Shown: piece by piece, positions 1-64,000 of the stretch
How positions within the stretch are numbered: the stretch's first letter is position 1
Layout of the letters: every line of letters starts with the position of its first letter
NCBI GenBank assembly: GCA_020444415.1
Contig: JAHLLA010000003.1
Location: 124,001-188,000 of the forward strand
Reading direction: 5' to 3'
Length of the DNA stretch: 64,000 bases
Source: Bacteroidota bacterium
GTDB lineage: Bacteria > Bacteroidota > Bacteroidia > Bacteroidales > F082
Made by a program: the position numbers and the translations under genes
The notes under the pieces: model-generated
The model's input: only the letters and a program-made list of their open reading frames with translations
Databases searched by the model: none
Told to the model about the DNA's origin: nothing

Positions 1-117
1 TAACATTTCTTTTCTGGTGTCTCTCCGGATTTTTATTCCGGATTTAGCATCCTTATTTCGAATTTCAATATAAAATCCATCTCTCAGTTTCTTCGGTCTG
101 GTTGGAGGTCTTCCCAT
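1..117 (-). CDS. Small basic hypothetical protein, cut by left edge
   Basis: An open frame starts with ATG at 117 and runs leftward off the window, giving 39 visible codons with no stop. It begins MGRPPTRPKKLRDGFYIEIR and continues with a basic stretch rich in Arg and Lys. Short proteins that open this way are, from memory, common in Bacteroidota and have no assigned function; this is recall, not a search. No signal peptide or membrane segment is visible. The strongly basic, proline-rich start would suit a nucleic-acid-associated protein, but that is only inference. Confidence 0.55.
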   Translation of the reverse strand, partial: MGRPPTRPKKLRDGFYIEIRNKDAKSGIKIRRDTRKEML

Positions 118-325
118 AATATCCTTGGCTTACAATCAATTTTTCACTAATGTACGAAATCATTTGGAGAATCAAACAATTAGTAGCAATTATAACTTGT
201 TTGTTGCTGTTTTATTATATGGATGATTGCAATAACATGCAAATTCTCATTTTGGAGCCGGTAAAAATGACCATATAGTATATTGGATTGCTTTAAAACT
301 TAACTAAAGCTGACTTGGTTTACAT

Positions 326-1120
326 TCAAACTTCGCCTCGTTTTATTTTCAGAAGTGGGGAAGTTTTCCTGTTTCTAAAACCATGTATGGCAACATATAA
401 GAATAAAATAGCCGAGGCGATAATAGCTGCATAAACAACACTTGTATTTAATTCCCACTGTTTCACAGCGATGGCTACCAGTGCCCAAACACCCACAATG
501 GCTGCTTCGCGCATATTTCGGTAATAGATCAGCAATACGTAGATGATGGTGGCTACCATGATCATCACAATGGTCCAGGTTGTTTCAGACAAGAAACTGC
601 CTTGCCAGCCAATACTTACCAGGAAAGCAGATGTATTGGCAACACTAGCAACTATTATCCATCCCAGGTATATACAAACGGGCCACCAAACAAAAACAAC
701 GATACGCAGCGGCGCATCCCAAATTTCAAGTCGGAGCTGAAATGTTAAAACAATGAGGGAAATGAGCAATACCAGCATTAAAAATATGGTGATACCCAGA
801 AATAAATTCAACCAGGCATAGATCCATAAACCATTGGCTATGTTGGCCAGCGCAAACCAAAAAGCTGTTTTGTTCAGCTCATGATCCTGTCGGTTCTTCA
901 GCCAGTTGTACCATTGAAATCCGGTAAATGCGATGAGTAAAAGATAGATTAACCCCCAGATAGCAAATGCATAACCGGCGGGTGTAAAAAGATTTTCATA
1001 CATAGCGCTAACTTCACCAACCGTTTTCCCACCGAATGCACCAGTGCCTGACAGATAGTTCATTGCCAGGGCAAAGATCAATGTGAAGGTATTCAGTAAC
1101 AGGTATATTATTTGTTTCAT
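326..1120 (-). CDS. TspO/MBR-related tryptophan-rich membrane protein
   Basis: A 264-residue, almost entirely hydrophobic protein with about seven predicted membrane helices. The segment LFTPAGYAFAIWGLIYLL (about residues 45-62) and the many Trp residues (for example VWWPVCIYLGW) match the tryptophan-rich sensory protein family related to TspO, the tetrapyrrole/cholesterol-binding translocator protein. Classical TspO has five helices and about 150-160 residues, so this belongs to the longer form seen in Bacteroidota. A substrate cannot be read from the sequence. The ATG at 1120 sits about 28 bases downstream of a good -7 box and it is transcribed alone. The family call is fairly firm; any sensory or porphyrin role is inference. 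Confidence 0.72.
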   Translation of the reverse strand: MKQIIYLLLNTFTLIFALAMNYLSGTGAFGGKTVGEVSAMYENLFTPAGYAFAIWGLIYLLLIAFTGFQWYNWLKNRQDHELNKTAFWFALANIANGLWIYAWLNLFLGITIFLMLVLLISLIVLTFQLRLEIWDAPLRIVVFVWWPVCIYLGWIIVASVANTSAFLVSIGWQGSFLSETTWTIVMIMVATIIYVLLIYYRNMREAAIVGVWALVAIAVKQWELNTSVVYAAIIASAILFLYVAIHGFRNRKTSPLLKIKRGEV

Positions 1121-1148
1121 GAAGGAAGTACTTTAAATTTGATGTAAA

Positions 1149-1176
1149 CAAAATTATAAATAATGAAGAGATTCAA
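1149..1176 (-). promoter_or_regulatory. Promoter of the TspO-like gene
   Basis: Minus strand: -33 TTG at 1176-1174, a 17-base spacer, then TAATTTTG at 1156-1149. This fits the Bacteroidetes pattern TTG / TAnnTTTG and lies 28 bases before the ATG at 1120. Confidence 0.6.
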
Positions 1177-1306
1177 AAAAAAAATGGATCAATAAAGATC
1201 CATGATGAAAATAGTTCTATCAGCAGATATGCAAATCAAACCGGTTTTATGAACTGAAACGAAACTTAGAAAGAACACTAGAAAGAAGCCGCATCTGCGC
1301 CAGTCA

Positions 1307-1759
1307 TTATCTCTCTGATTGACTTAAGGGGCTGTGTGTGTCGCAAACAGTAGGGCAGGGGCCTGAATCAAGCACCGGTGCGCTATACATGTTTCCGGAA
1401 ACATCGTCTTTACCGTCGGGACTGATTCCTACAATGATGCTTTTATAAACCCTGCTTCCGGTTTCTCCCGAATAAAGTCTGAAACCAGCCAGGTTAGGAT
1501 TATTCTTTTTGATGGCATTCATGGCCTCAAGCTGATCTATGTTAACTGCAAATCCGTAGAAAACTTTATTCATGGGTTTTGCATTTATAGCATATTCTTT
1601 GGTGAGCGCTACGGCATCGTTTAGTGAAACAGCCTGAAAACTGGCATCTTGTGGAGGTGTATCTTTACTAATAAAAGCATAGGAAGTGATCACAATACTT
1701 CCAAATAATGCACCTGCAAGAAAAGTTAAAAATTGTTTTTTGTGTAGTTTGAACGTCAT
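1307..1759 (-). CDS. Hypothetical membrane-anchored protein
   Basis: 150 residues, not recognised. Residues about 10-30 (FLTFLAGALFGSIVITSYAF) form one hydrophobic segment, either an N-terminal anchor or an uncleaved signal; the rest is soluble and presumably periplasmic. The C-terminus carries two nearby cysteines in GPCPTVCDTH, which could form a disulfide or bind a metal. It is a single gene with its own ATG at 1759 and no close same-strand partner. No function is proposed. Confidence 0.6.
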   Translation of the reverse strand: MTFKLHKKQFLTFLAGALFGSIVITSYAFISKDTPPQDASFQAVSLNDAVALTKEYAINAKPMNKVFYGFAVNIDQLEAMNAIKKNNPNLAGFRLYSGETGSRVYKSIIVGISPDGKDDVSGNMYSAPVLDSGPCPTVCDTHSPLSQSER

Positions 1760-1846
1760 GGAATTATGGTATTAGAAATTAAATGTTAGAAATATAGCGC
1801 CAAAGTAAGAATTATTTTGTTATTTAGAATGATTTTTAATAAAATC

Positions 1847-1854
1847 TATCTTTG
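1847..1854 (+). promoter_or_regulatory. -7 box upstream of the TPR gene
   Basis: TATCTTTG, an exact match to TAnnTTTG, lies 34 bases before the ATG at 1889. No TTG sits at the usual distance upstream. Confidence 0.45.
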
Positions 1855-1888
1855 GTTCGATTAACGTTCATGCTGACTCACTAAAATT

Positions 1889-3670
1889 ATGCATCAAAAA
1901 GCGCATTTTCTAAAAAGGATAACCATCATTCCATTTCTATTTTTTACACCCTTGATTTCTGGGTTTGCAGAAGAAAACCCTCAAAAAAATAAAAACCAGA
2001 CTGAAACAGTTAAGCAAGATAGTTTGAGGGTGGCTGATCTGTGTCGTCAGACCGCATACTACAACCAGGTTGTGAATGATGACCATTTAACTGACAGTGT
2101 TGCCGAACTGGCCATAGAAATTGCTACGGGTACTTTCAGCCCCGGCCTCATACTAGCAGCTTATGATAGTTATCTGGATCATACCAATTTAAACGTCAAT
2201 TATAATAAGGCATTAAATTATGCACTGGCGGCAGAACAGCTTAGCCGGACAGCCACGAACCAGTCACGGAACTGGAAAAGCGTATTGAATCTTTCAAAAG
2301 TTTACCTGGCCGGATATGAATTCGACAAAGCTTTGATATCAGCTTATAAATCTTTAACCCTAGCCGACGAACTGAACGACGATAAGAAAAAAATTGAAAG
2401 CTATTTGATGATAGGGAGAAGCCTGGAAAGCAGTAACCAAAAAATTGAAGCATTCAGAAATTACCTGGTGGCTACCAAACATGCAAAACTGGAGGAAGAT
2501 CAACAATTACTTTTAAGTTGTTACGCGCATCTTTCTGACTTTTACCTGAACAATAATTTGTACCAAAAAGCGGCGGCTTATAAATTAATGGAAGAAGAAC
2601 TGGTCAGCGGCAAACAACCGGTTGATTCGCTGGCCTTAATGTGGATAAAATACGACCTGCAGGTGATCAACCTGAATTCGGATGACACACGTATCCATCA
2701 GGAGTCGATGGAAGAAATACTTGATTTTGCGCATCGCAATAATCAGCAGAAGCTAAAAGAATATGAATTTGCAGTGTATCGATCCATGTTAACTAAACTA
2801 AATCGCATTGATCTGCTCAGGCAATTATATACCGAGAAATACCCGGCAGAATTTCAAAAGTTACACAGGGATTCACCATCTTTTTATTACAGGCTTAAAG
2901 CCTATTTCAGTGAAGAAGAAAGCAACTATGATTCAGCAGGATATTATTTTTCAAAAGCCAATGATTTGCTTAGAGATAATTCCAACAAAATCATGCGCTC
3001 AAATTTTTTAATTCGCTATGGTCAGTTTCTTGATCGTTCAGGCAACTACAAACGTGCTATCGTACATTTGAAAGAAGCATATCAATTGGCGGAGGAAGCC
3101 GGTTACATGGTATTTATGCTGAATGCCAGCCATGAACTCGAAAAGCTTTTTGCAAACGAAGCAAATTTTGAACAGGCATATCATTATGCAAACCTCAATA
3201 CACAGTTGAATGACAGCATTAACAAAATGGCTGAAAGGGATAAACTGCTCATGCTCGAAATTAATTATGAAGCGCAGCAACAGGCACTTGCCGAAGAACG
3301 AGAACGGCAGGAAACCCTGAGAAGGCATAACCTCCAATACACGGCCATTGTGATCGGTATTTTGACAGTGTTTGTTATACTCATTTTGTTGGGAAGTTTT
3401 AAAGTGCCCAAATGGATTATACAGGCGCTTGGTTTTGTGAGCTTTATATTCCTGTTTGAGTTTATCATTTTGCTGGCTGATCAGAAAATTCATCACATGA
3501 CCCACGGAGAGCCGTGGAAAATACTGGCTATAAAAATCGTACTGATTGGTATATTGCTGCCCCTGCATCATTGGATAGAACATAAGGTGGTGCAACGTTT
3601 GATCAGCAAAAAGCTGATTGATTTCAGCAGTTTTTCGGTACTGGATATTTTTCGAAAGAGTAAAGCTTAA
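1889..3670 (+). CDS. TPR-repeat protein with C-terminal membrane helices
   Basis: 593 residues. A signal peptide (residues 1-28, ending near SGFAEE) is followed by about 430 residues of helical, TPR-like repeats; examples are YNKALNYALAAEQLS and YKRAIVHLKEAYQLA. A short charged coiled coil (EAQQQALAEERERQETLRR) leads into three hydrophobic segments near residues 478-500, 505-526 and 540-560. The architecture resembles the periplasmic TPR sensor half of Bacteroidota hybrid histidine kinases, but no kinase or DNA-binding domain follows: the protein ends after the last helix. It faces the molybdoenzyme operon tail to tail. A role in protein-protein sensing or scaffolding at the membrane is inference. 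Confidence 0.65.
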   Translation: MHQKAHFLKRITIIPFLFFTPLISGFAEENPQKNKNQTETVKQDSLRVADLCRQTAYYNQVVNDDHLTDSVAELAIEIATGTFSPGLILAAYDSYLDHTNLNVNYNKALNYALAAEQLSRTATNQSRNWKSVLNLSKVYLAGYEFDKALISAYKSLTLADELNDDKKKIESYLMIGRSLESSNQKIEAFRNYLVATKHAKLEEDQQLLLSCYAHLSDFYLNNNLYQKAAAYKLMEEELVSGKQPVDSLALMWIKYDLQVINLNSDDTRIHQESMEEILDFAHRNNQQKLKEYEFAVYRSMLTKLNRIDLLRQLYTEKYPAEFQKLHRDSPSFYYRLKAYFSEEESNYDSAGYYFSKANDLLRDNSNKIMRSNFLIRYGQFLDRSGNYKRAIVHLKEAYQLAEEAGYMVFMLNASHELEKLFANEANFEQAYHYANLNTQLNDSINKMAERDKLLMLEINYEAQQQALAEERERQETLRRHNLQYTAIVIGILTVFVILILLGSFKVPKWIIQALGFVSFIFLFEFIILLADQKIHHMTHGEPWKILAIKIVLIGILLPLHHWIEHKVVQRLISKKLIDFSSFSVLDIFRKSKA

Positions 3671-3726
3671 AAGAAACATTGAACGTTTTAAAACTCAACC
3701 AACAGGTCGAGAGGAGTTGATGCTTC

Positions 3727-5931
3727 TTAAGGAAGCCCTGACCAGGTATGAGCCTGTGGACCTTTTGCCGGTTCAATCTTTAAATCGAGTGCCGTTAATT
3801 TCGACATGCCCGACAGTTCATCAATGGCTTCGGGTCCAGAACCTGCGAGAATGTTTACATTCACTCCCTTTGCTTTACTGGCTTTTCGCATCCCCTTGGC
3901 ATCCTGGTGCCCCCATCCGTGCGGAATGGAAACCGTACCTGGCATGAGTTCGGCCAATATTTTTACTGGTATTCTTATTTGAGCATATTTTGATGATACA
4001 TCAGCGAAATCGCCTGCTTTTAATTTCAGTTGTTTGGCGTCGTCAGGATTCAAATACAAAAAGTTGGTGTTTTCAGTACCCTGAAGCATCCGGTCGGTAT
4101 TGTGGGTCCATGAGTTCTGTGTCTGCACCGTTCTTTTGGTGATCATTTTATAATAGCCATTCCTGTTGCTTTCTTTATCAAACAGAAGCTGCAAACGTGA
4201 TTGGGCAGCTTCCATTAATACAACTGGTGCCAGGTCTACTTTTTTATTTGTTGTATGCACGCGTTTCCCTAAAAAGTCATTTTCTTTATGATCTGGTCTT
4301 AACCAACCATTGGGGTTTTTAAGCAATTTTTTGAAGCCGGGCTGTCGGCATACTTTCAGCAGCACATTTAACATCGATTGCTGGGGCACAGCACGCTGTC
4401 CGTTATCCAGTCTGTTGAATTTCATCAGGCTTTCGAAAAATATCTGAGCAGCCTTGGAGCCCCATAACGGAAAGCCACTGGCTTTGGCCAGTTCTATATA
4501 AATGCTGGCTTCATCCCTTTGTTCGCCTTGTGGGGCAACCAATGCCTTTGTTGCCTGTAAATAGGGCCTGGTTTGCAATCCCAGCATAAGCGGAAATATG
4601 AAAGGCAGATCAGGACGCTGGAAAGGATCGGTGCACGGAAGTACATAATCGGCAATAGCACATGTTTCATTGTGTTGGATGTCAAGACAAACCAATAAAT
4701 CCAACTGACCAAATGCTTTTTTAAGTTTTTCCGAATCAGCCATAGTGATCAGCGGATTACCACCCGTAACAAATAAAGCTCTTACCTGCTTCTTTCCGGG
4801 TGTTAGAATTTCATCAGCCAAAATACCACCGGGGAAGGCATCATTTACGGTTCCGAAACCACCAACTCGTGATTTGAGATCCTTCATCAGCAGGCCATTT
4901 TTAACGCCAAATTTGATAAAGTCCATAATACCCCGACCAACAAGCGTTCCCCCTTTACGATCCAGGTTTCCGCTTACGGCATTAATCACTTCCTGTAACC
5001 AGAAAGCCAACGAGCCTTGTCCGCCCATGTTAACGCCGGTGGAAGAATACAAGGCAGCACCATTTGCTGATAAGTATAAACCTACCAGCTCTTTTAATAC
5101 TTCAGGCGGGATGCCGGTTACTTTGGCCGTTTTTTCTGCATTCCACTGGCTTGCCAGTTCCAACACCTCTTCAAGACCTGACATGTATTCACTAACGTGC
5201 TTTGTCTGAATGCCTTGTTTAATTTTGACTTCATTCAAAAACGACAAATAAAAAAAGACGTCAGTTCCGGGTTTGATAAAAATGTGTTCTTCGGCTACTT
5301 TGGCTGTTTCGGTTTCGCGCGGATCAACCACAATCACCCGTCCGCCCCGTTTTTTAATATCCCTGATGTGTTTTACAGGATTGGGCACCTGCAAAAATGA
5401 CCATTTGGAAATCACCGGGTTAGCTCCTACGATGATCAGGCATTCATTTCGCAACACATCCGGAAAGGGTTGTGTAAACGGGAAACCATACATGTGGCGG
5501 GCGGTGGCGAATTTATTACTGCAATCCTGGGTAGCACTCGCATACATGCTGTTTGAACCGATGCCTTCCAGAAAACCCTGTGCAAAAACCGGGTGCAGTA
5601 CGCCAAAACCGGCAGCCGTTCCCACATACATCGCGATAGCATCTTTACTGAATTCACCGGTTATATGCTTGACTTTCTGACCTATCTCGCTGAGCGCTTG
5701 CTCCCAACTGATGCGCACATGCTGACCATCTATTTTTTTAAGAGGATATTTCAGGCGGTCGGGTGATTGATAGATTTGATGCTGGTGCAGCCCTTTTACA
5801 CATCCAAAACCATGCGTGGCCACATGTTCAGCATTTGGAATGATTTTGACGATCTCGTTATTCTCCACTGTAACTTTCAATCCGCAGAGGGATTCACAAA
5901 TCCGGCAAAAAGTATATTTTGTTTCAGTCAT
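3727..5931 (-). CDS. Molybdopterin oxidoreductase with N-terminal [4Fe-4S] site
   Basis: 734 residues from the ATG at 5931; a TTG 12 bases upstream would add four residues but is less likely. The N-terminus has C9-x2-C12-x3-C16-x27-C44, the [4Fe-4S] motif of the formate dehydrogenase/NapA/BisC-like molybdopterin family. Molybdopterin-binding segments follow (IIVGANPVISKW, RVIVVDPRETETAK, and LFVTGGNPLITMAD). Cys137 in TQDCSNKFA is a plausible molybdenum ligand. The C-terminal dinucleotide-binding domain includes YLNPDDAKQLKLKAGDFADV and IPHGWGHQDAKG. There is no Tat signal or membrane segment, so it is probably cytoplasmic. It is the last gene of a four-gene minus-strand operon with an SCP2-like protein, a sulfotransferase and a DUF1214-like protein, hinting at redox chemistry on a lipid-like substrate. 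The substrate is unknown. Confidence 0.82.
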   Translation of the reverse strand: MTETKYTFCRICESLCGLKVTVENNEIVKIIPNAEHVATHGFGCVKGLHQHQIYQSPDRLKYPLKKIDGQHVRISWEQALSEIGQKVKHITGEFSKDAIAMYVGTAAGFGVLHPVFAQGFLEGIGSNSMYASATQDCSNKFATARHMYGFPFTQPFPDVLRNECLIIVGANPVISKWSFLQVPNPVKHIRDIKKRGGRVIVVDPRETETAKVAEEHIFIKPGTDVFFYLSFLNEVKIKQGIQTKHVSEYMSGLEEVLELASQWNAEKTAKVTGIPPEVLKELVGLYLSANGAALYSSTGVNMGGQGSLAFWLQEVINAVSGNLDRKGGTLVGRGIMDFIKFGVKNGLLMKDLKSRVGGFGTVNDAFPGGILADEILTPGKKQVRALFVTGGNPLITMADSEKLKKAFGQLDLLVCLDIQHNETCAIADYVLPCTDPFQRPDLPFIFPLMLGLQTRPYLQATKALVAPQGEQRDEASIYIELAKASGFPLWGSKAAQIFFESLMKFNRLDNGQRAVPQQSMLNVLLKVCRQPGFKKLLKNPNGWLRPDHKENDFLGKRVHTTNKKVDLAPVVLMEAAQSRLQLLFDKESNRNGYYKMITKRTVQTQNSWTHNTDRMLQGTENTNFLYLNPDDAKQLKLKAGDFADVSSKYAQIRIPVKILAELMPGTVSIPHGWGHQDAKGMRKASKAKGVNVNILAGSGPEAIDELSGMSKLTALDLKIEPAKGPQAHTWSGLP

Positions 5932-5965
5932 AAGGTGCTGCAATGTGTGTGTTAATAAATGAATA

Positions 5966-7024
5966 TTAGAATTCGCATAATTCTACCGTAGGCTGCTCAG
6001 GCATTTCTTCGGCCAATAACCAACGGCAGAAAATAATGGCTTCTTTATAAGCAGCCGTGCTGATCCAATTGTCGACATCCATAGGCCTGTGGCTTAAGAA
6101 TACCGTATAACTGTCATCATCATTGGCTTTTGCAGTTCCTTTGTTAATGCCCACTTTATAGTTTTTGTAATCCATGGATTGCATCAGAAAATTCCAGGTT
6201 TGAATGCCCCAGTAGCAACATTCGGGCGAAGTAAATCGAATTTTCAGGTACTGGTTTTCCTCCAGTCGAAATCTTCCAAAACAATAAATGTTATCTACGG
6301 TTCCCCAACCGCCCTGATCAGCTTCAAAAGCAAAAGGCGGAAGGAAATCATTCAATGGAAAATCAACAGGCAGGGGTGCGATCCAGGTAGTTTGCTCAAA
6401 AAAAGTTGACATCACACGGATGCGTTTTGCCAGTTCATCGTCATTTAAGGGGGTTGCCTTTTCCTGTGCTTTCAGATTTATTATTTCCAACTCACTTTCA
6501 CGACTGTCAAAACGGTCGAAAAAATATTCCCGCGTGAACATATTCACGGCATCGTCATCCAGTTTAAATTCATTTTTACCACTTGGGTTGGGCGTTAATT
6601 TGATCTCGAAACGACCATCGGCTTCAAATTCAATCTGCGTATGGTTGATGTTACTGCAAACCCTATCTACAATTTCGCCATTGGGCGAGCCGCCATATAC
6701 CGAAAAAGAAAGATAGCAACTATCAAAGCGTTTTCCTTTGATCAGGTATTCCTGGTCGCCTCGTAATTGGCTGAAATAATATACCGAATCCACATTATCG
6801 CCTACCAGTTTGTGGTAATCGTTTGCCAGCAACATAAATTGTGGACGTAAGGGGTCATTAAACAGGTAAAAATCTATGCTTGACCGCAATAAATGAAAAA
6901 TATGCTGATAGCCATCAATACGGCCTTGTTCGTCAATCACCTTCTCAGGATCAAGAAAGGTGCTATCGGCGTTTTTAATCACTTCCAGAAATTGATCGAG
7001 TGCTACTTTGCTTTTATATGTCAT
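5966..7024 (-). CDS. DUF1214-like protein
   Basis: 352 soluble residues with no signal peptide. Features that recall DUF1214 proteins are GDNVDSVYYFSQLRGDQEYLI (about residues 74-94, beginning GDNVDSVYYF), CYLSFSVYGG, the block LTPNPSGKNEF, and the C-terminal SHRPMDVDNWISTAAYKE followed by a Trp/Pro-rich tail. This assignment is from memory of the family and was not searched. DUF1214 proteins have no settled biochemical role and are often seen beside sulfotransferase or lipid/steroid-type genes in other phyla. The gene starts 10 bases after the sulfotransferase stop and ends 34 bases before the molybdoenzyme ATG, so the four genes are almost certainly cotranscribed. Confidence 0.6.
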   Translation of the reverse strand: MTYKSKVALDQFLEVIKNADSTFLDPEKVIDEQGRIDGYQHIFHLLRSSIDFYLFNDPLRPQFMLLANDYHKLVGDNVDSVYYFSQLRGDQEYLIKGKRFDSCYLSFSVYGGSPNGEIVDRVCSNINHTQIEFEADGRFEIKLTPNPSGKNEFKLDDDAVNMFTREYFFDRFDSRESELEIINLKAQEKATPLNDDELAKRIRVMSTFFEQTTWIAPLPVDFPLNDFLPPFAFEADQGGWGTVDNIYCFGRFRLEENQYLKIRFTSPECCYWGIQTWNFLMQSMDYKNYKVGINKGTAKANDDDSYTVFLSHRPMDVDNWISTAAYKEAIIFCRWLLAEEMPEQPTVELCEF

Positions 7025-7034
7025 GCTTTTTGGA

Positions 7035-8282
7035 TTACAGTTTTGATAAAAAATCGTTGTATGTATTGAATTTTGAATTGATGCCCTCTTCCGTCAGGCC
7101 AAAATCAGTGGGTGTATAATAATGTACACCATTCTTATCTTTCGGGTTCAAGTCCAGGAATCTTTCAAAATTGACCAATGCGGCATCGGATAATTCCCAG
7201 TTGAAACGATCGTAAATCTTTTTTACGACAGGTATTTGTCCCGCCACAAAATCATCAAATTTCAGGTCGATGATCTGCTCTTCTTTATCCAGTTTTTTCC
7301 GGCTTTCGATAAAGCTGTTAAAATACAGGCTCCAGGTGTCCGCTTGTTCATGCCCTGTTCTGACAGGGTCCTCATGGTCGCTGTAGAGTGAGCGTACCGA
7401 TGAGATCAGGCTGGCTGCTGAAGTAACCACTTTGGTGGGTTCCCGGTGGGTCATAATGATTTTCGCATCAGGATAGACCTCAAATAGTTCGGGCAACCGC
7501 ATCAGGTGTACGGGTGATTTTAGCAACCACCTGTCAGATTTTACACCACCCGATTGCAGGAATTGCAAAAAACGTTTGTGAAACCGCATAGTACTTAACC
7601 TATCGGCACGATGGGCGAACCAATCCATATATGATGGTACATATAATTGTGCTGATGTCTGGAAGCTGTTAAAATCAAAAGCATTGATACTCAGGCATTC
7701 CTGTGGCGAATCGGCGGACATATAGTGCTTGCGTAAAAAGTCGGGCACCAGTTTGAACAACTGTTTAAATTCTTTTATAATGGTTTTCAACTGCTCATTG
7801 GAGTAGAATGTCTCAGGTGTTGAAACCGGGTAGGGGAGCAGACACTCCCATGCCAGTGGCGACCGATGGGCCGGATCTTCATACATCAGCGCATGCAGAA
7901 TCGTTGTTCCCGTGCGGGGCATGCCAATAATGAAGATAGGTTCTTTAATTTCAGAAGCTTCAATATCGGGATTCTCGGCCAGCGCTCTTTCAATCATAAG
8001 TCGACCGTAAAGTGTCCTTTCAAATAAGCCTTTCACGGCCAATGAACCAAATGAATTAGGTCGGGCTTCTTCGTTGATGGATTTGACCAATTCACGAAGT
8101 CCGGTTTCTAATTGTTCGGGTATTTCACCTGTGCAGGAAGCTTTTTTTCTCGCTTTGTCGATGATTGCATCTGCGTTGAGCCTGAACGGATCAATGCCCA
8201 CCGATTTCAATACCTTTCCCACGCGATTGATCCCATTCAGTGTGGAAGTTCGCTGGATGCGTAATTCTTGCTGCTTTGCCAT
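7035..8282 (-). CDS. Sulfotransferase family protein (PAPS-dependent type)
   Basis: 415 residues. FIIGMPRTGTT (residues 117-127) is the 5'-phosphosulfate-binding P-loop of sulfotransferases. RWLLKSPVHL (251-260) and IIMTHREP (275-282) supply the 3'-phosphate-binding region with its conserved Lys, Ser and Arg. Such enzymes move a sulfo group from PAPS to a hydroxyl or amine acceptor, often a lipid, sterol or sugar. The 110-residue helical N-terminal extension before the P-loop is typical of the larger sulfotransferases found in actinobacteria and proteobacteria. Second gene of the operon, only 7 bases after the SCP2-like gene. The acceptor is not identifiable; no PAPS synthesis genes are in the window. 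Confidence 0.85.
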   Translation of the reverse strand: MAKQQELRIQRTSTLNGINRVGKVLKSVGIDPFRLNADAIIDKARKKASCTGEIPEQLETGLRELVKSINEEARPNSFGSLAVKGLFERTLYGRLMIERALAENPDIEASEIKEPIFIIGMPRTGTTILHALMYEDPAHRSPLAWECLLPYPVSTPETFYSNEQLKTIIKEFKQLFKLVPDFLRKHYMSADSPQECLSINAFDFNSFQTSAQLYVPSYMDWFAHRADRLSTMRFHKRFLQFLQSGGVKSDRWLLKSPVHLMRLPELFEVYPDAKIIMTHREPTKVVTSAASLISSVRSLYSDHEDPVRTGHEQADTWSLYFNSFIESRKKLDKEEQIIDLKFDDFVAGQIPVVKKIYDRFNWELSDAALVNFERFLDLNPKDKNGVHYYTPTDFGLTEEGINSKFNTYNDFLSKL

Positions 8283-8289
8283 GATCCCT

Positions 8290-8583
8290 TTACATTAACT
8301 GCTTTAGTTTTTGTGCCAGGCCAATATCTCCTTTCACCTTTATTTTTCCGGTGAGGGTGGCAATCATGGGTTTTATTTCTTTCCGCTGCAATTTTCCATA
8401 AGTTGCCTTACTCATGGTAATTGTGCAATCGGCATCTATATCCTGGTCAGAAATAATATTTTCGCTTACAGATCCATCAATCAGGATGGTGTCGTCATCC
8501 AGTTTAAATTTGAGCTTTTTTCCAATTGGATCAATTTTCTTTACGTTCTCGGCCAGCTCTAGCCGGATTTGTTCTATTTCCAT
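8290..8583 (-). CDS. SCP2-like sterol/lipid carrier domain protein
   Basis: 97 residues, a single compact domain. The order of hydrophobic strands, ADCTITMSKATYGKLQRKEI and the ending LTGKIKVKGDIGLAQKLKQL match the SCP2 sterol-carrier fold, which binds fatty-acyl or sterol-like ligands in a hydrophobic tunnel. There is no signal peptide, so it should act in the cytoplasm. It is the first gene of the operon and may present the lipid substrate to the sulfotransferase or molybdoenzyme encoded downstream; that division of labour is inference. The ATG at 8583 opens the operon. A TATTTTTA sequence just upstream is only a weak -7 match. Confidence 0.75.
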   Translation of the reverse strand: MEIEQIRLELAENVKKIDPIGKKLKFKLDDDTILIDGSVSENIISDQDIDADCTITMSKATYGKLQRKEIKPMIATLTGKIKVKGDIGLAQKLKQLM

Positions 8584-8980
8584 GGGCTAAAAATAGAAAG
8601 ATTTTTAAAACCATCTTTAAAAAATAAGCTCCCAAAAAATGATCAGAAACCGCTTTTATGATGAAAAAAGAAATATCACAGATAGGTTATTCGATTAGAT
8701 CATAAAATATGGGAAGACATTCGTGATCTCAATGGATACTGCCTTCCGCTCCTATTCCGTCGACGAATAGCTAAACTTTTATTCATGAATTTTAATCCAC
8801 TCAATAGTTTCACTTTCAGTGAGTTTAATTACCATTGATTTTGTATGCAAAGGCCATGAAAGCAGTCGCTTTTGAGTGATCATGTAATATTAATAGTCAG
8901 CCGCTCACCGCCCATGTCTTTGATGAGGATGCTTTACAATATCCGTACTTCAAAATGCTGACGGGATGAAAGGAAGTTTT
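8584..8980. other. 397-base gap with no convincing gene
   Basis: Contains a 34-codon ATG frame on the minus strand (8883-8779, beginning MITQKRLLSWPLHTK and ending IEWIKIHE) and an approximately 50-codon plus frame with no early ATG. Neither has a recognisable family or promoter. A short inverted repeat, CTATTC/GAATAG around CGTCGAC, lies near 8752-8770. It could be decayed sequence at the edge of the accessory patch. Confidence 0.35.
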
Positions 8981-9520
8981 TTATTTTGATCTTTTAAAAT
9001 GATTCTGCACAATTTTTTCCAAAAATATACGTGAGCCGACACATTCAAATTCAAGTTTGTCAGACAAGTCAGAAAACAAAGGCACACCACTTCCCAAAAG
9101 GGTCGGAATGATAGTAATGACCATTTCGTCAATTAAATCTTCATTTAAAAAACCCTGGATTACTTTTCCTCCATCAATATAAAGCCGGGGGTAGCCTTTC
9201 TTATGTATTTGTCTTAAAACCGCCTTTAACTCTCCCTTTACCAGAAATGCTTTGTTTTTTAGTTTCCTGGGTATTTCAGTTAAGGTGTTACTCAGTACAA
9301 ATACAGGTTTTTGATAAGGCCAGTCAATACCAAAACTCAAAACAGTTTCAAAGGTTTTCCTGCCCATGACCAAAGCATCTATTTGCGCAATAAATTCTTC
9401 ATAGCCCATACCAACCTTGTCAGGATTAGGTACTGAATGAAGCCAATCCATTCCGCCGTCTTTGTCAGCAATATATCCATCGAGACTTGTAGCTATGAAA
9501 ACTTTATTTCTCTTTTCCAT
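8981..9520 (-). CDS. Dihydrofolate reductase / RibD C-terminal-like reductase
   Basis: 179 residues of the DHFR-like fold used by the RibD C-terminal (bacterial bifunctional deaminase-reductase) family. Visible motifs are the N-terminal KVFIATSLDGYIADKDGGMDWL, of which SLDGYIA is the signature, then ALVMGRKTFETVL and YIDGGKVIQGFL, which bind NADPH. It is usually annotated as a 'dihydrofolate reductase family protein', and the true substrate of most members is unknown; it need not reduce dihydrofolate. The gene stands alone on the minus strand, with a hairpin between it and the upstream PIN-like gene, and looks like accessory cargo rather than part of a pathway here. Confidence 0.85.
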   Translation of the reverse strand: MEKRNKVFIATSLDGYIADKDGGMDWLHSVPNPDKVGMGYEEFIAQIDALVMGRKTFETVLSFGIDWPYQKPVFVLSNTLTEIPRKLKNKAFLVKGELKAVLRQIHKKGYPRLYIDGGKVIQGFLNEDLIDEMVITIIPTLLGSGVPLFSDLSDKLEFECVGSRIFLEKIVQNHFKRSK

Positions 9521-9552
9521 TTAAATAAATATTAAGCTTGTCTTTGTTCTGG

Positions 9553-9569
9553 CCGCATAACAAATGCGG
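9553..9569. repeat. Perfect hairpin CCGCAT-AACAA-ATGCGG
   Basis: Six-base arms around a five-base loop, located between two minus-strand accessory genes and followed by a GC-richer segment. It could be a transcript hairpin or the remnant of a recombination site. It does not fit the canonical attC core motifs. Confidence 0.45.
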
Positions 9570-9688
9570 ACGAGCAGGGAGAGCAGAGCCAACCCGCTAT
9601 CGAAATGCTACTATTTTGTTATTTGTATTTACTTTCAAATTTAGCAAATTCGCCCAGCTCACTTATATTTGATTTTAGGCAATGCTCT

Positions 9689-10507
9689 TTATAATTCATT
9701 TACTTTATACACTTTCAAATTATCAAGAAATCTATCTTGCTTTTTAATCTTTTGAATCGTATCAAAATAATGTTTCTCAGTAATTAGGATATCTACATAA
9801 GGAATGGTTGCTCCAATCAAGATATCAAACACATCTGATAATTGTGGATTCCTATTGTCCGAATAAAACTTATAGAAAACCGAATATGACATGATCTTAA
9901 ATGACTGAAGATTATTTAAACTGATATTCTTATCTGTCAGGTTATTTTTCAGAACAAAGCTCTTGTCATACATTAAGACCTGCTGAAATGTTGACGTAGT
10001 GACAAAATATTGAATCTCTTTTTTAGAATATTTACTAGTCTTTGACTGAAAGTTATCCTTAAGACTCAACATCCCTTCTAATATCCGTTGCTTGTTATTC
10101 TCCCATTTATCAAATGTGGAAGTAAGCTTTTTATTTGTGAGTAGTTTATGGACATCTTTCTCGTTGATTAACTGACCTTTAGGTCTCTTGACATCAAATG
10201 GTGATAATAATAAAATATCTAGGTATCTTGAATCTTGATAATTTTGTAATTCCTCATCTCGAAGTTGCTCATAACCTTTAAGAAAAAAAGAGGGAATAAT
10301 TGAAAACATTTTACAGAATCTATCAAGCAAATATTCATTCCTTGAAATCTCCATGATTGTAAAAGGTGAATATGTAATCAAGTTTTTATCAGGAGGAAAT
10401 CTATCAAATAGATTTTTCAATTTAGAATCCTTCTCCTTTAATATATTACTAAGAGCGTTTGTGTCAAGCTGCAATATTTTGTATGATTTACCTCCGATTG
10501 TTACCAT
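9689..10507 (-). CDS. PIN-like domain protein, possible toxin/nuclease
   Basis: 272 residues from the ATG at 10507. The acidic residues are placed as in PIN nucleases: KILQLDTNALSNIL near the N-terminus, an acidic residue in TYSPFTIMEI, and a C-terminal PQLSDVFDILIGA followed by VDILITEKHYFD, the last strand with its acidic and lysine residues. The protein is about twice the size of a VapC toxin, and no small antitoxin-like gene is adjacent, so a classical VapBC pair is not supported. A TTG 42 bases upstream lies inside the -7 box and is rejected as start. The composition is AT-rich and Lys/Asn-rich, as often seen for acquired genes. The PIN call is moderate; activity is unproven. Confidence 0.5.
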   Translation of the reverse strand: MVTIGGKSYKILQLDTNALSNILKEKDSKLKNLFDRFPPDKNLITYSPFTIMEISRNEYLLDRFCKMFSIIPSFFLKGYEQLRDEELQNYQDSRYLDILLLSPFDVKRPKGQLINEKDVHKLLTNKKLTSTFDKWENNKQRILEGMLSLKDNFQSKTSKYSKKEIQYFVTTSTFQQVLMYDKSFVLKNNLTDKNISLNNLQSFKIMSYSVFYKFYSDNRNPQLSDVFDILIGATIPYVDILITEKHYFDTIQKIKKQDRFLDNLKVYKVNEL

Positions 10508-10546
10508 AATTTGGATTTTGCCCAAAGTGGTTATATACGCACCTTT

Positions 10547-10554
10547 CAAAGTTA
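10547..10554 (-). promoter_or_regulatory. -7 box of the PIN-like gene
   Basis: TAACTTTG on the minus strand, exact TAnnTTTG, 39 bases before the ATG at 10507. It contains the TTG that would otherwise be an alternative start. Confidence 0.45.
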
Positions 10555-10659
10555 ATCAAAATATCAATTAAATGATTAAATATGAAGGTTATAGCCAAAA
10601 TTAAATAATTGTAAACGAAAGTAAACTCTTACAAGAAGATGATTAAAAAATCAGGAGTG

Positions 10660-11856
10660 CTATCTGCTAACAATCTCATAAGTATCTTTCGCGATCATCA
10701 TTTCCTCGTCTGTAGGCACAACAATCACTTTTACCTTTGAGTCAGCAGAAGAAAGTATGGTTTCTTCCCCTTTCTTATCAAGGTTTTTTGGATTCAGATC
10801 CACACCCAGAAAATCCAACCCGGATAAAATACGTTTCCGTGTTTCGGTATCCATTTCCCCAATACCCCCGGCAAAAACAATGATGTCCACACCGCCCATC
10901 GCTGCTGCATAAGCACCTATGTATTTTTTTGCCCGGTAGGCAAACATGTCGAGTGCCAGTTGGGCGCGGTGGTTGCCTTCATTGGCAGCGTTTTCAATAT
11001 CGCGCATATCAGATGATACTCCCGAAATCCCAAGCATGCCCGAGTTTTTATTAAGTAAATTAGAAGTTTCCTTAATGCTGGTTTCTTCTTTTTCGGCCAT
11101 GTAGAGCAAGGCGCCGGGATCAATATCGCCGGTACGCGTACCCATGATCAGTCCTTCGGCAGGTGTCATCCCCATGGAAGTGTCGAAGGATTTACCATTT
11201 TTAATGGCCGCCATAGACGAACCATTGCCGAGGTGGCAGGTAATGATCTTCTGGTCTTTGATATTTACACTAAGGATATCGCAAGCCCGCTGCGAAATAT
11301 ATTTATGGCTGGTACCATGAAAACCGTAGCGGCGCACCTTGTATTTTTCGTAGAGTATGAAAGGGATGGCATATAAATACACATGCTCGGGCATCGTCTG
11401 GTGGAAGGCTGTATCAAAAACACCCACCTGCGGTGTTTCGGGCAGCAGGTTTTGCATGGTGTAAATGCCTGCCAGGTTAGGTGGATTGTGCAGGGGTGCC
11501 AGTTCTACGCATTCTTCCAGCGCTGCAATCACTTCTTTGGTAATGGGCACGCTGCCACTAAAGGCTTCCCCGCCATGCACCACCCGGTGGCCAATGGCGC
11601 TGATTTCTTCCAGCGATTTTAAGCTACCATTTTCAGGGCTTACCAGGATACGTAAGACTTCTTCTATACCTTTCTGGTGATTAGGAATGGACATCTCCAT
11701 TTTCAGGTCAACACCTGCTTCATTTTTATGTTTGATCACGCTGTTTTTCAAGCCTACCTTTTCCACCAAGCCTTTGGCAATAACTTTGTTTTCGGGCATT
11801 TCAACCAACTCGTATTTGATGGATGAACTGCCACAATTCAATATGATAATCTTCAT
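10660..11856 (-). CDS. ackA: Acetate kinase
   Basis: 398 residues, the normal length for AckA, which interconverts acetate + ATP and acetyl phosphate + ADP. Motifs: N-terminal phosphate loop ILNCGSSSIKYEL, IGHRVVHGGEAF with the substrate-contacting Arg/His, FDTAFHQTMP, GFHGTSHKYI, and HLGNGSSMAAI leading to GTRTGDIDPG. It starts 10 bases after the stop of the acetyl-CoA synthetase/acetyltransferase fusion and is surely cotranscribed with it. The usual partner pta, which makes acetyl phosphate from acetyl-CoA, is not in the window. The fused ADP-forming synthetase can itself bypass acetyl phosphate, which makes the pairing notable. Confidence 0.97.
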   Translation of the reverse strand: MKIIILNCGSSSIKYELVEMPENKVIAKGLVEKVGLKNSVIKHKNEAGVDLKMEMSIPNHQKGIEEVLRILVSPENGSLKSLEEISAIGHRVVHGGEAFSGSVPITKEVIAALEECVELAPLHNPPNLAGIYTMQNLLPETPQVGVFDTAFHQTMPEHVYLYAIPFILYEKYKVRRYGFHGTSHKYISQRACDILSVNIKDQKIITCHLGNGSSMAAIKNGKSFDTSMGMTPAEGLIMGTRTGDIDPGALLYMAEKEETSIKETSNLLNKNSGMLGISGVSSDMRDIENAANEGNHRAQLALDMFAYRAKKYIGAYAAAMGGVDIIVFAGGIGEMDTETRKRILSGLDFLGVDLNPKNLDKKGEETILSSADSKVKVIVVPTDEEMMIAKDTYEIVSR

Positions 11857-11866
11857 GCTAACAATT

Positions 11867-14551
11867 TTAATTTAATTCTTTTACTACTGATACATTGCTA
11901 TCGTCGCCATATTCCACTGTGAACCCTTGTTTTCTGAAAACAGCGATCATGGCTTTGTTGTCTTTGGTGGTTTCGGCATACAGCTTTTTAACCCCTGCAT
12001 TTCTCGCAATTTCTTCACAATATTCAGTCAGTTTCACGCCCAATTCTTTATGTTGCCATTCGTCGGTCACCAAAACAGCATATTCGGCAATCACCACATC
12101 AGGATCAGAAATTAAACGTCCCACACCAACAAGTCTTTTCCTTCCTTCAAAATCTACTTCGGCAACGATACCCATTTCGCGGTCATAGTCGATATAACAG
12201 AATTGTGTGGCTACTTCGTGCGAGTTAAAATGAAAATCGTAACGGAACCTTGAATAAATGGATTCTTTCGAGCAACTGGCCAGCATTTCAAGCCACAGGG
12301 GTTCGTCTTCAGGTTTTATAGGCCTTAAAGTAACAGGAGTACCATCGCGCAATACATCTTTTTTGATCAGCCGCTCAGGATAAGGGCGCAATACGAGGTG
12401 AGAATATTCGGGCAAATTCTTACCCAACACACTCTGGTCAATAACGATCCTAGCGTCCAATGCAATTACATCATCCGATGTGACGATCAGCGGGTTGATA
12501 TCCAGTTCTTCAATTTCCGGATAGTCGGCAGCCAGGTAGGACAAACGGATGAGAACTTCAATTAATTTCTGAATATTTTTGGGTTTGCTGCCGCGATACC
12601 CTTCCAGCAATGGAAATACTTGCAGTGATTTTAGCATTTGGAATGCCAATCGATCATTCAAAGGCGGGAATTCAAGTCTCCTGTCTTTAAAAAGCTCGGC
12701 TTTTGTACCGCCCATACCCACCAGGATCACGGTGCCGAAAATGGAATCTTTTTTAATACCCAGGATCATCTCCACGCCGTCGGCAGTGTTCACCATTTTT
12801 TGAACCGTAATGCCATCAATCCGGGCATCCGGTGCTCTTTTTGCAACAGTTTTCTGAATGTCATGATAAGCAGCTCTTAAACCTTCTTCCGAATGAATAT
12901 CCAATGCAACACCTCCTACATCAGTTTTATGAAAAATGTCGGGTGATTGAATTTTAAGTACGACAGGATACCCTTTCTTTTTGGCAATTTTTACAGCTTC
13001 ATCTTCAATTTTACTAAGCTCCGGATGGGTAGATTCAATGCCATAATCATTAATCAGGAGTTTTGAATCATCTTCAGCTAATACTTTGGCTTTCGGGAAG
13101 ACTTCTGTAATATATTTTTCTCTTAATTTTTTCCGGTCGTAGGAAAATGAAACCGGTACTTCCTTTGGTGTTTCATATAGAAGATCCAGGTTGCGCGAAT
13201 ATTTCGAAAGTGTCATAAAAGCGCTGATGGCCTGTTCGGGTGTTGAGTACACGGCAATTTCTGCTTCAGTGAACACTTCTACGCCACCACGCATACTTAT
13301 GCCTCCCAACCATGCTGCCATGATCAGTTTGGATGTTTTAGCTGACAATTGGGCAATCGCCTTTGCTGTTCCGGTAGGATCTGTCATGGCCTGCGGTGTA
13401 AGTATCACAAGGATGGCATCCACGTTATTATCCTCTATCACTATTTCAGTGGCTTTTGCAAAACGCTCGGGTGTAGCATCTCCCAGCACATCCACCGGGT
13501 TGCCGTGCGACCAGTATGAAGGCAACAGCGCATCTAGTTGCTGAATGGTTTCATCCTGAAGTTTCACCAATTTTCCTCCCATAGAAATGAGGTTGTCGGT
13601 AGCCATAACACCGGGTCCGCCGGCATTGGTTACAATGGCCAATCGAGAACCTTTCGGCATGCGTTTACGCCCAATAAGATCAGTGAAATTAAAAATATTG
13701 CCAATGCTATACACCCGTGCTATACCCGCTCTTCTGAAAACGGCATCATAAATATTGTCTTCCGATGCCAGAGCCCCGGTATGTGAAGCCGCTGCTTCTG
13801 CTGATTCAGGGAATCGACCTGCCTTATAAACGATAATGGGTTTTTTACGTGCAAATGCCCTGGCTGCCGACATGAAAGCGCGCGCATCCACCAACGATTC
13901 GATATAGAGAACGATAGATTTTGTATTGGTATCCTGGCCAAAATAATCGATAAGATCCCCAAAAGTGACATCCATAGCATTCCCCACTGAAACAAAGTAA
14001 GAAAAACCGACATTTGCATCTTTAGCCCAATCCAGCACCGATGTACATAAAGCACCTGATTGCGATATAAATGCCACGTGACCTTTTTTAGGCATACCAT
14101 TGGCAAAACTGACGTTCATTTTCAAGCCGGGGACGATAATACCGAGGCAGTTGGGGCCTATCACCCGCATACCTGGAAATGCTGCCAGTTGCTTTTTTAC
14201 GTTCTCTTCCAGTGTTTTACCGTTTTCCCCTGTTTCTTTAAATCCTGCCGACATGATGATAATACCGTTGATCCCAGCTTCACCACATTCTTTGATAATT
14301 CCCGGTACGACATTGGCTGCTGTCATGATCACAGCAAGGTCAGGTGTTTTCGGGAGACTTTTTACATCGGGGTAGCAGGGGATGCCCATCACGGCTTCCC
14401 GTTTCGGGTTGATAGGATACACAACGCCCTGGTATCCGGCACCCACTAAATTGGTGAGTGTAATTCCGCCTACACTTTTAGGGTCGTTTGAAACGCCTAT
14501 CAAGGCAATCCTTTTGGGGCGGAAAATACTATCAAGTTTTTTTATCGGCAT
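11867..14551 (-). CDS. ADP-forming acetyl-CoA synthetase fused to GNAT acetyltransferase
   Basis: 894 residues. Domain order: CoA-binding Rossmann domain (about 1-130, with IALIGVSNDPKSVGG), succinyl-CoA-ligase-like domains (about 150-460), ATP-grasp beta subunit (about 480-700, VVLKIQSPDIFHKTDVGGV), then a C-terminal GNAT domain (about 725-890, starting at TLRPIKPEDEPLW). This is the Pat/PatZ-like architecture. The Pat enzymes of enterics lose the catalytic phospho-histidine; here ASHTGALAS retains His257, so the synthetase half may be active (acetyl-CoA + ADP + Pi to acetate + ATP and CoA). The GNAT half could acetylate proteins such as Acs. Operon with ackA. Its promoter carries a palindromic operator shared with the porin-acs operon. 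Confidence 0.88.
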   Translation of the reverse strand: MPIKKLDSIFRPKRIALIGVSNDPKSVGGITLTNLVGAGYQGVVYPINPKREAVMGIPCYPDVKSLPKTPDLAVIMTAANVVPGIIKECGEAGINGIIIMSAGFKETGENGKTLEENVKKQLAAFPGMRVIGPNCLGIIVPGLKMNVSFANGMPKKGHVAFISQSGALCTSVLDWAKDANVGFSYFVSVGNAMDVTFGDLIDYFGQDTNTKSIVLYIESLVDARAFMSAARAFARKKPIIVYKAGRFPESAEAAASHTGALASEDNIYDAVFRRAGIARVYSIGNIFNFTDLIGRKRMPKGSRLAIVTNAGGPGVMATDNLISMGGKLVKLQDETIQQLDALLPSYWSHGNPVDVLGDATPERFAKATEIVIEDNNVDAILVILTPQAMTDPTGTAKAIAQLSAKTSKLIMAAWLGGISMRGGVEVFTEAEIAVYSTPEQAISAFMTLSKYSRNLDLLYETPKEVPVSFSYDRKKLREKYITEVFPKAKVLAEDDSKLLINDYGIESTHPELSKIEDEAVKIAKKKGYPVVLKIQSPDIFHKTDVGGVALDIHSEEGLRAAYHDIQKTVAKRAPDARIDGITVQKMVNTADGVEMILGIKKDSIFGTVILVGMGGTKAELFKDRRLEFPPLNDRLAFQMLKSLQVFPLLEGYRGSKPKNIQKLIEVLIRLSYLAADYPEIEELDINPLIVTSDDVIALDARIVIDQSVLGKNLPEYSHLVLRPYPERLIKKDVLRDGTPVTLRPIKPEDEPLWLEMLASCSKESIYSRFRYDFHFNSHEVATQFCYIDYDREMGIVAEVDFEGRKRLVGVGRLISDPDVVIAEYAVLVTDEWQHKELGVKLTEYCEEIARNAGVKKLYAETTKDNKAMIAVFRKQGFTVEYGDDSNVSVVKELN

Positions 14552-14583
14552 GTTTTGAGTTTCTTAAATAACATATAATCAGT

Positions 14584-14591
14584 CAAATATA
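14584..14591 (-). promoter_or_regulatory. -7 box of the acetyl-CoA synthetase/GNAT-ackA operon
   Basis: TATATTTG on the minus strand, 32 bases before the ATG at 14551. No TTG -33 is present at the normal distance; the palindrome at 14604-14625 occupies that region. Confidence 0.5.
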
Positions 14592-14603
14592 AGGTATATG
14601 CGG

Positions 14604-14625
14604 TTTTGTTAATTGATTAACAAAA
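14604..14625. promoter_or_regulatory. Palindromic operator, acetyl-CoA synthetase/GNAT promoter
   Basis: Perfect 9-base arms TTTTGTTAA and TTAACAAAA around TTGA. The core TTGTTAA-yTGA-TTAACAA recurs at the porin-acs promoter (19294-19315). It overlaps the -33 region of the -7 box at 14584-14591, so a bound factor could block or recruit polymerase. The regulator is unknown. Confidence 0.65.
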
Positions 14626-14694
14626 GTACTAAAATGTAGTGGATTACACAGAGCTTTCATGTTAATTTATTCTGAACAATACCTGTTCATACAA

Positions 14695-14725
14695 AAAAAC
14701 GCCCGACTAAAAGACGAGCGTTTTT
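14695..14725 (-). terminator. Intrinsic terminator after the OFA transporter gene
   Basis: Stem arms AAAAACGC and GCGTTTTT with a partly paired interior, 19 bases beyond the stop at 14744 and followed by a T tract on the minus strand. Confidence 0.7.
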
Positions 14726-14743
14726 CAATTGGTATGTATGACG

Positions 14744-15994
14744 TTATTTTTTTGCCGGTTTTACCATAATGGTCAGAACTGTTCCGACAAGCACCGCTAT
14801 ACCAGCAATGGTAAATGCAAGTGGGAAGTTTCCGATGTCACCCAGTTTACCACCAAGGATAGGACCGATGATGCCTCCAAATCCATATGCCAAAAATACC
14901 CATGGATAATTCTGTCCGACATTTTTCGAACCGAATGTGTCGGCGGTTATGGTTGGGAACAAAGCAAAGTTACCACCAAAGTTGAAACCGATCAAGGTAG
15001 CTCCGAGGTACAATAAGTATTCATTGCCGGCCATAAAAGTAAAAAGGATTACGACTATCCCCTGGATGGCAGTCATGGTAATGATGGATGTTTTACGACC
15101 AAGTTTATCGCTGAGCATGCCCCATAAAATTCTTCCAAGTCCATTGGCAAGACTAAAGAAAACCGCCATAGCTGTGCCGGCGATGGCGCTGGCTTCTAAC
15201 TCAGTAAGTCCGTTTGCCTGTAGTGCTTCCATGGGATATAATTTCATGAGCCCGATCGACATTAAACCTGCACCTGCACTGAATACAAAAGTGAGAAAGA
15301 TGAGATAAAACTGAACTTTACCCAGCATTTCAGTACTTGAAAATTCTCTTTCGTCTTTCTTTACTGCACCCGGAGTAGTCTGAGATTCTTCATAGCCTGC
15401 TGGTTTCCAGCCTGCTGGAGGAAATTTCATCCATAGTCCGCCAATGATCACCATCACAGCGAAGGCAATCCCATAAGCCATAAATGTGTTTGATAAACCC
15501 ATGTTGGCAATTAGGTGCCCCCAGGCTCCGGCTAATTTTACCCATAACAGGGCACCAAATCCGAAACCAGCTACGGCCAGCCCAGTGATCATTCCTTTTT
15601 TATCGGGAAACCAGCGCATACCCACTGCAATCGGAACGACATAAGCAAAGCCTATACCAGCACCTCCTACCAAACCAATTAGTAAAAGAAGTGCCCAGAA
15701 ATCTGTTCCGCCCAACAGACCAGCTAAGAAATAACCAATACCCAGTATAATACCACCGATGATGGCAAGACGTTGAGGGCCCCAGCTAGCCAATTTTTTT
15801 CCGGCAAATACCATAAATACCGCAAATGATGCCAATCCGATGGCAAACACCCACTGGGTTTCAGATTTGGCCCATCCTTCAGCAACTAAAGAAGGTGTAA
15901 ATACTGACCAGGCATAGATGGCACCAAGGGCTAACTGAATAAGGATAGCACCAACCACCACCAGGCCGCGGTTCATTACTTTTTTATTTTCCAT
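14744..15994 (-). CDS. MFS transporter, oxalate/formate antiporter (OFA) family
   Basis: 416 residues with about 12 membrane helices. The N-terminal LALGAIYAWSVFTPSL and the GLGRILWGMLSDKLGRKTS loop are signatures of the OFA branch of the major facilitator superfamily, whose members move small carboxylates such as oxalate, formate or lactate across the inner membrane. Lying between acs and the acetyl-CoA synthetase/ackA operon, it is a good candidate for acetate or related monocarboxylate transport; that is inference from context. A 30-base palindrome at 16021-16050 separates it from acs and a terminator follows it, so it is probably its own transcription unit. Confidence 0.85.
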   Translation of the reverse strand: MENKKVMNRGLVVVGAILIQLALGAIYAWSVFTPSLVAEGWAKSETQWVFAIGLASFAVFMVFAGKKLASWGPQRLAIIGGIILGIGYFLAGLLGGTDFWALLLLIGLVGGAGIGFAYVVPIAVGMRWFPDKKGMITGLAVAGFGFGALLWVKLAGAWGHLIANMGLSNTFMAYGIAFAVMVIIGGLWMKFPPAGWKPAGYEESQTTPGAVKKDEREFSSTEMLGKVQFYLIFLTFVFSAGAGLMSIGLMKLYPMEALQANGLTELEASAIAGTAMAVFFSLANGLGRILWGMLSDKLGRKTSIITMTAIQGIVVILFTFMAGNEYLLYLGATLIGFNFGGNFALFPTITADTFGSKNVGQNYPWVFLAYGFGGIIGPILGGKLGDIGNFPLAFTIAGIAVLVGTVLTIMVKPAKK

Positions 15995-16020
15995 GTTTTA
16001 TTTTTTTGAATGAAATCAAA

Positions 16021-16050
16021 TAAAAAAGACACCTTAAGGTGTCTTTTTTA
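16021..16050 (-). terminator. Perfect 30-base palindromic terminator after acs
   Basis: Arms TAAAAAAGACACCTT and their exact reverse complement meet with no spacer. It lies 8 bases past the acs stop and ends in T on either strand, so it can terminate in both directions. Confidence 0.75.
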
Positions 16051-16057
16051 ATGTTAT

Positions 16058-17980
16058 CTATCGTTTAACTTCAACTTTGGCACCTTCAATGATCTCTTCA
16101 ACAACGCCCGGATCGAGCAATGTGGAAGTATCACCCAGGTTGGAAGCATCACCTTCACCAATCTTACGTAAAATTCTACGCATAATTTTACCTGAACGTG
16201 TTTTTGGTAATCCGCCTACAATTTGGATCTTATCAGGCTTGGCAATAGGCCCGATGAATTTTGTTACCGTAGCCCTGATTTCATCTTCGATGGTTTTCAT
16301 TTCATCTTCCGAGAGGTCTTCGCAAATGACATAAGCATAAATACCTGAACCTTTGATCTCGTGCGGATAACCCACCACAGCCGATTCATTTACTTTTGGA
16401 TGCTGGTTGATGGCATCTTCCACTTCGGCGGTTCCAATCCTGTGACCAGACACGTTAATCACATCGTCGATACGGCCAATAATACGGTAGTATCCTTCTT
16501 CATCGCGTTTGGCACCATCGCCGGTTAAATACAAACCACTGAACATGGAGAAATAGGTGTCGTAACATCTTTTATGATCGCCATAAGTAGTACGTAGCAT
16601 ACCGGGCCAGGGGAATTTTATACAAAGGATACCTTCAACACCGTTTCCTTTTAACTCCTTGCCTTCAGGGTCAACCAGAACAGGCTGAACACCAGGTAAA
16701 GGCAATGTAGCTAATGAAGGTTTTGTAGGTGTGATACCGGCAAGCGGAGTAATCATAATGCCACCTGTTTCAGTTTGCCACCAGGTATCCACAATCGGGC
16801 AACGGCCGCCACCGATCAAATCGTGGTACCAGCGCCAGGCTTCTTCATTAATGGGTTCTCCAACGGTTCCCAGTACTTTCAGTGAACTCAGGTCGTGTTT
16901 TGTTACCCATTCATCACCTTGTGCAACCAATGCACGAATAGCAGTTGGTGCTGTATAAAACTGGTTGACTTTGTATTTTGCAACAACTTCCCAGAACCTG
17001 CCCGGATCGGGCCATGTAGGAACACCTTCGAACATAATGGAGGTGGCACCAGCCAATAAGGGGCCATACACAATGTAAGAGTGGCCTGTAACCCAGCCAA
17101 TATCGGCAGTACACCAGTAAATATCTCCGTCATTGTATTGAAATACATTTTTGAAAGTATATTCAGCATACACCATATAACCGGCTGTTGTGTGCAATAC
17201 CCCTTTCGGTTTTCCGGTTGATCCGGAAGTATACAGAATGAACAATGTATCTTCTGAATCCATCACTTCGGCCACGTTATCAGTTCCTACACCTTTAATG
17301 GCATCATGCCACCAAATGTCACGACCTTCTTTCCAGTTGATGTCTTCACCGGTACGTTTTAATACAATATTGTGTTTTATGCTCGGGCAATTCTCCAATG
17401 CCTCATCAGCGATGGCTTTTAAAGGAATAGATTTAGTGCCGCGGTATCCGCCATCAGAAGTGATCAGTACTTTACAATCTGAATCGTTAATCCTGTCAGC
17501 AAGAGCCGTGGCTGAAAATCCTGCAAAGATGATGGAGTGAATGGCTCCGATACGGGCACATGCCAGCATAGCAACCGCCAATTCAGGAACCATAGGTAAA
17601 TAGATGGCTACTCTGTCGCCTTTTTTAACACCCAGTTTTATCAGTGAATTTGCAAATTCTTTTACTTTTTCAAACAGCTCACCATAGGTAAGTTTAATTT
17701 CTTTTTCATTTGGATCATTTGGCTCCCAGATAATGGCCACCTGGTCTTTACGCATGAACATGTTCCTTTCGAATATATTCTCTGTAATATTCAGTTTGCC
17801 GTTAACAAACCAGTTTACATCAGGGGCATCCGGCCCGTCAAATCTCCAATCCAATACCTTATCCCATTTTTTACGCCAAAAATTGGACTCTGCAATTTCT
17901 GCCCAGAATGCTTCAGGGTTTGCAACACTCTCCTGGTACTTCTGATAGTACTCCGCCATACTTGTGATCTTATTCGTCAT
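16058..17980 (-). CDS. acs: Acetyl-CoA synthetase, AMP-forming
   Basis: 640 residues, full length for Acs, which activates acetate to acetyl-CoA through acetyl-AMP. Adenylate-forming motifs are present: TLFILYTSGSTGKPKG (phosphate loop), DTWWQTETGG, YLTGDGAKRDEEGYY and the C-terminal PKTRSGKIMRRILRK. The Lys in SGKIMRR (about residue 598) is the site that protein acetyltransferases modify to switch Acs off in other bacteria; the GNAT fusion encoded at 11867-14551 is an obvious candidate modifier, by inference. It starts 44 bases after the porin gene on the same strand and probably shares the porin promoter and operator. A strong terminator follows. Confidence 0.97.
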   Translation of the reverse strand: MTNKITSMAEYYQKYQESVANPEAFWAEIAESNFWRKKWDKVLDWRFDGPDAPDVNWFVNGKLNITENIFERNMFMRKDQVAIIWEPNDPNEKEIKLTYGELFEKVKEFANSLIKLGVKKGDRVAIYLPMVPELAVAMLACARIGAIHSIIFAGFSATALADRINDSDCKVLITSDGGYRGTKSIPLKAIADEALENCPSIKHNIVLKRTGEDINWKEGRDIWWHDAIKGVGTDNVAEVMDSEDTLFILYTSGSTGKPKGVLHTTAGYMVYAEYTFKNVFQYNDGDIYWCTADIGWVTGHSYIVYGPLLAGATSIMFEGVPTWPDPGRFWEVVAKYKVNQFYTAPTAIRALVAQGDEWVTKHDLSSLKVLGTVGEPINEEAWRWYHDLIGGGRCPIVDTWWQTETGGIMITPLAGITPTKPSLATLPLPGVQPVLVDPEGKELKGNGVEGILCIKFPWPGMLRTTYGDHKRCYDTYFSMFSGLYLTGDGAKRDEEGYYRIIGRIDDVINVSGHRIGTAEVEDAINQHPKVNESAVVGYPHEIKGSGIYAYVICEDLSEDEMKTIEDEIRATVTKFIGPIAKPDKIQIVGGLPKTRSGKIMRRILRKIGEGDASNLGDTSTLLDPGVVEEIIEGAKVEVKR

Positions 17981-18024
17981 AGCTAAAACTTTTTGTGAAT
18001 TTGTATATTGATGATTAATTACGT

Positions 18025-19272
18025 TTAAAAGAAATAATAGAAACCAACCAGAAACCTGATATTTCCGATGGCATTTGTTTTTGTAACATTCAGGTTGTCG
18101 CCGTATTCAGTGGCATAACCGGCCACAGTATATTCAATTTCCGGTGCAAGCCTGAAATTATTGACATTGTAAATAAAACGCCCTGAAATACGGTAAACAT
18201 GACCCATATCAAGACCTCGTGCATATTTGGCAAAATTGCCCTGAACCTCCTCGCGTGGTCCCAGGTTTTTGGTGTAACCACCGAATAATCCATACTGGAA
18301 TTTCGGACCATTTGTATGTATGTCGAACCAAACTGAAGTAACACAAACCGGGGTGTAGCTTAACATATTTTTTTCAGGATCAACTACGTCTTTTACCACG
18401 TATCCGCCCAGCATGGTCATATCGTAAGCATCGCCGCCATAAAATCCCATTAGTTTAGCAGTGATGTTCTTGCCTTTGTATTTTGCATAGGCTGAAAAAC
18501 CCATGCTGCTGATTTTTGTATTGGTTTTATATAAGCTGTCAGTCTGGATGCGGGGTGTAAGGGTTTTAAAGTTCGCACTTATCCCTGCCAGAAATTCAGT
18601 GCCTTTTGTTTCGTTGGTGCTCTGATACTCAAACCGGAGATTGAACATGGGAATGGCAGAATTCCAAAGATAAGAAGCGCTAACGCCCTCAGGTCCTGTG
18701 CTACGAAAGTCGCGTTGCCAAAAAGCTGTAGCCACCACGTTGAATTTGCCAAAATTTTGTTTCGCCCTGATCTGCGGATTGCGCGAAAAAGGCTGGAATG
18801 GTGCGCCCGTGTTAAAAGATACCGTACCCGGATAACACTGTGTGTTGAACATAGGGTGCCAGTATTGTCCGGCCAACAGCATGGTTTTTGGCCATTGGAG
18901 CTTGATAAATGCATGGCGCAACCTGAATCCGTTTATGTCTGCATCCGTAGTGCCAAAAAACTCACCTTCAATATATGCGGATGATTTGGCTTTCCATACA
19001 TCGGGACCTGTAACGAGAAGGTTTAAACGGGTTTGGATGGACAACATATTAAGTTGCAGATTGGCATTCACATCCTCACCGTCAGGATCAAGAAGTTCGT
19101 TTTTCGGATAAAGTAGGAAATGACCTTCACGGACCATTACACCTTCGCGTGTATCCATAAACAGGTCACTTTTTACGAAACCGTGAAACTTAAAATCAAT
19201 ATTTTTTTCTTTTTCCTGGGAAAGGGCAATAAGCGGTATAATAAAGACAACCAATAAAACGAATTTTTTCAT
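18025..19272 (-). CDS. DcaP-like outer-membrane porin
   Basis: 415 residues from the ATG at 19272; a GTG 69 bases upstream lies beyond the -7 box and is rejected. MKKFVLLVVFIIPLIALSQ is a signal peptide. The mature part alternates aromatic and polar residues as in beta barrels (FKFHGFVKSDLFMDT, KAKSSAYIEGEFFG, FRLRHAFIKLQW, GQYWHPMF) and ends IRFLVGFYYFF, with terminal Phe as expected for barrel assembly. It resembles the DcaP-type trimeric porin family that passes small carboxylates. Located directly upstream of acs on the same strand with a shared putative operator, it is likely an outer-membrane entry route for acetate or related acids; the substrate is inferred. Confidence 0.72.
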   Translation of the reverse strand: MKKFVLLVVFIIPLIALSQEKEKNIDFKFHGFVKSDLFMDTREGVMVREGHFLLYPKNELLDPDGEDVNANLQLNMLSIQTRLNLLVTGPDVWKAKSSAYIEGEFFGTTDADINGFRLRHAFIKLQWPKTMLLAGQYWHPMFNTQCYPGTVSFNTGAPFQPFSRNPQIRAKQNFGKFNVVATAFWQRDFRSTGPEGVSASYLWNSAIPMFNLRFEYQSTNETKGTEFLAGISANFKTLTPRIQTDSLYKTNTKISSMGFSAYAKYKGKNITAKLMGFYGGDAYDMTMLGGYVVKDVVDPEKNMLSYTPVCVTSVWFDIHTNGPKFQYGLFGGYTKNLGPREEVQGNFAKYARGLDMGHVYRISGRFIYNVNNFRLAPEIEYTVAGYATEYGDNLNVTKTNAIGNIRFLVGFYYFF

Positions 19273-19293
19273 GTAACCGGGTTTGGTTTGTTG

Positions 19294-19315
19294 CATTGTT
19301 AACTGATTAACAATG
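19294..19315. promoter_or_regulatory. Palindromic operator, porin-acs promoter
   Basis: Perfect 9-base arms CATTGTTAA and TTAACAATG around CTGA, matching the operator at 14604-14625 at 17 of 18 core positions. It begins five bases downstream of the porin -7 box, over the expected transcription start, which favours repression. Confidence 0.65.
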
Positions 19316-19319
19316 AGAG

Positions 19320-19327
19320 CAAATTTA
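19320..19327 (-). promoter_or_regulatory. -7 box of the porin-acs operon
   Basis: TAAATTTG on the minus strand, exact TAnnTTTG, 47 bases before the ATG at 19272. No clear TTG at -33. Confidence 0.5.
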
Positions 19328-19570
19328 GGATATTTTATCACTATATCCGAGTAGTTTTCTTATTTATTTGCAATCTAATTTAAAATAGAAAATGAATGGA
19401 AAACTTCTTTGTTAAAGGCGTTTCATAGATATCGCATTTTAGTGTATTCCGCTTCTGTTCTTTCTAGGAATTTATAATCGGGAAAGATGATCAGATAAAA
19501 TGGATGATAGATCTTTCATGCAAAGTGCAACCCCTGGATTACCTAAATAATTGTACACAACTTTTAAAGA

Positions 19571-19605
19571 TTGTTTATAAGCTGAAATGAAAGTTCGTAT
19601 TTTCG
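19571..19605 (+). promoter_or_regulatory. Possible promoter of the DUF4271-hemD operon
   Basis: TTG at 19571 and TATTTTCG at 19598-19605, a one-base variant of the -7 box, with a long 24-base spacer. It ends only seven bases before the ATG at 19613, so the leader would be almost absent. Confidence 0.3.
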
Positions 19606-19612
19606 TTGGATC

Positions 19613-20413
19613 ATGAATGATTCAATTTTCAACGATTTTTTTTATTCAAACCGGCTAACGGATTCAATTGTTTGTGATACGATTGCCTCAGGTGAAAAAG
19701 TTGATTCCCTCAACAACATCACCAGCACTTTTTTTCCTTATTCGATGCACGAAATATCACCACTGCTCAATCAAAATTCAAGTTATACCTGGTTCATTTA
19801 CCTGCTGCTTTTTTTGTCTTTTGGTGTGGCGCTGGTATGGTATCTAATCCCAGAGCGGCTGACCTATGCATTTTCAATTTCTGTTAAGTCTGATGCTGCC
19901 CGCCTTAATGAAAAGGAAAGTCCGGCCCCGGGTGTCGTGGTTACTTTTTTCTTCTTGATAAATTCATTGATTAACCTGAGTTTTTTAGTGTTTTACGTGT
20001 TGAAATATTTATTTGATTATGATTTCGGTGAACTCAGTTATGGGTACGTAATGCTTTATATTGCAGCCATCATCAGTGGGGTTTACTTGCTAAAGATGGC
20101 CATGGCGGGCATAGCCGGATGGGTGTTTGATACCTTTCAAATGGCCAGGAAGCAAGCTGCCATATATTTCAATTCCAACATCGCACTTGGAGTTGTATTA
20201 CTGCCACTGATGTTTGTCTTGGTAGTTATCCCTCATATATTTTTATTATACGCGATTTTATTTATTGTCGCTATCCTGTTTTTAATCAGGTGGGTACAGG
20301 TAATACGTTTAGGAATCTCTATCACCCACTTTAATTTTCTCCATTTAATTTTATACCTTTGCACGCTCGAAATAATACCTGTGTTGGTGGTTTTCAAAAT
20401 CTTCATAATATAG
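19613..20413 (+). CDS. DUF4271 membrane protein
   Basis: 266 residues. A polar N-terminal part of about 55 residues precedes about six or seven membrane helices. The C-terminal FNFLHLILYLCTLEIIPVLV is the recognisable signature of DUF4271, a Bacteroidota-specific inner-membrane family. It is followed 42 bases later by hemD, the neighbour it usually has in this phylum, so a link to tetrapyrrole synthesis or its membrane environment is often suspected but not shown. Function unknown. Confidence 0.75.
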   Translation: MNDSIFNDFFYSNRLTDSIVCDTIASGEKVDSLNNITSTFFPYSMHEISPLLNQNSSYTWFIYLLLFLSFGVALVWYLIPERLTYAFSISVKSDAARLNEKESPAPGVVVTFFFLINSLINLSFLVFYVLKYLFDYDFGELSYGYVMLYIAAIISGVYLLKMAMAGIAGWVFDTFQMARKQAAIYFNSNIALGVVLLPLMFVLVVIPHIFLLYAILFIVAILFLIRWVQVIRLGISITHFNFLHLILYLCTLEIIPVLVVFKIFII

Positions 20414-20455
20414 GGTATTTGTAGAATATGTTTTTCATTATTAAACCGTTGCAAA

Positions 20456-21229
20456 TTGAAGGTAAAAAATATTCTCGTTTCACAACCAAAGCCAGTTGAT
20501 CTTGACAAATCGCCATATGGTGAGCTTTGCAAGAAATTTAATCTAAAAATAGATTTTCACAAATTTATTAAGATTGAAGAAGTTACGGCCCAGGAATTCA
20601 GGCAGGCAAAAGGCACTTTTCAAGGACATACAGCAGTCATCTTAACGAGCCGCCATGCTGTAGATCACTTTTTCCGTATTGCCAAAGAATTACGGTATGA
20701 AATCCCTGATTCTACCAAATATTTTTGCATCTCAGAATCAACAGCCTATTATTTGCAAAAATATGTACAATACCGGAAGCGTAAAATATTTCATGGTAAA
20801 CAGAACTTTATTGACTTAATGGAGGTGCTGAAAAAGCACACCGATGAAAAATTTCTGGTGCCTTCGTCTGACATCCATAAGCAAACCATGTTTCAGTTGC
20901 TGGACAAGGAAAAGATTCAGTACAACAAAGCGGTGATTTATAAAACCGTAGCCAGCAATCTAAAAAGCCTCGATATTAATGGTTTTGATATGATCATCTT
21001 TTTCAGTCCGGCAGGTATTAAATCCTTACTTAAAAATTTCCCTGAATATGAACAAGGTGAAAGCCTGATAGCTGCATTTGGTCCTACAACCGCTAAGGCT
21101 GTGAAAGAAGCTGGCCTGAGGCTTAATATTCCGGCACCTACAAAGTCGGCGCCTTCAATGACGATGGCCATTGAAGAATTTTTAATCAACATGGCCAAGG
21201 AAAACCGAAAGAACGGAAGAAAACAGTAA
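20456..21229 (+). CDS. hemD: Uroporphyrinogen-III synthase
   Basis: 257 residues. The enzyme closes and isomerises hydroxymethylbilane into uroporphyrinogen III in heme and cobalamin synthesis. Segments KNILVSQPKPVDL, AVILTSRHAVDHFF, FLVPSSDIHKQTMF, FDMIIFFSPAGIKSL and LIAAFGPTTAKAVKEAGLRL outline the two Rossmann-like domains of HemD. The start appears to be TTG at 20456: the N-terminal KNILVSQPKP sequence is conserved from the first residues and no in-frame ATG lies upstream. The other heme genes are not in the window. DUF4271 precedes it and a DUF481 protein follows. Confidence 0.85.
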   Translation: MKVKNILVSQPKPVDLDKSPYGELCKKFNLKIDFHKFIKIEEVTAQEFRQAKGTFQGHTAVILTSRHAVDHFFRIAKELRYEIPDSTKYFCISESTAYYLQKYVQYRKRKIFHGKQNFIDLMEVLKKHTDEKFLVPSSDIHKQTMFQLLDKEKIQYNKAVIYKTVASNLKSLDINGFDMIIFFSPAGIKSLLKNFPEYEQGESLIAAFGPTTAKAVKEAGLRLNIPAPTKSAPSMTMAIEEFLINMAKENRKNGRKQ

Positions 21230-21309
21230 TAACTTTATTGAAGATTATTATTCCTGATATTCAAAAATTTAAATAAATTTACTTTCTCATTGTAAAATTC
21301 ACCTGTTTG

Positions 21310-22347
21310 ATGCGTATTTTCCGTGTTAGCATTTTACTTCTTGTAACGACTTTATTTGTTCATCAATTTGCTTATGCGCAAAAAATAGATACCATCGTCC
21401 ATATAAATGGTAATATTCTCAAAGGTGATTTAAAGAAATTGATATACGGTGTGGCGACATGGAAGATGGATGGCATGGGAACGATTAACATGGAAGAAGT
21501 TAAGATCAATACAATTAAGTCACCAAAGATGTTTGAAATTAAAATGAAAGACGGCTTTATTTATTTTGGATCTTTTGATACTTCGGGCATAGACAGAAAG
21601 GCATATATAGTCATGACGAATGGAAGAGAGCTTGTTGACATTAGTGAAATAGTTGAGATATATCCAATTAAAAGGAACTTTTGGATGCGAACCAGTGGTA
21701 ATTTCAGCCTGGGTTTAAATTACTCAAAAGGTAGCACTGTTACTACTGTTACGTTTTCGGGGAGTCTGTCTTACAGAAAAAAAAGATCTTATTGGGATTT
21801 TACATGGGATGATAACAACACTTTTCAGGCAGATACACTCAGCTCTTCAAAAGCTGACTTTTCCCTTGCCTGGCAAAGACTGTTAAAAAATCATTGGTCG
21901 GTACAACTAGCTACAAGTATGGCACAGAACTCAGAATTAGGAACTAAAAGAAGGACAGGCGTGGCAATACTTGGAATTCGTGATATTACATACAACAATT
22001 GGAACAGGTTTTATGCAGGAGCCGGATTGTCAGTTAACAATGAAGTCCCATATGGAGATGCAGAAGTAACAAATGATTTATTAGGTGTAATAACACTCGT
22101 TTGGAAAGTATACAAATACACAGCACCTAAAGTATGGTTAGATGCAAATGTTGCTTATCTGCCCTATTTTACTGACCCGGGTAGAAATCGGATAACCTTT
22201 AATCTTAATCCGCAGGTCAGCGTAATAGGTGATGATCTCAAAGTAGGATTTACATCATATTATGCTTACGATAGTAAACCTTCAGGCGATGCAGACTCCT
22301 CAGATGATTACGGCCTTAACCTTACGATCACATATTCTTTTCATTAA
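21310..22347 (+). CDS. DUF481-type outer-membrane beta-barrel protein
   Basis: 345 residues from the ATG at 21310. MRIFRVSILLLVTTLFVHQFAYAQ is a signal peptide (cleavage after AQ). Residues about 24-110 form a small beta-rich domain (TIVHINGNILKGDLKKL, GFIYFGSFDTSG), followed by barrel-like alternating strands from NFSLGLNYSKG to the terminal YGLNLTITYSFH, with final aromatic residue. The layout matches DUF481 (YdiY-like) proteins of the outer membrane. Its stop is directly followed by the rnpA ATG, so it belongs to the same transcript. No substrate or partner is known. Confidence 0.68.
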   Translation: MRIFRVSILLLVTTLFVHQFAYAQKIDTIVHINGNILKGDLKKLIYGVATWKMDGMGTINMEEVKINTIKSPKMFEIKMKDGFIYFGSFDTSGIDRKAYIVMTNGRELVDISEIVEIYPIKRNFWMRTSGNFSLGLNYSKGSTVTTVTFSGSLSYRKKRSYWDFTWDDNNTFQADTLSSSKADFSLAWQRLLKNHWSVQLATSMAQNSELGTKRRTGVAILGIRDITYNNWNRFYAGAGLSVNNEVPYGDAEVTNDLLGVITLVWKVYKYTAPKVWLDANVAYLPYFTDPGRNRITFNLNPQVSVIGDDLKVGFTSYYAYDSKPSGDADSSDDYGLNLTITYSFH

Positions 22348-22761
22348 ATGGAGATGACTGCTATTGTGCCGAATAATAAATTGACAAAGGAGGAGCGTCT
22401 GCATAGTAAAAAACTGATTGACAAGCTTTTTAAGGAAGGCAAGTCCTTATTCTCATATCCATTTAAAGTGATTTATATCAGTGTGAACGAAGAATCTGTA
22501 TATCCTTCCAAACTTCTGATCTCAGTCTCAAAACGACATTTTAAAAAGGCAGTTGACCGCAACTATCTAAAAAGATTGGTAAGGGAAGCCTACCGGAATA
22601 ATAAGGAGCCGCTCGTGTCATATCTCAAAACATATAATAAAAGCCTGTTTTTCGGGTTGATTTATGTAAGTGAAACTATTCTTAGTTACCGGGAAATAGA
22701 ACGGAAATTAATTCTAATTTTGCAGCGCTTAATTGAACAGGATGAAGACCATATTAGGTAA
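22348..22761 (+). CDS. rnpA: Ribonuclease P protein component
   Basis: 137 residues. RnpA binds the catalytic RNA subunit and matures tRNA 5' ends. The signature [20 protein letters not shown] (RNR-type basic motif) is present around residues 64-83, with the usual preceding FPFKVIYI-like strand ([15 protein letters not shown]). The start ATG abuts the stop of the preceding gene, and the 3' end overlaps yidD by 20 bases, the standard rnpA-yidD coupling. The expected upstream neighbour rpmH is absent, replaced by a DUF481 gene. Confidence 0.95.
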
Positions 22762-22963
22762 ATTGCTAATTCTATTAATCAGGGTTTATCAGTATACACT
22801 TTCTCCTTTTATTGGCCGGTCGTGCAGATACACACCCACATGTTCTGTTTACAGCATAGAAGCCATTAAAAAACACGGGCCTTTTAAAGGTACATGGCTG
22901 GCTGCTAAAAGGGTGGCGTCATGCAATCCCTGGGGTGGAAGTGGCTATGATCCTGTTCCTTAA
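22742..22963 (+). CDS. yidD: Membrane protein insertion efficiency factor YidD
   Basis: 73 residues from the ATG at 22742, which overlaps the end of rnpA; a TTG three codons upstream is less likely. YidD assists YidC-mediated insertion of membrane proteins. Family motifs: [21 protein letters not shown] (split here as [11 protein letters not shown] and [15 protein letters not shown]), [19 protein letters not shown] and the C-terminal GGSGYDPVP. An N-terminal amphipathic helix and conserved cysteines are as expected. Confidence 0.95.
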
Positions 22964-22966
22964 AAA

Positions 22967-24655
22967 ATGACTATGAAACAACAAATTAATATATGGCTGA
23001 TCGTATCTGCTTTGTGCTTATTTAGCATAATTGATCTGACAGCCCAGGATAAAAATAATTTTGAAATTTCTAAAAATATCGAGATTTATGTGGATGTATT
23101 GAGGCAACTGAATTTAAATTATGCTGATGATATCAACCCGGGAGAATTGAATAAAATTGCCATTGATGCCATGCTTAATAAACTGGATCCGTATACGGTT
23201 TATGTGCCCGAATCGCAACTCGAAGACTTTGAGTTGATGACCAAAGGCGAATATGGCGGTATTGGAGCTTTGATACAAAAACAGGATGGATACGTTGTGA
23301 TCACTGAACCCTATGAGGGCTTTCCAGCGCAAAAATCAGGCTTAAAAGCAGGGGATAAAATCATTTCTATTGATGGAGAATCGGCCAGTGATAAAAGCAC
23401 TCCTGAAGTGAGTGAGAAACTAAAAGGTGTTCCTGGAACAGCTTTAACCCTTGTAGTTGAAAGTTACGGCGATATCACCCGGAGGGAAGTGGAAATAGTA
23501 CGCGAGAAAGTGAAATTCCCCAACATCCCGTATTATGGCATGATTGATCAGGGAATCGGATATATCAGCTTGATGCAATTCAATCCAAATGCTGCCTCCG
23601 ATGTTCTGAAAGCTTTTAACGAATTGAGGTCGGAAAATGATCTGAATGGTATTATCCTCGATCTGAGAGGCAATGGAGGAGGTTTGCTGAATGAAGCCGT
23701 TGATATTTGTAACATTTTTGTGCCGAAAGGGCAAACCATTGTTACTACCAAAGGCAAACTGAGTGAGAATGTTCAGGTACACCGTACACGTAACAAAGCC
23801 GTCGACCAAAAAATACCCCTGGTAGTGCTGGTTAATAACAACAGTGCCTCCGCATCTGAAATTGTGGCTGGTGCTATTCAGGATTTAGACCGGGGGGTGA
23901 TTATTGGGGAACGGACTTTTGGTAAAGGGCTGGTGCAACATGTATCTTCATTGCCTTATAATTCGAAAATGAAAATTACTGTTGCTAAATATTACATACC
24001 TAGCGGCCGTTGTATACAGTCGATCGATTATTTCAATAAGAATATGAATGGAGGAAGTGACAAAGTACCTGACTCTCTCATTTCGTCATTTAAAACGAAG
24101 GGAGGCAGAATGGTGCTTGATGGTGGTGGGATCATTCCGGATATATGTATAAAACCGGCATCTTTCAGCCAGATTACTGCGGATTTGTATGCCAACAACT
24201 ACATTTTCGATTATGCCAATAAATTTGCTGTCGAAAACATGAAAATTCCTGCACCCGGTGAATTTGAAATTACCGATACTGTATACAATGATTTTAAAGT
24301 TTATGTGGAAAACCAGGAGTTTAAATATCTTACCGAGACGGAATCGCTGATTGAAAGAATGAAGAAAAGCGCTGAAAGAGAGAGCTATTTAAATGCAATT
24401 GAAACACAACTTGAAACCGTTGATTCGTTGGTAAAAGAAGAAAAGAAAAGAGATATTGAAAAATTCAGAAGTGAGATCGAAGAATTGCTGTTGATGGAGA
24501 TTGTAAGCCGTTATTATTATCAGCAGGGAAAGATTATAGCCACTGTTCAGCATAATGAGGAAGTAGAAGAAGCCAAAAAAGTGTTGCTGGATGCAGCATT
24601 ATACGAATCCGTTTTGGACGGCTCCTACGAAAAATCCGAATGTGATGAAGAATAA
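22967..24655 (+). CDS. C-terminal processing peptidase, S41 family
   Basis: 562 residues with a signal peptide (to about DLTAQ, residue 26). Order: N-terminal helical domain, PDZ domain (about 95-180, GGIGALIQKQDGYVV, PAQKSGLKAGDKI), then the S41 tail-specific protease core. Catalytic Ser is in NNNSASASEIVAGA and the Lys in ERTFGKGLVQ. The long C-terminal helical tail is typical of Bacteroidota Ctp homologues. It cleaves the C-termini of periplasmic or outer-membrane substrates. It starts three bases after yidD, so it is part of the same operon. Confidence 0.92.
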   Translation: MTMKQQINIWLIVSALCLFSIIDLTAQDKNNFEISKNIEIYVDVLRQLNLNYADDINPGELNKIAIDAMLNKLDPYTVYVPESQLEDFELMTKGEYGGIGALIQKQDGYVVITEPYEGFPAQKSGLKAGDKIISIDGESASDKSTPEVSEKLKGVPGTALTLVVESYGDITRREVEIVREKVKFPNIPYYGMIDQGIGYISLMQFNPNAASDVLKAFNELRSENDLNGIILDLRGNGGGLLNEAVDICNIFVPKGQTIVTTKGKLSENVQVHRTRNKAVDQKIPLVVLVNNNSASASEIVAGAIQDLDRGVIIGERTFGKGLVQHVSSLPYNSKMKITVAKYYIPSGRCIQSIDYFNKNMNGGSDKVPDSLISSFKTKGGRMVLDGGGIIPDICIKPASFSQITADLYANNYIFDYANKFAVENMKIPAPGEFEITDTVYNDFKVYVENQEFKYLTETESLIERMKKSAERESYLNAIETQLETVDSLVKEEKKRDIEKFRSEIEELLLMEIVSRYYYQQGKIIATVQHNEEVEEAKKVLLDAALYESVLDGSYEKSECDEE

Positions 24656-24670
24656 TCTTTGTTAATTGAC

Positions 24671-26359
24671 ATGATCAAATCCAGCACAAATATACATTCG
24701 CTTGCATACTTCATCGTTTTAATACTTCTCGCGATGAGTATTCCGCTCTCGAAATTCGCGATGAGTGTTACCGAATTTATGCTGCTGGGTTTATGGCTGT
24801 GGTCAGGGTTTTCATTCACTATTTCCTTCAGGTTCTTTAAACTGGGGGGTATTTTTAAAGGATTACAGCACTTCATAGCATACGTGGCTACCCTGGCTTA
24901 CCGCAATCTCGTTGATCAGATAACAGCGTTTATCAAGCATAAACCGGCTCTTATTTTGGCATCTATCTATCTTTTGCACATTGTTGGGCTGTTTTATACT
25001 TCCGATATGGATTATGCCCTGAAGGATTTACGGGTAAAACTGCCATTATTACTGTTTCCTATTGTTTTTGTAACCATGGAAAAAATCGGTTACAAGCGGT
25101 TCAGGATATTAATGCTGTTTTATGCACTTGCATCACTGATTGGAACAGTAATCAGTTTTTCGCTGATGCTGAAAGGAAATTTTGTAGATATCAGGGAGAT
25201 TTCACCTTTCATTTCACCCATCAGGTTCGGATTGAATATTTGTTTTGCTTTTTTCGCTCTCATTTATTTCATCCTGTTCGATAATGGATTTAAAATATGG
25301 CAAAAAGCAACCTTTGGTATTGTTTTGATCTGGTTCGTCATCTTCCTGATTCTTTTGGAGTCATTAACAAGTCTTTGGATTTTACTAATAGTATCGATTA
25401 TCTATTTAGTAATATTGCTTTTTAAAACCCAAAAACCGGTTGTGAAATTGGCTTTTATTATACTGGCCATAGGCATACCGGTTTCCTTGTTCTTTTATGT
25501 AAAACAGGTTGTTGACAAGGCGCAAAGTCCACCGGTAATTGATGTGTTACAGTTGGAAACCCACACGAAACAGGGTAATCCTTATGTGCATGATACTGTT
25601 ATAAGAGGCATTGAAAATGGCCGGTACATTGGATTATACATGTGCCTTCCGGAAGTAAAAAAGGCATGGAATGAGGTAAGTACGTACAATTTTAATGGAA
25701 AAACCGATGCCGGCGAGGAAATTAAAGAAACCCTCATACGCTACCTAACATCAAAAGATTTGCGGAAGGATGCGGAAGGTGTATATGCGCTGACAGACTG
25801 GGATGTACATATGATTGAAAGAGGCGTGGCCAATTATAATTATGTCAAAAATCCAGGTCTCAGAACCCGTATTTTAAAGATCATCATGGGTTATGATGTC
25901 TATAAAAAAACCGGTGATCCGAGCGGTAGTTCGGTTATGCAACGTATCGAGTATTCCAAAGCATCTATTCAGCTCATCCGTAAAAATTTCTGGACAGGTG
26001 TTGGAACTGGTGATATTGAAGAAAAACTCATCAATCAATATACGCAAATGGGTTCCGAACTAAAAGCAAAGTTTAGGTTTCATGCCCACAATCAGTTTCT
26101 GGCCATTTTTATCACATTCGGGATTCTCGGATTTTTATGGTTTATTTTTGCTTTAATCTACCCGGCTTTGATACAGGACGGTTTCAATGATTATTTCTTT
26201 GTTAGCTTCTTCCTGATCATTATCTTTTCCATGTTTTCGGATGACACGATTGAAACACAGGCTGGAGCTACACTTTTTGCTTTCTTTTATTCATTTTTGT
26301 TACTTGGTAAAAAGCGGGAAAATGCAAAAAGTTCATTGAAAGATAATTTGCTAATTTAG
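24671..26359 (+). CDS. O-antigen ligase family membrane protein
   Basis: 562 residues from the ATG at 24671. About 11-12 membrane helices with a large loop (about residues 290-455) near the C-terminus, the layout of Wzy_C/WaaL-type proteins. The loop contains NFWTGVGTGDIEEKL and ends FHAHNQFLAIFITFGILGF, the characteristic His-Asn motif before the next helix. Members ligate or polymerise undecaprenyl-linked sugars at the periplasmic face of the inner membrane. No other polysaccharide genes are adjacent, so the acceptor cannot be named. Cotranscribed with the protease gene upstream. Confidence 0.82.
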   Translation: MIKSSTNIHSLAYFIVLILLAMSIPLSKFAMSVTEFMLLGLWLWSGFSFTISFRFFKLGGIFKGLQHFIAYVATLAYRNLVDQITAFIKHKPALILASIYLLHIVGLFYTSDMDYALKDLRVKLPLLLFPIVFVTMEKIGYKRFRILMLFYALASLIGTVISFSLMLKGNFVDIREISPFISPIRFGLNICFAFFALIYFILFDNGFKIWQKATFGIVLIWFVIFLILLESLTSLWILLIVSIIYLVILLFKTQKPVVKLAFIILAIGIPVSLFFYVKQVVDKAQSPPVIDVLQLETHTKQGNPYVHDTVIRGIENGRYIGLYMCLPEVKKAWNEVSTYNFNGKTDAGEEIKETLIRYLTSKDLRKDAEGVYALTDWDVHMIERGVANYNYVKNPGLRTRILKIIMGYDVYKKTGDPSGSSVMQRIEYSKASIQLIRKNFWTGVGTGDIEEKLINQYTQMGSELKAKFRFHAHNQFLAIFITFGILGFLWFIFALIYPALIQDGFNDYFFVSFFLIIIFSMFSDDTIETQAGATLFAFFYSFLLLGKKRENAKSSLKDNLLI

Positions 26360-26376
26360 CTGTAAATGAAGTTGCA

Positions 26377-26877
26377 ATGAAAATAAGGAATATCAATATT
26401 CAAATAGAGGAGTATGATCATACCGACTCGCTGAAGAAAGCGGAAGCCCAATTATTGGGCCTGGCACAGGAAGCCATTAAAGGTTCATACGCACCATATT
26501 CCGAGTTTCACGTTGGAGCCGCCGTACTGCTTGAAAATGGTGAAATTGTAAAAGGAAGCAACCAGGAGAATGCAGCCTATCCATCCGGTTTATGTGCTGA
26601 ACGGGTGGCTATTTTTCATGCTAAATCAAAATATCCCAGTTTAAAAGTTAAATCCATCGCCATTACAGCTGCTTCTGAAAATTTTATTACCAGATCACCT
26701 ATTACACCATGCGGTGCATGCCGGCAGGTAATTGCCGAAACCGAAAACAGGCAAAATGAAAAGATCCGGATTATTATGAAAGGGCAGGAGGGTATTGTGC
26801 AGGCTGTAAACGGAATTGAAAACCTGCTTCCCTTAGTGTTTAAAGAAGAACAACTCAAAAAATCAAAAAGGAAATGA
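26377..26877 (+). CDS. cdd: Cytidine deaminase
   Basis: 166 residues. It deaminates cytidine/deoxycytidine to uridine forms in pyrimidine salvage. Zinc-site motifs are intact: GLCAERVAIFHA supplies Cys and the catalytic Glu, and TPCGACRQVIAE supplies the other two Cys. FHVGAAVLLENG and SNQENAAYPSG bind the nucleoside. Slightly longer than the 130-residue minimal form, with an N-terminal extension common in Bacteroidota. Its stop overlaps the next ATG (ATGA). Confidence 0.95.
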   Translation: MKIRNINIQIEEYDHTDSLKKAEAQLLGLAQEAIKGSYAPYSEFHVGAAVLLENGEIVKGSNQENAAYPSGLCAERVAIFHAKSKYPSLKVKSIAITAASENFITRSPITPCGACRQVIAETENRQNEKIRIIMKGQEGIVQAVNGIENLLPLVFKEEQLKKSKRK

Positions 26878-27743
26878 CAATCAAAAAAATACTGATCATA
26901 CTCGTAGTAAGTTTAATCATGGTTGCTTTTAAAACTGACAAACCCGCCTACCGGATATTTAATGCCGATGGCAAAGATGTGAAATATGGTAAAATGCTGG
27001 ATGAAATGGAAAATGCCGATGTGGTGTTTTTCGGTGAATTGCATAACAACCCGATCTGCCATTGGTTACAGATTGAACTCACCAAAGATCTTTACGAAAA
27101 GAAAGACAGTGCGATCATGCTGGGAGCCGAAATGTTTGAGTCAGATAACCAGTTGATTCTGAACGAATATATTGGCGGAAGGATCAGCGACAAAAATTAT
27201 AAAAAGGAAGCCAAATTATGGCCCAATTATGATACGGATTATGCACCTTTGGTAGAGTTTGCTAAAGATCATCAGCTTGAATTTATTGCTACCAATATAC
27301 CACGTCGATATGCTTCTATAGTTTATAAAGAGGGTTTCGAAGGCCTCGACAGTTTAAGTGCTGAAGGCAGGAGTTATATCGCCCCCCTACCTGTCGATTA
27401 CGACTCGGAGTTAAAGGGGTACAGGTCGATGCTAGAAGAAATGGAAGGAATGGGCCATGCCAATGAAAATTTACCCAAAGCACAGGCCATAAAAGATGCC
27501 ACTATGGCCTATTCAATTGCCGGGGCAATGGAAAAAGGCACGCTTTTTATTCATTACAATGGTACCTATCATTCAAATGATTTTGAAGGAATCATCTGGT
27601 ACCTTAATAATTACAAACCGGGTTTGAAAATTGTTACCATCGCTTCTGTTGAACAGGAAGATTTAGAAAAACTGGAAGAAGAAAATGAAAATAAAGCGGA
27701 TTTTATTATCGTGATACCAGAAAGTATGACGAAGACGCATTAA
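26874..27743 (+). CDS. ChaN-like heme-binding/Tiki-superfamily protein
   Basis: 289 residues. An N-terminal hydrophobic segment (KILIILVVSLIMVAF) acts as a signal or anchor; there is no lipobox cysteine. ADVVFFGELHNNPICHWLQ with GAEMFESDNQLILNEY is the hallmark of the ChaN domain, named from iron-regulated lipoproteins that bind heme and related to the erythromycin esterase/Tiki fold. LFIHYNGTYHSNDFEG near the C-terminus is a further match. It overlaps cdd by four bases and is the last gene of the long plus-strand run. A heme-related role fits the hemD gene upstream but is inference. Confidence 0.85.
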   Translation: MTIKKILIILVVSLIMVAFKTDKPAYRIFNADGKDVKYGKMLDEMENADVVFFGELHNNPICHWLQIELTKDLYEKKDSAIMLGAEMFESDNQLILNEYIGGRISDKNYKKEAKLWPNYDTDYAPLVEFAKDHQLEFIATNIPRRYASIVYKEGFEGLDSLSAEGRSYIAPLPVDYDSELKGYRSMLEEMEGMGHANENLPKAQAIKDATMAYSIAGAMEKGTLFIHYNGTYHSNDFEGIIWYLNNYKPGLKIVTIASVEQEDLEKLEEENENKADFIIVIPESMTKTH

Positions 27744-27749
27744 ACGCCA

Positions 27750-30644
27750 TTACCTAACCTCAACTTCTTCGTATCCTTCAACAATATCGCCTACTTTGAT
27801 GTCGTTGAAATTTTCAATATTCAGGCCGCATTCGTAACCTGCCGAAACTTCCTTTACGTCATCTTTAAAGCGTTTTAATGAACCCAGTTTACCGGTATAC
27901 ACCACAATGCCATCCCTGATCAGGCGCACATTTGTATGGCGGTTGATTTTTCCGTCCAATACATAACACCCGGCAATGGTACCTACCTTGGTAATCTTAA
28001 ACACTTCCCGCACCTCAATATTACAGGTGATCTTTTCTTCCATTTTAGGCGACAACATGCCTTCTACCGCTGCTTTCAATTCTTCGGTAGCTTTATAGAT
28101 AATGGAGTACAGCCTGATATCGATCTGTTCTTTTTCGGCTACTTTCCGCGCCTGTGGCACAGGGCGCACCTGGAAACCAATAATAATAGCGTCTGATGCT
28201 GAAGCAAGAATTACATCCGATTCGGTAATGGCACCCACAGCTTTGTGGATTACATTCACCTGAACCTCATCTGTTGAAAGTTTTAATATTTCATCTGAAA
28301 GCGCTTCTACAGAACCATCCACGTCACCTTTCACAATGATATTAAGTTCCTTAAAGTCGCCAATGGCAATCCTTCTGCCAATTTCATCCAGGGTGATGTG
28401 TTTCTGTGTACGTTGTGATTGTTCGCGTATCAGTTGTTGACGTTTGGTGGCCAGGTTCCGGGCTTCCTTCTCGTCAGACATCACGTTAAATATATCACCG
28501 GCCTGTGCAGCGGCATTCAAACCGAGCAATACAACCGGTGTTGATGGACCGGCTTCGGTAATTTTACTGTTTCTTTCGTTAAACATCGCCTTAACCTTAC
28601 CGGAAACCGGACCGGCTAAGATAATATCGCCTTGTTTCATGCTGCCATCCTGCACCAGGATGGTTGTGACATAACCACGACCTTTATCCAATGTGGCTTC
28701 AATAACCGTTCCTTTAGCCTGTTTGTTCGGGTTGGCTTTCAGTTCCAGTATTTCTGCTTCCAGCAATACTTTCTCCAGCAAATCGCTGATGCCCATACCG
28801 GTAATGGCTGAAATTTCCTGTGACTGGAATTTGCCGCCCCATTCTTCCACAAGGATATTCATCGCTGAGAGTTGCTCTTTGATCTTGTCGGAATTGGCAC
28901 CCGGTTTATCCATTTTATTGAATGCAAAAACGATAGGAACGCCCGCTGCCTGAGCATGGTTGATGGCTTCTTTGGTTTGAGGCATCACACTGTCGTCAGC
29001 AGCAATCACTATTATGGCAATATCTGTAACTTTTGCTCCCCTGGCACGCATCGCGGTAAAAGCTTCGTGGCCGGGTGTATCTAAAAATGTTACTTTTTTT
29101 CCGCTTTCTGATGTAACTTCATAAGCTCCGATATGCTGTGTAATTCCACCGGCTTCTCCGGCCACCACGTTGGCTTTACGTATGTAGTCGAGTAATTTGG
29201 TCTTACCGTGGTCAACGTGGCCCATCACTGTAACAATAGGAGCTCTTTCAACCAGTTCTTTCGGATCATCAGCTTCCTCTTCTACTTCCAGATTTTCAGA
29301 GTCATCGACGCTTACAAAATCTACCTGGTAACCAAATTCTTCAGCTACCAGCACGATGGTTTCAGCATCAAGCCGTTGGTTTATGGAAACAAACAATCCG
29401 AGTTGCATACACGATTTGATAATTTCGTTCACATTCACATTCATCATGATGGAAAGTTCGTTGGCCGTTAGGAACTCAGTTACTTTAAGCACTGATTTTT
29501 CCTGCTCCTGGCGATCGATTTCATCCTGCATGGTTTGCGAAACCGTATCTCTTTTTAAACGCCTGTATTTTGAAGATTTTGATTTGCCGGAAGGGGCGAG
29601 TCGTGCCAGTGTTTCCTTGATCCGTTGTTGGATTTCTTCTTCGGTAGGTTCAGGTTTGGCTTCTTTCTTTTTAGCGAAAGATTTTTTTCTTGTTTCGCCT
29701 CTTTTTGCATCTTCTCTTGGCTCAGGCTGTGATTTGATCCTTTTTCTTTTCTTCTTTTTCTGAGCCAGTTTATCATCCGTGGAAGAAGCAACCGGTTTTT
29801 TATCTTTTTTCGACTTGGAGACTTCCTTAGGCAGTTCTATTTTATCGACAACGGTAGGCCCTGTCAGTTTTTGAAATTTGGTTGGCATGAAGTTTTCTTC
29901 TTTCTCCTTCTCCTTTGCTTTCGCTTCCTCCTTTGCCTTCACCTCTTCTTTTTCCTTCGCCTCTTCCTTCGCTTTTGCTTCTTCTTTAGCTATTGCCTCC
30001 GCCTTCTCTTCTTCCTTTTTCTTTTCTTCTTTCTTCTCCGCTTCTTTCTTTTGAGGTGCTTTTGATTCTTTTTCTTTCTTTTTTTCTTCTTTCGATTTTC
30101 TTTTAGGCCTGGTTTTTTGGTTCAGGCTGTCGAGGTCAATTTTCCCCAGTACTTTTAATTCACCTGACTCATCAGACTCCTCCACTTGTTCAGCGACTTC
30201 TTCTTTTTCGTCAACGGTTGTTTTTTCTTCAACCTGTTCGTCAGCTTCCTCTTTCGATGTTTCTTTTTTCTCTTCGGTTACTTTTTTCTTGGGCGACTTA
30301 TCCTTCGTCGAATAATCAACGCCTACATTTTTAATAATCAGTTCTTCAACCGGTTCAAATTCGTCTACCTGTTCTTCTTCTGTTTTCTTTTCAACCTTAT
30401 CTTCAATAGTAATGGTTTCTTTTCCAATATATTCTAATCCCTTTTGCTGCGCAATTTCACGTACGTGTTTCTCCTCCTGGAATTCGTCCAGCAGCATGTC
30501 GTACATTTCAGGTGATAATTTTGTATTAGGGTTCGGGTCAACCTGAAATCCTTTTGTCAAAAGAAAATCAATAATCGTATCCCTGCCAATGTTGAATTCC
30601 TTTGCAGCTTTACTTAATCTAACAACTTTTCTTTCTTCTGTCAT
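27750..30644 (-). CDS. infB: Translation initiation factor IF-2
   Basis: 964 residues. IF-2 is the GTPase that delivers fMet-tRNA to the 30S subunit. A short N-terminal domain ([22 protein letters not shown]) is followed by about 200 residues dominated by Lys and Glu, typical linker but unusually repetitive here (about residues 120-330). The GTPase has [18 protein letters not shown] (G1, about 470-487), [17 protein letters not shown] (G3) and [11 protein letters not shown] (G4), then domains II, III and the fMet-tRNA-binding IV. Third gene of rimP-nusA-infB. Its end converges with the ChaN-like gene seven bases away. Confidence 0.98.
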
Positions 30645-30700
30645 ATTCTTTCTTTAGTTTTTCTAAACCGGTTAACCTGATACGGGTAAATATAATGATT

Positions 30701-31936
30701 TTATTCAAATTCAGATTTAAGTATGCGCACCACTTCCTGAATGGTTTCTTCTTCCAGGTCGGTTCTGGAAACCAAATCCTTGACTTCAAGATCAAGTACA
30801 CTTTTGGCCGTATCGCAACCAATGTTCTTCAATTCATCAATGATCCATTGGTCAATTTCATCAGTAAATTCCTGAAGATCTACATCTTCGGTTTCAACGT
30901 CCGAATCACGGTATACATCTATCTCATAGCCGGTTAATTGCCCCGCAAGTTTGATGTTAAAACCACCTTTCCCAATGGCGAGCGATACCTGGTCGGGTTT
31001 CATATATACTTCTGCCCTTCCACTTTCATCGTCGAGCTTGATGGAAGTGATTTTTGCCGGTGATAAAGCACGCTGGATATATAGCGATTCGTTGTTCGTG
31101 AAGTTGATCACGTCTATATTTTCATTTTTAAGTTCCCTGACGATACCATGAATACGTGAACCTTTCATTCCCACGCAAGCGCCCACGGGATCAATGCGAT
31201 CGTCATAAGATTCGACTGCAATTTTGGCTCTTTCACCGGGTACCCTTACAATTTTTTTAATGGTGATCAGCCCGTCGTATACTTCCGGTACTTCAGCTTC
31301 AAAAAGTCTTTCCAGAAATACCGGGGAAGTTCGAGATAAAATAATGACCGGTGAATTGTTTCGCATATCCACTTTTGATACCACCGCTCTTACATTGTCG
31401 CCTTTGCGGTAATAGTCCGATGGAATTTGTTCCGATTTTGGAAGTATCAATTCAATACTTTCATCATCCAATACAAGGATTTCTTTTTTCCAAACCTGGT
31501 ACACTTCACCGGTAACGATATCACCTACTTTTTCTTTATACTTTTTATATACATTATCTTTTTCATATTCAAGGATTTTAGAAACGAGGTTTTGCCTGAT
31601 AGCCAATATTTCCCTCCTTCCGAAATCTTTTAGCCATACCTGCTCCGAGAAATCTTCTCCTACTTCAAAGTCGGGTTCTACTTTGATGGCTTCGGAGAAT
31701 TCAATTTGTAAATTCTCGTCTTCAAGTTCACCATCTTCCACGATCTCACGGTAGTGCCAAATTTCAAGATCACCTTTATCAATATTTACAATGATGTCAA
31801 ATTTGGCTTCTTCACCAAAGCGTTTGATAAGTAAATTATGAAATACATCTTCCAGGATGCGCATCATTGTTTCTCTGTCAATGCTTTTAAATTCCTTAAA
31901 CTCGGAAAAAGTTTCGACCAGGTTTATTGTATCCAT
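30701..31936 (-). CDS. nusA: Transcription termination/antitermination factor NusA
   Basis: 411 residues. N-terminal RNA-polymerase-binding domain (to about 130), S1 domain (GDIVTGEVYQVWKKEILV), then two KH domains; RIHGIVRELKNENIDVI and LAIGKGGFNIKLAGQLTGYEIDVY are the GxxG-containing stretches. A C-terminal helix-hairpin-helix-like segment follows. The acidic repeats of the E. coli protein are absent, as in most Bacteroidota. It modulates pausing, termination and antitermination, including probable feedback on its own operon. Second gene of the operon, 27 bases after rimP. Confidence 0.97.
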   Translation of the reverse strand: MDTINLVETFSEFKEFKSIDRETMMRILEDVFHNLLIKRFGEEAKFDIIVNIDKGDLEIWHYREIVEDGELEDENLQIEFSEAIKVEPDFEVGEDFSEQVWLKDFGRREILAIRQNLVSKILEYEKDNVYKKYKEKVGDIVTGEVYQVWKKEILVLDDESIELILPKSEQIPSDYYRKGDNVRAVVSKVDMRNNSPVIILSRTSPVFLERLFEAEVPEVYDGLITIKKIVRVPGERAKIAVESYDDRIDPVGACVGMKGSRIHGIVRELKNENIDVINFTNNESLYIQRALSPAKITSIKLDDESGRAEVYMKPDQVSLAIGKGGFNIKLAGQLTGYEIDVYRDSDVETEDVDLQEFTDEIDQWIIDELKNIGCDTAKSVLDLEVKDLVSRTDLEEETIQEVVRILKSEFE

Positions 31937-31963
31937 GTTATTGTTATTAATCTTCTGTAATTG

Positions 31964-32425
31964 CTAAATAATTATAATTTCTTTCACGTGTTTTGTATCT
32001 TCCAGTGCGATGATTTCAGCCTCACCGGTTCTGAATGTTTTACTTTTTTTGCCTTTGGATTTAATTTCCCGGGCAACCTTAATGTTGTTGTTCTCCACAC
32101 CAATGAGCATGGCTTTAAATTTAGTTCCTTCTTTCAACAGCACCTCTACAGGTTTTTCAATTATTTTTTGAAACTGACGTAAATGCACCAAAGGTTCACC
32201 TACGCCACTCGAAGAAACACTCAGGTCAAAATCTTCAATATCGCGGTCAAATTTTGATTCGATATATCGGCTTAATGATATACAATCGTCAATACTGACG
32301 TCCGAATCGCCATCGATGTAAATATGGATCTTATTTTCTTTGGCAACACTTATTTTTACTACAAATTTATCGGTGCCAGCCAGAAAATCTTCAACCAGTT
32401 GCTGTATGTCTTCCTTTTTTATCAT
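31964..32425 (-). CDS. rimP: Ribosome maturation factor RimP
   Basis: 153 residues, normal length. RimP assists 30S subunit assembly. The N-terminal domain has IHIYIDGDSDVSIDDCISLSRYIESKF and DFDLSVSSSGVGEPL, the diagnostic 'DxY...VSSPG'-like block, followed by the SH3-like C-terminal domain (KAMLIGVENNNIKVARE). The ATG at 32425 lies only 10 bases from the base of a terminator-like hairpin, so rimP has no room for a separate promoter and must be transcribed from the tRNA promoter by readthrough. Confidence 0.95.
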   Translation of the reverse strand: MIKKEDIQQLVEDFLAGTDKFVVKISVAKENKIHIYIDGDSDVSIDDCISLSRYIESKFDRDIEDFDLSVSSSGVGEPLVHLRQFQKIIEKPVEVLLKEGTKFKAMLIGVENNNIKVAREIKSKGKKSKTFRTGEAEIIALEDTKHVKEIIII

Positions 32426-32430
32426 GGTAT

Positions 32431-32456
32431 AAAAAGAGGGGACTCATCGTCCCCTC
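32431..32456 (-). terminator. Terminator/attenuator between tRNA-Gln and rimP
   Basis: Stem GAGGGGAC/GTCCCCTC with a five-base loop, followed by five T on the minus strand. It lies 21 bases after the tRNA and 5 bases before the rimP ATG, so it decides how much transcription enters rimP-nusA-infB. Confidence 0.8.
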
Positions 32457-32476
32457 AATCTTCATGTTCTTATTCG

Positions 32477-32547
32477 TTGTCCGACAAGGATTCGAACCTT
32501 GACTGTATGAACCAAAATCACAAGTGCTACCATTACACCATCGGACA
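32477..32547 (-). tRNA. tRNA-Gln (anticodon TTG)
   Basis: Complete cloverleaf on the minus strand: acceptor TGTCCGA pairs perfectly with TCGGACA; the D arm contains GTGTAATGGTAGCAC; the anticodon stem TGTGA/TCATA encloses TTTTGGT with anticodon TTG; the T arm CAAGG-TTCGAAT-CCTTG is perfect. The U1-A72 pair is characteristic of tRNA-Gln. CCA is not encoded. It precedes rimP. Confidence 0.95.
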
Positions 32548-32556
32548 ATCGGGGTG

Positions 32557-32585
32557 CAAAGATACTCGTTTTTTTAAAAATACAA
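32557..32585 (-). promoter_or_regulatory. Promoter of tRNA-Gln and rimP-nusA-infB
   Basis: Minus strand -33 TTG at 32585-32583, an 18-base spacer and TATCTTTG at 32564-32557, ending nine bases before the tRNA 5' end. An excellent match to the Bacteroidetes consensus. Confidence 0.7.
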
Positions 32586-32710
32586 ATTAGTTCATTAAAA
32601 AAATCACATCAAATATTTTTTAATTAATTCATAAAAGAATTGGGACTCAGTAAATTATTAAATTCTGTTAAAATACACCGCACAATAAAAATAGGTTTTA
32701 TTAAAAGTCT

Positions 32711-32718
32711 TATTTTCG
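32711..32718 (+). promoter_or_regulatory. -7-like box of the DUF2723 gene
   Basis: TATTTTCG, one base off TAnnTTTG, 33 bases before the ATG at 32752. The same variant precedes two other genes at 19598 and 61902. Confidence 0.3.
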
Positions 32719-32751
32719 CTTTTTTATAATTAGCCTTTAAGTACATCACAG

Positions 32752-35700
32752 ATGGAAAACTTTAAAAGAGTGAATAACCTGGTTGGCTGGGCCGTTTTTG
32801 CCATTGCCACTATAGTTTATTTTTTAACGATCGAACCCACCGCCAGTTGGTGGGATGCCGGTGAATATATAGCTACGGCCTATAAATTGCAGGTAGGCCA
32901 CCCACCCGGGGCACCGTTGTTTCAGTTGTTGGGACGCTTTTTTGCCCTATTCGCTTTGGGTAATGTGGAAAATGTGGCACTCATGATCAATGCCATGTCG
33001 GCGCTGTCGAGTAGTTTTACCATTCTGTTTCTTTTCTGGTCGATTACCATGCTGGCCAAAAAACTCTATGTGAAATCAGCAGGTGAAGTGATGGCCAAAG
33101 GCGATGCATGGGCAGTTCTTGGTGCTGGAGTTGTAGGCGCATTGGCCTATACCTTTTCTGATTCGTTCTGGTTTTCGGCAGTCGAAGGTGAGGTATATGC
33201 CATGTCGTCGTTGTTAACGGCTGTGGTTTTCTGGGCTATTTTGCGATGGGAAGAAGTGGCCGACCAAAGGCACGGATTCAGGTGGATTTTATTAATTGCT
33301 TACATCATCGGTCTTTCTATCGGTGTTCACCTGTTGAACCTTTTGGCAATTCCTGCCATCGTGTATGTGTATTACTTTAAAAAATATAAATTTTCATATA
33401 AGGGATTCATCACGGCTGGTGTGATTTCCATTTTGATTCTGGCGGTCATCATGTACATCATCATACCTGGTATTGTTGAACTGGCCGGAAACTTCGAGTT
33501 GTTCTTTGTGAATACAGTTGGATTGCCATTTAATTGGGGAACCATTATTTACTTCGTTGTGATCATCGCACTCATTGTGGGGGGGCTCTATTACAGCCGG
33601 TCGAAAGGAAAGGTGATTTTAAATATTTCTATTCTTGCCTTAACGCTCATTCTGATTGGTTACTCCACATTCTTTATGCTGGTAATCAGGGCCAATGCCA
33701 ATCCTCCGATCAATGAAAATGATCCGAAAGATGCCATCAGTCTCCTGTCGTACTTAAACAGGGAACAATACGGTACCTGGCCATTGTTCTCTGGCCAGTA
33801 CTACAATGCGCCAACAGTAGACAGTAAAGACGGTAATCCGGTCTATGCAAAAGATGTTAAAAAAGGCAAATATGTAATTGTTGATGAGCGCAGAGGAACT
33901 GTTCCAGTATATGATGAAAGGTTTTCTACTATTTTTCCACGTATGTGGAGCAATTCAAAACCGGCACACATTCAACTTTATAAAGAATATGGCGGTAAAA
34001 AAGGTACCCCCATCAGGGTGACAAAAGGCGATGGAACTACAGAAGTGATCTACAAACCTACGTTTGGTGAGAATCTCAGGTTTTTCTTCACTTACCAGGT
34101 GGACCATATGTACATCCGGTATTTCATGTGGAATTTTGTGGGCAGGCAAAACAACATTGAAAGCCAGGGTGAGATCAACCATGGAAACTGGGTGAGTGGC
34201 ATTGGTTTTATTGATAATTGGCGATTAGGGAACCAGAACGACCTGCCTAAAAGCATGCAAAACCCGGCGAAGACACATTTTTATTTTCTGCCGCTATTGC
34301 TGGGTTTGCTGGGTTTCCTGTTTCAGTTATCAAAAAGCAAAAAGGATACCTGGGTGGTATTCTTATTATTCATCATGACGGGACTTGCGATCATTGTTTA
34401 CCTGAACCAGACTCCTCTTCAACCGCGCGAAAGGGATTATGCTTATGCAGGATCATTTTATGCTTTCGCTATATGGATCGGTCTCGGGGTGCTGGCCTTA
34501 TACGATGGATTGAGAGGTAAAATAAAGAACCAGGTAATTGCTGCGATAACCGTATCATTGGCATCCTTGATTTTAGTTCCCGGAATAATGGCCCAGCAGG
34601 GCTGGGAATCACATGACCGTTCAGGAAAATATGCTGCCCGGGATTTTGCCCGGATGTACCTCGAATCGTGTGAGCCAAATGCCATCTTATTTACTAATGG
34701 CGACAATGATACCTTCCCACTCTGGTATGCCCAGGAGGTAGAAGGCATTAGGACTGATGTGCGCGTGGTGAACTATATGCTTTCATCAGGCGAATGGTAT
34801 GTGGACCAGATGTTCAGAAAAGTATATGAATCCGACCCCTTACCACTGTCCATTGACCGTGCATTTTATGCCTTGGGAGATCAGAATTATGTGCCTGTTT
34901 TTGAAAGGATAGAAGAGTATACCGATGTGCAGGATGCGCTTGGATTTCTTGAAAATAATGATAAACGGACCAAAATACCCTTACAAAACGGAGAATGGAT
35001 CAATTATTTACCGGCTAAAAATATGCGTCTGAAAGTGGATCCAGCCACGGTTGTAAATTCGGGTACTGTTGATCCTAAAAATACTGATAAAATTGTGGAT
35101 GAAATTACATGGAGAATTTCACAAAACGGACTTTATCGCAACGATCTGATGTTGCTGGATATGATTGCCACCAATAATTGGGAACGTCCGATTTATTTTG
35201 CCAACCCAAACAGTGTGAGCGGCGTGCTGAATATTGATAAATATTGTCATCTGGAAGGAATAGTCTATCGTTTTAAGCCCATGCTTGCACCAAATTATTA
35301 TCAGAAAGTAGGAGGAATCAATCCTGAAAGAACTTATGAGATACTGACAGCTGATGATGCTCGTTGGGGTAGGTTGAATGAAGATGATGTTGTAATTGAC
35401 AGGGAAAGTGAACGAAATTCGGGGATGATCAAACAAAATCATATGTTCCTCGCGAAAGCACTGGTTGCTGAAGGAAAAATGGATTCAGCAATCCGCGTTT
35501 TGGATACAGGCATCAAATTCTTCCCCGATAAAAAAATCCCATTCGATTATTTTATGATCATTTGGGCTGATCTTTATTTCCAGGCAGGCGCTGATAATAA
35601 AGGGTTAGAAGTAACACGGACTATTTACGAAAACTACGAAGAAGACCTGGCATATTATGCTTCACTAAATGATAGATTCATCGCTTACTATGATGAAGAT

Positions 35701-35823
35701 ATTCGCACCGCTCTTTCGGCATTGCAGGGGTTGGGGCAAATGGCCAGGGAACATGGTCACAAAGAACTGGCCGATGAGATTGATGAATCATTGAACATGA
35801 ATCTCAATATGATCGGTATGTAA
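32752..35823 (+). CDS. DUF2723 membrane protein, GT-C-like
   Basis: 1023 residues. The N-terminal half (about 1-560) has about 12 membrane helices; ATIVYFLTIEPTASWWDAGEYIA with the acidic residue after WWD, and KLQVGHPPGAPLFQLLGRF are the DUF2723 signature. This fold resembles protein O-mannosyltransferase/GT-C enzymes that use lipid-linked sugars, with an acidic residue in the first periplasmic loop. A conserved TPLQPRERDYAYAGSFYAF follows. The C-terminal 450 residues are soluble and end in helical TPR-like repeats. Homologues in Bacteroidota are tied to protein glycosylation, but the substrate is not established. Monocistronic, facing lgt. Confidence 0.87.
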   Translation: MENFKRVNNLVGWAVFAIATIVYFLTIEPTASWWDAGEYIATAYKLQVGHPPGAPLFQLLGRFFALFALGNVENVALMINAMSALSSSFTILFLFWSITMLAKKLYVKSAGEVMAKGDAWAVLGAGVVGALAYTFSDSFWFSAVEGEVYAMSSLLTAVVFWAILRWEEVADQRHGFRWILLIAYIIGLSIGVHLLNLLAIPAIVYVYYFKKYKFSYKGFITAGVISILILAVIMYIIIPGIVELAGNFELFFVNTVGLPFNWGTIIYFVVIIALIVGGLYYSRSKGKVILNISILALTLILIGYSTFFMLVIRANANPPINENDPKDAISLLSYLNREQYGTWPLFSGQYYNAPTVDSKDGNPVYAKDVKKGKYVIVDERRGTVPVYDERFSTIFPRMWSNSKPAHIQLYKEYGGKKGTPIRVTKGDGTTEVIYKPTFGENLRFFFTYQVDHMYIRYFMWNFVGRQNNIESQGEINHGNWVSGIGFIDNWRLGNQNDLPKSMQNPAKTHFYFLPLLLGLLGFLFQLSKSKKDTWVVFLLFIMTGLAIIVYLNQTPLQPRERDYAYAGSFYAFAIWIGLGVLALYDGLRGKIKNQVIAAITVSLASLILVPGIMAQQGWESHDRSGKYAARDFARMYLESCEPNAILFTNGDNDTFPLWYAQEVEGIRTDVRVVNYMLSSGEWYVDQMFRKVYESDPLPLSIDRAFYALGDQNYVPVFERIEEYTDVQDALGFLENNDKRTKIPLQNGEWINYLPAKNMRLKVDPATVVNSGTVDPKNTDKIVDEITWRISQNGLYRNDLMLLDMIATNNWERPIYFANPNSVSGVLNIDKYCHLEGIVYRFKPMLAPNYYQKVGGINPERTYEILTADDARWGRLNEDDVVIDRESERNSGMIKQNHMFLAKALVAEGKMDSAIRVLDTGIKFFPDKKIPFDYFMIIWADLYFQAGADNKGLEVTRTIYENYEEDLAYYASLNDRFIAYYDEDIRTALSALQGLGQMAREHGHKELADEIDESLNMNLNMIGM

Positions 35824-35831
35824 TTCCGCAC

Positions 35832-36671
35832 CTACTTTTTAGGTGGCGCCAGTGGTTGATTTTTTTTGTTTGACCAGTAAATGAGATAAGTTCCTATCAG
35901 GATAAACGGAATACTAAGCCATTGTCCCATATTCAAGGTCATTTGCTCTTCAAATCCGACCTGCGGTACTTTGATAAACTCAATCAGGAACCTGACGGAG
36001 AATAAAATAGCCAGGAAATAGCCGAATATCATACCCTGCTTGGGATGTCCATCATTTTTCCAATAATACCTGTAGAGGAATATAAACAGCAACAAATAAC
36101 TCAGTCCTTCATAAATTTGGGTAGGGTGCCGCGGGTCGGTGGTAAATGCAGCATCATAATATTTTACAAAATAAAATCCCCAGGGTAGTGTGGTAATATC
36201 TCCAAAAATCTCTGAATTCATTAAATTACCCGTGCGGATGAAAAACCCGGCAAGCGCCACTACAATAACGATACGATCCATGATCCAAAGATAGGGCCGC
36301 TGGTTTTTCCTCGAAAAAAAATACAAACCCAGCAGGATACCAATCGCGGCACCGTGGCTGGCCAGGCCTCCTTCCCATATTTTCAATATCTCGATAGGGT
36401 TGGCCAGGTAATACTCAGGTTCATAAAAAAGGCAATGGCCCAAGCGTGCACCCAGGATGGTGAAAATGATCATGTAGGTGGTGAGTTCATCCAGCACCTT
36501 ATCGCCCACACCTTCATGCCTGAATATTTTTTGCATGATGTAATAACCAACAATAAACGAAAGTGCAAACAGCAACCCGTACCACCGGATTTCCAATCCG
36601 CCTACCAGCCAAATATCCTGGGGAATGCTAAAAATTTCGGGATTTACCCGCCAGACAATATATTGTAACAT
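35832..36671 (-). CDS. lgt: Prolipoprotein diacylglyceryl transferase
   Basis: 279 residues with seven membrane helices. Lgt adds diacylglycerol from phosphatidylglycerol to the lipobox cysteine of prolipoproteins in the inner membrane. Conserved elements: LEIRWYGLLFALSFIVGY, GARLGHCLFYEPEYY, WEGGLASHGAAIG and FIRTGNLMNSEIFG (the Lgt Arg/Asn/Glu signature). The HmuY-like lipoprotein encoded next to it would be one of its many substrates; the two genes are separated by 32 bases that contain a -7 box for lgt. Confidence 0.96.
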   Translation of the reverse strand: MLQYIVWRVNPEIFSIPQDIWLVGGLEIRWYGLLFALSFIVGYYIMQKIFRHEGVGDKVLDELTTYMIIFTILGARLGHCLFYEPEYYLANPIEILKIWEGGLASHGAAIGILLGLYFFSRKNQRPYLWIMDRIVIVVALAGFFIRTGNLMNSEIFGDITTLPWGFYFVKYYDAAFTTDPRHPTQIYEGLSYLLLFIFLYRYYWKNDGHPKQGMIFGYFLAILFSVRFLIEFIKVPQVGFEEQMTLNMGQWLSIPFILIGTYLIYWSNKKNQPLAPPKK

Positions 36672-36687
36672 AGTGAAGTATTTCCCG

Positions 36688-36695
36688 CAAATATA
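36688..36695 (-). promoter_or_regulatory. -7 box of lgt
   Basis: TATATTTG on the minus strand, exact consensus, 16 bases before the ATG at 36671 and within the short gap after the HmuY-like gene. Confidence 0.45.
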
Positions 36696-36703
36696 GGAAA
36701 AGA

Positions 36704-37717
36704 CTATAACCGCTGATACTCGAAGGAAGGAAATCCTTTTTCACCGGTTTCCGGGTCATAAAATCCAATAAAACGGAGTTTGTAAAACAATCCGTTTTTA
36801 CTCCTGATAAAGTAATTGTAATTAGTTCTTGCTTTATAGTAAAAATCGCCGCTATTAATATCACCATAAAGCTCTTTCCATTCGTAGCCAATCACATCCA
36901 TATCTCTGGAATAATCCAGGTACTGCACATCTTCGAGCACCACATCATCAAAAACCATGGTGGAGTCGAATGCAACCCGAGTGCCGGCATCATTGATAAG
37001 TACCCCGGTCACCAGGTAAGGATAAGGATCACCTTCGTCGGTAAAAAGCAGGGTGGTATATTGCGTGAACAACAGGTCCCATGCACTTCTCTCGGGTTCA
37101 AAATCCACTTCTGCGTTTATATCGAAGCTGAACTGAATATGGTTGTATCCGCTTTTTTTACTTATATACATCTCTTTTTGGTCAGAATTATCCAAATTCA
37201 TGTATGTAAAATGGAAAGTCCCATCCTTTAGTGAGTTGAATTTAACCTTATTAAAACCACGATGAATACCCACATCATTAATACCCCTGTTGATTACCCA
37301 AACATAATCCGAAAAGGACGTGTCCGGTCCGGATATACTGATCCAGTTGAGGAGTGCCGTCGAATCAGGGTTTCCGTCAGAAGAATCAAATTTCCAATCC
37401 AACCCTGCAGTATCAGAAATGCTTTCAAATTCTTTAAAAGATGTTTCAGCCGCCATCATAAAAGTAGCTGTATTCAGGCGAATGAGTGTACCGGTATCGC
37501 TGGAGGCAAATAGCAGATCGAAATCATCCTTTGGGTTGCTACTTACCTGTTCACCGATGGCCAGGTCGAAATATACCTGGTAGGAATAATACTGTGTCAT
37601 TGGTATGATCTCCACCTCTTTTTCTGGTTTTGGATTGGGCTGTATCGGATCATCTTCCTTAAAACAAGAACTCAGGATAACAGTAAGAATAAGTATATAT
37701 AATATGCTGGTTTTCAT
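36704..37717 (-). CDS. HmuY-like lipoprotein
   Basis: 337 residues with a lipobox (VILSSC, Cys18) after a short hydrophobic signal. HmuY proteins of Bacteroidota capture heme at the surface and hand it to a TonB receptor. Shared landmarks are the repeated 'W-D-L-x-F' type blocks (SAWDLLFTQYTTLLF, DFDLLFAS), DVIGYEWKELY and YLVTGVLIND. These blocks are also present in the T9SS-tailed protein at 39965-41215, so the two are paralogues. Last gene of a four-gene minus-strand operon, one base after the receptor. Whether the ligand is heme or another iron complex is not shown. Confidence 0.72.
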   Translation of the reverse strand: MKTSILYILILTVILSSCFKEDDPIQPNPKPEKEVEIIPMTQYYSYQVYFDLAIGEQVSSNPKDDFDLLFASSDTGTLIRLNTATFMMAAETSFKEFESISDTAGLDWKFDSSDGNPDSTALLNWISISGPDTSFSDYVWVINRGINDVGIHRGFNKVKFNSLKDGTFHFTYMNLDNSDQKEMYISKKSGYNHIQFSFDINAEVDFEPERSAWDLLFTQYTTLLFTDEGDPYPYLVTGVLINDAGTRVAFDSTMVFDDVVLEDVQYLDYSRDMDVIGYEWKELYGDINSGDFYYKARTNYNYFIRSKNGLFYKLRFIGFYDPETGEKGFPSFEYQRL

Positions 37718-37718
37718 T

Positions 37719-39965
37719 TTATTTATTGAATTTAAATTGCAGCCTCATGAAAAAAGTTCTGCCCCAATTCACAGGTACGGAACCGCCGCCACCGGTATGA
37801 ATACCGCCACTTTGACTTCCTGTTGCGCTGATATTGGTGTTGTTAAACAGGTTTTTGCCGCCAATCTGTACGTTAATCCTGCGTTTCCAAAACCATCTGT
37901 TCATATTGATATCGAGGCTGTTGTATGCCGAAATAGTGGAAAGACCGGTAGCTCCGTCTTCATCAAGAACAAGGATTGGGTAAGCTCCATTGTATTTATA
38001 GAAAACAGAGAAGTGTATATCTGTTTTTTGCCACCAGTAGTTTATTTGTGTAGTGGCATCGGTGCTGTAAATAAAATCGTGGCTGCTGCTGGATGCTTCG
38101 TCATATTGTTTCCGGCCTGTAACGGCAGCCCCCAAAATGATTTTTAACCATGGATACACCCGATTATTAAAATTTAATTCAAACCCCTGTGTATAGTACT
38201 GATCAACATTGGTATATGAATACAACAATGGTTCGGCACTGATCTGTGCCAATTCAATTTTGTTTTCAATATGGTTATAAAACAATCCAAGGTCTATTCC
38301 CCAATTATAAGCCGCTGGTGTTTGTGAATTGTAATTGAGGGCGAAATTGATATTTTGTGAGGTTTCAGCCACCAGGTTTTCATTGCCATGAATATTGTGG
38401 TTGATATCAACAAAATCCAGGTACAACTCCTTTAAAGAAGGCGCTCTAAAGCCTTTGGCAAATGACAACCTAACTGCTACTGGAACGGTGATGTTCCATT
38501 TCATATTCAATGAATATACAAGCGGTGCCTTGTAATTTGTGTTATAAATGGCTCTGATACCGGGTTGAATGCTAAGTTGCGGAATGGGCGAGTAATTGAT
38601 ACTCAGGAAAGCTGCATAATCGCCAATCTGTTGTTCATTGTCTTTAATCCTTTTACCGTACCCTGACTCGTAGTTGAGGTCAACCCCCAATTGGTATTTT
38701 AACACCTCACTCTTTATAATATTATTGAAATCCGCACGGAAAAGCAGGTTGTCAAAATTTGCCGTATCCTGTTTGTCAGCCTCAGGTACCAATGATTCCT
38801 CCAGGTTTGTCAGGTCCTTTAGGTAAGTATTTTTTATGCGACTGTAGAAAGAATAGGCACTCAGCACATTTAAAATGGAGTTTTTGGCCAGCTTCTGGCT
38901 GATTTCACCCCTCACACCCCAGCGGTTTGTGAAGAAATATTTGTCGAATGCTTTATCATAATTAAATACTTCTAAAGGGATGCCTTTATCTCTAATTTCT
39001 TCATAGAAATAATCTCCCTCAAGCTTCAGTTTCGTCTTATCAGTTTTATACATATACGACCCATCAACATTATATTGAAGTTTGGGTTTCCATTGCTGGT
39101 ATCTGTATGTATCAACCGTGCTGAATCCATCAAAGAAATTACGTCCCGCATTTAGCTGGAAACTATTTTTCTTTTTTGAATACGATCCGCCTGCCGTAAA
39201 GTTGTATACCCCGACGGATTCGTAATAAGCATCGGCATTTAAAGACATTTGTTGCCGGTCGCTTTCCTTGCGGATGATATTGATCACCCCCGCTAGCGCG
39301 TTGCTTCCGTAAACTACTGACATGGGCCCCTGGATTATTTCAATATGGTCAATATTTTGCATGTCCAATTGTTCCAGGTCGATTTGTCCGTTTTGACGGC
39401 CAATTACGGGAACACCATCAATCAGGAATTTAATATGTTCTCCCTGCAAGCCCTGCATGGTTATGGAAGAGCCGAGGGCATTATCCCTGGTGCTACGGAT
39501 ATTTAATTCTCCGGCGAGCATTTCATTCAGCGTAATGGCTGCTTTGTTTTCAATCTGTTGTGAGCCAAGCACCTTAATTTTATATATAGACTGGTCAACA
39601 GTAACGGGTCTGAATTGCGCAGTAACTACCACTTCATCAACATTATAAACCGTTGGCTCCATAAACAGTGTTTTTGTTACGCCCGGTTGTAAGGTGTCCG
39701 TTAAATTTTTGTATCCTACAAAAGTGGCCGTAAGCTTTACCGGTTGCTGAATAACAAACGAAACATTTCCTCTGCTATCAGTTGTAAATCCTCTCCTTAC
39801 TTCATTGCTTGTATGCAAGTCTTCAATTACCACATTGGCGAAAGCCACAGGTTCTTCGCTGATCTTATCTTTCAGGACCAGGAGAGTCTGTTGGGCTGTA
39901 AGCGAACTTACAGCCCCAATTAACAAACTCAAAATAAGGATTACGTAGTATTTTTGATATAACAT
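37719..39965 (-). CDS. TonB-dependent outer-membrane receptor
   Basis: 748 residues. Signal peptide (about 1-24, ending SLTAQ), a carboxypeptidase-regulatory-like beta domain (about 25-105, LKDKISEEPVAFANVVIEDL), a plug domain (about 115-235: YNVDEVVVTAQFRPV, INIIRKES) and a 22-strand-type barrel ending WGRTFFMRLQFKFNK. It imports a bulky ligand with TonB energy. Flanked on both sides by HmuY-like genes, and overlapping the upstream one by a single base (TAATG), it is most likely a heme or iron-complex receptor of HmuR type; the ligand is inferred from context. Confidence 0.9.
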   Translation of the reverse strand: MLYQKYYVILILSLLIGAVSSLTAQQTLLVLKDKISEEPVAFANVVIEDLHTSNEVRRGFTTDSRGNVSFVIQQPVKLTATFVGYKNLTDTLQPGVTKTLFMEPTVYNVDEVVVTAQFRPVTVDQSIYKIKVLGSQQIENKAAITLNEMLAGELNIRSTRDNALGSSITMQGLQGEHIKFLIDGVPVIGRQNGQIDLEQLDMQNIDHIEIIQGPMSVVYGSNALAGVINIIRKESDRQQMSLNADAYYESVGVYNFTAGGSYSKKKNSFQLNAGRNFFDGFSTVDTYRYQQWKPKLQYNVDGSYMYKTDKTKLKLEGDYFYEEIRDKGIPLEVFNYDKAFDKYFFTNRWGVRGEISQKLAKNSILNVLSAYSFYSRIKNTYLKDLTNLEESLVPEADKQDTANFDNLLFRADFNNIIKSEVLKYQLGVDLNYESGYGKRIKDNEQQIGDYAAFLSINYSPIPQLSIQPGIRAIYNTNYKAPLVYSLNMKWNITVPVAVRLSFAKGFRAPSLKELYLDFVDINHNIHGNENLVAETSQNINFALNYNSQTPAAYNWGIDLGLFYNHIENKIELAQISAEPLLYSYTNVDQYYTQGFELNFNNRVYPWLKIILGAAVTGRKQYDEASSSSHDFIYSTDATTQINYWWQKTDIHFSVFYKYNGAYPILVLDEDGATGLSTISAYNSLDINMNRWFWKRRINVQIGGKNLFNNTNISATGSQSGGIHTGGGGSVPVNWGRTFFMRLQFKFNK

Positions 39966-41215
39966 TAACGAATGAGCAATTTTTGATTACTTTGAATGTT
40001 ATTTCCGTTTAACTGAATAATATAGAGACCTTTTGCAAAACCGTTCAAGTCTATTTTATAGCCGTTTCTTAATTCGGTTTGGGAAACATCAGATTGGTGA
40101 ACGATTTGTCCTGATAGATTCATAATGGTCAGGGATTCGTATGAAATATCTTCCGAAACGAAAATATTTACAAATGAATTAGCCGGATTTGGATAAGCCA
40201 TAAATTTTCCTGTTTCCGTATCAAGTTCATCCACTGATGCCAGGGAAACCAATGATTTGTTGATAACGAAATTGCCTGTAGTTGAGCCTTCCCATGATTC
40301 GAAAACCAGTTTGTATACATCACCTGAATAGTTTTGTACAAAAAAGGCGGTTGAATCAGATATTTCCCATGAAAAGGTACCCATATCAAATGATTTCCAA
40401 TCGTAACCGATAACATTTTTTGCGGAATCAAATGGCATTTCTCCCCAACTATTGAAATCATCTGAAACAGGATAGAATTCGTTGGCACCGATATCGACAT
40501 TGCTGGTGGCACCGGTTACCAGGTAAGGTACCCAGTTGCCTTCGTTGTCTTCGGTAAGATCTATATATTTGGTAAACAAAATATCCCAGCTTTCTGAAGC
40601 AGGTTCCCTGTCAAGTTCTTCATTACTAGCAAGAGAGTAATAATAGAATCTTTTGCTTTCGTAAGGCTCTACTTCAATGATTTCGGTCATATCATCGGTA
40701 CCATCCAGATCGGCATAACGAATGGTGTAGATATTGGCAAGTGATTGTTTGCCAACAATCCATAATTTCTTAAAAGTGCCATTAGCCAACTGTATCACAT
40801 AGATTGAATCACCTGTGAGATTATGCGTGGCCATGTTGTAAGTACCCCATCCATAATCAGGATGTCCGGTAGCATTCACATTAAAAGCGCCATCTTCCCA
40901 TAAAGCAGGTGAGTTGTACACGGGTTGCCATGATGCCATGCCTGCTGTGTCAACAGAAGCCCAGGCTGCGGTGTCGCCTGCAGGGTAAGTGTATAATGTA
41001 ACACCGTTTCCTTCATTAATCATCACACCCGCGCTGAATTTCGGAGTGTAAAAAGCAATATCCCAGTTATTACGGGGTACTTCCTGAACGGGGCCGTTTT
41101 CAATACTGTAATAAATGTCATTTGAGTATCCAGGTCCCATGCTGAGATTTTCGCTTTGCCCGAAAATCTGGATAGCTGATATACAAATAATAAGTGTAAA
41201 AATTGATTTTTTCAT
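39965..41215 (-). CDS. HmuY-like protein with T9SS C-terminal sorting domain
   Basis: 416 residues. Signal peptide MKKSIFTLIICISAIQIFGQ. The HmuY-like body has ESWDILFTKYIDL, WVPYLVTGATSN, NVIGYDWKSFDMG and VYKLVFESWEG, matching blocks in the lipoprotein at 36704-37717. Residues about 340-416 form a type IX secretion sorting domain: FMAYPNPANSFVNIFV, LTIMNLSGQIV, GFAKGLYIIQLN and the final QKLLIR. So this paralogue should pass the outer membrane by T9SS and be released or anchored on the surface, while the other is lipid-anchored. No T9SS structural genes are in the window. Confidence 0.8.
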   Translation of the reverse strand: MKKSIFTLIICISAIQIFGQSENLSMGPGYSNDIYYSIENGPVQEVPRNNWDIAFYTPKFSAGVMINEGNGVTLYTYPAGDTAAWASVDTAGMASWQPVYNSPALWEDGAFNVNATGHPDYGWGTYNMATHNLTGDSIYVIQLANGTFKKLWIVGKQSLANIYTIRYADLDGTDDMTEIIEVEPYESKRFYYYSLASNEELDREPASESWDILFTKYIDLTEDNEGNWVPYLVTGATSNVDIGANEFYPVSDDFNSWGEMPFDSAKNVIGYDWKSFDMGTFSWEISDSTAFFVQNYSGDVYKLVFESWEGSTTGNFVINKSLVSLASVDELDTETGKFMAYPNPANSFVNIFVSEDISYESLTIMNLSGQIVHQSDVSQTELRNGYKIDLNGFAKGLYIIQLNGNNIQSNQKLLIR

Positions 41216-41308
41216 AATATTAAATAGGTTAAATTAATGAATTGCAAACATGTATTCCCCGGATCAAAGCCCGGAAAAACGAAAATAAAAAGATTGGCTT
41301 AGGGGTGC

Positions 41309-41680
41309 TTAAACAGTGGGGGGTGCTCTGGTGGCCTTGAATCTATATGATTCATCACTCACAAACAGATCGGTAGTTTCAGTTAACGTATAATCTGAAA
41401 ATACCAAAATAATACCAGGTTGTGTATCAGTTAAACAAGGTGTAAAATGATGATCAATTTCAACTTGGTCTTTTCCGCTTTTCTTAGTTTTTACCTGAAG
41501 AACTTTGTCCTTACCTGATTTGTCAGGTGTGGAAAACGGATGTTGATCGAATACATAAAAATTAAAAATGGCCCTTTGGTGAATGGATATTAATTCACCC
41601 ATGAGCAGCCATACGAATGCAAAAACCAGTATAGGAAGGAACCAGCTATGTGGTGGTTTTCTATGTTGTTTTGAATTCAT
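41309..41680 (-). CDS. Hypothetical single-pass protein heading the heme-like operon
   Basis: 123 residues from the ATG at 41680; the TTG three codons upstream is part of a -7 box. Not recognised. One hydrophobic helix (WFLPILVFAFVWLLMGELI, about residues 13-31) is followed by a soluble part containing paired His (EIDHHFTPC), a single Cys, and the end FKATRAPPTV. It is first in the minus-strand run with the HmuY/TonB genes, 93 bases before the next start, so an accessory role in uptake or regulation is possible but unproven. Confidence 0.55.
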   Translation of the reverse strand: MNSKQHRKPPHSWFLPILVFAFVWLLMGELISIHQRAIFNFYVFDQHPFSTPDKSGKDKVLQVKTKKSGKDQVEIDHHFTPCLTDTQPGIILVFSDYTLTETTDLFVSDESYRFKATRAPPTV

Positions 41681-41686
41681 ACGAGG

Positions 41687-41694
41687 CAAAATTA
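41687..41694 (-). promoter_or_regulatory. -7 box of the HmuY/TonB-receptor operon
   Basis: TAATTTTG on the minus strand, exact consensus, only six bases before the ATG at 41680, so the transcript would be nearly leaderless. Confidence 0.45.
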
Positions 41695-41786
41695 ATAAAA
41701 TGCACGTATGTATCTTTTTAAATAAGTGAATATATGCCGATAAATTGCAATTTAGAATGGTTCAAATTTGTCAAGCTGTTTTTAGG

Positions 41787-42383
41787 TTATTGCTCTATAT
41801 CCTGGATGTCAATCACCTTATTTAAAAGTGCGTATACCGTTAGCCCGGAAACAGTTTTAATACCGAGCTTTTTTGTGATGTTCTTACGGTGCGTCATAAC
41901 GGTATGAATACTCAAAAATAATTTTTCTGCCACTTCCTGGTTGGTTAGTCCGAGCGTAATGTTTTTTAAAACGGTTAACTCCCTTTCTGTAAGAGGCTGA
42001 TTTTTATTGGGTGCTTTATTATTTTTTTTGCGCCCAATGATTTGACTAAGGGAATTCATCAATTCATGTTTACCGTCTTTTATATGGAGGGTGTTTGCAA
42101 AACGGCTTTTAATGTGATCGGCTGTGTTGCCGCTAATCAGACCGATGACGGTGGCTTCATTGTTAACAGAGCGTACAAATGTATTTAATGAATCTGTTAT
42201 CGCTTTCGGATTAACAATTACACAGTCAGGTTTCAGCGTATTAATTTTTTGGATGAGGTTTTTTTCAGTTCCATCATATATCTCCGCCAGATGCATACCC
42301 TGGAATTCCTTTAGTAATCCCTCTATACCTGATCTCAACAGATACGAACGCTCAATTACTATGACTGTGATTTTTTGTGCCAC
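41787..42383 (-). CDS. LuxR/NarL-type regulator with degenerate receiver
   Basis: 198 residues starting at GTG 42383, one base after the hemerythrin stop. The C-terminal GerE/LuxR helix-turn-helix is intact: PLTERELTVLKNITLGLTNQ and VAEKLFLSIHTVMTHRKNI. The N-terminal part has the receiver fold but not its chemistry: the acidic pair is Glu11-Arg12 instead of Asp-Asp, and the phosphorylated Asp is Asn58 (KPDCVIVNPKA). It therefore probably does not take phosphate and may respond through its partner or another ligand. Translational coupling to the hemerythrin gene suggests a sensor-regulator pair for iron, NO or oxygen; that is inference. Confidence 0.85.
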   Translation of the reverse strand: MAQKITVIVIERSYLLRSGIEGLLKEFQGMHLAEIYDGTEKNLIQKINTLKPDCVIVNPKAITDSLNTFVRSVNNEATVIGLISGNTADHIKSRFANTLHIKDGKHELMNSLSQIIGRKKNNKAPNKNQPLTERELTVLKNITLGLTNQEVAEKLFLSIHTVMTHRKNITKKLGIKTVSGLTVYALLNKVIDIQDIEQ

Positions 42384-42384
42384 C

Positions 42385-43116
42385 TTACCTGATCATTTTT
42401 TGAATGGTAAATTCCATGGCTTCCACCTTCGGCACAAGGATCATATCTTCGATACGCGCATGTTCACGAAGGTCTTTCTCCAGGTCAAAAAGTTCCAGCA
42501 ATATCCTGTAACTTGTTGACTCATTGCTGGGGGCAGGTAAATATTTGATGATTAGGTTTTTCAGGTCAAAAAGCTTCTCTTCTACATTATCATGCTCATC
42601 TTCATAATCCATGATCGAATAAGCTTCCATTCGCCGAATTAATTTTTCAGGTACTTTTCCGCTTTCAATGACTTTTTCAAGCTCATATATATAAGGGTAT
42701 ACCAACTTTTCTTCCCGGTCAATATGTCGGGTAAATTCCTCCTGGTATTCCTTAAAAAAGTTCAATGCCAATTGGTACCTGTCTTTATGCTGCGCTGATT
42801 CTTCCGTTAACCTAAAGATCAGGTTTTGAATTTCAGGAATTTTTTGTTCCGTGTAAAACTGATGCGCTTTCTTTAAATACTCAATCAGCGTGGCTGTATG
42901 AAAACTTTGCAGGTGTTTTTTCGGGAAGTATTGAGGATCATGATAGGTATTTAAAATGGTTAGAAAAAACTCCGTGTTTACACTTTTTTTGATACATATC
43001 TCTTCAATAGTTCCATCACCAAAGCCAAGGTGAATTCCAAAACGGTTGATAACAGGGATTAAACTGAAATCATGGTGGATCACATCTGCCAGTTTCATGT
43101 CTTTTTCAATGCGCAT
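42385..43116 (-). CDS. Hemerythrin HHE-domain protein, Ric/YtfE-like
   Basis: 243 residues from the ATG at 43116; the upstream TTG belongs to the -7 box. An N-terminal DUF542-like part (KLADVIHHDFSLIPVINRFGI, then GDGTIEEIC) precedes a four-helix bundle with His and Glu ligands for a di-iron centre: ESAQHKDRYQ, FTRHIDREEKLVYPYI, YEDEHDNVEEKLFDL and REHARIEDMILVPKVE. Ric/YtfE proteins repair iron-sulfur clusters damaged by NO or oxidants. Coupled downstream to a LuxR-type regulator, an arrangement I recall from other Bacteroidota. Confidence 0.85.
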   Translation of the reverse strand: MRIEKDMKLADVIHHDFSLIPVINRFGIHLGFGDGTIEEICIKKSVNTEFFLTILNTYHDPQYFPKKHLQSFHTATLIEYLKKAHQFYTEQKIPEIQNLIFRLTEESAQHKDRYQLALNFFKEYQEEFTRHIDREEKLVYPYIYELEKVIESGKVPEKLIRRMEAYSIMDYEDEHDNVEEKLFDLKNLIIKYLPAPSNESTSYRILLELFDLEKDLREHARIEDMILVPKVEAMEFTIQKMIR

Positions 43117-43134
43117 TTTAAATATGATTTTGGA

Positions 43135-43142
43135 CAAAAATA
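43135..43142 (-). promoter_or_regulatory. -7 box of the hemerythrin-LuxR operon
   Basis: TATTTTTG on the minus strand, exact consensus, 18 bases before the ATG at 43116. Confidence 0.5.
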
Positions 43143-43199
43143 CATATAATATATTCGTTGATGATTAGAAGAAAACAATACGCATCTGTATGAATTATT

Positions 43200-44303
43200 C
43201 TAATTGTTGTTTCCAATATTGCCTGACAGAAGGCGATCGATAAGTGATTCAATTTGATGTTGCGAAGTAGTTTTTGGTATCCCGGTATATTTTTCGGAGA
43301 CGAGCAACGCTTTGTTAAGTTCGAAGGATTTCTGTTTTTCAAAATAACAATACCCCAATGCCTTCATTTTTTTAGCCAGATATTCTTGTTCTGTTTGCCC
43401 GGGTGTGGGAATAAAAATCGCCTTTTTCCCAAAAACGTGTAAGTCCATAATAGTAGAATATCCAGGGCGGCTGATAATCATAGATGCGGATTGAATAAGC
43501 ACTGCCATTTGTGTATCGTCTGCATGCGAAATAATCCTGATATTTTCTTTTTGAATATCTGTATTCACCTCCGGTTTGCTTTGTAAGATGGTAGTTTTCA
43601 GGCCAGTTTTTAAAGCCTGTTTCGAGATCAGTTCTTCAAGTATGCTGCGCTGTGGTTCGGGACCGGATAGTATGACAAGTATATCGATCGTTTCATTAAA
43701 TGGCTTCTTACTAATGGTTTTAAACCTGCTGAGCGGACCTGTAAAATGATAATTCCTGATCGGAAATTGCTTTACGTGAGATAGTTTTCCGGAAAGATTT
43801 TCGTCTGTATCTTCATAGTCAGGAATCCAGAGTTCATCATACTTTTTAATGTAGCGATAGATGAGCCTGGTGATAAATGGTTGAAATAGTTTTTGAAAAC
43901 CTTTCGTCTGCACTTGCAATTGATGCGTGATAAATATACTATAGGTGTGCTTTGAGTAACACTCATACCTATTATCGGAAACGATAATATCTACCTGCTT
44001 TTCTTTAACGATTTCCTGTAAAACCTTGTGTGCCTGATGACTTTGACGCCAAAAAGCAGGGAATGAAGCGGATAGTCGAACTGCCATCATCGAACTATGG
44101 GGGTAACGGGGTTCAAATCCGGGGAATCGGATTATCTCTGTTTCCGGAAATCTTTGTTTTAGGAAATCATATGGCCTTTTGTCGGCAGCGATGAGTACGT
44201 TTGCATTATTATTTAATAGATATTCAATAATTGGAACCATGCGCGTGGCATGACCGAGGCCCCAGTTGAGTGGTGTAATTAAAACTGTTTTTCTTGCTGG
44301 CAT
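43200..44303 (-). CDS. MurG-like glycosyltransferase
   Basis: 367 residues. The N-terminal TVLITPLNWGLGHATRMVPII is a GT-B-type GxGH nucleotide-sugar motif, and the C-terminal half has DILVILSGPEPQRSILEELI, SASMIISRPGYSTIMDLHVFG and FIPTPGQTEQEYLAKKM, the donor-binding 'G-Y-x-T' and acceptor-gating segments found in MurG and related glycosyltransferases. No signal peptide or membrane helix. Transcribed divergently from dprA across a 63-base gap with its own promoter. The donor and acceptor are unknown; it is not MurG itself, since none of the cell-wall genes are adjacent. Confidence 0.75.
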   Translation of the reverse strand: MPARKTVLITPLNWGLGHATRMVPIIEYLLNNNANVLIAADKRPYDFLKQRFPETEIIRFPGFEPRYPHSSMMAVRLSASFPAFWRQSHQAHKVLQEIVKEKQVDIIVSDNRYECYSKHTYSIFITHQLQVQTKGFQKLFQPFITRLIYRYIKKYDELWIPDYEDTDENLSGKLSHVKQFPIRNYHFTGPLSRFKTISKKPFNETIDILVILSGPEPQRSILEELISKQALKTGLKTTILQSKPEVNTDIQKENIRIISHADDTQMAVLIQSASMIISRPGYSTIMDLHVFGKKAIFIPTPGQTEQEYLAKKMKALGYCYFEKQKSFELNKALLVSEKYTGIPKTTSQHQIESLIDRLLSGNIGNNN

Positions 44304-44312
44304 AATCCATCA

Positions 44313-44339
44313 CAAAACTATCAATATTGATGTTGCCAA
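44313..44339 (-). promoter_or_regulatory. Promoter of the MurG-like gene
   Basis: Minus strand TTG at 44339-44337, 16-base spacer, TAGTTTTG at 44320-44313, nine bases before the ATG at 44303. Its TTG is back to back with that of dprA within TTGCCAA. Confidence 0.6.
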
Positions 44340-44361
44340 GTGTATATTTATTTTATTTTTG
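44333..44361 (+). promoter_or_regulatory. Promoter of dprA
   Basis: TTG at 44333-44335, an 18-base spacer and TATTTTTG at 44354-44361, five bases before the ATG at 44367. The start codon is therefore almost at the 5' end of the transcript. Confidence 0.6.
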
Positions 44362-44366
44362 ACAGC

Positions 44367-45464
44367 ATGTCGAACCCAGAGATCATTTACCAGATTGGTC
44401 TTACCCTCATCCGCGGTGTTGGTGATATCAACGGAAAAAAATTACTGGCTTACTGTGGAGGCCCAGAAGCGGTTTTTAAGGAAAATACTGCCGCTCTGTT
44501 AAAAATACCGGGTATCGGAAAATCGACTGTTAATCTCATTAAAAGCCAGCAGGTGATGCAGCGCGCTGAAGCGGAAATGGAATTCATTCAAAAATTCGAT
44601 ATCTGTCCGTTATTCTTTACCGACCCTGCCTACCCGGCAAGACTTCTAAATTGTGAAGACGGTCCGCTCATGTTGTATTTTAAAGGCAATGCCAACTTGA
44701 ATTCAAAGCGGATTATTTCCATAGTGGGAACACGACGCGCCACCAATTATGGCAAGGCAAGGTGTGAAGAGATAGTTGAAGAATTGAAAAATCGCGATGT
44801 GCTTGTGGTGAGCGGGTTAGCTTATGGAATTGATAGTTGCGCGCATCGAAAGTCATTGGATTTGGGCATAGATACCATTGGTGTTTTAGGCCATGGCCTG
44901 GATAGGATTTACCCGGCTCAAAACCGGAAGTTGGCTGAAAAAATGATCGAACAAGGTGGGTTGTTGACCGAGTTTATCTCCAAAACCAATCCCGACCGGG
45001 AAAATTTTCCGAAACGTAATCGCATTGTAGCTGGTATGGTGGACGCTGTGCTTGTTATTGAATCAGACAGAAAAGGAGGCGCCTTGATCACAGCAGAGAT
45101 CGCTAATTCATATAACAGAGATGTATTTGCCGTTCCGGGAAGAATTGGAGATGATTACTCAAGGGGGTGCCATTTTCTGATCAAAACCAACCGAGCAGCA
45201 TTGGCTGAAAATGGAAATGATATTGCTTATTTGATGGGCTGGGAAGAGCAGAAAATGGATCAGAAATTGCAGACCGAATTGTTCGTTCACCTGACTGATG
45301 AGCAGAAATTGATATTGAAAACGATCCAGGAACATAAGGAAATCGCTATCGATCAATTAACCATTAAAACAAAATTGAGCACTTCCAAGGTGGCTGCATC
45401 CCTGCTAAATCTTGAATTTGAAGGATTTGTAAAAAGTTTACCGGGCAAACTCTATACTGCCTGA
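44367..45464 (+). CDS. dprA: DNA-processing protein DprA
   Basis: 365 residues from the ATG at 44367; a GTG nine codons upstream precedes the promoter -7 box and is rejected. DprA loads RecA onto incoming single-stranded DNA during transformation. N-terminal helix-hairpin-helix (LKIPGIGKSTVNLIKS), the Rossmann core (ISIVGTRRATNYGKARC, VVSGLAYGIDSCAHRKSL, IGVLGHGLDRIYPAQN, ENFPKRNRIVAG, SDRKGGALITAEIA) and a C-terminal winged helix (IAIDQLTIKTKLSTSKVAASL) are all present. Its 3' end overlaps the tail of the facing gene by 13 bases. Confidence 0.97.
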   Translation: MSNPEIIYQIGLTLIRGVGDINGKKLLAYCGGPEAVFKENTAALLKIPGIGKSTVNLIKSQQVMQRAEAEMEFIQKFDICPLFFTDPAYPARLLNCEDGPLMLYFKGNANLNSKRIISIVGTRRATNYGKARCEEIVEELKNRDVLVVSGLAYGIDSCAHRKSLDLGIDTIGVLGHGLDRIYPAQNRKLAEKMIEQGGLLTEFISKTNPDRENFPKRNRIVAGMVDAVLVIESDRKGGALITAEIANSYNRDVFAVPGRIGDDYSRGCHFLIKTNRAALAENGNDIAYLMGWEEQKMDQKLQTELFVHLTDEQKLILKTIQEHKEIAIDQLTIKTKLSTSKVAASLLNLEFEGFVKSLPGKLYTA

Positions 45465-46165
45465 TCCTTGTCTGTTACGAATGATAAGGATTTTACTAGC
45501 AGCATAATACCAATAATAATAAAGCCGATGGTGGTAACAACAAATAAACGGATGTCAGAGGAAATAAAACAGAAGTAGAAAAGGCCATGAAAGAAACTGG
45601 TTATAAACAAAGCCACCGATTCATCAATTAAAATGTTTTTCCTCATTTTTCCTAATCCTACAAAAAACCCCATCACGATACCAAAAAAGATATTGGCAAA
45701 GGGATATGAATACAAAAACAACAAAGGTGTTTTTATTTTATCTGTTCCTACAATATCAAATGCAAACAGCAAAACGGCAATCATCGAATAACACAAAGAA
45801 ATAATGATGGAATAGCGTATACTCTCAAAAGGCCCTTTAAAGCCTGGTTTATTGTAAAAATACATCCGCAAGGGCAGCAATTTTCCCAATTCGGCGCTGA
45901 AAGCAACTACAACAAACACATAAAAAGTCATCCGTCTCAGGTTGAATAAATTCCCATGCCAAATAAGATCCATAATATAATCGGCTATCAATAGGAACAA
46001 AACTCCAACAAGCCCTGAGAGCGCCGCTTTGCCAATATTATTCCAGTTCTTTGGACGATATCGGTATCGGATCATTATAAATGTTACCACCAAAATGATG
46101 GGGCTGATCAAAAACGACACATAAGTAGCTGCATTCATGATATCGGTATATTGGTGAAAATCCAT
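45452..46165 (-). CDS. PrsW-like polytopic membrane protein
   Basis: 237 residues with seven membrane helices. FSAELGKLLPLRMYFYNK, GPFESIRYSIIISLCYSMIA and SFFHGLFYFCF are placed like the glutamate and histidine motifs of PrsW/CAAX-type intramembrane proteases, though the EExxK core is reduced to AELGK, so activity is uncertain. An alternative is a plain membrane protein of that superfamily. The start is ambiguous: a -7-like TATATTTG at 46166-46173 abuts the ATG at 46165, and a later Met at 46138 is also possible. Monocistronic, convergent with dprA. Confidence 0.5.
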   Translation of the reverse strand: MDFHQYTDIMNAATYVSFLISPIILVVTFIMIRYRYRPKNWNNIGKAALSGLVGVLFLLIADYIMDLIWHGNLFNLRRMTFYVFVVVAFSAELGKLLPLRMYFYNKPGFKGPFESIRYSIIISLCYSMIAVLLFAFDIVGTDKIKTPLLFLYSYPFANIFFGIVMGFFVGLGKMRKNILIDESVALFITSFFHGLFYFCFISSDIRLFVVTTIGFIIIGIMLLVKSLSFVTDKDQAV

Positions 46166-46228
46166 CAAATATAAGAATAGTTTGTATTTTTAAAGGCTGT
46201 TTCAAAATGAATTCCTAAACTTGAATAC

Positions 46229-46498
46229 ATGAATGAGATAAAAATCGAAAAACTCAGTGAACACCGGCTAAAAGAAGATGGTGTTTTTTCGTGGCCTTTA
46301 TGGAGCAAGGAACCGTCGTGTTTTGATTGGACTTACGATGGTGATGAAGAATGCTACATTTTGGACGGTGAATTTACTGTTGAAACCAGAAACGGAAACG
46401 TACACATCAAACCCGGCGATTTTGTAACTTTCAAAAAAGGTTTGAAATGTACATGGGACATTAAAAAAGCCGTTAAAAAGCATTACAATTTTCCATAA
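46229..46498 (+). CDS. Small cupin-domain protein
   Basis: 89 residues forming one small beta barrel. WPLWSKEPSCFDWTYDGDEECYILDGEFTVE, in the shorter form DWTYDGDEECYILDG, gives the Glu/Tyr-bearing first cupin motif, and HIKPGDFVTFKKG gives the second. It looks like the EutQ/DUF861-type cupins, with Trp and Cys in place of some metal-binding His, so metal binding is doubtful. The stop overlaps the rsgA ATG (TAATG), so the two are translationally coupled. No substrate can be assigned. Confidence 0.78.
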   Translation: MNEIKIEKLSEHRLKEDGVFSWPLWSKEPSCFDWTYDGDEECYILDGEFTVETRNGNVHIKPGDFVTFKKGLKCTWDIKKAVKKHYNFP

Positions 46499-47415
46499 TG
46501 ATTTATAGAGAAGGTAAGGTTGTCAGGTCGACTGGAAGCTGGTATAAGGTGCGCACCCATGATGGGGAGATCGTTGAATGCAAGATCAAAGGCCGATTTC
46601 GTATCAAAGGTTTAAGAACTACCAATCCGGTTGCGGTGGGAGATGAGGTTGAAATTGAAGTTTCTCCATCCGGTGATGCCGTGATCATTGACATCCACGA
46701 TCGGAAAAATTATATTATCAGAAAAGCTACCAAATTATCGAAAGCAACTCATATCATTGCTTCCAATCTCGATCAGGCCATCGTAATAGTCTCGCTTATG
46801 AAACCACGAACATCAACCGGTTTTATCGATCGCTTTCTTAGCACGGCAGAAGCGTATCATATTCCCGTATCCATCGTTTTTAATAAATACGACCTGTATG
46901 ATGAAAAAACAAAAGAGCAACTTGAATATTATGCAGACGTATATGAGACCATCGGATATCATTGCCTTATTACTTCGGTGCCCGGAAAAATGCATCTCGA
47001 AAAGTTCAAAGCTTTACTGACAGATAAAGTGAGCTTATTGGCAGGACATTCGGGTGTCGGAAAATCGGCACTTATCAACGCTGTCGATCCTGGTTTGAAC
47101 CTGAAAGAAGGAATTATTTCAGTTTACCACGACAAGGGAAAACATACCACTACTTTTGCTGAAATGTTCCAATTGGGTTTCGGCGGATCTATTATTGATA
47201 CACCGGGGATTAAAGAATTTGGGCTGGTTGAATTTGAGAAAGAAGAACTGGGCCAGCGGTTTCCCGAAATGCGTGAGTTGATGCACGATTGCAGGTTTAA
47301 TAACTGCCTGCACGTTGATGAGCCAGGATGCGCCGTGTTGCGAGCGCTGGAAAAAAATGAAATAGCGGAATTCAGGTATATGAATTACCTCAATATGCTT
47401 GAAAATTTAATGTAG
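46498..47415 (+). CDS. rsgA: Ribosome small-subunit-dependent GTPase RsgA
   Basis: 305 residues. RsgA (YjeQ) checks late 30S assembly. An N-terminal OB fold (KVVRSTGSWYKVRTHDGEIVEC) is followed by a circularly permuted GTPase with FNKYDLYD (G4) before GHSGVGKSALINAV (G1) and DTPGIKEFGL (G3). A C-terminal zinc knuckle has MHDCRFNNCLHVDEPGCAV (three Cys and one His). All landmarks are intact. Confidence 0.97.
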   Translation: MIYREGKVVRSTGSWYKVRTHDGEIVECKIKGRFRIKGLRTTNPVAVGDEVEIEVSPSGDAVIIDIHDRKNYIIRKATKLSKATHIIASNLDQAIVIVSLMKPRTSTGFIDRFLSTAEAYHIPVSIVFNKYDLYDEKTKEQLEYYADVYETIGYHCLITSVPGKMHLEKFKALLTDKVSLLAGHSGVGKSALINAVDPGLNLKEGIISVYHDKGKHTTTFAEMFQLGFGGSIIDTPGIKEFGLVEFEKEELGQRFPEMRELMHDCRFNNCLHVDEPGCAVLRALEKNEIAEFRYMNYLNMLENLM

Positions 47416-47430
47416 TAGTTCACTTCTTCA

Positions 47431-47438
47431 TATCTTTG
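47431..47438 (+). promoter_or_regulatory. -7 box of the CBS-domain gene
   Basis: TATCTTTG, exact consensus, 47 bases before the ATG at 47486. Confidence 0.45.
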
Positions 47439-47485
47439 CACTTACTTATTCCCATTCAAGGGTAAACACGAATTGAATTATTTAT

Positions 47486-48148
47486 ATGATTGCACGACAT
47501 TTAATCACCGAAGAAATCCTTCCGCTGAAAACATCCAACACAGGTGAACAAGCGATAAATTTGATGGAGGAATTAAAGGTGTCCCATTTACCTATTGTGA
47601 ATGGCGAAACCTTGTTGGGATTGATAAGTGAACAGGATATTTATGATTTAAATAACCTGAAGCAACCGCTTGGCAATCATAATCTATCATTAAAACATCC
47701 GTTTGTTAACGAACACCAGCACTTGTATGACGTGTTGAAGTTGGTCAGCAATTTAAAACTCACCTTAATTCCCGTATTGGATGACCATGAAAAATACCTG
47801 GGATGTGTAAGCATGCACAAATTAGTCACCTATATGGCCAACTCATTTGCACTTGAAAATCCGGGGGGAATTATCGTGCTGGAATTGAGTGAAAATGATT
47901 ATAACCTTTCCGAGATTGCCCAGATTGTCCAATCCAACGATGCCAAAGTACTGAGCCTTTTCTTGGCAAGCCACCCAGAATCAACAAGATTGGAAGTAGC
48001 GATCAAACTTAATAAAACAGATATAGGAGCAGTATTGCAAACATTTGATCGTTATGGCTACTATGTTAAAGCATCATTTGGTGAAGAAGATGACCTGGAA
48101 AGCCTGAAAGAAAATTACGACTCGCTGATCAATTACCTGAATATTTAA
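47486..48148 (+). CDS. CBS-domain protein with C-terminal ACT-like region
   Basis: 220 residues. Two CBS motifs fill residues about 1-125 (HLPIVNGETLLGLISEQDIYD, then TLIPVLDDHEKYLGCVSMHKLV), a Bateman module that usually binds adenine nucleotides. The C-terminal part (GIIVLELSENDYNLSEIAQIV to DRYGYYVKASFG) looks like an ACT-type regulatory fold. In Bacteroidota a protein of this layout often sits just before nadK, as here. A nucleotide-sensing regulatory role is a reasonable guess; the target is unknown. Confidence 0.85.
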   Translation: MIARHLITEEILPLKTSNTGEQAINLMEELKVSHLPIVNGETLLGLISEQDIYDLNNLKQPLGNHNLSLKHPFVNEHQHLYDVLKLVSNLKLTLIPVLDDHEKYLGCVSMHKLVTYMANSFALENPGGIIVLELSENDYNLSEIAQIVQSNDAKVLSLFLASHPESTRLEVAIKLNKTDIGAVLQTFDRYGYYVKASFGEEDDLESLKENYDSLINYLNI

Positions 48149-48261
48149 GAGGATTCTTGATTCAGCTTTCGCTCAAAACCATTTCAAGTTAAAAAAAGTT
48201 AAGAATACGTAAAAACAACGAGGTCATTCCGTTAAACCCTTTTTTTTACTGATTTTTAAGT

Positions 48262-48269
48262 TAGTTTTG
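48262..48269 (+). promoter_or_regulatory. -7 box of nadK and the envelope cluster
   Basis: TAGTTTTG, exact consensus, 21 bases before the ATG at 48291. Confidence 0.5.
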
Positions 48270-48290
48270 TACGCTTAATAAGTTGCCTGA

Positions 48291-49169
48291 ATGAAAGTTG
48301 CATTATTTGGAAAAGATTATAAAGAAGATCAGCAAAAATATCTTCAGCAAATAATTGACGAACTGGTTAGAAATAGCAACCAATTGTGTTTTTATCAGCC
48401 ATTTTATCAGAAAATCAAAGATGGCGTGAAATTACCTGGTAATCTAAGTTTTTTCAATACCCACTATGACCTGGTAGAAAAAACGGATATGTTGTTCTCG
48501 ATTGGTGGTGATGGAACCATACTGGATACGGTACCTTTTGTCCGCGACTCAGGAATTCCAATTCTTGGTATTAATTTAGGAAGGCTCGGTTTTTTATCCA
48601 GCGTTTCAAAAAATGAGATTAAACAAGCGCTTGAAAGTATTTTTAAAGGAGATTATTATCTGGATAAAAGGGCTCTTTTAGAATTAGTTGAGCCGAAGGA
48701 AATTTTTGGAGAACTGAATTTTGCACTCAATGATCTGACCATCTATCGAAACAATACTACTTCTTTGGTAGTAGTTCATGTATACGTAGATGATAAATTT
48801 CTGAATTCATACTGGGGCGATGGGCTTATTGTTTCTACACCTACTGGCTCAACAGCTTATTCGTTAAGCGTGGGAGGGCCTATTATGAGTCCCGGGTCAC
48901 AAAATTTTGTTATAGCCCCGATAGCATCACACAATTTAACCGTAAGGCCTATCGTTATTCAGGACACCAGCACAATCAGGATCAAGATAGGCGGAAGAGA
49001 AGAAAAATACCTGATGACAATGGACTCAAGGCATTCAACCATTAATAAAGAAGATGAACTTGTAATAAAAAGATGCGGTTTTGAGGTAAATCTGGTTGAA
49101 ATGAATAATAAAGATTTCTTTTCAACCATTCGTGATAAATTGCTTTGGGGTGTTGATAACAGGAATTGA
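48291..49169 (+). CDS. nadK: NAD kinase
   Basis: 292 residues, normal length. It phosphorylates NAD to NADP. FSIGGDGTILDT (the GGDGT motif, about residues 63-72), GINLGRLGFLSS, and GDGLIVSTPTGSTAYSLSVGG (with GDGLIVSTPTGSTAYSL) are the catalytic and nucleotide-binding signatures. It opens the conserved Bacteroidota cluster that continues with an outer-membrane protein, uppS, bamA and two ompH genes; the reason for coupling NADP synthesis with envelope assembly is not known. Confidence 0.97.
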   Translation: MKVALFGKDYKEDQQKYLQQIIDELVRNSNQLCFYQPFYQKIKDGVKLPGNLSFFNTHYDLVEKTDMLFSIGGDGTILDTVPFVRDSGIPILGINLGRLGFLSSVSKNEIKQALESIFKGDYYLDKRALLELVEPKEIFGELNFALNDLTIYRNNTTSLVVVHVYVDDKFLNSYWGDGLIVSTPTGSTAYSLSVGGPIMSPGSQNFVIAPIASHNLTVRPIVIQDTSTIRIKIGGREEKYLMTMDSRHSTINKEDELVIKRCGFEVNLVEMNNKDFFSTIRDKLLWGVDNRN

Positions 49170-49245
49170 TATACGCTGCCTGAACGGATAATAAATTATG
49201 TTAATGATAAGCAAAAAAATGATAATTTTGGCGCTCGATTTCAGG

Positions 49246-50091
49246 ATGAAGTACAAAAAAAGAAATACCAGGTTTTTTGGCCTTTTAACCGGACTTTTAG
49301 CCGGTTTTATTTTTATATTGCCCCCTGCTTTGCATGCGCAGACACTTGAAGTTGGTGCATCGGGAGGTGTTTCATATTATATCGGCGATATAAACCCGGG
49401 CATTCCTTTCAAACAATCGCAACTGGCATATGGTGCCTTGGCAAGGTACAATCTAAATAAAAGATGGTCGGTGAAGTTTTCATACACCCGGGCCAAACTT
49501 GTGGGCGACGACCTTAAATCAAATGCAGTTGAAAATCGTGAGTTGAACTTCAAATCCAATGTGAATGATTTCGCTCTTGTTGGCGAGTTCAATTTCTGGG
49601 AATACTTTACCGGTAGTAAAAAAAGTTATTTTACACCCTATATTTTTGGTGGTGTGGGTTTTTTTACTTTCAAACCCTATAATTTCTATGGGGATGAACT
49701 TCGAGAATTAGGTACTGAAGGACAAGTTACAACAATGTATGAAAATTCAGATGAAACATGGGAACAGGAAATAAACAATAGATCACCATACAATCTTTGG
49801 AGTATTTCCTTTCCTTTCGGAATAGGTTTTAAATACAGTTTATCCAAACGATTGGCTTTGGGGCTTGAGTGGGGCATGAGAAAAACGTTGACCGATTATA
49901 TTGATGATATAAGTACAACATACTATATTGATGGAGAATTAGATGATATATCAGATCCTACAAAAAGTCATTCAGCCGGCATGCAGCGCGGTAATGAAAA
50001 TACAATGGACTGGTATAATTGCACTTTACTTTCTGTTACTTATAAATTTAACCTCTACGGAAGCAAAAAGTGTAAGGAAAATGAATGGTAA
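49246..50091 (+). CDS. DUF6089-like outer-membrane protein
   Basis: 281 residues from the ATG at 49246, preferred over an ATG 48 bases upstream because it places a normal signal peptide at the start (FFGLLTGLLAGFIFILPPAL, cleavage after LHAQ) and has AGG just upstream. The mature protein has barrel-like strands (EVGASGGVSYYIGDIN, RWSVKFSYTRAKLVGDD, SYFTPYIFGGVGFFTF, LALGLEWGMRKT) and ends near KFNLYGSKK. This matches the small outer-membrane protein that sits between nadK and uppS in many Bacteroidota. Function unknown, perhaps linked to the BamA-OmpH assembly path next to it. Confidence 0.75.
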   Translation: MKYKKRNTRFFGLLTGLLAGFIFILPPALHAQTLEVGASGGVSYYIGDINPGIPFKQSQLAYGALARYNLNKRWSVKFSYTRAKLVGDDLKSNAVENRELNFKSNVNDFALVGEFNFWEYFTGSKKSYFTPYIFGGVGFFTFKPYNFYGDELRELGTEGQVTTMYENSDETWEQEINNRSPYNLWSISFPFGIGFKYSLSKRLALGLEWGMRKTLTDYIDDISTTYYIDGELDDISDPTKSHSAGMQRGNENTMDWYNCTLLSVTYKFNLYGSKKCKENEW

Positions 50092-50100
50092 GCCAATTGA

Positions 50101-50847
50101 ATGATGAGCTTTAAAGAACAGATTATAACCGAAAAATTACCCAAACATATTGCCATTATTATGGATGGTAATGGAAGGTGGGCAACCAAACAGGGTAAAG
50201 ATCGTGTTTTTGGTCATCAGTATGGGGTGGGAGCTGTGAGAAATGCAGCAGAAGCTGCGGCAGAGTTGGGTGTGAAATATTTAACACTTTACGCTTTTTC
50301 AACAGAAAACTGGAACCGGCCGCAACTTGAAGTAGATGCACTTATGAATCTATTCTTGGAAACCATTGAACAAGAATTTGAAACATTAAAGAAAAATAAT
50401 ATTCGGTTGCATGCCATTGGTGATCTGGAAAGTTTGCCTGAAGAAAACTACAACAAACTCATGAGTACTATAGAGAAAACGAACAACCACGACAGGATGA
50501 CACTCACATTGGCTATGAGTTATAGTTCGAGATGGGAAATTCTAGACGCGGTAAAAAAAATATGTGCCGAACAAAAAGACCCGAGTTTGCCGCCTCAAGA
50601 AATAACGGAAAACTATTTTAAACAAAAACTTACAACTGCCGGAATGCCCGATCCTGAATTACTAATACGAACAAGCGGGGAGAGCAGGTTAAGCAATTTT
50701 TTGTTGTGGCAAATCGCGTATTCCGAGTTGTATTTTACGCAGAAACTATGGCCCGAATTTGAAAAAGAGGATTTGTATGAAGCCATTGTCGATTACCAGA
50801 AAAGAGAAAGAAGATTTGGATTAACAAGTCAGCAAATAAAAAGTTAG
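50101..50847 (+). CDS. uppS: Undecaprenyl diphosphate synthase (isoprenyl transferase)
   Basis: 248 residues. The cis-prenyltransferase makes the lipid carrier for peptidoglycan and O-antigen. IAIIMDGNGRWATKQG (about residues 18-33) carries the catalytic Asp; YLTLYAFSTENWNRP and the C-terminal DPELLIRTSGESRLSNFL with the Arg-x-Ser motif complete the family pattern. It precedes bamA by eight bases and is cotranscribed with it. Confidence 0.97.
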   Translation: MMSFKEQIITEKLPKHIAIIMDGNGRWATKQGKDRVFGHQYGVGAVRNAAEAAAELGVKYLTLYAFSTENWNRPQLEVDALMNLFLETIEQEFETLKKNNIRLHAIGDLESLPEENYNKLMSTIEKTNNHDRMTLTLAMSYSSRWEILDAVKKICAEQKDPSLPPQEITENYFKQKLTTAGMPDPELLIRTSGESRLSNFLLWQIAYSELYFTQKLWPEFEKEDLYEAIVDYQKRERRFGLTSQQIKS

Positions 50848-50855
50848 AAGAAAGC

Positions 50856-53498
50856 ATGATGAGGAGATCGGGAAAAGATATATTGAGGTTACTTATAATG
50901 GGAATTTTGTGTATTCCCTTGATAGCGAATGCTCAGGTAAATATTGGAGATGACATATCGAAGATCAATTATGAGCGCCCCATCGATTATCTTATCGGCG
51001 ATATTGAAGTTGAAGGAATTAAATACCTTGACAAAAATGTGATCATCATGCTATCACAACTTGAAGTTGGAGATCGGGTGAAGATACCGGGTGAAAAAAT
51101 TACAAAGGCCATACGGAAACTTTGGGATCAGGGGTTGTTCGACAATATCAGCATTACAGCCACAAAATTTGAAGCAGGAAAAGTATATCTGAAGATATAC
51201 CTGCAGGAGCGGCCACGTCTGAGTAAATTCTCTTTTGATGGCATTCGGAAATCGGAAGCAGATGATATCCGCGAAAAAATTAACCTCTCCAGGGGAGAAG
51301 TTGTGACAGATCACTTGTTGATAAGAACAACTAACATTATAAAAGACTTTTATGCCGATAAAGGATTTTTAAATGCCGAAGTTGAAATACGCGAGAAACC
51401 CGATCAGGCACAGGAAAATTTTGAAGACCTGTTGATAAAGATACGCAAAAACCGAAAGGTGAAAATCAAGTATATTGATATCATTGGCAACCACGATTTG
51501 TCGGACGAAGCTGTCAGAGGTGCGATGAAAGAAACAAAAACCAAAGGCGTTTTCAATCCGCTGGATAGTTTGGGCCCACTCGTGATCAACATGACTGAAG
51601 ATGCTGTCAGGTTCAAATTTAAAGAATTCAGGGATGATTTTCTGAAGTACTGGACGGATAATTACAAAATCAGAATTTTTAAAGGTTCAAAATATATTGA
51701 ACCGGAATATAAAGACGATCTCGACTTAATAGTAGCCAAATACAATAAGAGAGGTTATCGCGACGCACATATTACGGGCGACTCGATCGTCAGGTTAGAC
51801 GATCATACGATTGGCCTGAAGATATTTTTAGTGGAAGGAAATAAATATTATTTCAGAGACATTAAATGGGTGGGTAATACCATTTACTCTTCAGCATTTT
51901 TAAGTACCATCCTGGGCATACAAAAGGGTGACGTTTATAACAAGGAGCTACTTGAAACCAACCTGAACTTTAATCCCAACGGTTTTGATATCAGTTCACT
52001 ATATATGGATAACGGCTACCTGTTTTTCAATGCCACACCGGTAGAGGTGTTTGTTGAGAATGATTCCATTGATATGGAAATAAGGATATTTGAAGGAGAG
52101 CAGGCACGTATCAGGAATGTTTCGGTAAAAGGTAATGAACGAACCAACGACCATGTTATTATCAGGGAACTTAGAACCAGGCCCGGTCAGCTTTTTAGCA
52201 GAGCAGATATTATAAGAACACAACGTGAACTCGCCAACCTGAGGTATTTTAACCCCGAAACCATTACACCCAACATAAAACCTGACCCTGCCAAAGGAAC
52301 TGTCGACATAGAATGGGATGTGGAAGAAACTTCAGCCGACCAGATAGAGCTTTCAGGTGGATGGGGATATGGAAGAATTATAGGAACACTGGGATTGAGT
52401 TTTAATAACTTCTCCATAAAAAGGGTATTCAAAAAAGGTGCATGGCGTCCGGTGCCCACTGGCGATGGGCAGAAACTAGCACTTCGCTTTCAAACTTACG
52501 GAAAAGATTACCTGAGTTGGAGCGTTTCGTTTACTGAACCCTGGCTGGGAGGTAAAAAACCAAATGCATTATCAGTATCATATTACCATTCCAGGTATAC
52601 CAATGGCCGTTCAAAGGAAGATACCCTCAGAGCCGCATTTATTACAAATGGAATTACCATTGGCCTGGGAAAACGCCTCACCTGGCCTGATGACTTTTTT
52701 ACTTTATACAATGGTGTCAATTTGTTGTTCTATGATCTGACAAATTATGGAACCATTTTCCCTGTAGGTTCCGGAACAGGAAATTATAATAATTTAAGTT
52801 ACGAAGTTATTTTGGGGCGCAATTCAGTGAGTGCACCTATTTATCCGCGTAATGGCTCTGAAATATCGGCTGGCCTTGAACTTACACCGCCTTATTCATT
52901 GTTCTCAAACAAAGATTATAGTGAGATGACCGAAGATGAGAAATACAAATGGATCGAATATTATAAGATTAAAGTGAAAGCCTATTGGTACTTTGAACTG
53001 GCTGAAAAGCTCGTGTTTGCCGCGCGATTCCGGTTCGGTTACCTGGGGAATTACAATGCTGAACTGGGTACAACACCTTTTGAAAGATTTTACCTTGGTG
53101 GCGATGGACTGACGGGTTATAACAACTATGACGGGCGTGAGGTGATCGGTATGAGAGGCTATGAAAATGAGTCCATATCAGCTTACCATCGTCCTGGTAA
53201 AAATATTGGAGGTACCGTATTTACTAGAAATACGCTTGAGTTGAGATATCCGCTTTCATTAAACCCGAGTTCCACTATTTATGGCTTGGCGTTTGTGGAA
53301 GCAGGAAATACATGGGTTGAAGCACAAGGATTTGATCCGTTTGATCTTTACAGATCGGCCGGCGTAGGCATCAGGGTGTTCTTGCCTATGTTTGGCATGC
53401 TTGGATTGGACTGGGCATATGGTTTCGATCCAGTGCCGGGTTGGCCAAGTGCTGCCGGTAGCCATTTCCACTTTTCTTTGAATCAATCATTGGATTAA
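50856..53498 (+). CDS. bamA: Outer-membrane assembly factor BamA
   Basis: 880 residues. Signal peptide (to about NAQ, residue 27), then five POTRA domains (about 45-450; examples GDIEVEGIKYLDKNVIIML, PRLSKFSFDGIRKSEADDI, RIRNVSVKGNERTNDHVII) and a 16-strand barrel. GMRGYENES (the VRGF/Y-like loop motif, here IGMRGYENESI) and the end PGWPSAAGSHFHFSLNQ match Omp85 proteins. It folds outer-membrane barrels such as the porin and TonB receptor encoded elsewhere in the window. OmpH chaperone genes follow directly. Confidence 0.96.
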   Translation: MMRRSGKDILRLLIMGILCIPLIANAQVNIGDDISKINYERPIDYLIGDIEVEGIKYLDKNVIIMLSQLEVGDRVKIPGEKITKAIRKLWDQGLFDNISITATKFEAGKVYLKIYLQERPRLSKFSFDGIRKSEADDIREKINLSRGEVVTDHLLIRTTNIIKDFYADKGFLNAEVEIREKPDQAQENFEDLLIKIRKNRKVKIKYIDIIGNHDLSDEAVRGAMKETKTKGVFNPLDSLGPLVINMTEDAVRFKFKEFRDDFLKYWTDNYKIRIFKGSKYIEPEYKDDLDLIVAKYNKRGYRDAHITGDSIVRLDDHTIGLKIFLVEGNKYYFRDIKWVGNTIYSSAFLSTILGIQKGDVYNKELLETNLNFNPNGFDISSLYMDNGYLFFNATPVEVFVENDSIDMEIRIFEGEQARIRNVSVKGNERTNDHVIIRELRTRPGQLFSRADIIRTQRELANLRYFNPETITPNIKPDPAKGTVDIEWDVEETSADQIELSGGWGYGRIIGTLGLSFNNFSIKRVFKKGAWRPVPTGDGQKLALRFQTYGKDYLSWSVSFTEPWLGGKKPNALSVSYYHSRYTNGRSKEDTLRAAFITNGITIGLGKRLTWPDDFFTLYNGVNLLFYDLTNYGTIFPVGSGTGNYNNLSYEVILGRNSVSAPIYPRNGSEISAGLELTPPYSLFSNKDYSEMTEDEKYKWIEYYKIKVKAYWYFELAEKLVFAARFRFGYLGNYNAELGTTPFERFYLGGDGLTGYNNYDGREVIGMRGYENESISAYHRPGKNIGGTVFTRNTLELRYPLSLNPSSTIYGLAFVEAGNTWVEAQGFDPFDLYRSAGVGIRVFLPMFGMLGLDWAYGFDPVPGWPSAAGSHFHFSLNQSLD

Positions 53499-53551
53499 TT
53501 TAGAAGTTGGCAAGATTTTTGAATAACGAACTACAATAAAATCTTTATATC

Positions 53552-54124
53552 ATGAAAAGAAATGCAATCACATTTTTTAGCGGCCTGATCGCCATAATGC
53601 TAATCGTTAGTGCCAACTCTGTTTTCAGCCAGAGCCAGAAATATGCTTTTGTGGATTCAGAATACATCCTCGATAATATTCCTGAATTTCAGGATGCGCA
53701 GGATGAACTGGATGCCCTTTCCGTAAAATGGCAAAAGGAAATTGAAGCTAATTACGCTGAAGTTGAAACATTGTATAAGAATTACAAAGCAGAAGCTGTA
53801 TTGCTTCCGGATGACATAAAAAAGAAAAGAGAAGATGAGATCATCCAGAAAGAAAAACAGGTAAAAGAATTGCAGCAGCAATACTTTGGCCCACAAGGCG
53901 ATTTGTATCAAAAGCGACAGGAGTTAATTCAGCCGATACAGGAAAAGGTGTATAATGCTATCGAAACACTCTCGAACACGAGAAACTATTCATTTGTTTT
54001 TGATAAAGCCGGCGGTATGTCCTTATTATATGCTGATCCTAAATTTGACATTAGTGATGATGTACTTGACGAGGTAGGTACCGTGATGCAAACGGTAAAG
54101 CGTGAACAAAGAGGCAGGAATTAA
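53552..54124 (+). CDS. OmpH/Skp-family periplasmic chaperone 1
   Basis: 190 residues. Signal peptide ending VFSQ (about residue 27), then KYAFVDSEYILDNIPEFQDAQ and a long coiled coil rich in Glu, Lys and Gln (about 40-110), ending FVFDKAGGMSLLYADPKFDISDDV. This is the Skp/OmpH trimeric jellyfish chaperone that carries unfolded outer-membrane proteins to BamA. First of a tandem pair downstream of bamA. Confidence 0.92.
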   Translation: MKRNAITFFSGLIAIMLIVSANSVFSQSQKYAFVDSEYILDNIPEFQDAQDELDALSVKWQKEIEANYAEVETLYKNYKAEAVLLPDDIKKKREDEIIQKEKQVKELQQQYFGPQGDLYQKRQELIQPIQEKVYNAIETLSNTRNYSFVFDKAGGMSLLYADPKFDISDDVLDEVGTVMQTVKREQRGRN

Positions 54125-54222
54125 TTTCCAGTACTTTATATAAGAGTTGTCTTATTTTAGTTAATGTTTCTTAATAAAATAAAATGAGCTGAATGAATGA
54201 TCAAATTGTATTGATATTTTCT

Positions 54223-54230
54223 TAATTTTG
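54223..54230 (+). promoter_or_regulatory. -7 box of the second ompH gene
   Basis: TAATTTTG, exact consensus, 46 bases before the ATG at 54277. TTG at 54206 gives a short 14-base spacer. It would let this gene be expressed apart from bamA. Confidence 0.45.
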
Positions 54231-54276
54231 CCAGCCGTTTAATCCAGACAATTATTAATCAAAATAATAAATAGAA

Positions 54277-54792
54277 ATGAAAGCGTTTAAAAAAGCAGTT
54301 GCACTTTTTTCACTTGTGGTATTAGTTGCGTCATTTGGTTATAGCCAGGCAGCCCTAAAGTTAGGACATATTGATTCGAATGAAATTCTAACAATGATGC
54401 CTGAAACAGATTCACTGTCTAAAGAATTGCAAAAATATGCTGAATATCTTGATCAGCAAATGAATGCGATGGCTATGGAATATCAGACAAAAATTACCAA
54501 CTACCAAGATAATATGGCAACTATGTCGGATTTGATAAGGCAAACCAAAGAAAAAGAAATAACTGATCTTCAAGCGCGAATTCAGGCTTTTCAGCAATCA
54601 GCCGATCAGGATCTGTCAACCAAACAAGCGGAACTTTTCAATCCTTTGATTGAAAAAGTAAAAAACGCCATCAATGCAGTAGGTCGTGAAAACGGTTATA
54701 CATACATTTTAGATGTTGGAGCGGGTGCAGTTGTATTTTTTGAAAATGGAGACGATGTACTTCCTTTAGTAAAGAAGAAATTAGGGATTTAA
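54277..54792 (+). CDS. OmpH/Skp-family periplasmic chaperone 2
   Basis: 171 residues. Signal peptide (cleavage near GYSQA), ALKLGHIDSNEILTMMPETDS, a Gln/Met-rich coiled coil (LDQQMNAMAMEYQTKITNYQ), and YILDVGAGAVVFFENGDDVL at the end. The order and spacing match OmpH 1, so it is a paralogue from tandem duplication, usual in Bacteroidota. A 152-base gap with its own -7 box separates it from the first copy, and a terminator follows. Confidence 0.92.
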   Translation: MKAFKKAVALFSLVVLVASFGYSQAALKLGHIDSNEILTMMPETDSLSKELQKYAEYLDQQMNAMAMEYQTKITNYQDNMATMSDLIRQTKEKEITDLQARIQAFQQSADQDLSTKQAELFNPLIEKVKNAINAVGRENGYTYILDVGAGAVVFFENGDDVLPLVKKKLGI

Positions 54793-54816
54793 ATCTAAGA
54801 TCCTTTAAAAAACAGT

Positions 54817-54844
54817 AAAAACCATGCAGTTATGCGTGGTTTTT
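54817..54844 (+). terminator. Terminator after the second ompH gene
   Basis: Arms AAAAACCA and TGGTTTTT plus four inner pairs around GTTA, starting 25 bases after the stop. Because A and T tracts flank the stem it may also serve the converging carbonic anhydrase gene. Confidence 0.7.
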
Positions 54845-54860
54845 CTTTTTTCAATATTTT

Positions 54861-55382
54861 TTATTCAGCTGGATCATACCAACTGGCATACATGTTATAA
54901 TTATTGGATATCCGGTATATTTCACCTTCGAGTAACTCAGTGTCTACCTCCTTTATTTTTTTTGCAGGCACTCCCGCATAAACACTCCCCGATGCAACAA
55001 CCGTGTCTTTCGAAACCAGGGCTCCTGCAGCAATTACACTATTGCTTTCGATGATGGCGCCATCCATAATGATGGCACCCATTCCGATCAAAACATGATC
55101 ATGGATGGTGCAGCCATGAACGATAGCACAATGAGCAATGGATACGTTATGGCCGATACTTACTGGGGCTTTCTGATAGGTACAGTGGATGATTACACCA
55201 TCTTGGATATTTACATTGTTACCTATTCTTATCGTATGTACATCGCCTCTTACAACAGCATTGAACCATATGCTGCAATCGTCACCAATAATTACATCTC
55301 CTGTTATGGTTGCATTGTCTGCTAAAAAACACCTTTCGCCCCACTTGGGTCGAACGCCTTTAACTGTTCTTATGAGTGCCAT
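54861..55382 (-). CDS. Gamma-carbonic-anhydrase-like protein
   Basis: 173 residues from the ATG at 55382; a TTG 39 bases upstream would lie inside nadB and is rejected. Left-handed beta-helix hexapeptide repeats run through the middle (NATITGDVIIGDDC, IRIGNNVNIQDGVII). The three zinc-ligand histidines of the gamma class are in place: His66 (IIHC), His84 (IAHC) and His89 (VHG). Such proteins reversibly hydrate CO2 or act as acyl-group handling scaffolds; activity is not assured for the single-domain family. Second gene of the nadB operon, seven bases after its stop. Confidence 0.9.
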   Translation of the reverse strand: MALIRTVKGVRPKWGERCFLADNATITGDVIIGDDCSIWFNAVVRGDVHTIRIGNNVNIQDGVIIHCTYQKAPVSIGHNVSIAHCAIVHGCTIHDHVLIGMGAIIMDGAIIESNSVIAAGALVSKDTVVASGSVYAGVPAKKIKEVDTELLEGEIYRISNNYNMYASWYDPAE

Positions 55383-55389
55383 TTCGTAT

Positions 55390-56946
55390 TTATTTATAAT
55401 CAATATTGTAGTGTAATCCAATGCTTTGCTTCCTGTTTTGAGCTAGTTTTATGACCAGGTAAGCCACATTGATCAAATTTCTTAACTCACAAATACCCTC
55501 TGTTACCAACGACTTCTGATAAAGGTCTTCTGTTTCCTTATAAATGATCTTCAGCCGGTCAAGTCCTCTTTTTAAACGCAGATTTGACCTGACAATCCCT
55601 ACATAATTGCTCATGATGGACTGCACCTCTTTTTTCGATTGAGTAACAAGAATCATTTCTTCATTTAATACCATCCCTTCAGCATCCCAATCAGGAACTT
55701 TATCAATATGGATCGCATTCTTCAGATGTACCACCGCATGTGCGGCAGCCCTGTGGGAAAAAACAGCCGATTCAAGAAGCGAATTGGAAGCAAGCCGGTT
55801 GGCGCCATGCAAGCCCGTGCTGGCCACTTCTCCCGAAGCATAAAGGTTAATAATGCTTGTACAACCATTTTTATCTGTTTTGATGCCTCCGCAGGAATAG
55901 TGTGCTGCTGGTACTATTGGAATCATATCTTTTGAGATATTAATACCGAGGCTTAAACATTTGGCATAAATGGTCGGGAATTCGGTAATCAATTTATTTG
56001 AATTAAGATGAGTAGCGTCCAGGTAAACAAATTCATCACCTGATAGTTTCATCTCGTTGTCGATAGCACGTGCTACAATATCCCTGGGCGCCAATTCTTC
56101 CCGCTCATCATACTTCTTCATAAAAGTTTTGCCTTTCTGTGTTTTCAAAATTGCACCGGCACCGCGCATGGCTTCCGTAATTAAAAACGAAGGTTTTTCG
56201 CCGGGGTTATAGAGCGATGTGGGGTGAAATTGAACAAACTCCAGTTTTTCAACATCTACCTTGGCTCGATACGCCATCGCAATACCATCACCGGTAGCAA
56301 ACTCAGGATTGGTAGTAGTTTGATAAATATTCCCCAATCCGCCTGTAGCCAGCATCGTGGTTTTTGCAAGAATGGTTTCAACCTGGTTGGTATCTTTATT
56401 GAGAGCATATACACCAAAACAACTAATATCCTCTCTTTTCCGGTTAACCATTTCCCCCAGGTGGTGCTGGGTAATCAAGTCAATGGCAAAGTGATTTTCT
56501 AACACTTCGATATTCGGATGTTCACGAATTTTTTTACTCAATGCCCTCTGTATCTCATAACCCGTTGCGTCTTTATGATGCAAGATACGATGCTCCGAAT
56601 GTCCTCCCTCTTTAGATAGGGAAAACTTACCTGAATCTTCTTTGTCAAAATGTGTTCCCCAATCAATTAATTCGACAATACGTTCAGTTGACTCGGTGAT
56701 GGTGATCCGAACAATTTCTTCATCATTCAAACCCGCTCCTGCATTAATCGTATCATCAATATGCTTTTTGTAATTATCAGGTGAATACATTACTGCTGCA
56801 ATACCTCCCTGGGCATAACTTGTTGCTGTATCATCAATTGAATTTTTCGAAAGCAAACATACGGAGCCGTAATCTGCCACTTTCAGGGCATAAATCAATC
56901 CGGCCATACCCGTGCCAACCACTAAAAAATCAACTTTCTTTTGCAT
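55390..56946 (-). CDS. nadB: L-aspartate oxidase
   Basis: 518 residues from the ATG at 56946. It oxidises aspartate to iminoaspartate, the first step of NAD synthesis; nadA and nadC are not in the window. The FAD-binding motif VDFLVVGTGMAGLIYAL is at the N-terminus, followed by TSYAQGGIAAVM, HPTSLYNPGE, ARDIVARAID, HYSCGGIKTD, and GLHGANRLASNSLLE. The C-terminal helical domain is complete. Operon with the carbonic anhydrase-like gene. Confidence 0.96.
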   Translation of the reverse strand: MQKKVDFLVVGTGMAGLIYALKVADYGSVCLLSKNSIDDTATSYAQGGIAAVMYSPDNYKKHIDDTINAGAGLNDEEIVRITITESTERIVELIDWGTHFDKEDSGKFSLSKEGGHSEHRILHHKDATGYEIQRALSKKIREHPNIEVLENHFAIDLITQHHLGEMVNRKREDISCFGVYALNKDTNQVETILAKTTMLATGGLGNIYQTTTNPEFATGDGIAMAYRAKVDVEKLEFVQFHPTSLYNPGEKPSFLITEAMRGAGAILKTQKGKTFMKKYDEREELAPRDIVARAIDNEMKLSGDEFVYLDATHLNSNKLITEFPTIYAKCLSLGINISKDMIPIVPAAHYSCGGIKTDKNGCTSIINLYASGEVASTGLHGANRLASNSLLESAVFSHRAAAHAVVHLKNAIHIDKVPDWDAEGMVLNEEMILVTQSKKEVQSIMSNYVGIVRSNLRLKRGLDRLKIIYKETEDLYQKSLVTEGICELRNLINVAYLVIKLAQNRKQSIGLHYNIDYK

Positions 56947-57040
56947 AATGCAATTAATCAAAAAATCATGTAAAATTACTTAAACTGCTTGTAAATTGAT
57001 GTTGTTGCCAACTGAAATGTTGATGAACCATGATGAAATA

Positions 57041-57066
57041 AAAAAACCCGGTTGGAAATACCGGGT
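57041..57066 (-). terminator. Terminator after the ferredoxin gene
   Basis: Stem ACCCGG/CCGGGT with a nine-base loop, 26 bases past the ferredoxin stop, followed on the minus strand by a T tract. Confidence 0.75.
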
Positions 57067-57091
57067 CATTTCTATTTATAAATGAATATGT

Positions 57092-57259
57092 TTATTCAGG
57101 GTGAATTGCTTCTACCGGACAAACATCAGCGCAGGCGCCGCAGTCGGTGCAAAGATCAGGATCAATCACATAAATATCACCTTCAGAAATTGCATCTACA
57201 GGACATTCGTCAATGCAGGTGCCACAAGCGGTACAATCATCATTAATTATATAAGCCAT
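57092..57259 (-). CDS. 2[4Fe-4S] ferredoxin
   Basis: 55 residues. Two clostridial-type cluster motifs are complete: C9-x2-C12-x2-C15-x3-C19-P and C37-x2-C40-x2-C43-x3-C47-P. It begins MAYIINDDCTACGTC and ends PVEAIHPE. A small low-potential electron carrier in the cytoplasm. It lies divergently beside korA, whose product reduces ferredoxin during 2-oxoacid oxidation, so it is a natural acceptor for that enzyme; the pairing is inferred. It has its own -7 box and terminator. Confidence 0.96.
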   Translation of the reverse strand: MAYIINDDCTACGTCIDECPVDAISEGDIYVIDPDLCTDCGACADVCPVEAIHPE

Positions 57260-57293
57260 TTTATTTAGTTTTAGTGTTAAAAAAATTGCACGG

Positions 57294-57301
57294 CAAAGAT
57301 A
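57294..57301 (-). promoter_or_regulatory. -7 box of the ferredoxin gene
   Basis: TATCTTTG on the minus strand, exact consensus, 34 bases before the ATG at 57259. No clear TTG at -33. Confidence 0.5.
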
Positions 57302-57459
57302 CTCACATTGATTTTTTTAAATATTTATTTTAGGTTTTATTTTAGTGATCAAGTATATTTTATACTGTGTTTAAATAAGCAAAAGTTCCTGATTGATTTT
57401 AATTGATGAACTGGTTATAAATAGATGCATTTTTATGTAAAAAAATTGTTATAAAATAG

Positions 57460-57487
57460 TTGTAAAAACATATTAAGACTATTTTTG
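57460..57487 (+). promoter_or_regulatory. Promoter of korAB
   Basis: TTG at 57460-57462, 17-base spacer, TATTTTTG at 57480-57487, 22 bases before the ATG at 57510. Strong consensus match. Confidence 0.65.
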
Positions 57488-57509
57488 TCAAGATTTTAAA
57501 AGGCTTTTT

Positions 57510-59357
57510 ATGTCAGACAAAAAAGATAGAGTAATTGAATTAAAGAATGCTGTAATTCGATTTGCAGGCGATTCAGGAGATGGTATGCAATTAACAGGAA
57601 GCTTATTTTCTGATTCAACAGCAATTGTAGGTAATGACTTTGCAACTTTTCCGGATTATCCGGCAGAGATAAGAGCACCCCAGGGAACCGTTTCCGGAGT
57701 TTCGGGTTTTCAAATTCATTTTGGTGATATGGACATTCACACATCCGGTGACCAAGCCGACGTGCTGGTGGCCATGAATCCAGCTTCGCTAAAGGCAAAT
57801 ATGAATTGGATCACACGCGATGCTATCATTATTGTTGATACGGATGCTTTTGTTGAGAAAAATTTTAAAAAGGCAGGCTACGATGAGAATCCGCTTACGG
57901 ATGGTTCATTAACCGGGCATTTAGTAATAGAGGCGCCCATAACAACTATGACCAAAGAAGCGGTGAAAGAATTGCAGTTGGATAATAAATCGGCCCAGAA
58001 GTCGAAAAATATGTTTGCACTTGGGATGGTATTTTTCATGTTCAACCGCGATTATGAAGGTACTTTTAAATTTTTTGAAGACAAATTCAAATCGAATCCG
58101 CTGGTAGTGGAAGCAAACAAAAAGGTATTACTTGCAGGCTATCATTTTGCCAATACGATTGAGGCATTTGCCAATACCTATAAAATTGAACCGGCACCAC
58201 TAAAAAAAGGTTTATATAGAAATGTGACCGGTAATCTGGCTACTGCATGGGGTTTTTTAGCAGCAGCTGAGCGATCAGGTAGGAATTTATTTCTTGGATC
58301 CTATCCAATAACACCGGCTTCTGAAATTCTACAGGAAATATCAAAACATAAACAATTCACAGCCATTGCATTTCAGGCTGAAGATGAAATTGCCGGAATT
58401 GTTTCGGCCATTGGCGCTAGTTATGCAGGTTCACTGGCCTTAACAACTACATCCGGACCAGGTTTATCACTGAAAAGCGAAGCCATTGGTTTGGCAGTAA
58501 TGACTGAATTACCTATTGTAATTGTTGATGTGCAGCGTGGTGGACCTTCTACGGGCTTGCCAACAAAATCAGAACAATCTGACCTCATGCAGGCACTTTT
58601 TGGAAGAAACGGGGAAGCCCCGGTAATTGTTATTGCTGCAACAAGTTCATCCGATTGTTTTTACTCGGCTTATGAAGCTTCGAAATTGGCGCTTGAGCAT
58701 ATGACTCCTGTTATTTTACTTACGGATGGTGCACTCGCAAATGGCTCAGAAGTATTTCTGATCCCACAAGTTGCTTCGCTTCCGGAAATTGTTCCGCCCA
58801 TTGTAAAAGCCAATGATCCTGACTTTAAACCTTACAAAAGGGATGAGAAAAAACTAAACCGGCCTTGGGCTATACCAGGAACAGAAGGATTACGGCACAG
58901 GGTAGGCGGATTGGAAAAAGAAGATGTTACCGGCCACGTATCATACGATCCGTTGAACCATGAGAAAATGGTGAAAACCAGGCAGGAAAAAGTAGACAGG
59001 GTAGCGGAATATATACCCGAATTATCTGTAATAGGTGAAAAAGAAGGCGATATTCTTGTGATAGGATGGGGTGGCACCTATGGCGTCATTTTAACTGCAA
59101 TTGAAGAGCTCAGGGAAGAAGGTCAAAAGATCAGTTTTGCGCATTTCAAACACATCATGCCGTTACCGAAGAATACGGGCGATGTACTCTCAAAATATAA
59201 GCGGATTATTGTTTGCGAAAATAACCTCGGGCAATTTGTTAATTATCTGAGAATGAATTTCCCGATGTATGATTACTTACAATATAACAAGGTGCAAGGA
59301 TTGCCGTTCATGGTTTCGGAGTTAAAAGCGCATTTTAGTTCACTTTTAAATGAATAG
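57510..59357 (+). CDS. korA: 2-oxoacid:ferredoxin oxidoreductase, gamma-alpha subunit
   Basis: 615 residues. The N-terminal 190 residues are the gamma domain (AVIRFAGDSGDGMQLTGSLF, APQGTVSGVSGFQIHFGD), fused to the alpha pyrimidine-binding domain (GSYPITPASEILQEISKH, FQAEDEIAGIVSAIGASYAG, TTTSGPGLSLKSEAIG, QRGGPSTGLPTKSEQSDL). This fused form, with a separate beta subunit and no built-in ferredoxin domain, is the 2-oxoglutarate (KorAB) type. It catalyses CoA-dependent decarboxylation of 2-oxoglutarate with ferredoxin as electron carrier. Three bases separate it from korB. Pyruvate or branched-chain oxoacids cannot be fully excluded as substrate. Confidence 0.93.
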   Translation: MSDKKDRVIELKNAVIRFAGDSGDGMQLTGSLFSDSTAIVGNDFATFPDYPAEIRAPQGTVSGVSGFQIHFGDMDIHTSGDQADVLVAMNPASLKANMNWITRDAIIIVDTDAFVEKNFKKAGYDENPLTDGSLTGHLVIEAPITTMTKEAVKELQLDNKSAQKSKNMFALGMVFFMFNRDYEGTFKFFEDKFKSNPLVVEANKKVLLAGYHFANTIEAFANTYKIEPAPLKKGLYRNVTGNLATAWGFLAAAERSGRNLFLGSYPITPASEILQEISKHKQFTAIAFQAEDEIAGIVSAIGASYAGSLALTTTSGPGLSLKSEAIGLAVMTELPIVIVDVQRGGPSTGLPTKSEQSDLMQALFGRNGEAPVIVIAATSSSDCFYSAYEASKLALEHMTPVILLTDGALANGSEVFLIPQVASLPEIVPPIVKANDPDFKPYKRDEKKLNRPWAIPGTEGLRHRVGGLEKEDVTGHVSYDPLNHEKMVKTRQEKVDRVAEYIPELSVIGEKEGDILVIGWGGTYGVILTAIEELREEGQKISFAHFKHIMPLPKNTGDVLSKYKRIIVCENNLGQFVNYLRMNFPMYDYLQYNKVQGLPFMVSELKAHFSSLLNE

Positions 59358-59360
59358 AAA

Positions 59361-60392
59361 ATGGAAAATATTATAGAAACACCAAAATTAGCACTCACTA
59401 AAAAAGACTTTGAAAGCGACCGCATGGTAAAGTGGTGCCCGGGATGTGGCGACCATGCCATACTAAAGGCGGTTGAGAATGTATTTCCTGAACTTGGAAT
59501 TCCTAAAGAAAACTTTGTGGTTGTATCAGGTATTGGTTGTTCATCAAGGTTTCCTTATTATATGAATACATATGGTGTTCATGGCATTCATGGTCGTGCT
59601 GCTGCTTTGGCAACAGGTGTAAAGCTGGCCAATCCTGAACTGAGCGTCTGGATGATCACTGGTGATGGCGATTCCATGGCAATTGGCGGCAATCATTTTA
59701 TTCATGTGGTTCGTCGAAACCCGGATATCAACATTTTGTTATTTAATAACAAGATATATGGTTTGACCAAAGGACAGTTTTCGCCCACATCACCTGAAGG
59801 ATCAAAAACCAAAACATCACCACAGGGAACTTACGAAGCACCTTTTAATCCCGGAGAACTTGTTATTGGTGCACATGGAAAGTTTTTTGCACGGGTGGTA
59901 GATACGAATATTAAAATGATGTCGCAGGTATTTACTGAAGCTGCCAAACACAAAGGCACTTCTGTTGTTGAGATACTCGAAAACTGCGTTATTTTTAATA
60001 ATCAGATCCACGCACTGATCACTTCGCGCGACACCAAAGATGAAAACCAGTTATTCCTGGAAGCCGGAGAGCCGATGATATTTGGCAAAGAAAGAGACAA
60101 AGGCATTGTATTAAGAGGTACCAATCTGGAAGTGGTTAAAATTGGAGAAAATGGCATCACTGAAAAAGATATTCTGGTGCACGATCCTCATACTGAAGAC
60201 TCCGGCATACATGTGATGTTGGCCAGTATGATGCCACCTGAATTTCCTGCAGCTCTCGGTGTCATTCGGTCGGTAAAATCACATACATTTGAGGAATTGG
60301 TATGGAATTCTGTGGAGCACGAAAAGAAAACTTCAAAGCTGAAAAACGTGGACGATTTGTTGCATACAGGAAATACCTGGGTAAAACAATAA
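59361..60392 (+). CDS. korB: 2-oxoacid:ferredoxin oxidoreductase, beta subunit
   Basis: 343 residues. Thiamine-diphosphate-binding subunit. VKWCPGCGDHAIL (Cys26, Cys29) and GIGCSSRFPYYM provide cluster cysteines. The TPP/Mg motif is MITGDGDSMAIGGNHF, with INILLFNNKIYGLTKGQFSP completing it. Together with KorA it oxidises 2-oxoglutarate to succinyl-CoA and reduced ferredoxin. The operon ends with a strong terminator. Confidence 0.95.
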   Translation: MENIIETPKLALTKKDFESDRMVKWCPGCGDHAILKAVENVFPELGIPKENFVVVSGIGCSSRFPYYMNTYGVHGIHGRAAALATGVKLANPELSVWMITGDGDSMAIGGNHFIHVVRRNPDINILLFNNKIYGLTKGQFSPTSPEGSKTKTSPQGTYEAPFNPGELVIGAHGKFFARVVDTNIKMMSQVFTEAAKHKGTSVVEILENCVIFNNQIHALITSRDTKDENQLFLEAGEPMIFGKERDKGIVLRGTNLEVVKIGENGITEKDILVHDPHTEDSGIHVMLASMMPPEFPAALGVIRSVKSHTFEELVWNSVEHEKKTSKLKNVDDLLHTGNTWVKQ

Positions 60393-60414
60393 AAGACTTA
60401 CAAAATTTATACAG

Positions 60415-60438
60415 GGCCACTTCACAGTGGCCTTTTTT
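60415..60438 (+). terminator. Terminator after korB
   Basis: Stem GGCCAC/GTGGCC with a six-base loop and six T, 22 bases past the korB stop. It separates korAB from tilS, whose start lies downstream. Confidence 0.85.
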
Positions 60439-60457
60439 CATTTACTACATTTGTGCT

Positions 60458-61789
60458 GTGCTTAAAGAATTTCAGCAATATATTGATCAACAAAAATTAT
60501 GTAATTCGGACAACCGGATCCTTGTAGCCGTCAGCGGAGGTGTTGATTCAATTGTCATGCTCGATCTGTTTGTAAAAGCCAATTACCAAATAGCCATCGC
60601 GCATTGTAATTTTCAACTCCGGGGAAAAGAATCGAATAGTGATGAACAATTCGTTAACAATTTGGCAGAAAAATATAGAATAAAGCTATTTGTCAAAAGT
60701 TTTGAAACTAAAAACTATGCAAATCATCATAAGTTGTCAATACAAGTAGCTGCACGCGATTTAAGATATAGCTGGTTTGAGGAGTTATTGGATAAAGATA
60801 ATTTTGATTACGTGGCGGTTGCCCAGCATGCTGACGACCAGGTAGAAACTTTTTTTATCAATTTATTGAGGGGATCAGGACTCGCCGGGCTCAAGGGGAT
60901 GCCGTTGAAAAGAGATAACATCATCCGTCCATTGCTGTTTGCAAACCGCAAACAAATTATGATGTATGCAGAAGAAAATAAACTGGATTTTAGAGAAGAT
61001 TCGTCGAATAAAGAAGACATTTATTTGCGAAATAAAATAAGGTTGAAACTGCTACCTGAGTTAGAAAAATTAAGCGCTAACGCTCCTGTTGCGATTGTGG
61101 AAAGCATGAATTACCTCAACGAATCAGATGTATTATTGAAGCAGCTGATAGATGAAAAATATAATTCCCTTTATAAAGAAAAAGAAGGATTTATTCGAGT
61201 TTCAAAGAACGATGTTGTAAAGTTGCAACCAATGGATATATGGTTGTATTATTTGATGAAAAGGTTTGGATTTAATCGCGATACAACAAATAATATGACA
61301 GAGGCCATCATCCGAACGCAAATTGGTCAAACCTTTGTTTCAGAAACCCATGAAGCTATAATTGACCGGGAAAATTTGCTGATCAGACCCGTTAAGGAGA
61401 TGGATTTAAAAGAGTATTTTGTTCAGAATGAACAGGATAAAATCACTGAGCCACTAATTTTAAATTTTGAGCGCATTTCCAAAAACGAAACATTTAAAAT
61501 TAAATCAGAAGCAAGTGTCGCCCAAATAGATGAAGGCAAGTTGATCTATCCGCTCAAGATCAGAAGGTGGAATCATGGCGACCGTTTTGCACCATTTGGA
61601 ATGAAGGGAAGCAAGTTGCTAAGCGACTATTTCATTGATAACAAGATCAACTTATTTGAAAAGCAAAACATTTGGTTGCTCATATCAGGAAATGACATTG
61701 TTTGGGTAATTGGACATCGGATTTCCGAAAAATATAAAATAACAGGGCGAACAGACACCGTGCTTGCTGTTAGCTGTTGTTCAGATTGA
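60458..61789 (+). CDS. tilS: tRNA(Ile)-lysidine synthetase
   Basis: 443 residues from GTG at 60458; the frame stays open upstream into korB, but that would cross the terminator and the GTG gives the family's usual start (LKEFQQYIDQQKLC). TilS modifies C34 of tRNA-Ile(CAU) to lysidine so it reads AUA. PP-loop ILVAVSGGVDSIVMLDLF (residues about 21-38), IAHCNFQLRGKESNSDE, AVAQHADDQVETFFINLLRG, and the C-terminal domain with GDRFAPFGMKGSKLLSDYF are all intact. Confidence 0.95.
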   Translation: MLKEFQQYIDQQKLCNSDNRILVAVSGGVDSIVMLDLFVKANYQIAIAHCNFQLRGKESNSDEQFVNNLAEKYRIKLFVKSFETKNYANHHKLSIQVAARDLRYSWFEELLDKDNFDYVAVAQHADDQVETFFINLLRGSGLAGLKGMPLKRDNIIRPLLFANRKQIMMYAEENKLDFREDSSNKEDIYLRNKIRLKLLPELEKLSANAPVAIVESMNYLNESDVLLKQLIDEKYNSLYKEKEGFIRVSKNDVVKLQPMDIWLYYLMKRFGFNRDTTNNMTEAIIRTQIGQTFVSETHEAIIDRENLLIRPVKEMDLKEYFVQNEQDKITEPLILNFERISKNETFKIKSEASVAQIDEGKLIYPLKIRRWNHGDRFAPFGMKGSKLLSDYFIDNKINLFEKQNIWLLISGNDIVWVIGHRISEKYKITGRTDTVLAVSCCSD

Positions 61790-61833
61790 GCATTCTTTTT
61801 TGTTTCCTGAATCTAAAAAATCAGCAAGAATGC
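61790..61833. repeat. Inverted repeat after tilS
   Basis: Arms GCATTCTT (61790-61797) and AAGAATGC (61826-61833) around a 28-base loop that begins with a T run. It may form a weak terminator for tilS; pairing of the interior is imperfect. Confidence 0.35.
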
Positions 61834-61901
61834 AACTGAAGACCGTCTGAAGTTGTCAAATATCATTACAGAAACTTGGAATTCAATTCGATTAAAATCA
61901 T

Positions 61902-61909
61902 TATTTTCG
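61902..61909 (+). promoter_or_regulatory. -7-like box of the dsbD-like gene
   Basis: TATTTTCG, one base off consensus, 22 bases before the ATG at 61932. Confidence 0.3.
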
Positions 61910-61931
61910 CAATCCAAAAACATAGGGACCT

Positions 61932-64000
61932 ATGACCAAAAATATACTGAAAATTAGTTATTTATATATTTTTCTTTTCATTTTTTCAGGACTTCATGCA
62001 CAAATATTGGAACCCGTAAAATGGAGTTTTTCGTCCGAGCGAGTTAGTGATACGGAATTCGATTTAATATTCAAAGCTGATATTGACACGAAATGGCATT
62101 TATACTCACAAGATATTCCCATGTCGCCCCCGGCTACTAATTTCAATTTTGAAGTGGGTTCAGGCTATGAGTTAGTTGGCCAAACCACTGAAGAAAGCGA
62201 AGTAATTGAAGAATATGATCCTAATTTTGAGATGGTCCTCAAGTTTTTTGCATTTGAAGCTGTTTTTAAACAGCGGGTAAAATTAACATCTCAGTCACCG
62301 GTAACGGTCAATGGTTTTCTTGAATTTATGTGTTGCGACGACACCAAATGTTTACCACCCACCGATGTGGATTTTGAATTTAATCTCGCACCACAGGGAT
62401 CGACAACAGCAGTGCCAGTGCAAGGCATTCTTGAACCTGTTAAATGGCAAATCCAAACAAAAGCTAATAAAGATAGAATAGTAGAAATATTCTTCACGGC
62501 AACCATTGATGGCGGTTATCATTTGTATTCAGTAGATGTGCCCGAAGACGGTCCATTACCCACTGAATTTATATTTGAAAATCAGGATGGATTTGAGTTG
62601 AATGGGGAAGCGATTGAGATAACCACACCTATCAAAGAATTTGATGACGTGTTTGAAATGGATATCAAGTATTTTGAACATGAAGCCACTTTTAAACAAA
62701 CCATCAGGTTAACTTCAGAAGAAGACCAAATACCGGTGGTTGGTGAAATTGCTTATATGGTATGCAACGATGTGGGTTGTGTGGCATTATACGAAGATAT
62801 TGAATTGATCTTCGATGGAAAAACGGATCAATTGATAGCTGAAACTCAGCAATTAGATGAAGTTGAGATAGGCACTTCTGATATCCAGGGAAAAAAAGCA
62901 TCACTTTGGGGATTCTTCATATTGTCATTCCTAGGAGGTTTAGCTGCTATCCTGACACCCTGTGTATTTCCGATGATACCGATGACGGTTTCATTTTTTA
63001 TGAAAGACGGCGAAGAAAAAGCCAAAGGAAAAATGCAAGCGATCATTTATGGTATCAGCATCATTGCTATCTATACATTTATTGGCTCAATTCTGGCTGT
63101 GGTGGCTGGGCCCGACATCGCCAACTGGCTGAGCACACACTGGCTACCTAATATTTTATTCTTTTTAATCTTTGTCATTTTTGCCGCCTCATTCTTTGGG
63201 ATGTTTGAAATTGTACTCCCCAGTTGGATGGTGAACAAAACAGACCAGAAAGCAGATAAAGGTGGATTTTTAGGACCTGTGTTCATGGCAGTTACGCTTG
63301 TACTGGTATCTTTTAGTTGTACAGGCCCTATTGTTGGAACCATCCTTGTAGAGTCGGCTGGAGGACAAGTATTAAAACCCATTATCGGGATGCTTGGTTT
63401 CTCGCTGGCATTTGCCTTACCTTTTACCTTATTTGCATTTTTCCCTTCCTTATTGCAGGGCCTTCCAAAATCAGGCGGTTGGCTAAATGCTGTAAAAGTG
63501 GTACTAGGCTTCCTCGAACTGGCATTGGGATTAAAATTCTTAAGCATTGCCGACCAGACTTACCATTGGGGCATACTCGACAGGGAAGTATACCTGGCAT
63601 TTTGGATTGTGATTTTCTTCTTGATGGGCTTGTACTTGCTTGGAAAAATAAAGTTTGCACACGATTCCGACCTGCCATTTGTTTCGGTGCCCCGTTTAAT
63701 GCTCGCGATCATCACATTTTCATTTGTCATGTATCTCATACCGGGTATGTTTGGTGCACCATTAAAAGCGCTCTCGGGTTATGTGCCACCGCAATCAACA
63801 CACGATTTTGATTTGAATGCAGTCATTCGTAATAATGTTGAACTGTATGCCGGATCAGGAGGTAGCGAAGTAGAAGAGATTTGTGATAAACCTAAGTATG
63901 CAGAGTTTTTGCATTTGCCGCACGGGCTGGAAGGTTATTTTGATTACGATCAGGCCCTGAGTTGTGCCAAGGAACAGAACAAACCCATCTTTATTGACTT
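61932..64000 (+). CDS. dsbD: DsbD-like thiol:disulfide interchange protein, cut by right edge
   Basis: 689 codons visible, open to the window end. A signal peptide (ending GLHAQ) is followed by two tandem DsbD N-terminal-like domains (about 25-155 and 165-300). Each has the paired-cysteine loop: FMCCDDTKCLPPTD (about residue 133) and YMVCNDVGCVALYE (about 276). The transmembrane electron-relay domain (about 325-610) has LTPCVFPMIPMTV and LVSFSCTGPIVGT, its two reactive Cys. The last visible residues (AKEQNKPIFIDF) begin the C-terminal thioredoxin domain, whose CxxC falls outside the window. It moves reducing power from cytoplasmic thioredoxin to periplasmic partners. Confidence 0.9.
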   Translation, partial: MTKNILKISYLYIFLFIFSGLHAQILEPVKWSFSSERVSDTEFDLIFKADIDTKWHLYSQDIPMSPPATNFNFEVGSGYELVGQTTEESEVIEEYDPNFEMVLKFFAFEAVFKQRVKLTSQSPVTVNGFLEFMCCDDTKCLPPTDVDFEFNLAPQGSTTAVPVQGILEPVKWQIQTKANKDRIVEIFFTATIDGGYHLYSVDVPEDGPLPTEFIFENQDGFELNGEAIEITTPIKEFDDVFEMDIKYFEHEATFKQTIRLTSEEDQIPVVGEIAYMVCNDVGCVALYEDIELIFDGKTDQLIAETQQLDEVEIGTSDIQGKKASLWGFFILSFLGGLAAILTPCVFPMIPMTVSFFMKDGEEKAKGKMQAIIYGISIIAIYTFIGSILAVVAGPDIANWLSTHWLPNILFFLIFVIFAASFFGMFEIVLPSWMVNKTDQKADKGGFLGPVFMAVTLVLVSFSCTGPIVGTILVESAGGQVLKPIIGMLGFSLAFALPFTLFAFFPSLLQGLPKSGGWLNAVKVVLGFLELALGLKFLSIADQTYHWGILDREVYLAFWIVIFFLMGLYLLGKIKFAHDSDLPFVSVPRLMLAIITFSFVMYLIPGMFGAPLKALSGYVPPQSTHDFDLNAVIRNNVELYAGSGGSEVEEICDKPKYAEFLHLPHGLEGYFDYDQALSCAKEQNKPIFID

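Follow-up and report, generated by a model that had tools for sequence, protein, structure and literature searches.

Do the four consecutive genes on the minus strand at positions 3727-8583 of a Bacteroidales contig constitute a single functional unit, and what might such a unit act upon? The window, i.e. the whole 64,000-nucleotide stretch that was analyzed (G000:C10:124001-188000), comes from a host assembly, G000, that is 96.2% complete. The original prediction had viewed the four genes as an operon acting on one hydrophobic substrate, perhaps making or handling a sulfated lipid.

Gene layout of the locus

The genes of the locus and those of a further run in the window are as follows:

8290-8583, minus strand: SCP2-domain lipid carrier, 97 aa, first gene of the cassette (Pfam SCP2, 1.3e-13)
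7035-8282, minus strand: sulfotransferase of the PAPS type, 415 aa (Pfam Sulfotransfer_3, 5.1e-40)
5966-7024, minus strand: DUF1214-like protein, 352 aa (Pfam DUF1214, marginal)
3727-5931, minus strand: single-subunit, FdhF-like Mo/W-bis-MGD oxidoreductase (Pfam); the open reading frame extends over 3727-5943
10660-11856, minus strand: acetate kinase-like protein (named by eye)
11867-14551, minus strand: ADP-forming acyl-CoA synthetase with a GNAT domain (Pfam)
within 10660-17980, minus strand: MFS transporter and acetyl-CoA synthetase (Pfam)

The open reading frame positions bear out the predicted gene coordinates and the gaps of 7, 10 and 34 bases on one strand, provided that the molybdopterin oxidoreductase starts at the ATG at 5931, a start at which its 89% identical homologue in a genome of the same genus (G002) likewise opens with MTETKYTFCRIC. 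Pfam supports all four of the proposed identities, that of the DUF1214-like protein barely above the cut-off. No SDR gene was found in the window cassette using the ORF list and Pfam; there, SCP2 adjoins the sulfotransferase instead. Terminator-like sites number 15 as against 6.1 in shuffles, most of them inside genes, and the search for RNA features recovered one tRNA only. Elsewhere in the window, the minus-strand run at 10660-17980 resembles an acetate metabolism cluster, the 286-aa protein encoded at 9689-10549 has no Pfam match at E 0.001, and the gene at 1889-3670, which is convergent with the molybdopterin oxidoreductase gene, encodes 593 aa that match TPR weakly and include hydrophobic stretches toward the C-terminus.

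A conserved cassette of three genes

A close version of the DUF1214-like gene is present in six of the 37 genomes of the same family, namely the host and G003, G012, G014, G019 and G025, and in the latter five the order SCP2, sulfotransferase, DUF1214-like is identical, with 65-84% identity. Scanning 84,980 species genomes yielded 309 relatives, the best 80 of which were kept and comprise 45 close loci (52-84% identity) and 35 distant ones (27-32%); five of the 45 are apparently the loci of the five family genomes just named. As a contig end cuts three of the close loci, SCP2 could be seen in 42, and 40 of these 42, drawn from the best 80 of the 309 relatives, encode SCP2, the sulfotransferase and the DUF1214-like protein in this order and on the same strand, with SCP2 not seen in the remaining two (L062 and L065). 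This degree of synteny is far beyond chance.

The close loci span Bacteroidota, Gammaproteobacteria and Acidobacteriota, with one record under Chlorobiota, and the tree of the DUF1214-like proteins splits them from the distant loci with 99% SH-aLRT support. The three proteins also co-diverge: their distance matrices show r 0.92-0.94 overall and r 0.68-0.75 when only Bacteroidota are considered, the latter reached in none of 2000 permutations, with the shared ancestry of the genomes contributing to the correlation. The distribution is patchy, with 6/37 genomes in the family and 1/395 phylum-wide. No fourth recurring partner was found in the close clade beyond near relatives; the one candidate, a pair of acyl-CoA dehydrogenase and nitronate monooxygenase-like genes, occurs in three related genomes only. 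The conserved unit is a set of three genes, SCP2, sulfotransferase and DUF1214-like, rather than four, and constitutes an accessory cassette with its own clade.

The cassette proteins and their wider family

The sulfotransferase scores 138.5 bits with Sulfotransfer_3, for which the cut-off is 27. The predicted P-loop and 3'-phosphate motif are both present, as RTGTT and as R280-x7-S288, the latter of which we take to be the 3'-phosphate site, and the residues R123, T126, E146, H186, K255, H259, R280 and S288 are invariant in 45/45 aligned sequences from both the close and the distant group. Its AF2 model (pLDDT 93) matches STF1 of M. tuberculosis (2zq5; TM 0.80/0.90), a member of the same sulfotransferase family and fold with an identity of about 25-30%, as well as STF9 of M. 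avium. The SCP2 protein aligns with its profile over residues 15-97 (51.6 bits against a cut-off of 21.3) and matches solved structures of sterol carrier protein 2. While the DUF1214 profile covers only the C-terminal part of the third protein (25.5 bits against a cut-off of 25), this protein is a full-length homologue of an uncharacterized protein from B. cenocepacia (6ans; profile match 3.5e-130), which its AF2 model also matches (pLDDT 93; TM 0.90); weaker, partial fold matches were obtained to VPA0735 and VPA0106. The invariant polar residues of this family (K72, D76, N77, Y82, R165, N278, N319, T323 and R334) suggest a ligand-binding or active site.

The distant loci lack a detectable SCP2 gene in profile searches and are mostly of the form DUF-ST-SDR (ST, sulfotransferase), the SDR gene following that of the sulfotransferase in 25 loci among the best 80 of the 309 relatives. 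This SDR type of ST-DUF module is represented in Mycobacteriales, Pseudomonadota and other Bacteroidota. Two genomes, G002 and G031, carry the distant version only (about 28% identity); with the close cassette absent, a second, distant DUF-ST pair with SDR genes occurs there at L018 (G031) and at L019 and L020 (G002). Some distant loci of Aureispira and Pseudomonas have a polyketide-cyclase/lipid-transport-like gene nearby, which possibly replaces SCP2 as the small binder of a hydrophobic ligand. Such a gene lies near DUF-ST in L071, L073, L078, L080, L085, L089 and L090, the first two of these having been checked with Pfam.

Two of the related loci have genes for making PAPS next to the pair. 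In Tsukamurella, a DUF-SDR-ST locus lies beside cysD and cysC, and its sulfotransferase is orthologous to STF1 (1.9e-171), while its DUF protein matches 6ans. A DUF1214-family protein is thus encoded beside a sulfotransferase as in the window, although this mycobacterial-type locus has an SDR and no SCP2, whereas the window cassette has SCP2 and no SDR. In Paraburkholderia sprentiae the order is ADH-DUF-ST-VOC-CysQ-CysD-CysN, and PAPS supply and PAP removal are therefore encoded beside the pair; the plasmid-borne stretch in question (L127 3579-14496) carries genes for an ecdysteroid 22-kinase family protein, SDR, ADH, DUF1214, sulfotransferase, CysQ, CysD and CysN. PAPS dependence is well supported for this sulfotransferase family and for the related loci.

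Other relatives hint at the acceptor. We take the DUF-SDR-ST type of Mycobacteriales to be Rv3531c-Rv3530c-Rv3529c, Rv3531c presumably being the DUF1214 protein and Rv3529c STF1. In mycobacteria, Rv3531c has a KstR site upstream (PMC1995591). In a plasmid collection, sphingomonad plasmids carry a DUF1214 gene together with SDR, TonB receptor, P450 or ring-cleavage genes, often with a sulfotransferase within 10 kb, and related genes are found on plasmids of the Sphingobium TomTYG strains, which stem from work on isolates that degrade alpha-tomatine (PMC10653915); the text of that paper, when searched, mentions neither a sulfotransferase nor a DUF. Among Bacteroidota sulfotransferases, BT_0416 of Bacteroides, likened here to the window enzyme by description, sulfates cholesterol using PAPS according to the excerpt of PMC9417993; the same excerpt places putative PAPS-synthesis genes (BT_0411-0415) next to it and reports no SCP2 or DUF partner, whereas the window sulfotransferase has both.

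A literature search recovered no paper naming DUF1214 together with a sulfotransferase and no published function for the pair, in keeping with the prediction of an undescribed system. The pairing as such is already present in known genomes and structures, functionally undescribed, and the SCP2-containing form is a conserved variant of it.

Substrate, sulfuryl donor and the molybdopterin oxidoreductase

Taken together, these observations lead us to propose, with an even chance of being right, that the three genes form an accessory module in which SCP2 delivers a hydrophobic compound bearing a hydroxyl, the sulfotransferase sulfates it, and the DUF1214-like protein binds or processes the same molecule. 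In this scheme, the small cytosolic SCP2 protein would bind the hydrophobic hydroxylated molecule and hand it over to the sulfotransferase, which would transfer the sulfuryl group from PAPS to its hydroxyl; the DUF1214-like protein, a predicted beta-sandwich, would bind or further convert this molecule, for example by acting on the sulfate ester or by preparing the acceptor. As to the nature of the compound, the presence of SCP2 and the contexts of the distant relatives suggest its class: an imported or environmental compound of steroid- or terpenoid-like type, or else some other lipid, is more likely than a self-made sterol or hopanoid; the steroid link comes from distant relatives only (about 25-32% identity), which possibly have another substrate. 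A squalene/hopene cyclase (SQHop_cyclase) was not found in G000 or in most of the Bacteroidota carriers tested, and was found in several Gammaproteobacteria and in the Acidobacteriota carriers; a home-made sterol or hopanoid is therefore unlikely as the substrate in the host. Accordingly, the predicted single hydrophobic, sulfated substrate gains from the PAPS genes beside related ST-DUF pairs and from the steroid-linked relatives; a self-made sterol or hopanoid is disfavored.

An endogenous, non-sterol sulfolipid is a serious rival as the product. Here the cassette would make a constitutive sulfated membrane lipid instead of processing an imported compound, and both SCP2 and a sulfotransferase fit a membrane lipid. 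Moreover, the close clade has neither a transporter nor a catabolic gene as a conserved neighbor, nor any conserved neighbor that names a substrate. However, the patchiness of the cassette within a single family is awkward for a constitutive lipid, the relatives sit among catabolic genes, and the missing cyclase weighs against it as well, though excluding only sterols and hopanoids; on balance we consider sulfolipid biosynthesis unlikely.

A more elaborate version of the proposed module draws on the sulfotransferases of CurM (4gbm) and of an olefin synthase (4gox) and on retinol dehydratase, all distant profile and fold matches to the window enzyme. In these, sulfate is added and then eliminated, serving as a leaving group. 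By analogy, the three proteins could work as a dedicated machine: sulfation would activate a hydroxyl on a hydrophobic molecule, and the DUF1214-like protein, on this view a new enzyme, would then eliminate or rearrange the sulfate ester, a step that the mycobacterial steroid-linked loci would share. Unlike these systems, the window cassette comes without a thioesterase or known elimination partner; casting the DUF1214-like protein in that role is speculation, and we rate the whole idea a long shot.

The role of the fourth gene can be weighed more directly. The molybdopterin oxidoreductase has three Pfam domains above the cut-off (Fe4S4, molybdopterin and dinucleotide-binding) and reached no NCBIfam equivalog cut-off among the 25 families listed; the predicted [4Fe-4S] cysteines are present, and C141 in the motif TQDCSNK is, judging from the sequence, a possible metal ligand, as had been suggested. 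Were all four genes one operon with the molybdoenzyme as a working step, it might, for example, oxidize or reduce the substrate before or after sulfation. The shared strand, the 34-base gap and the lack of an excess of promoter-like sites over shuffles in the region (promoter scan) make co-transcription in the host plausible, and the gene may indeed be co-transcribed with the cassette. But among the best 80 of the 309 relatives, the sequence extends 2.5 kb or more past the DUF gene in 34 close loci, and in none of these 34 does a homologue adjoin that gene; remote molybdoenzymes (22-23% identity) occur in L024 and L058, about 8 and 2 kb away respectively and on the opposite strand. Within the family, no close homologue was found in the stretches taken from G003, G012, G014, G019 and G025, nor is there one at E <= 1e-60 in these five other cassette-carrying genomes. 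Conversely, the sole close homologue, that of G002, belongs to a genome that yielded the distant DUF-ST type and no close cassette; there, the gene downstream of the homologue resembles the window gene at 326-1120. The gene is rare, for it is present in only 2/61 relatives at E <= 1e-60 and 3/395 phylum genomes at E <= 1e-90, host included in both counts. Not being conserved beside the cassette, it is a neighbor in one genome and no conserved cassette member, and the four-gene unit is therefore rejected: the check on neighborhood conservation upheld the predicted association for the first three genes and not for the fourth. A working step for the molybdoenzyme in the host is in our judgment quite improbable.

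The supply of PAPS in the host itself is less straightforward. In G000 (96.2% complete) we found no APS kinase or CysD match above noise and no Sat match, the CysQ-like match is low-scoring only, and CysH is present (G000:C28:75247-75954). The CysQ-CysC-CysD-CysN cluster of same-genus and family genomes was not found there; as these genes are grouped in the relatives, one assembly gap could hide all of them. Neither APS kinase nor CysD was found in two further cassette genomes, G003 (86% complete) and G454, and APS kinase was not found in G466 (locus L041). Across genomes, APS kinase is present in 29/33 with the cassette and 24/27 family genomes that carry no form of the module, and there is thus no association with the cassette. 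Two further sulfotransferase-like genes are encoded in G000 (C21:133826-134635 and C17:45104-45985). That the host lineage enzyme has ceased to be a PAPS sulfotransferase, using another donor or merely binding its ligand, would accord with these missing genes, but with every PAPS-site residue retained and CysH present we regard it as very improbable.

Finally, the cassette connects a functionally uncharacterized protein family with a sulfotransferase across many bacteria. Via the STF1 orthologue, this link extends to a mycobacterial locus type connected with the cholesterol regulon. The carrier, the transferase and the DUF1214-like protein make up a compact, testable set for tracing the substrate and for working out what the last of these does.
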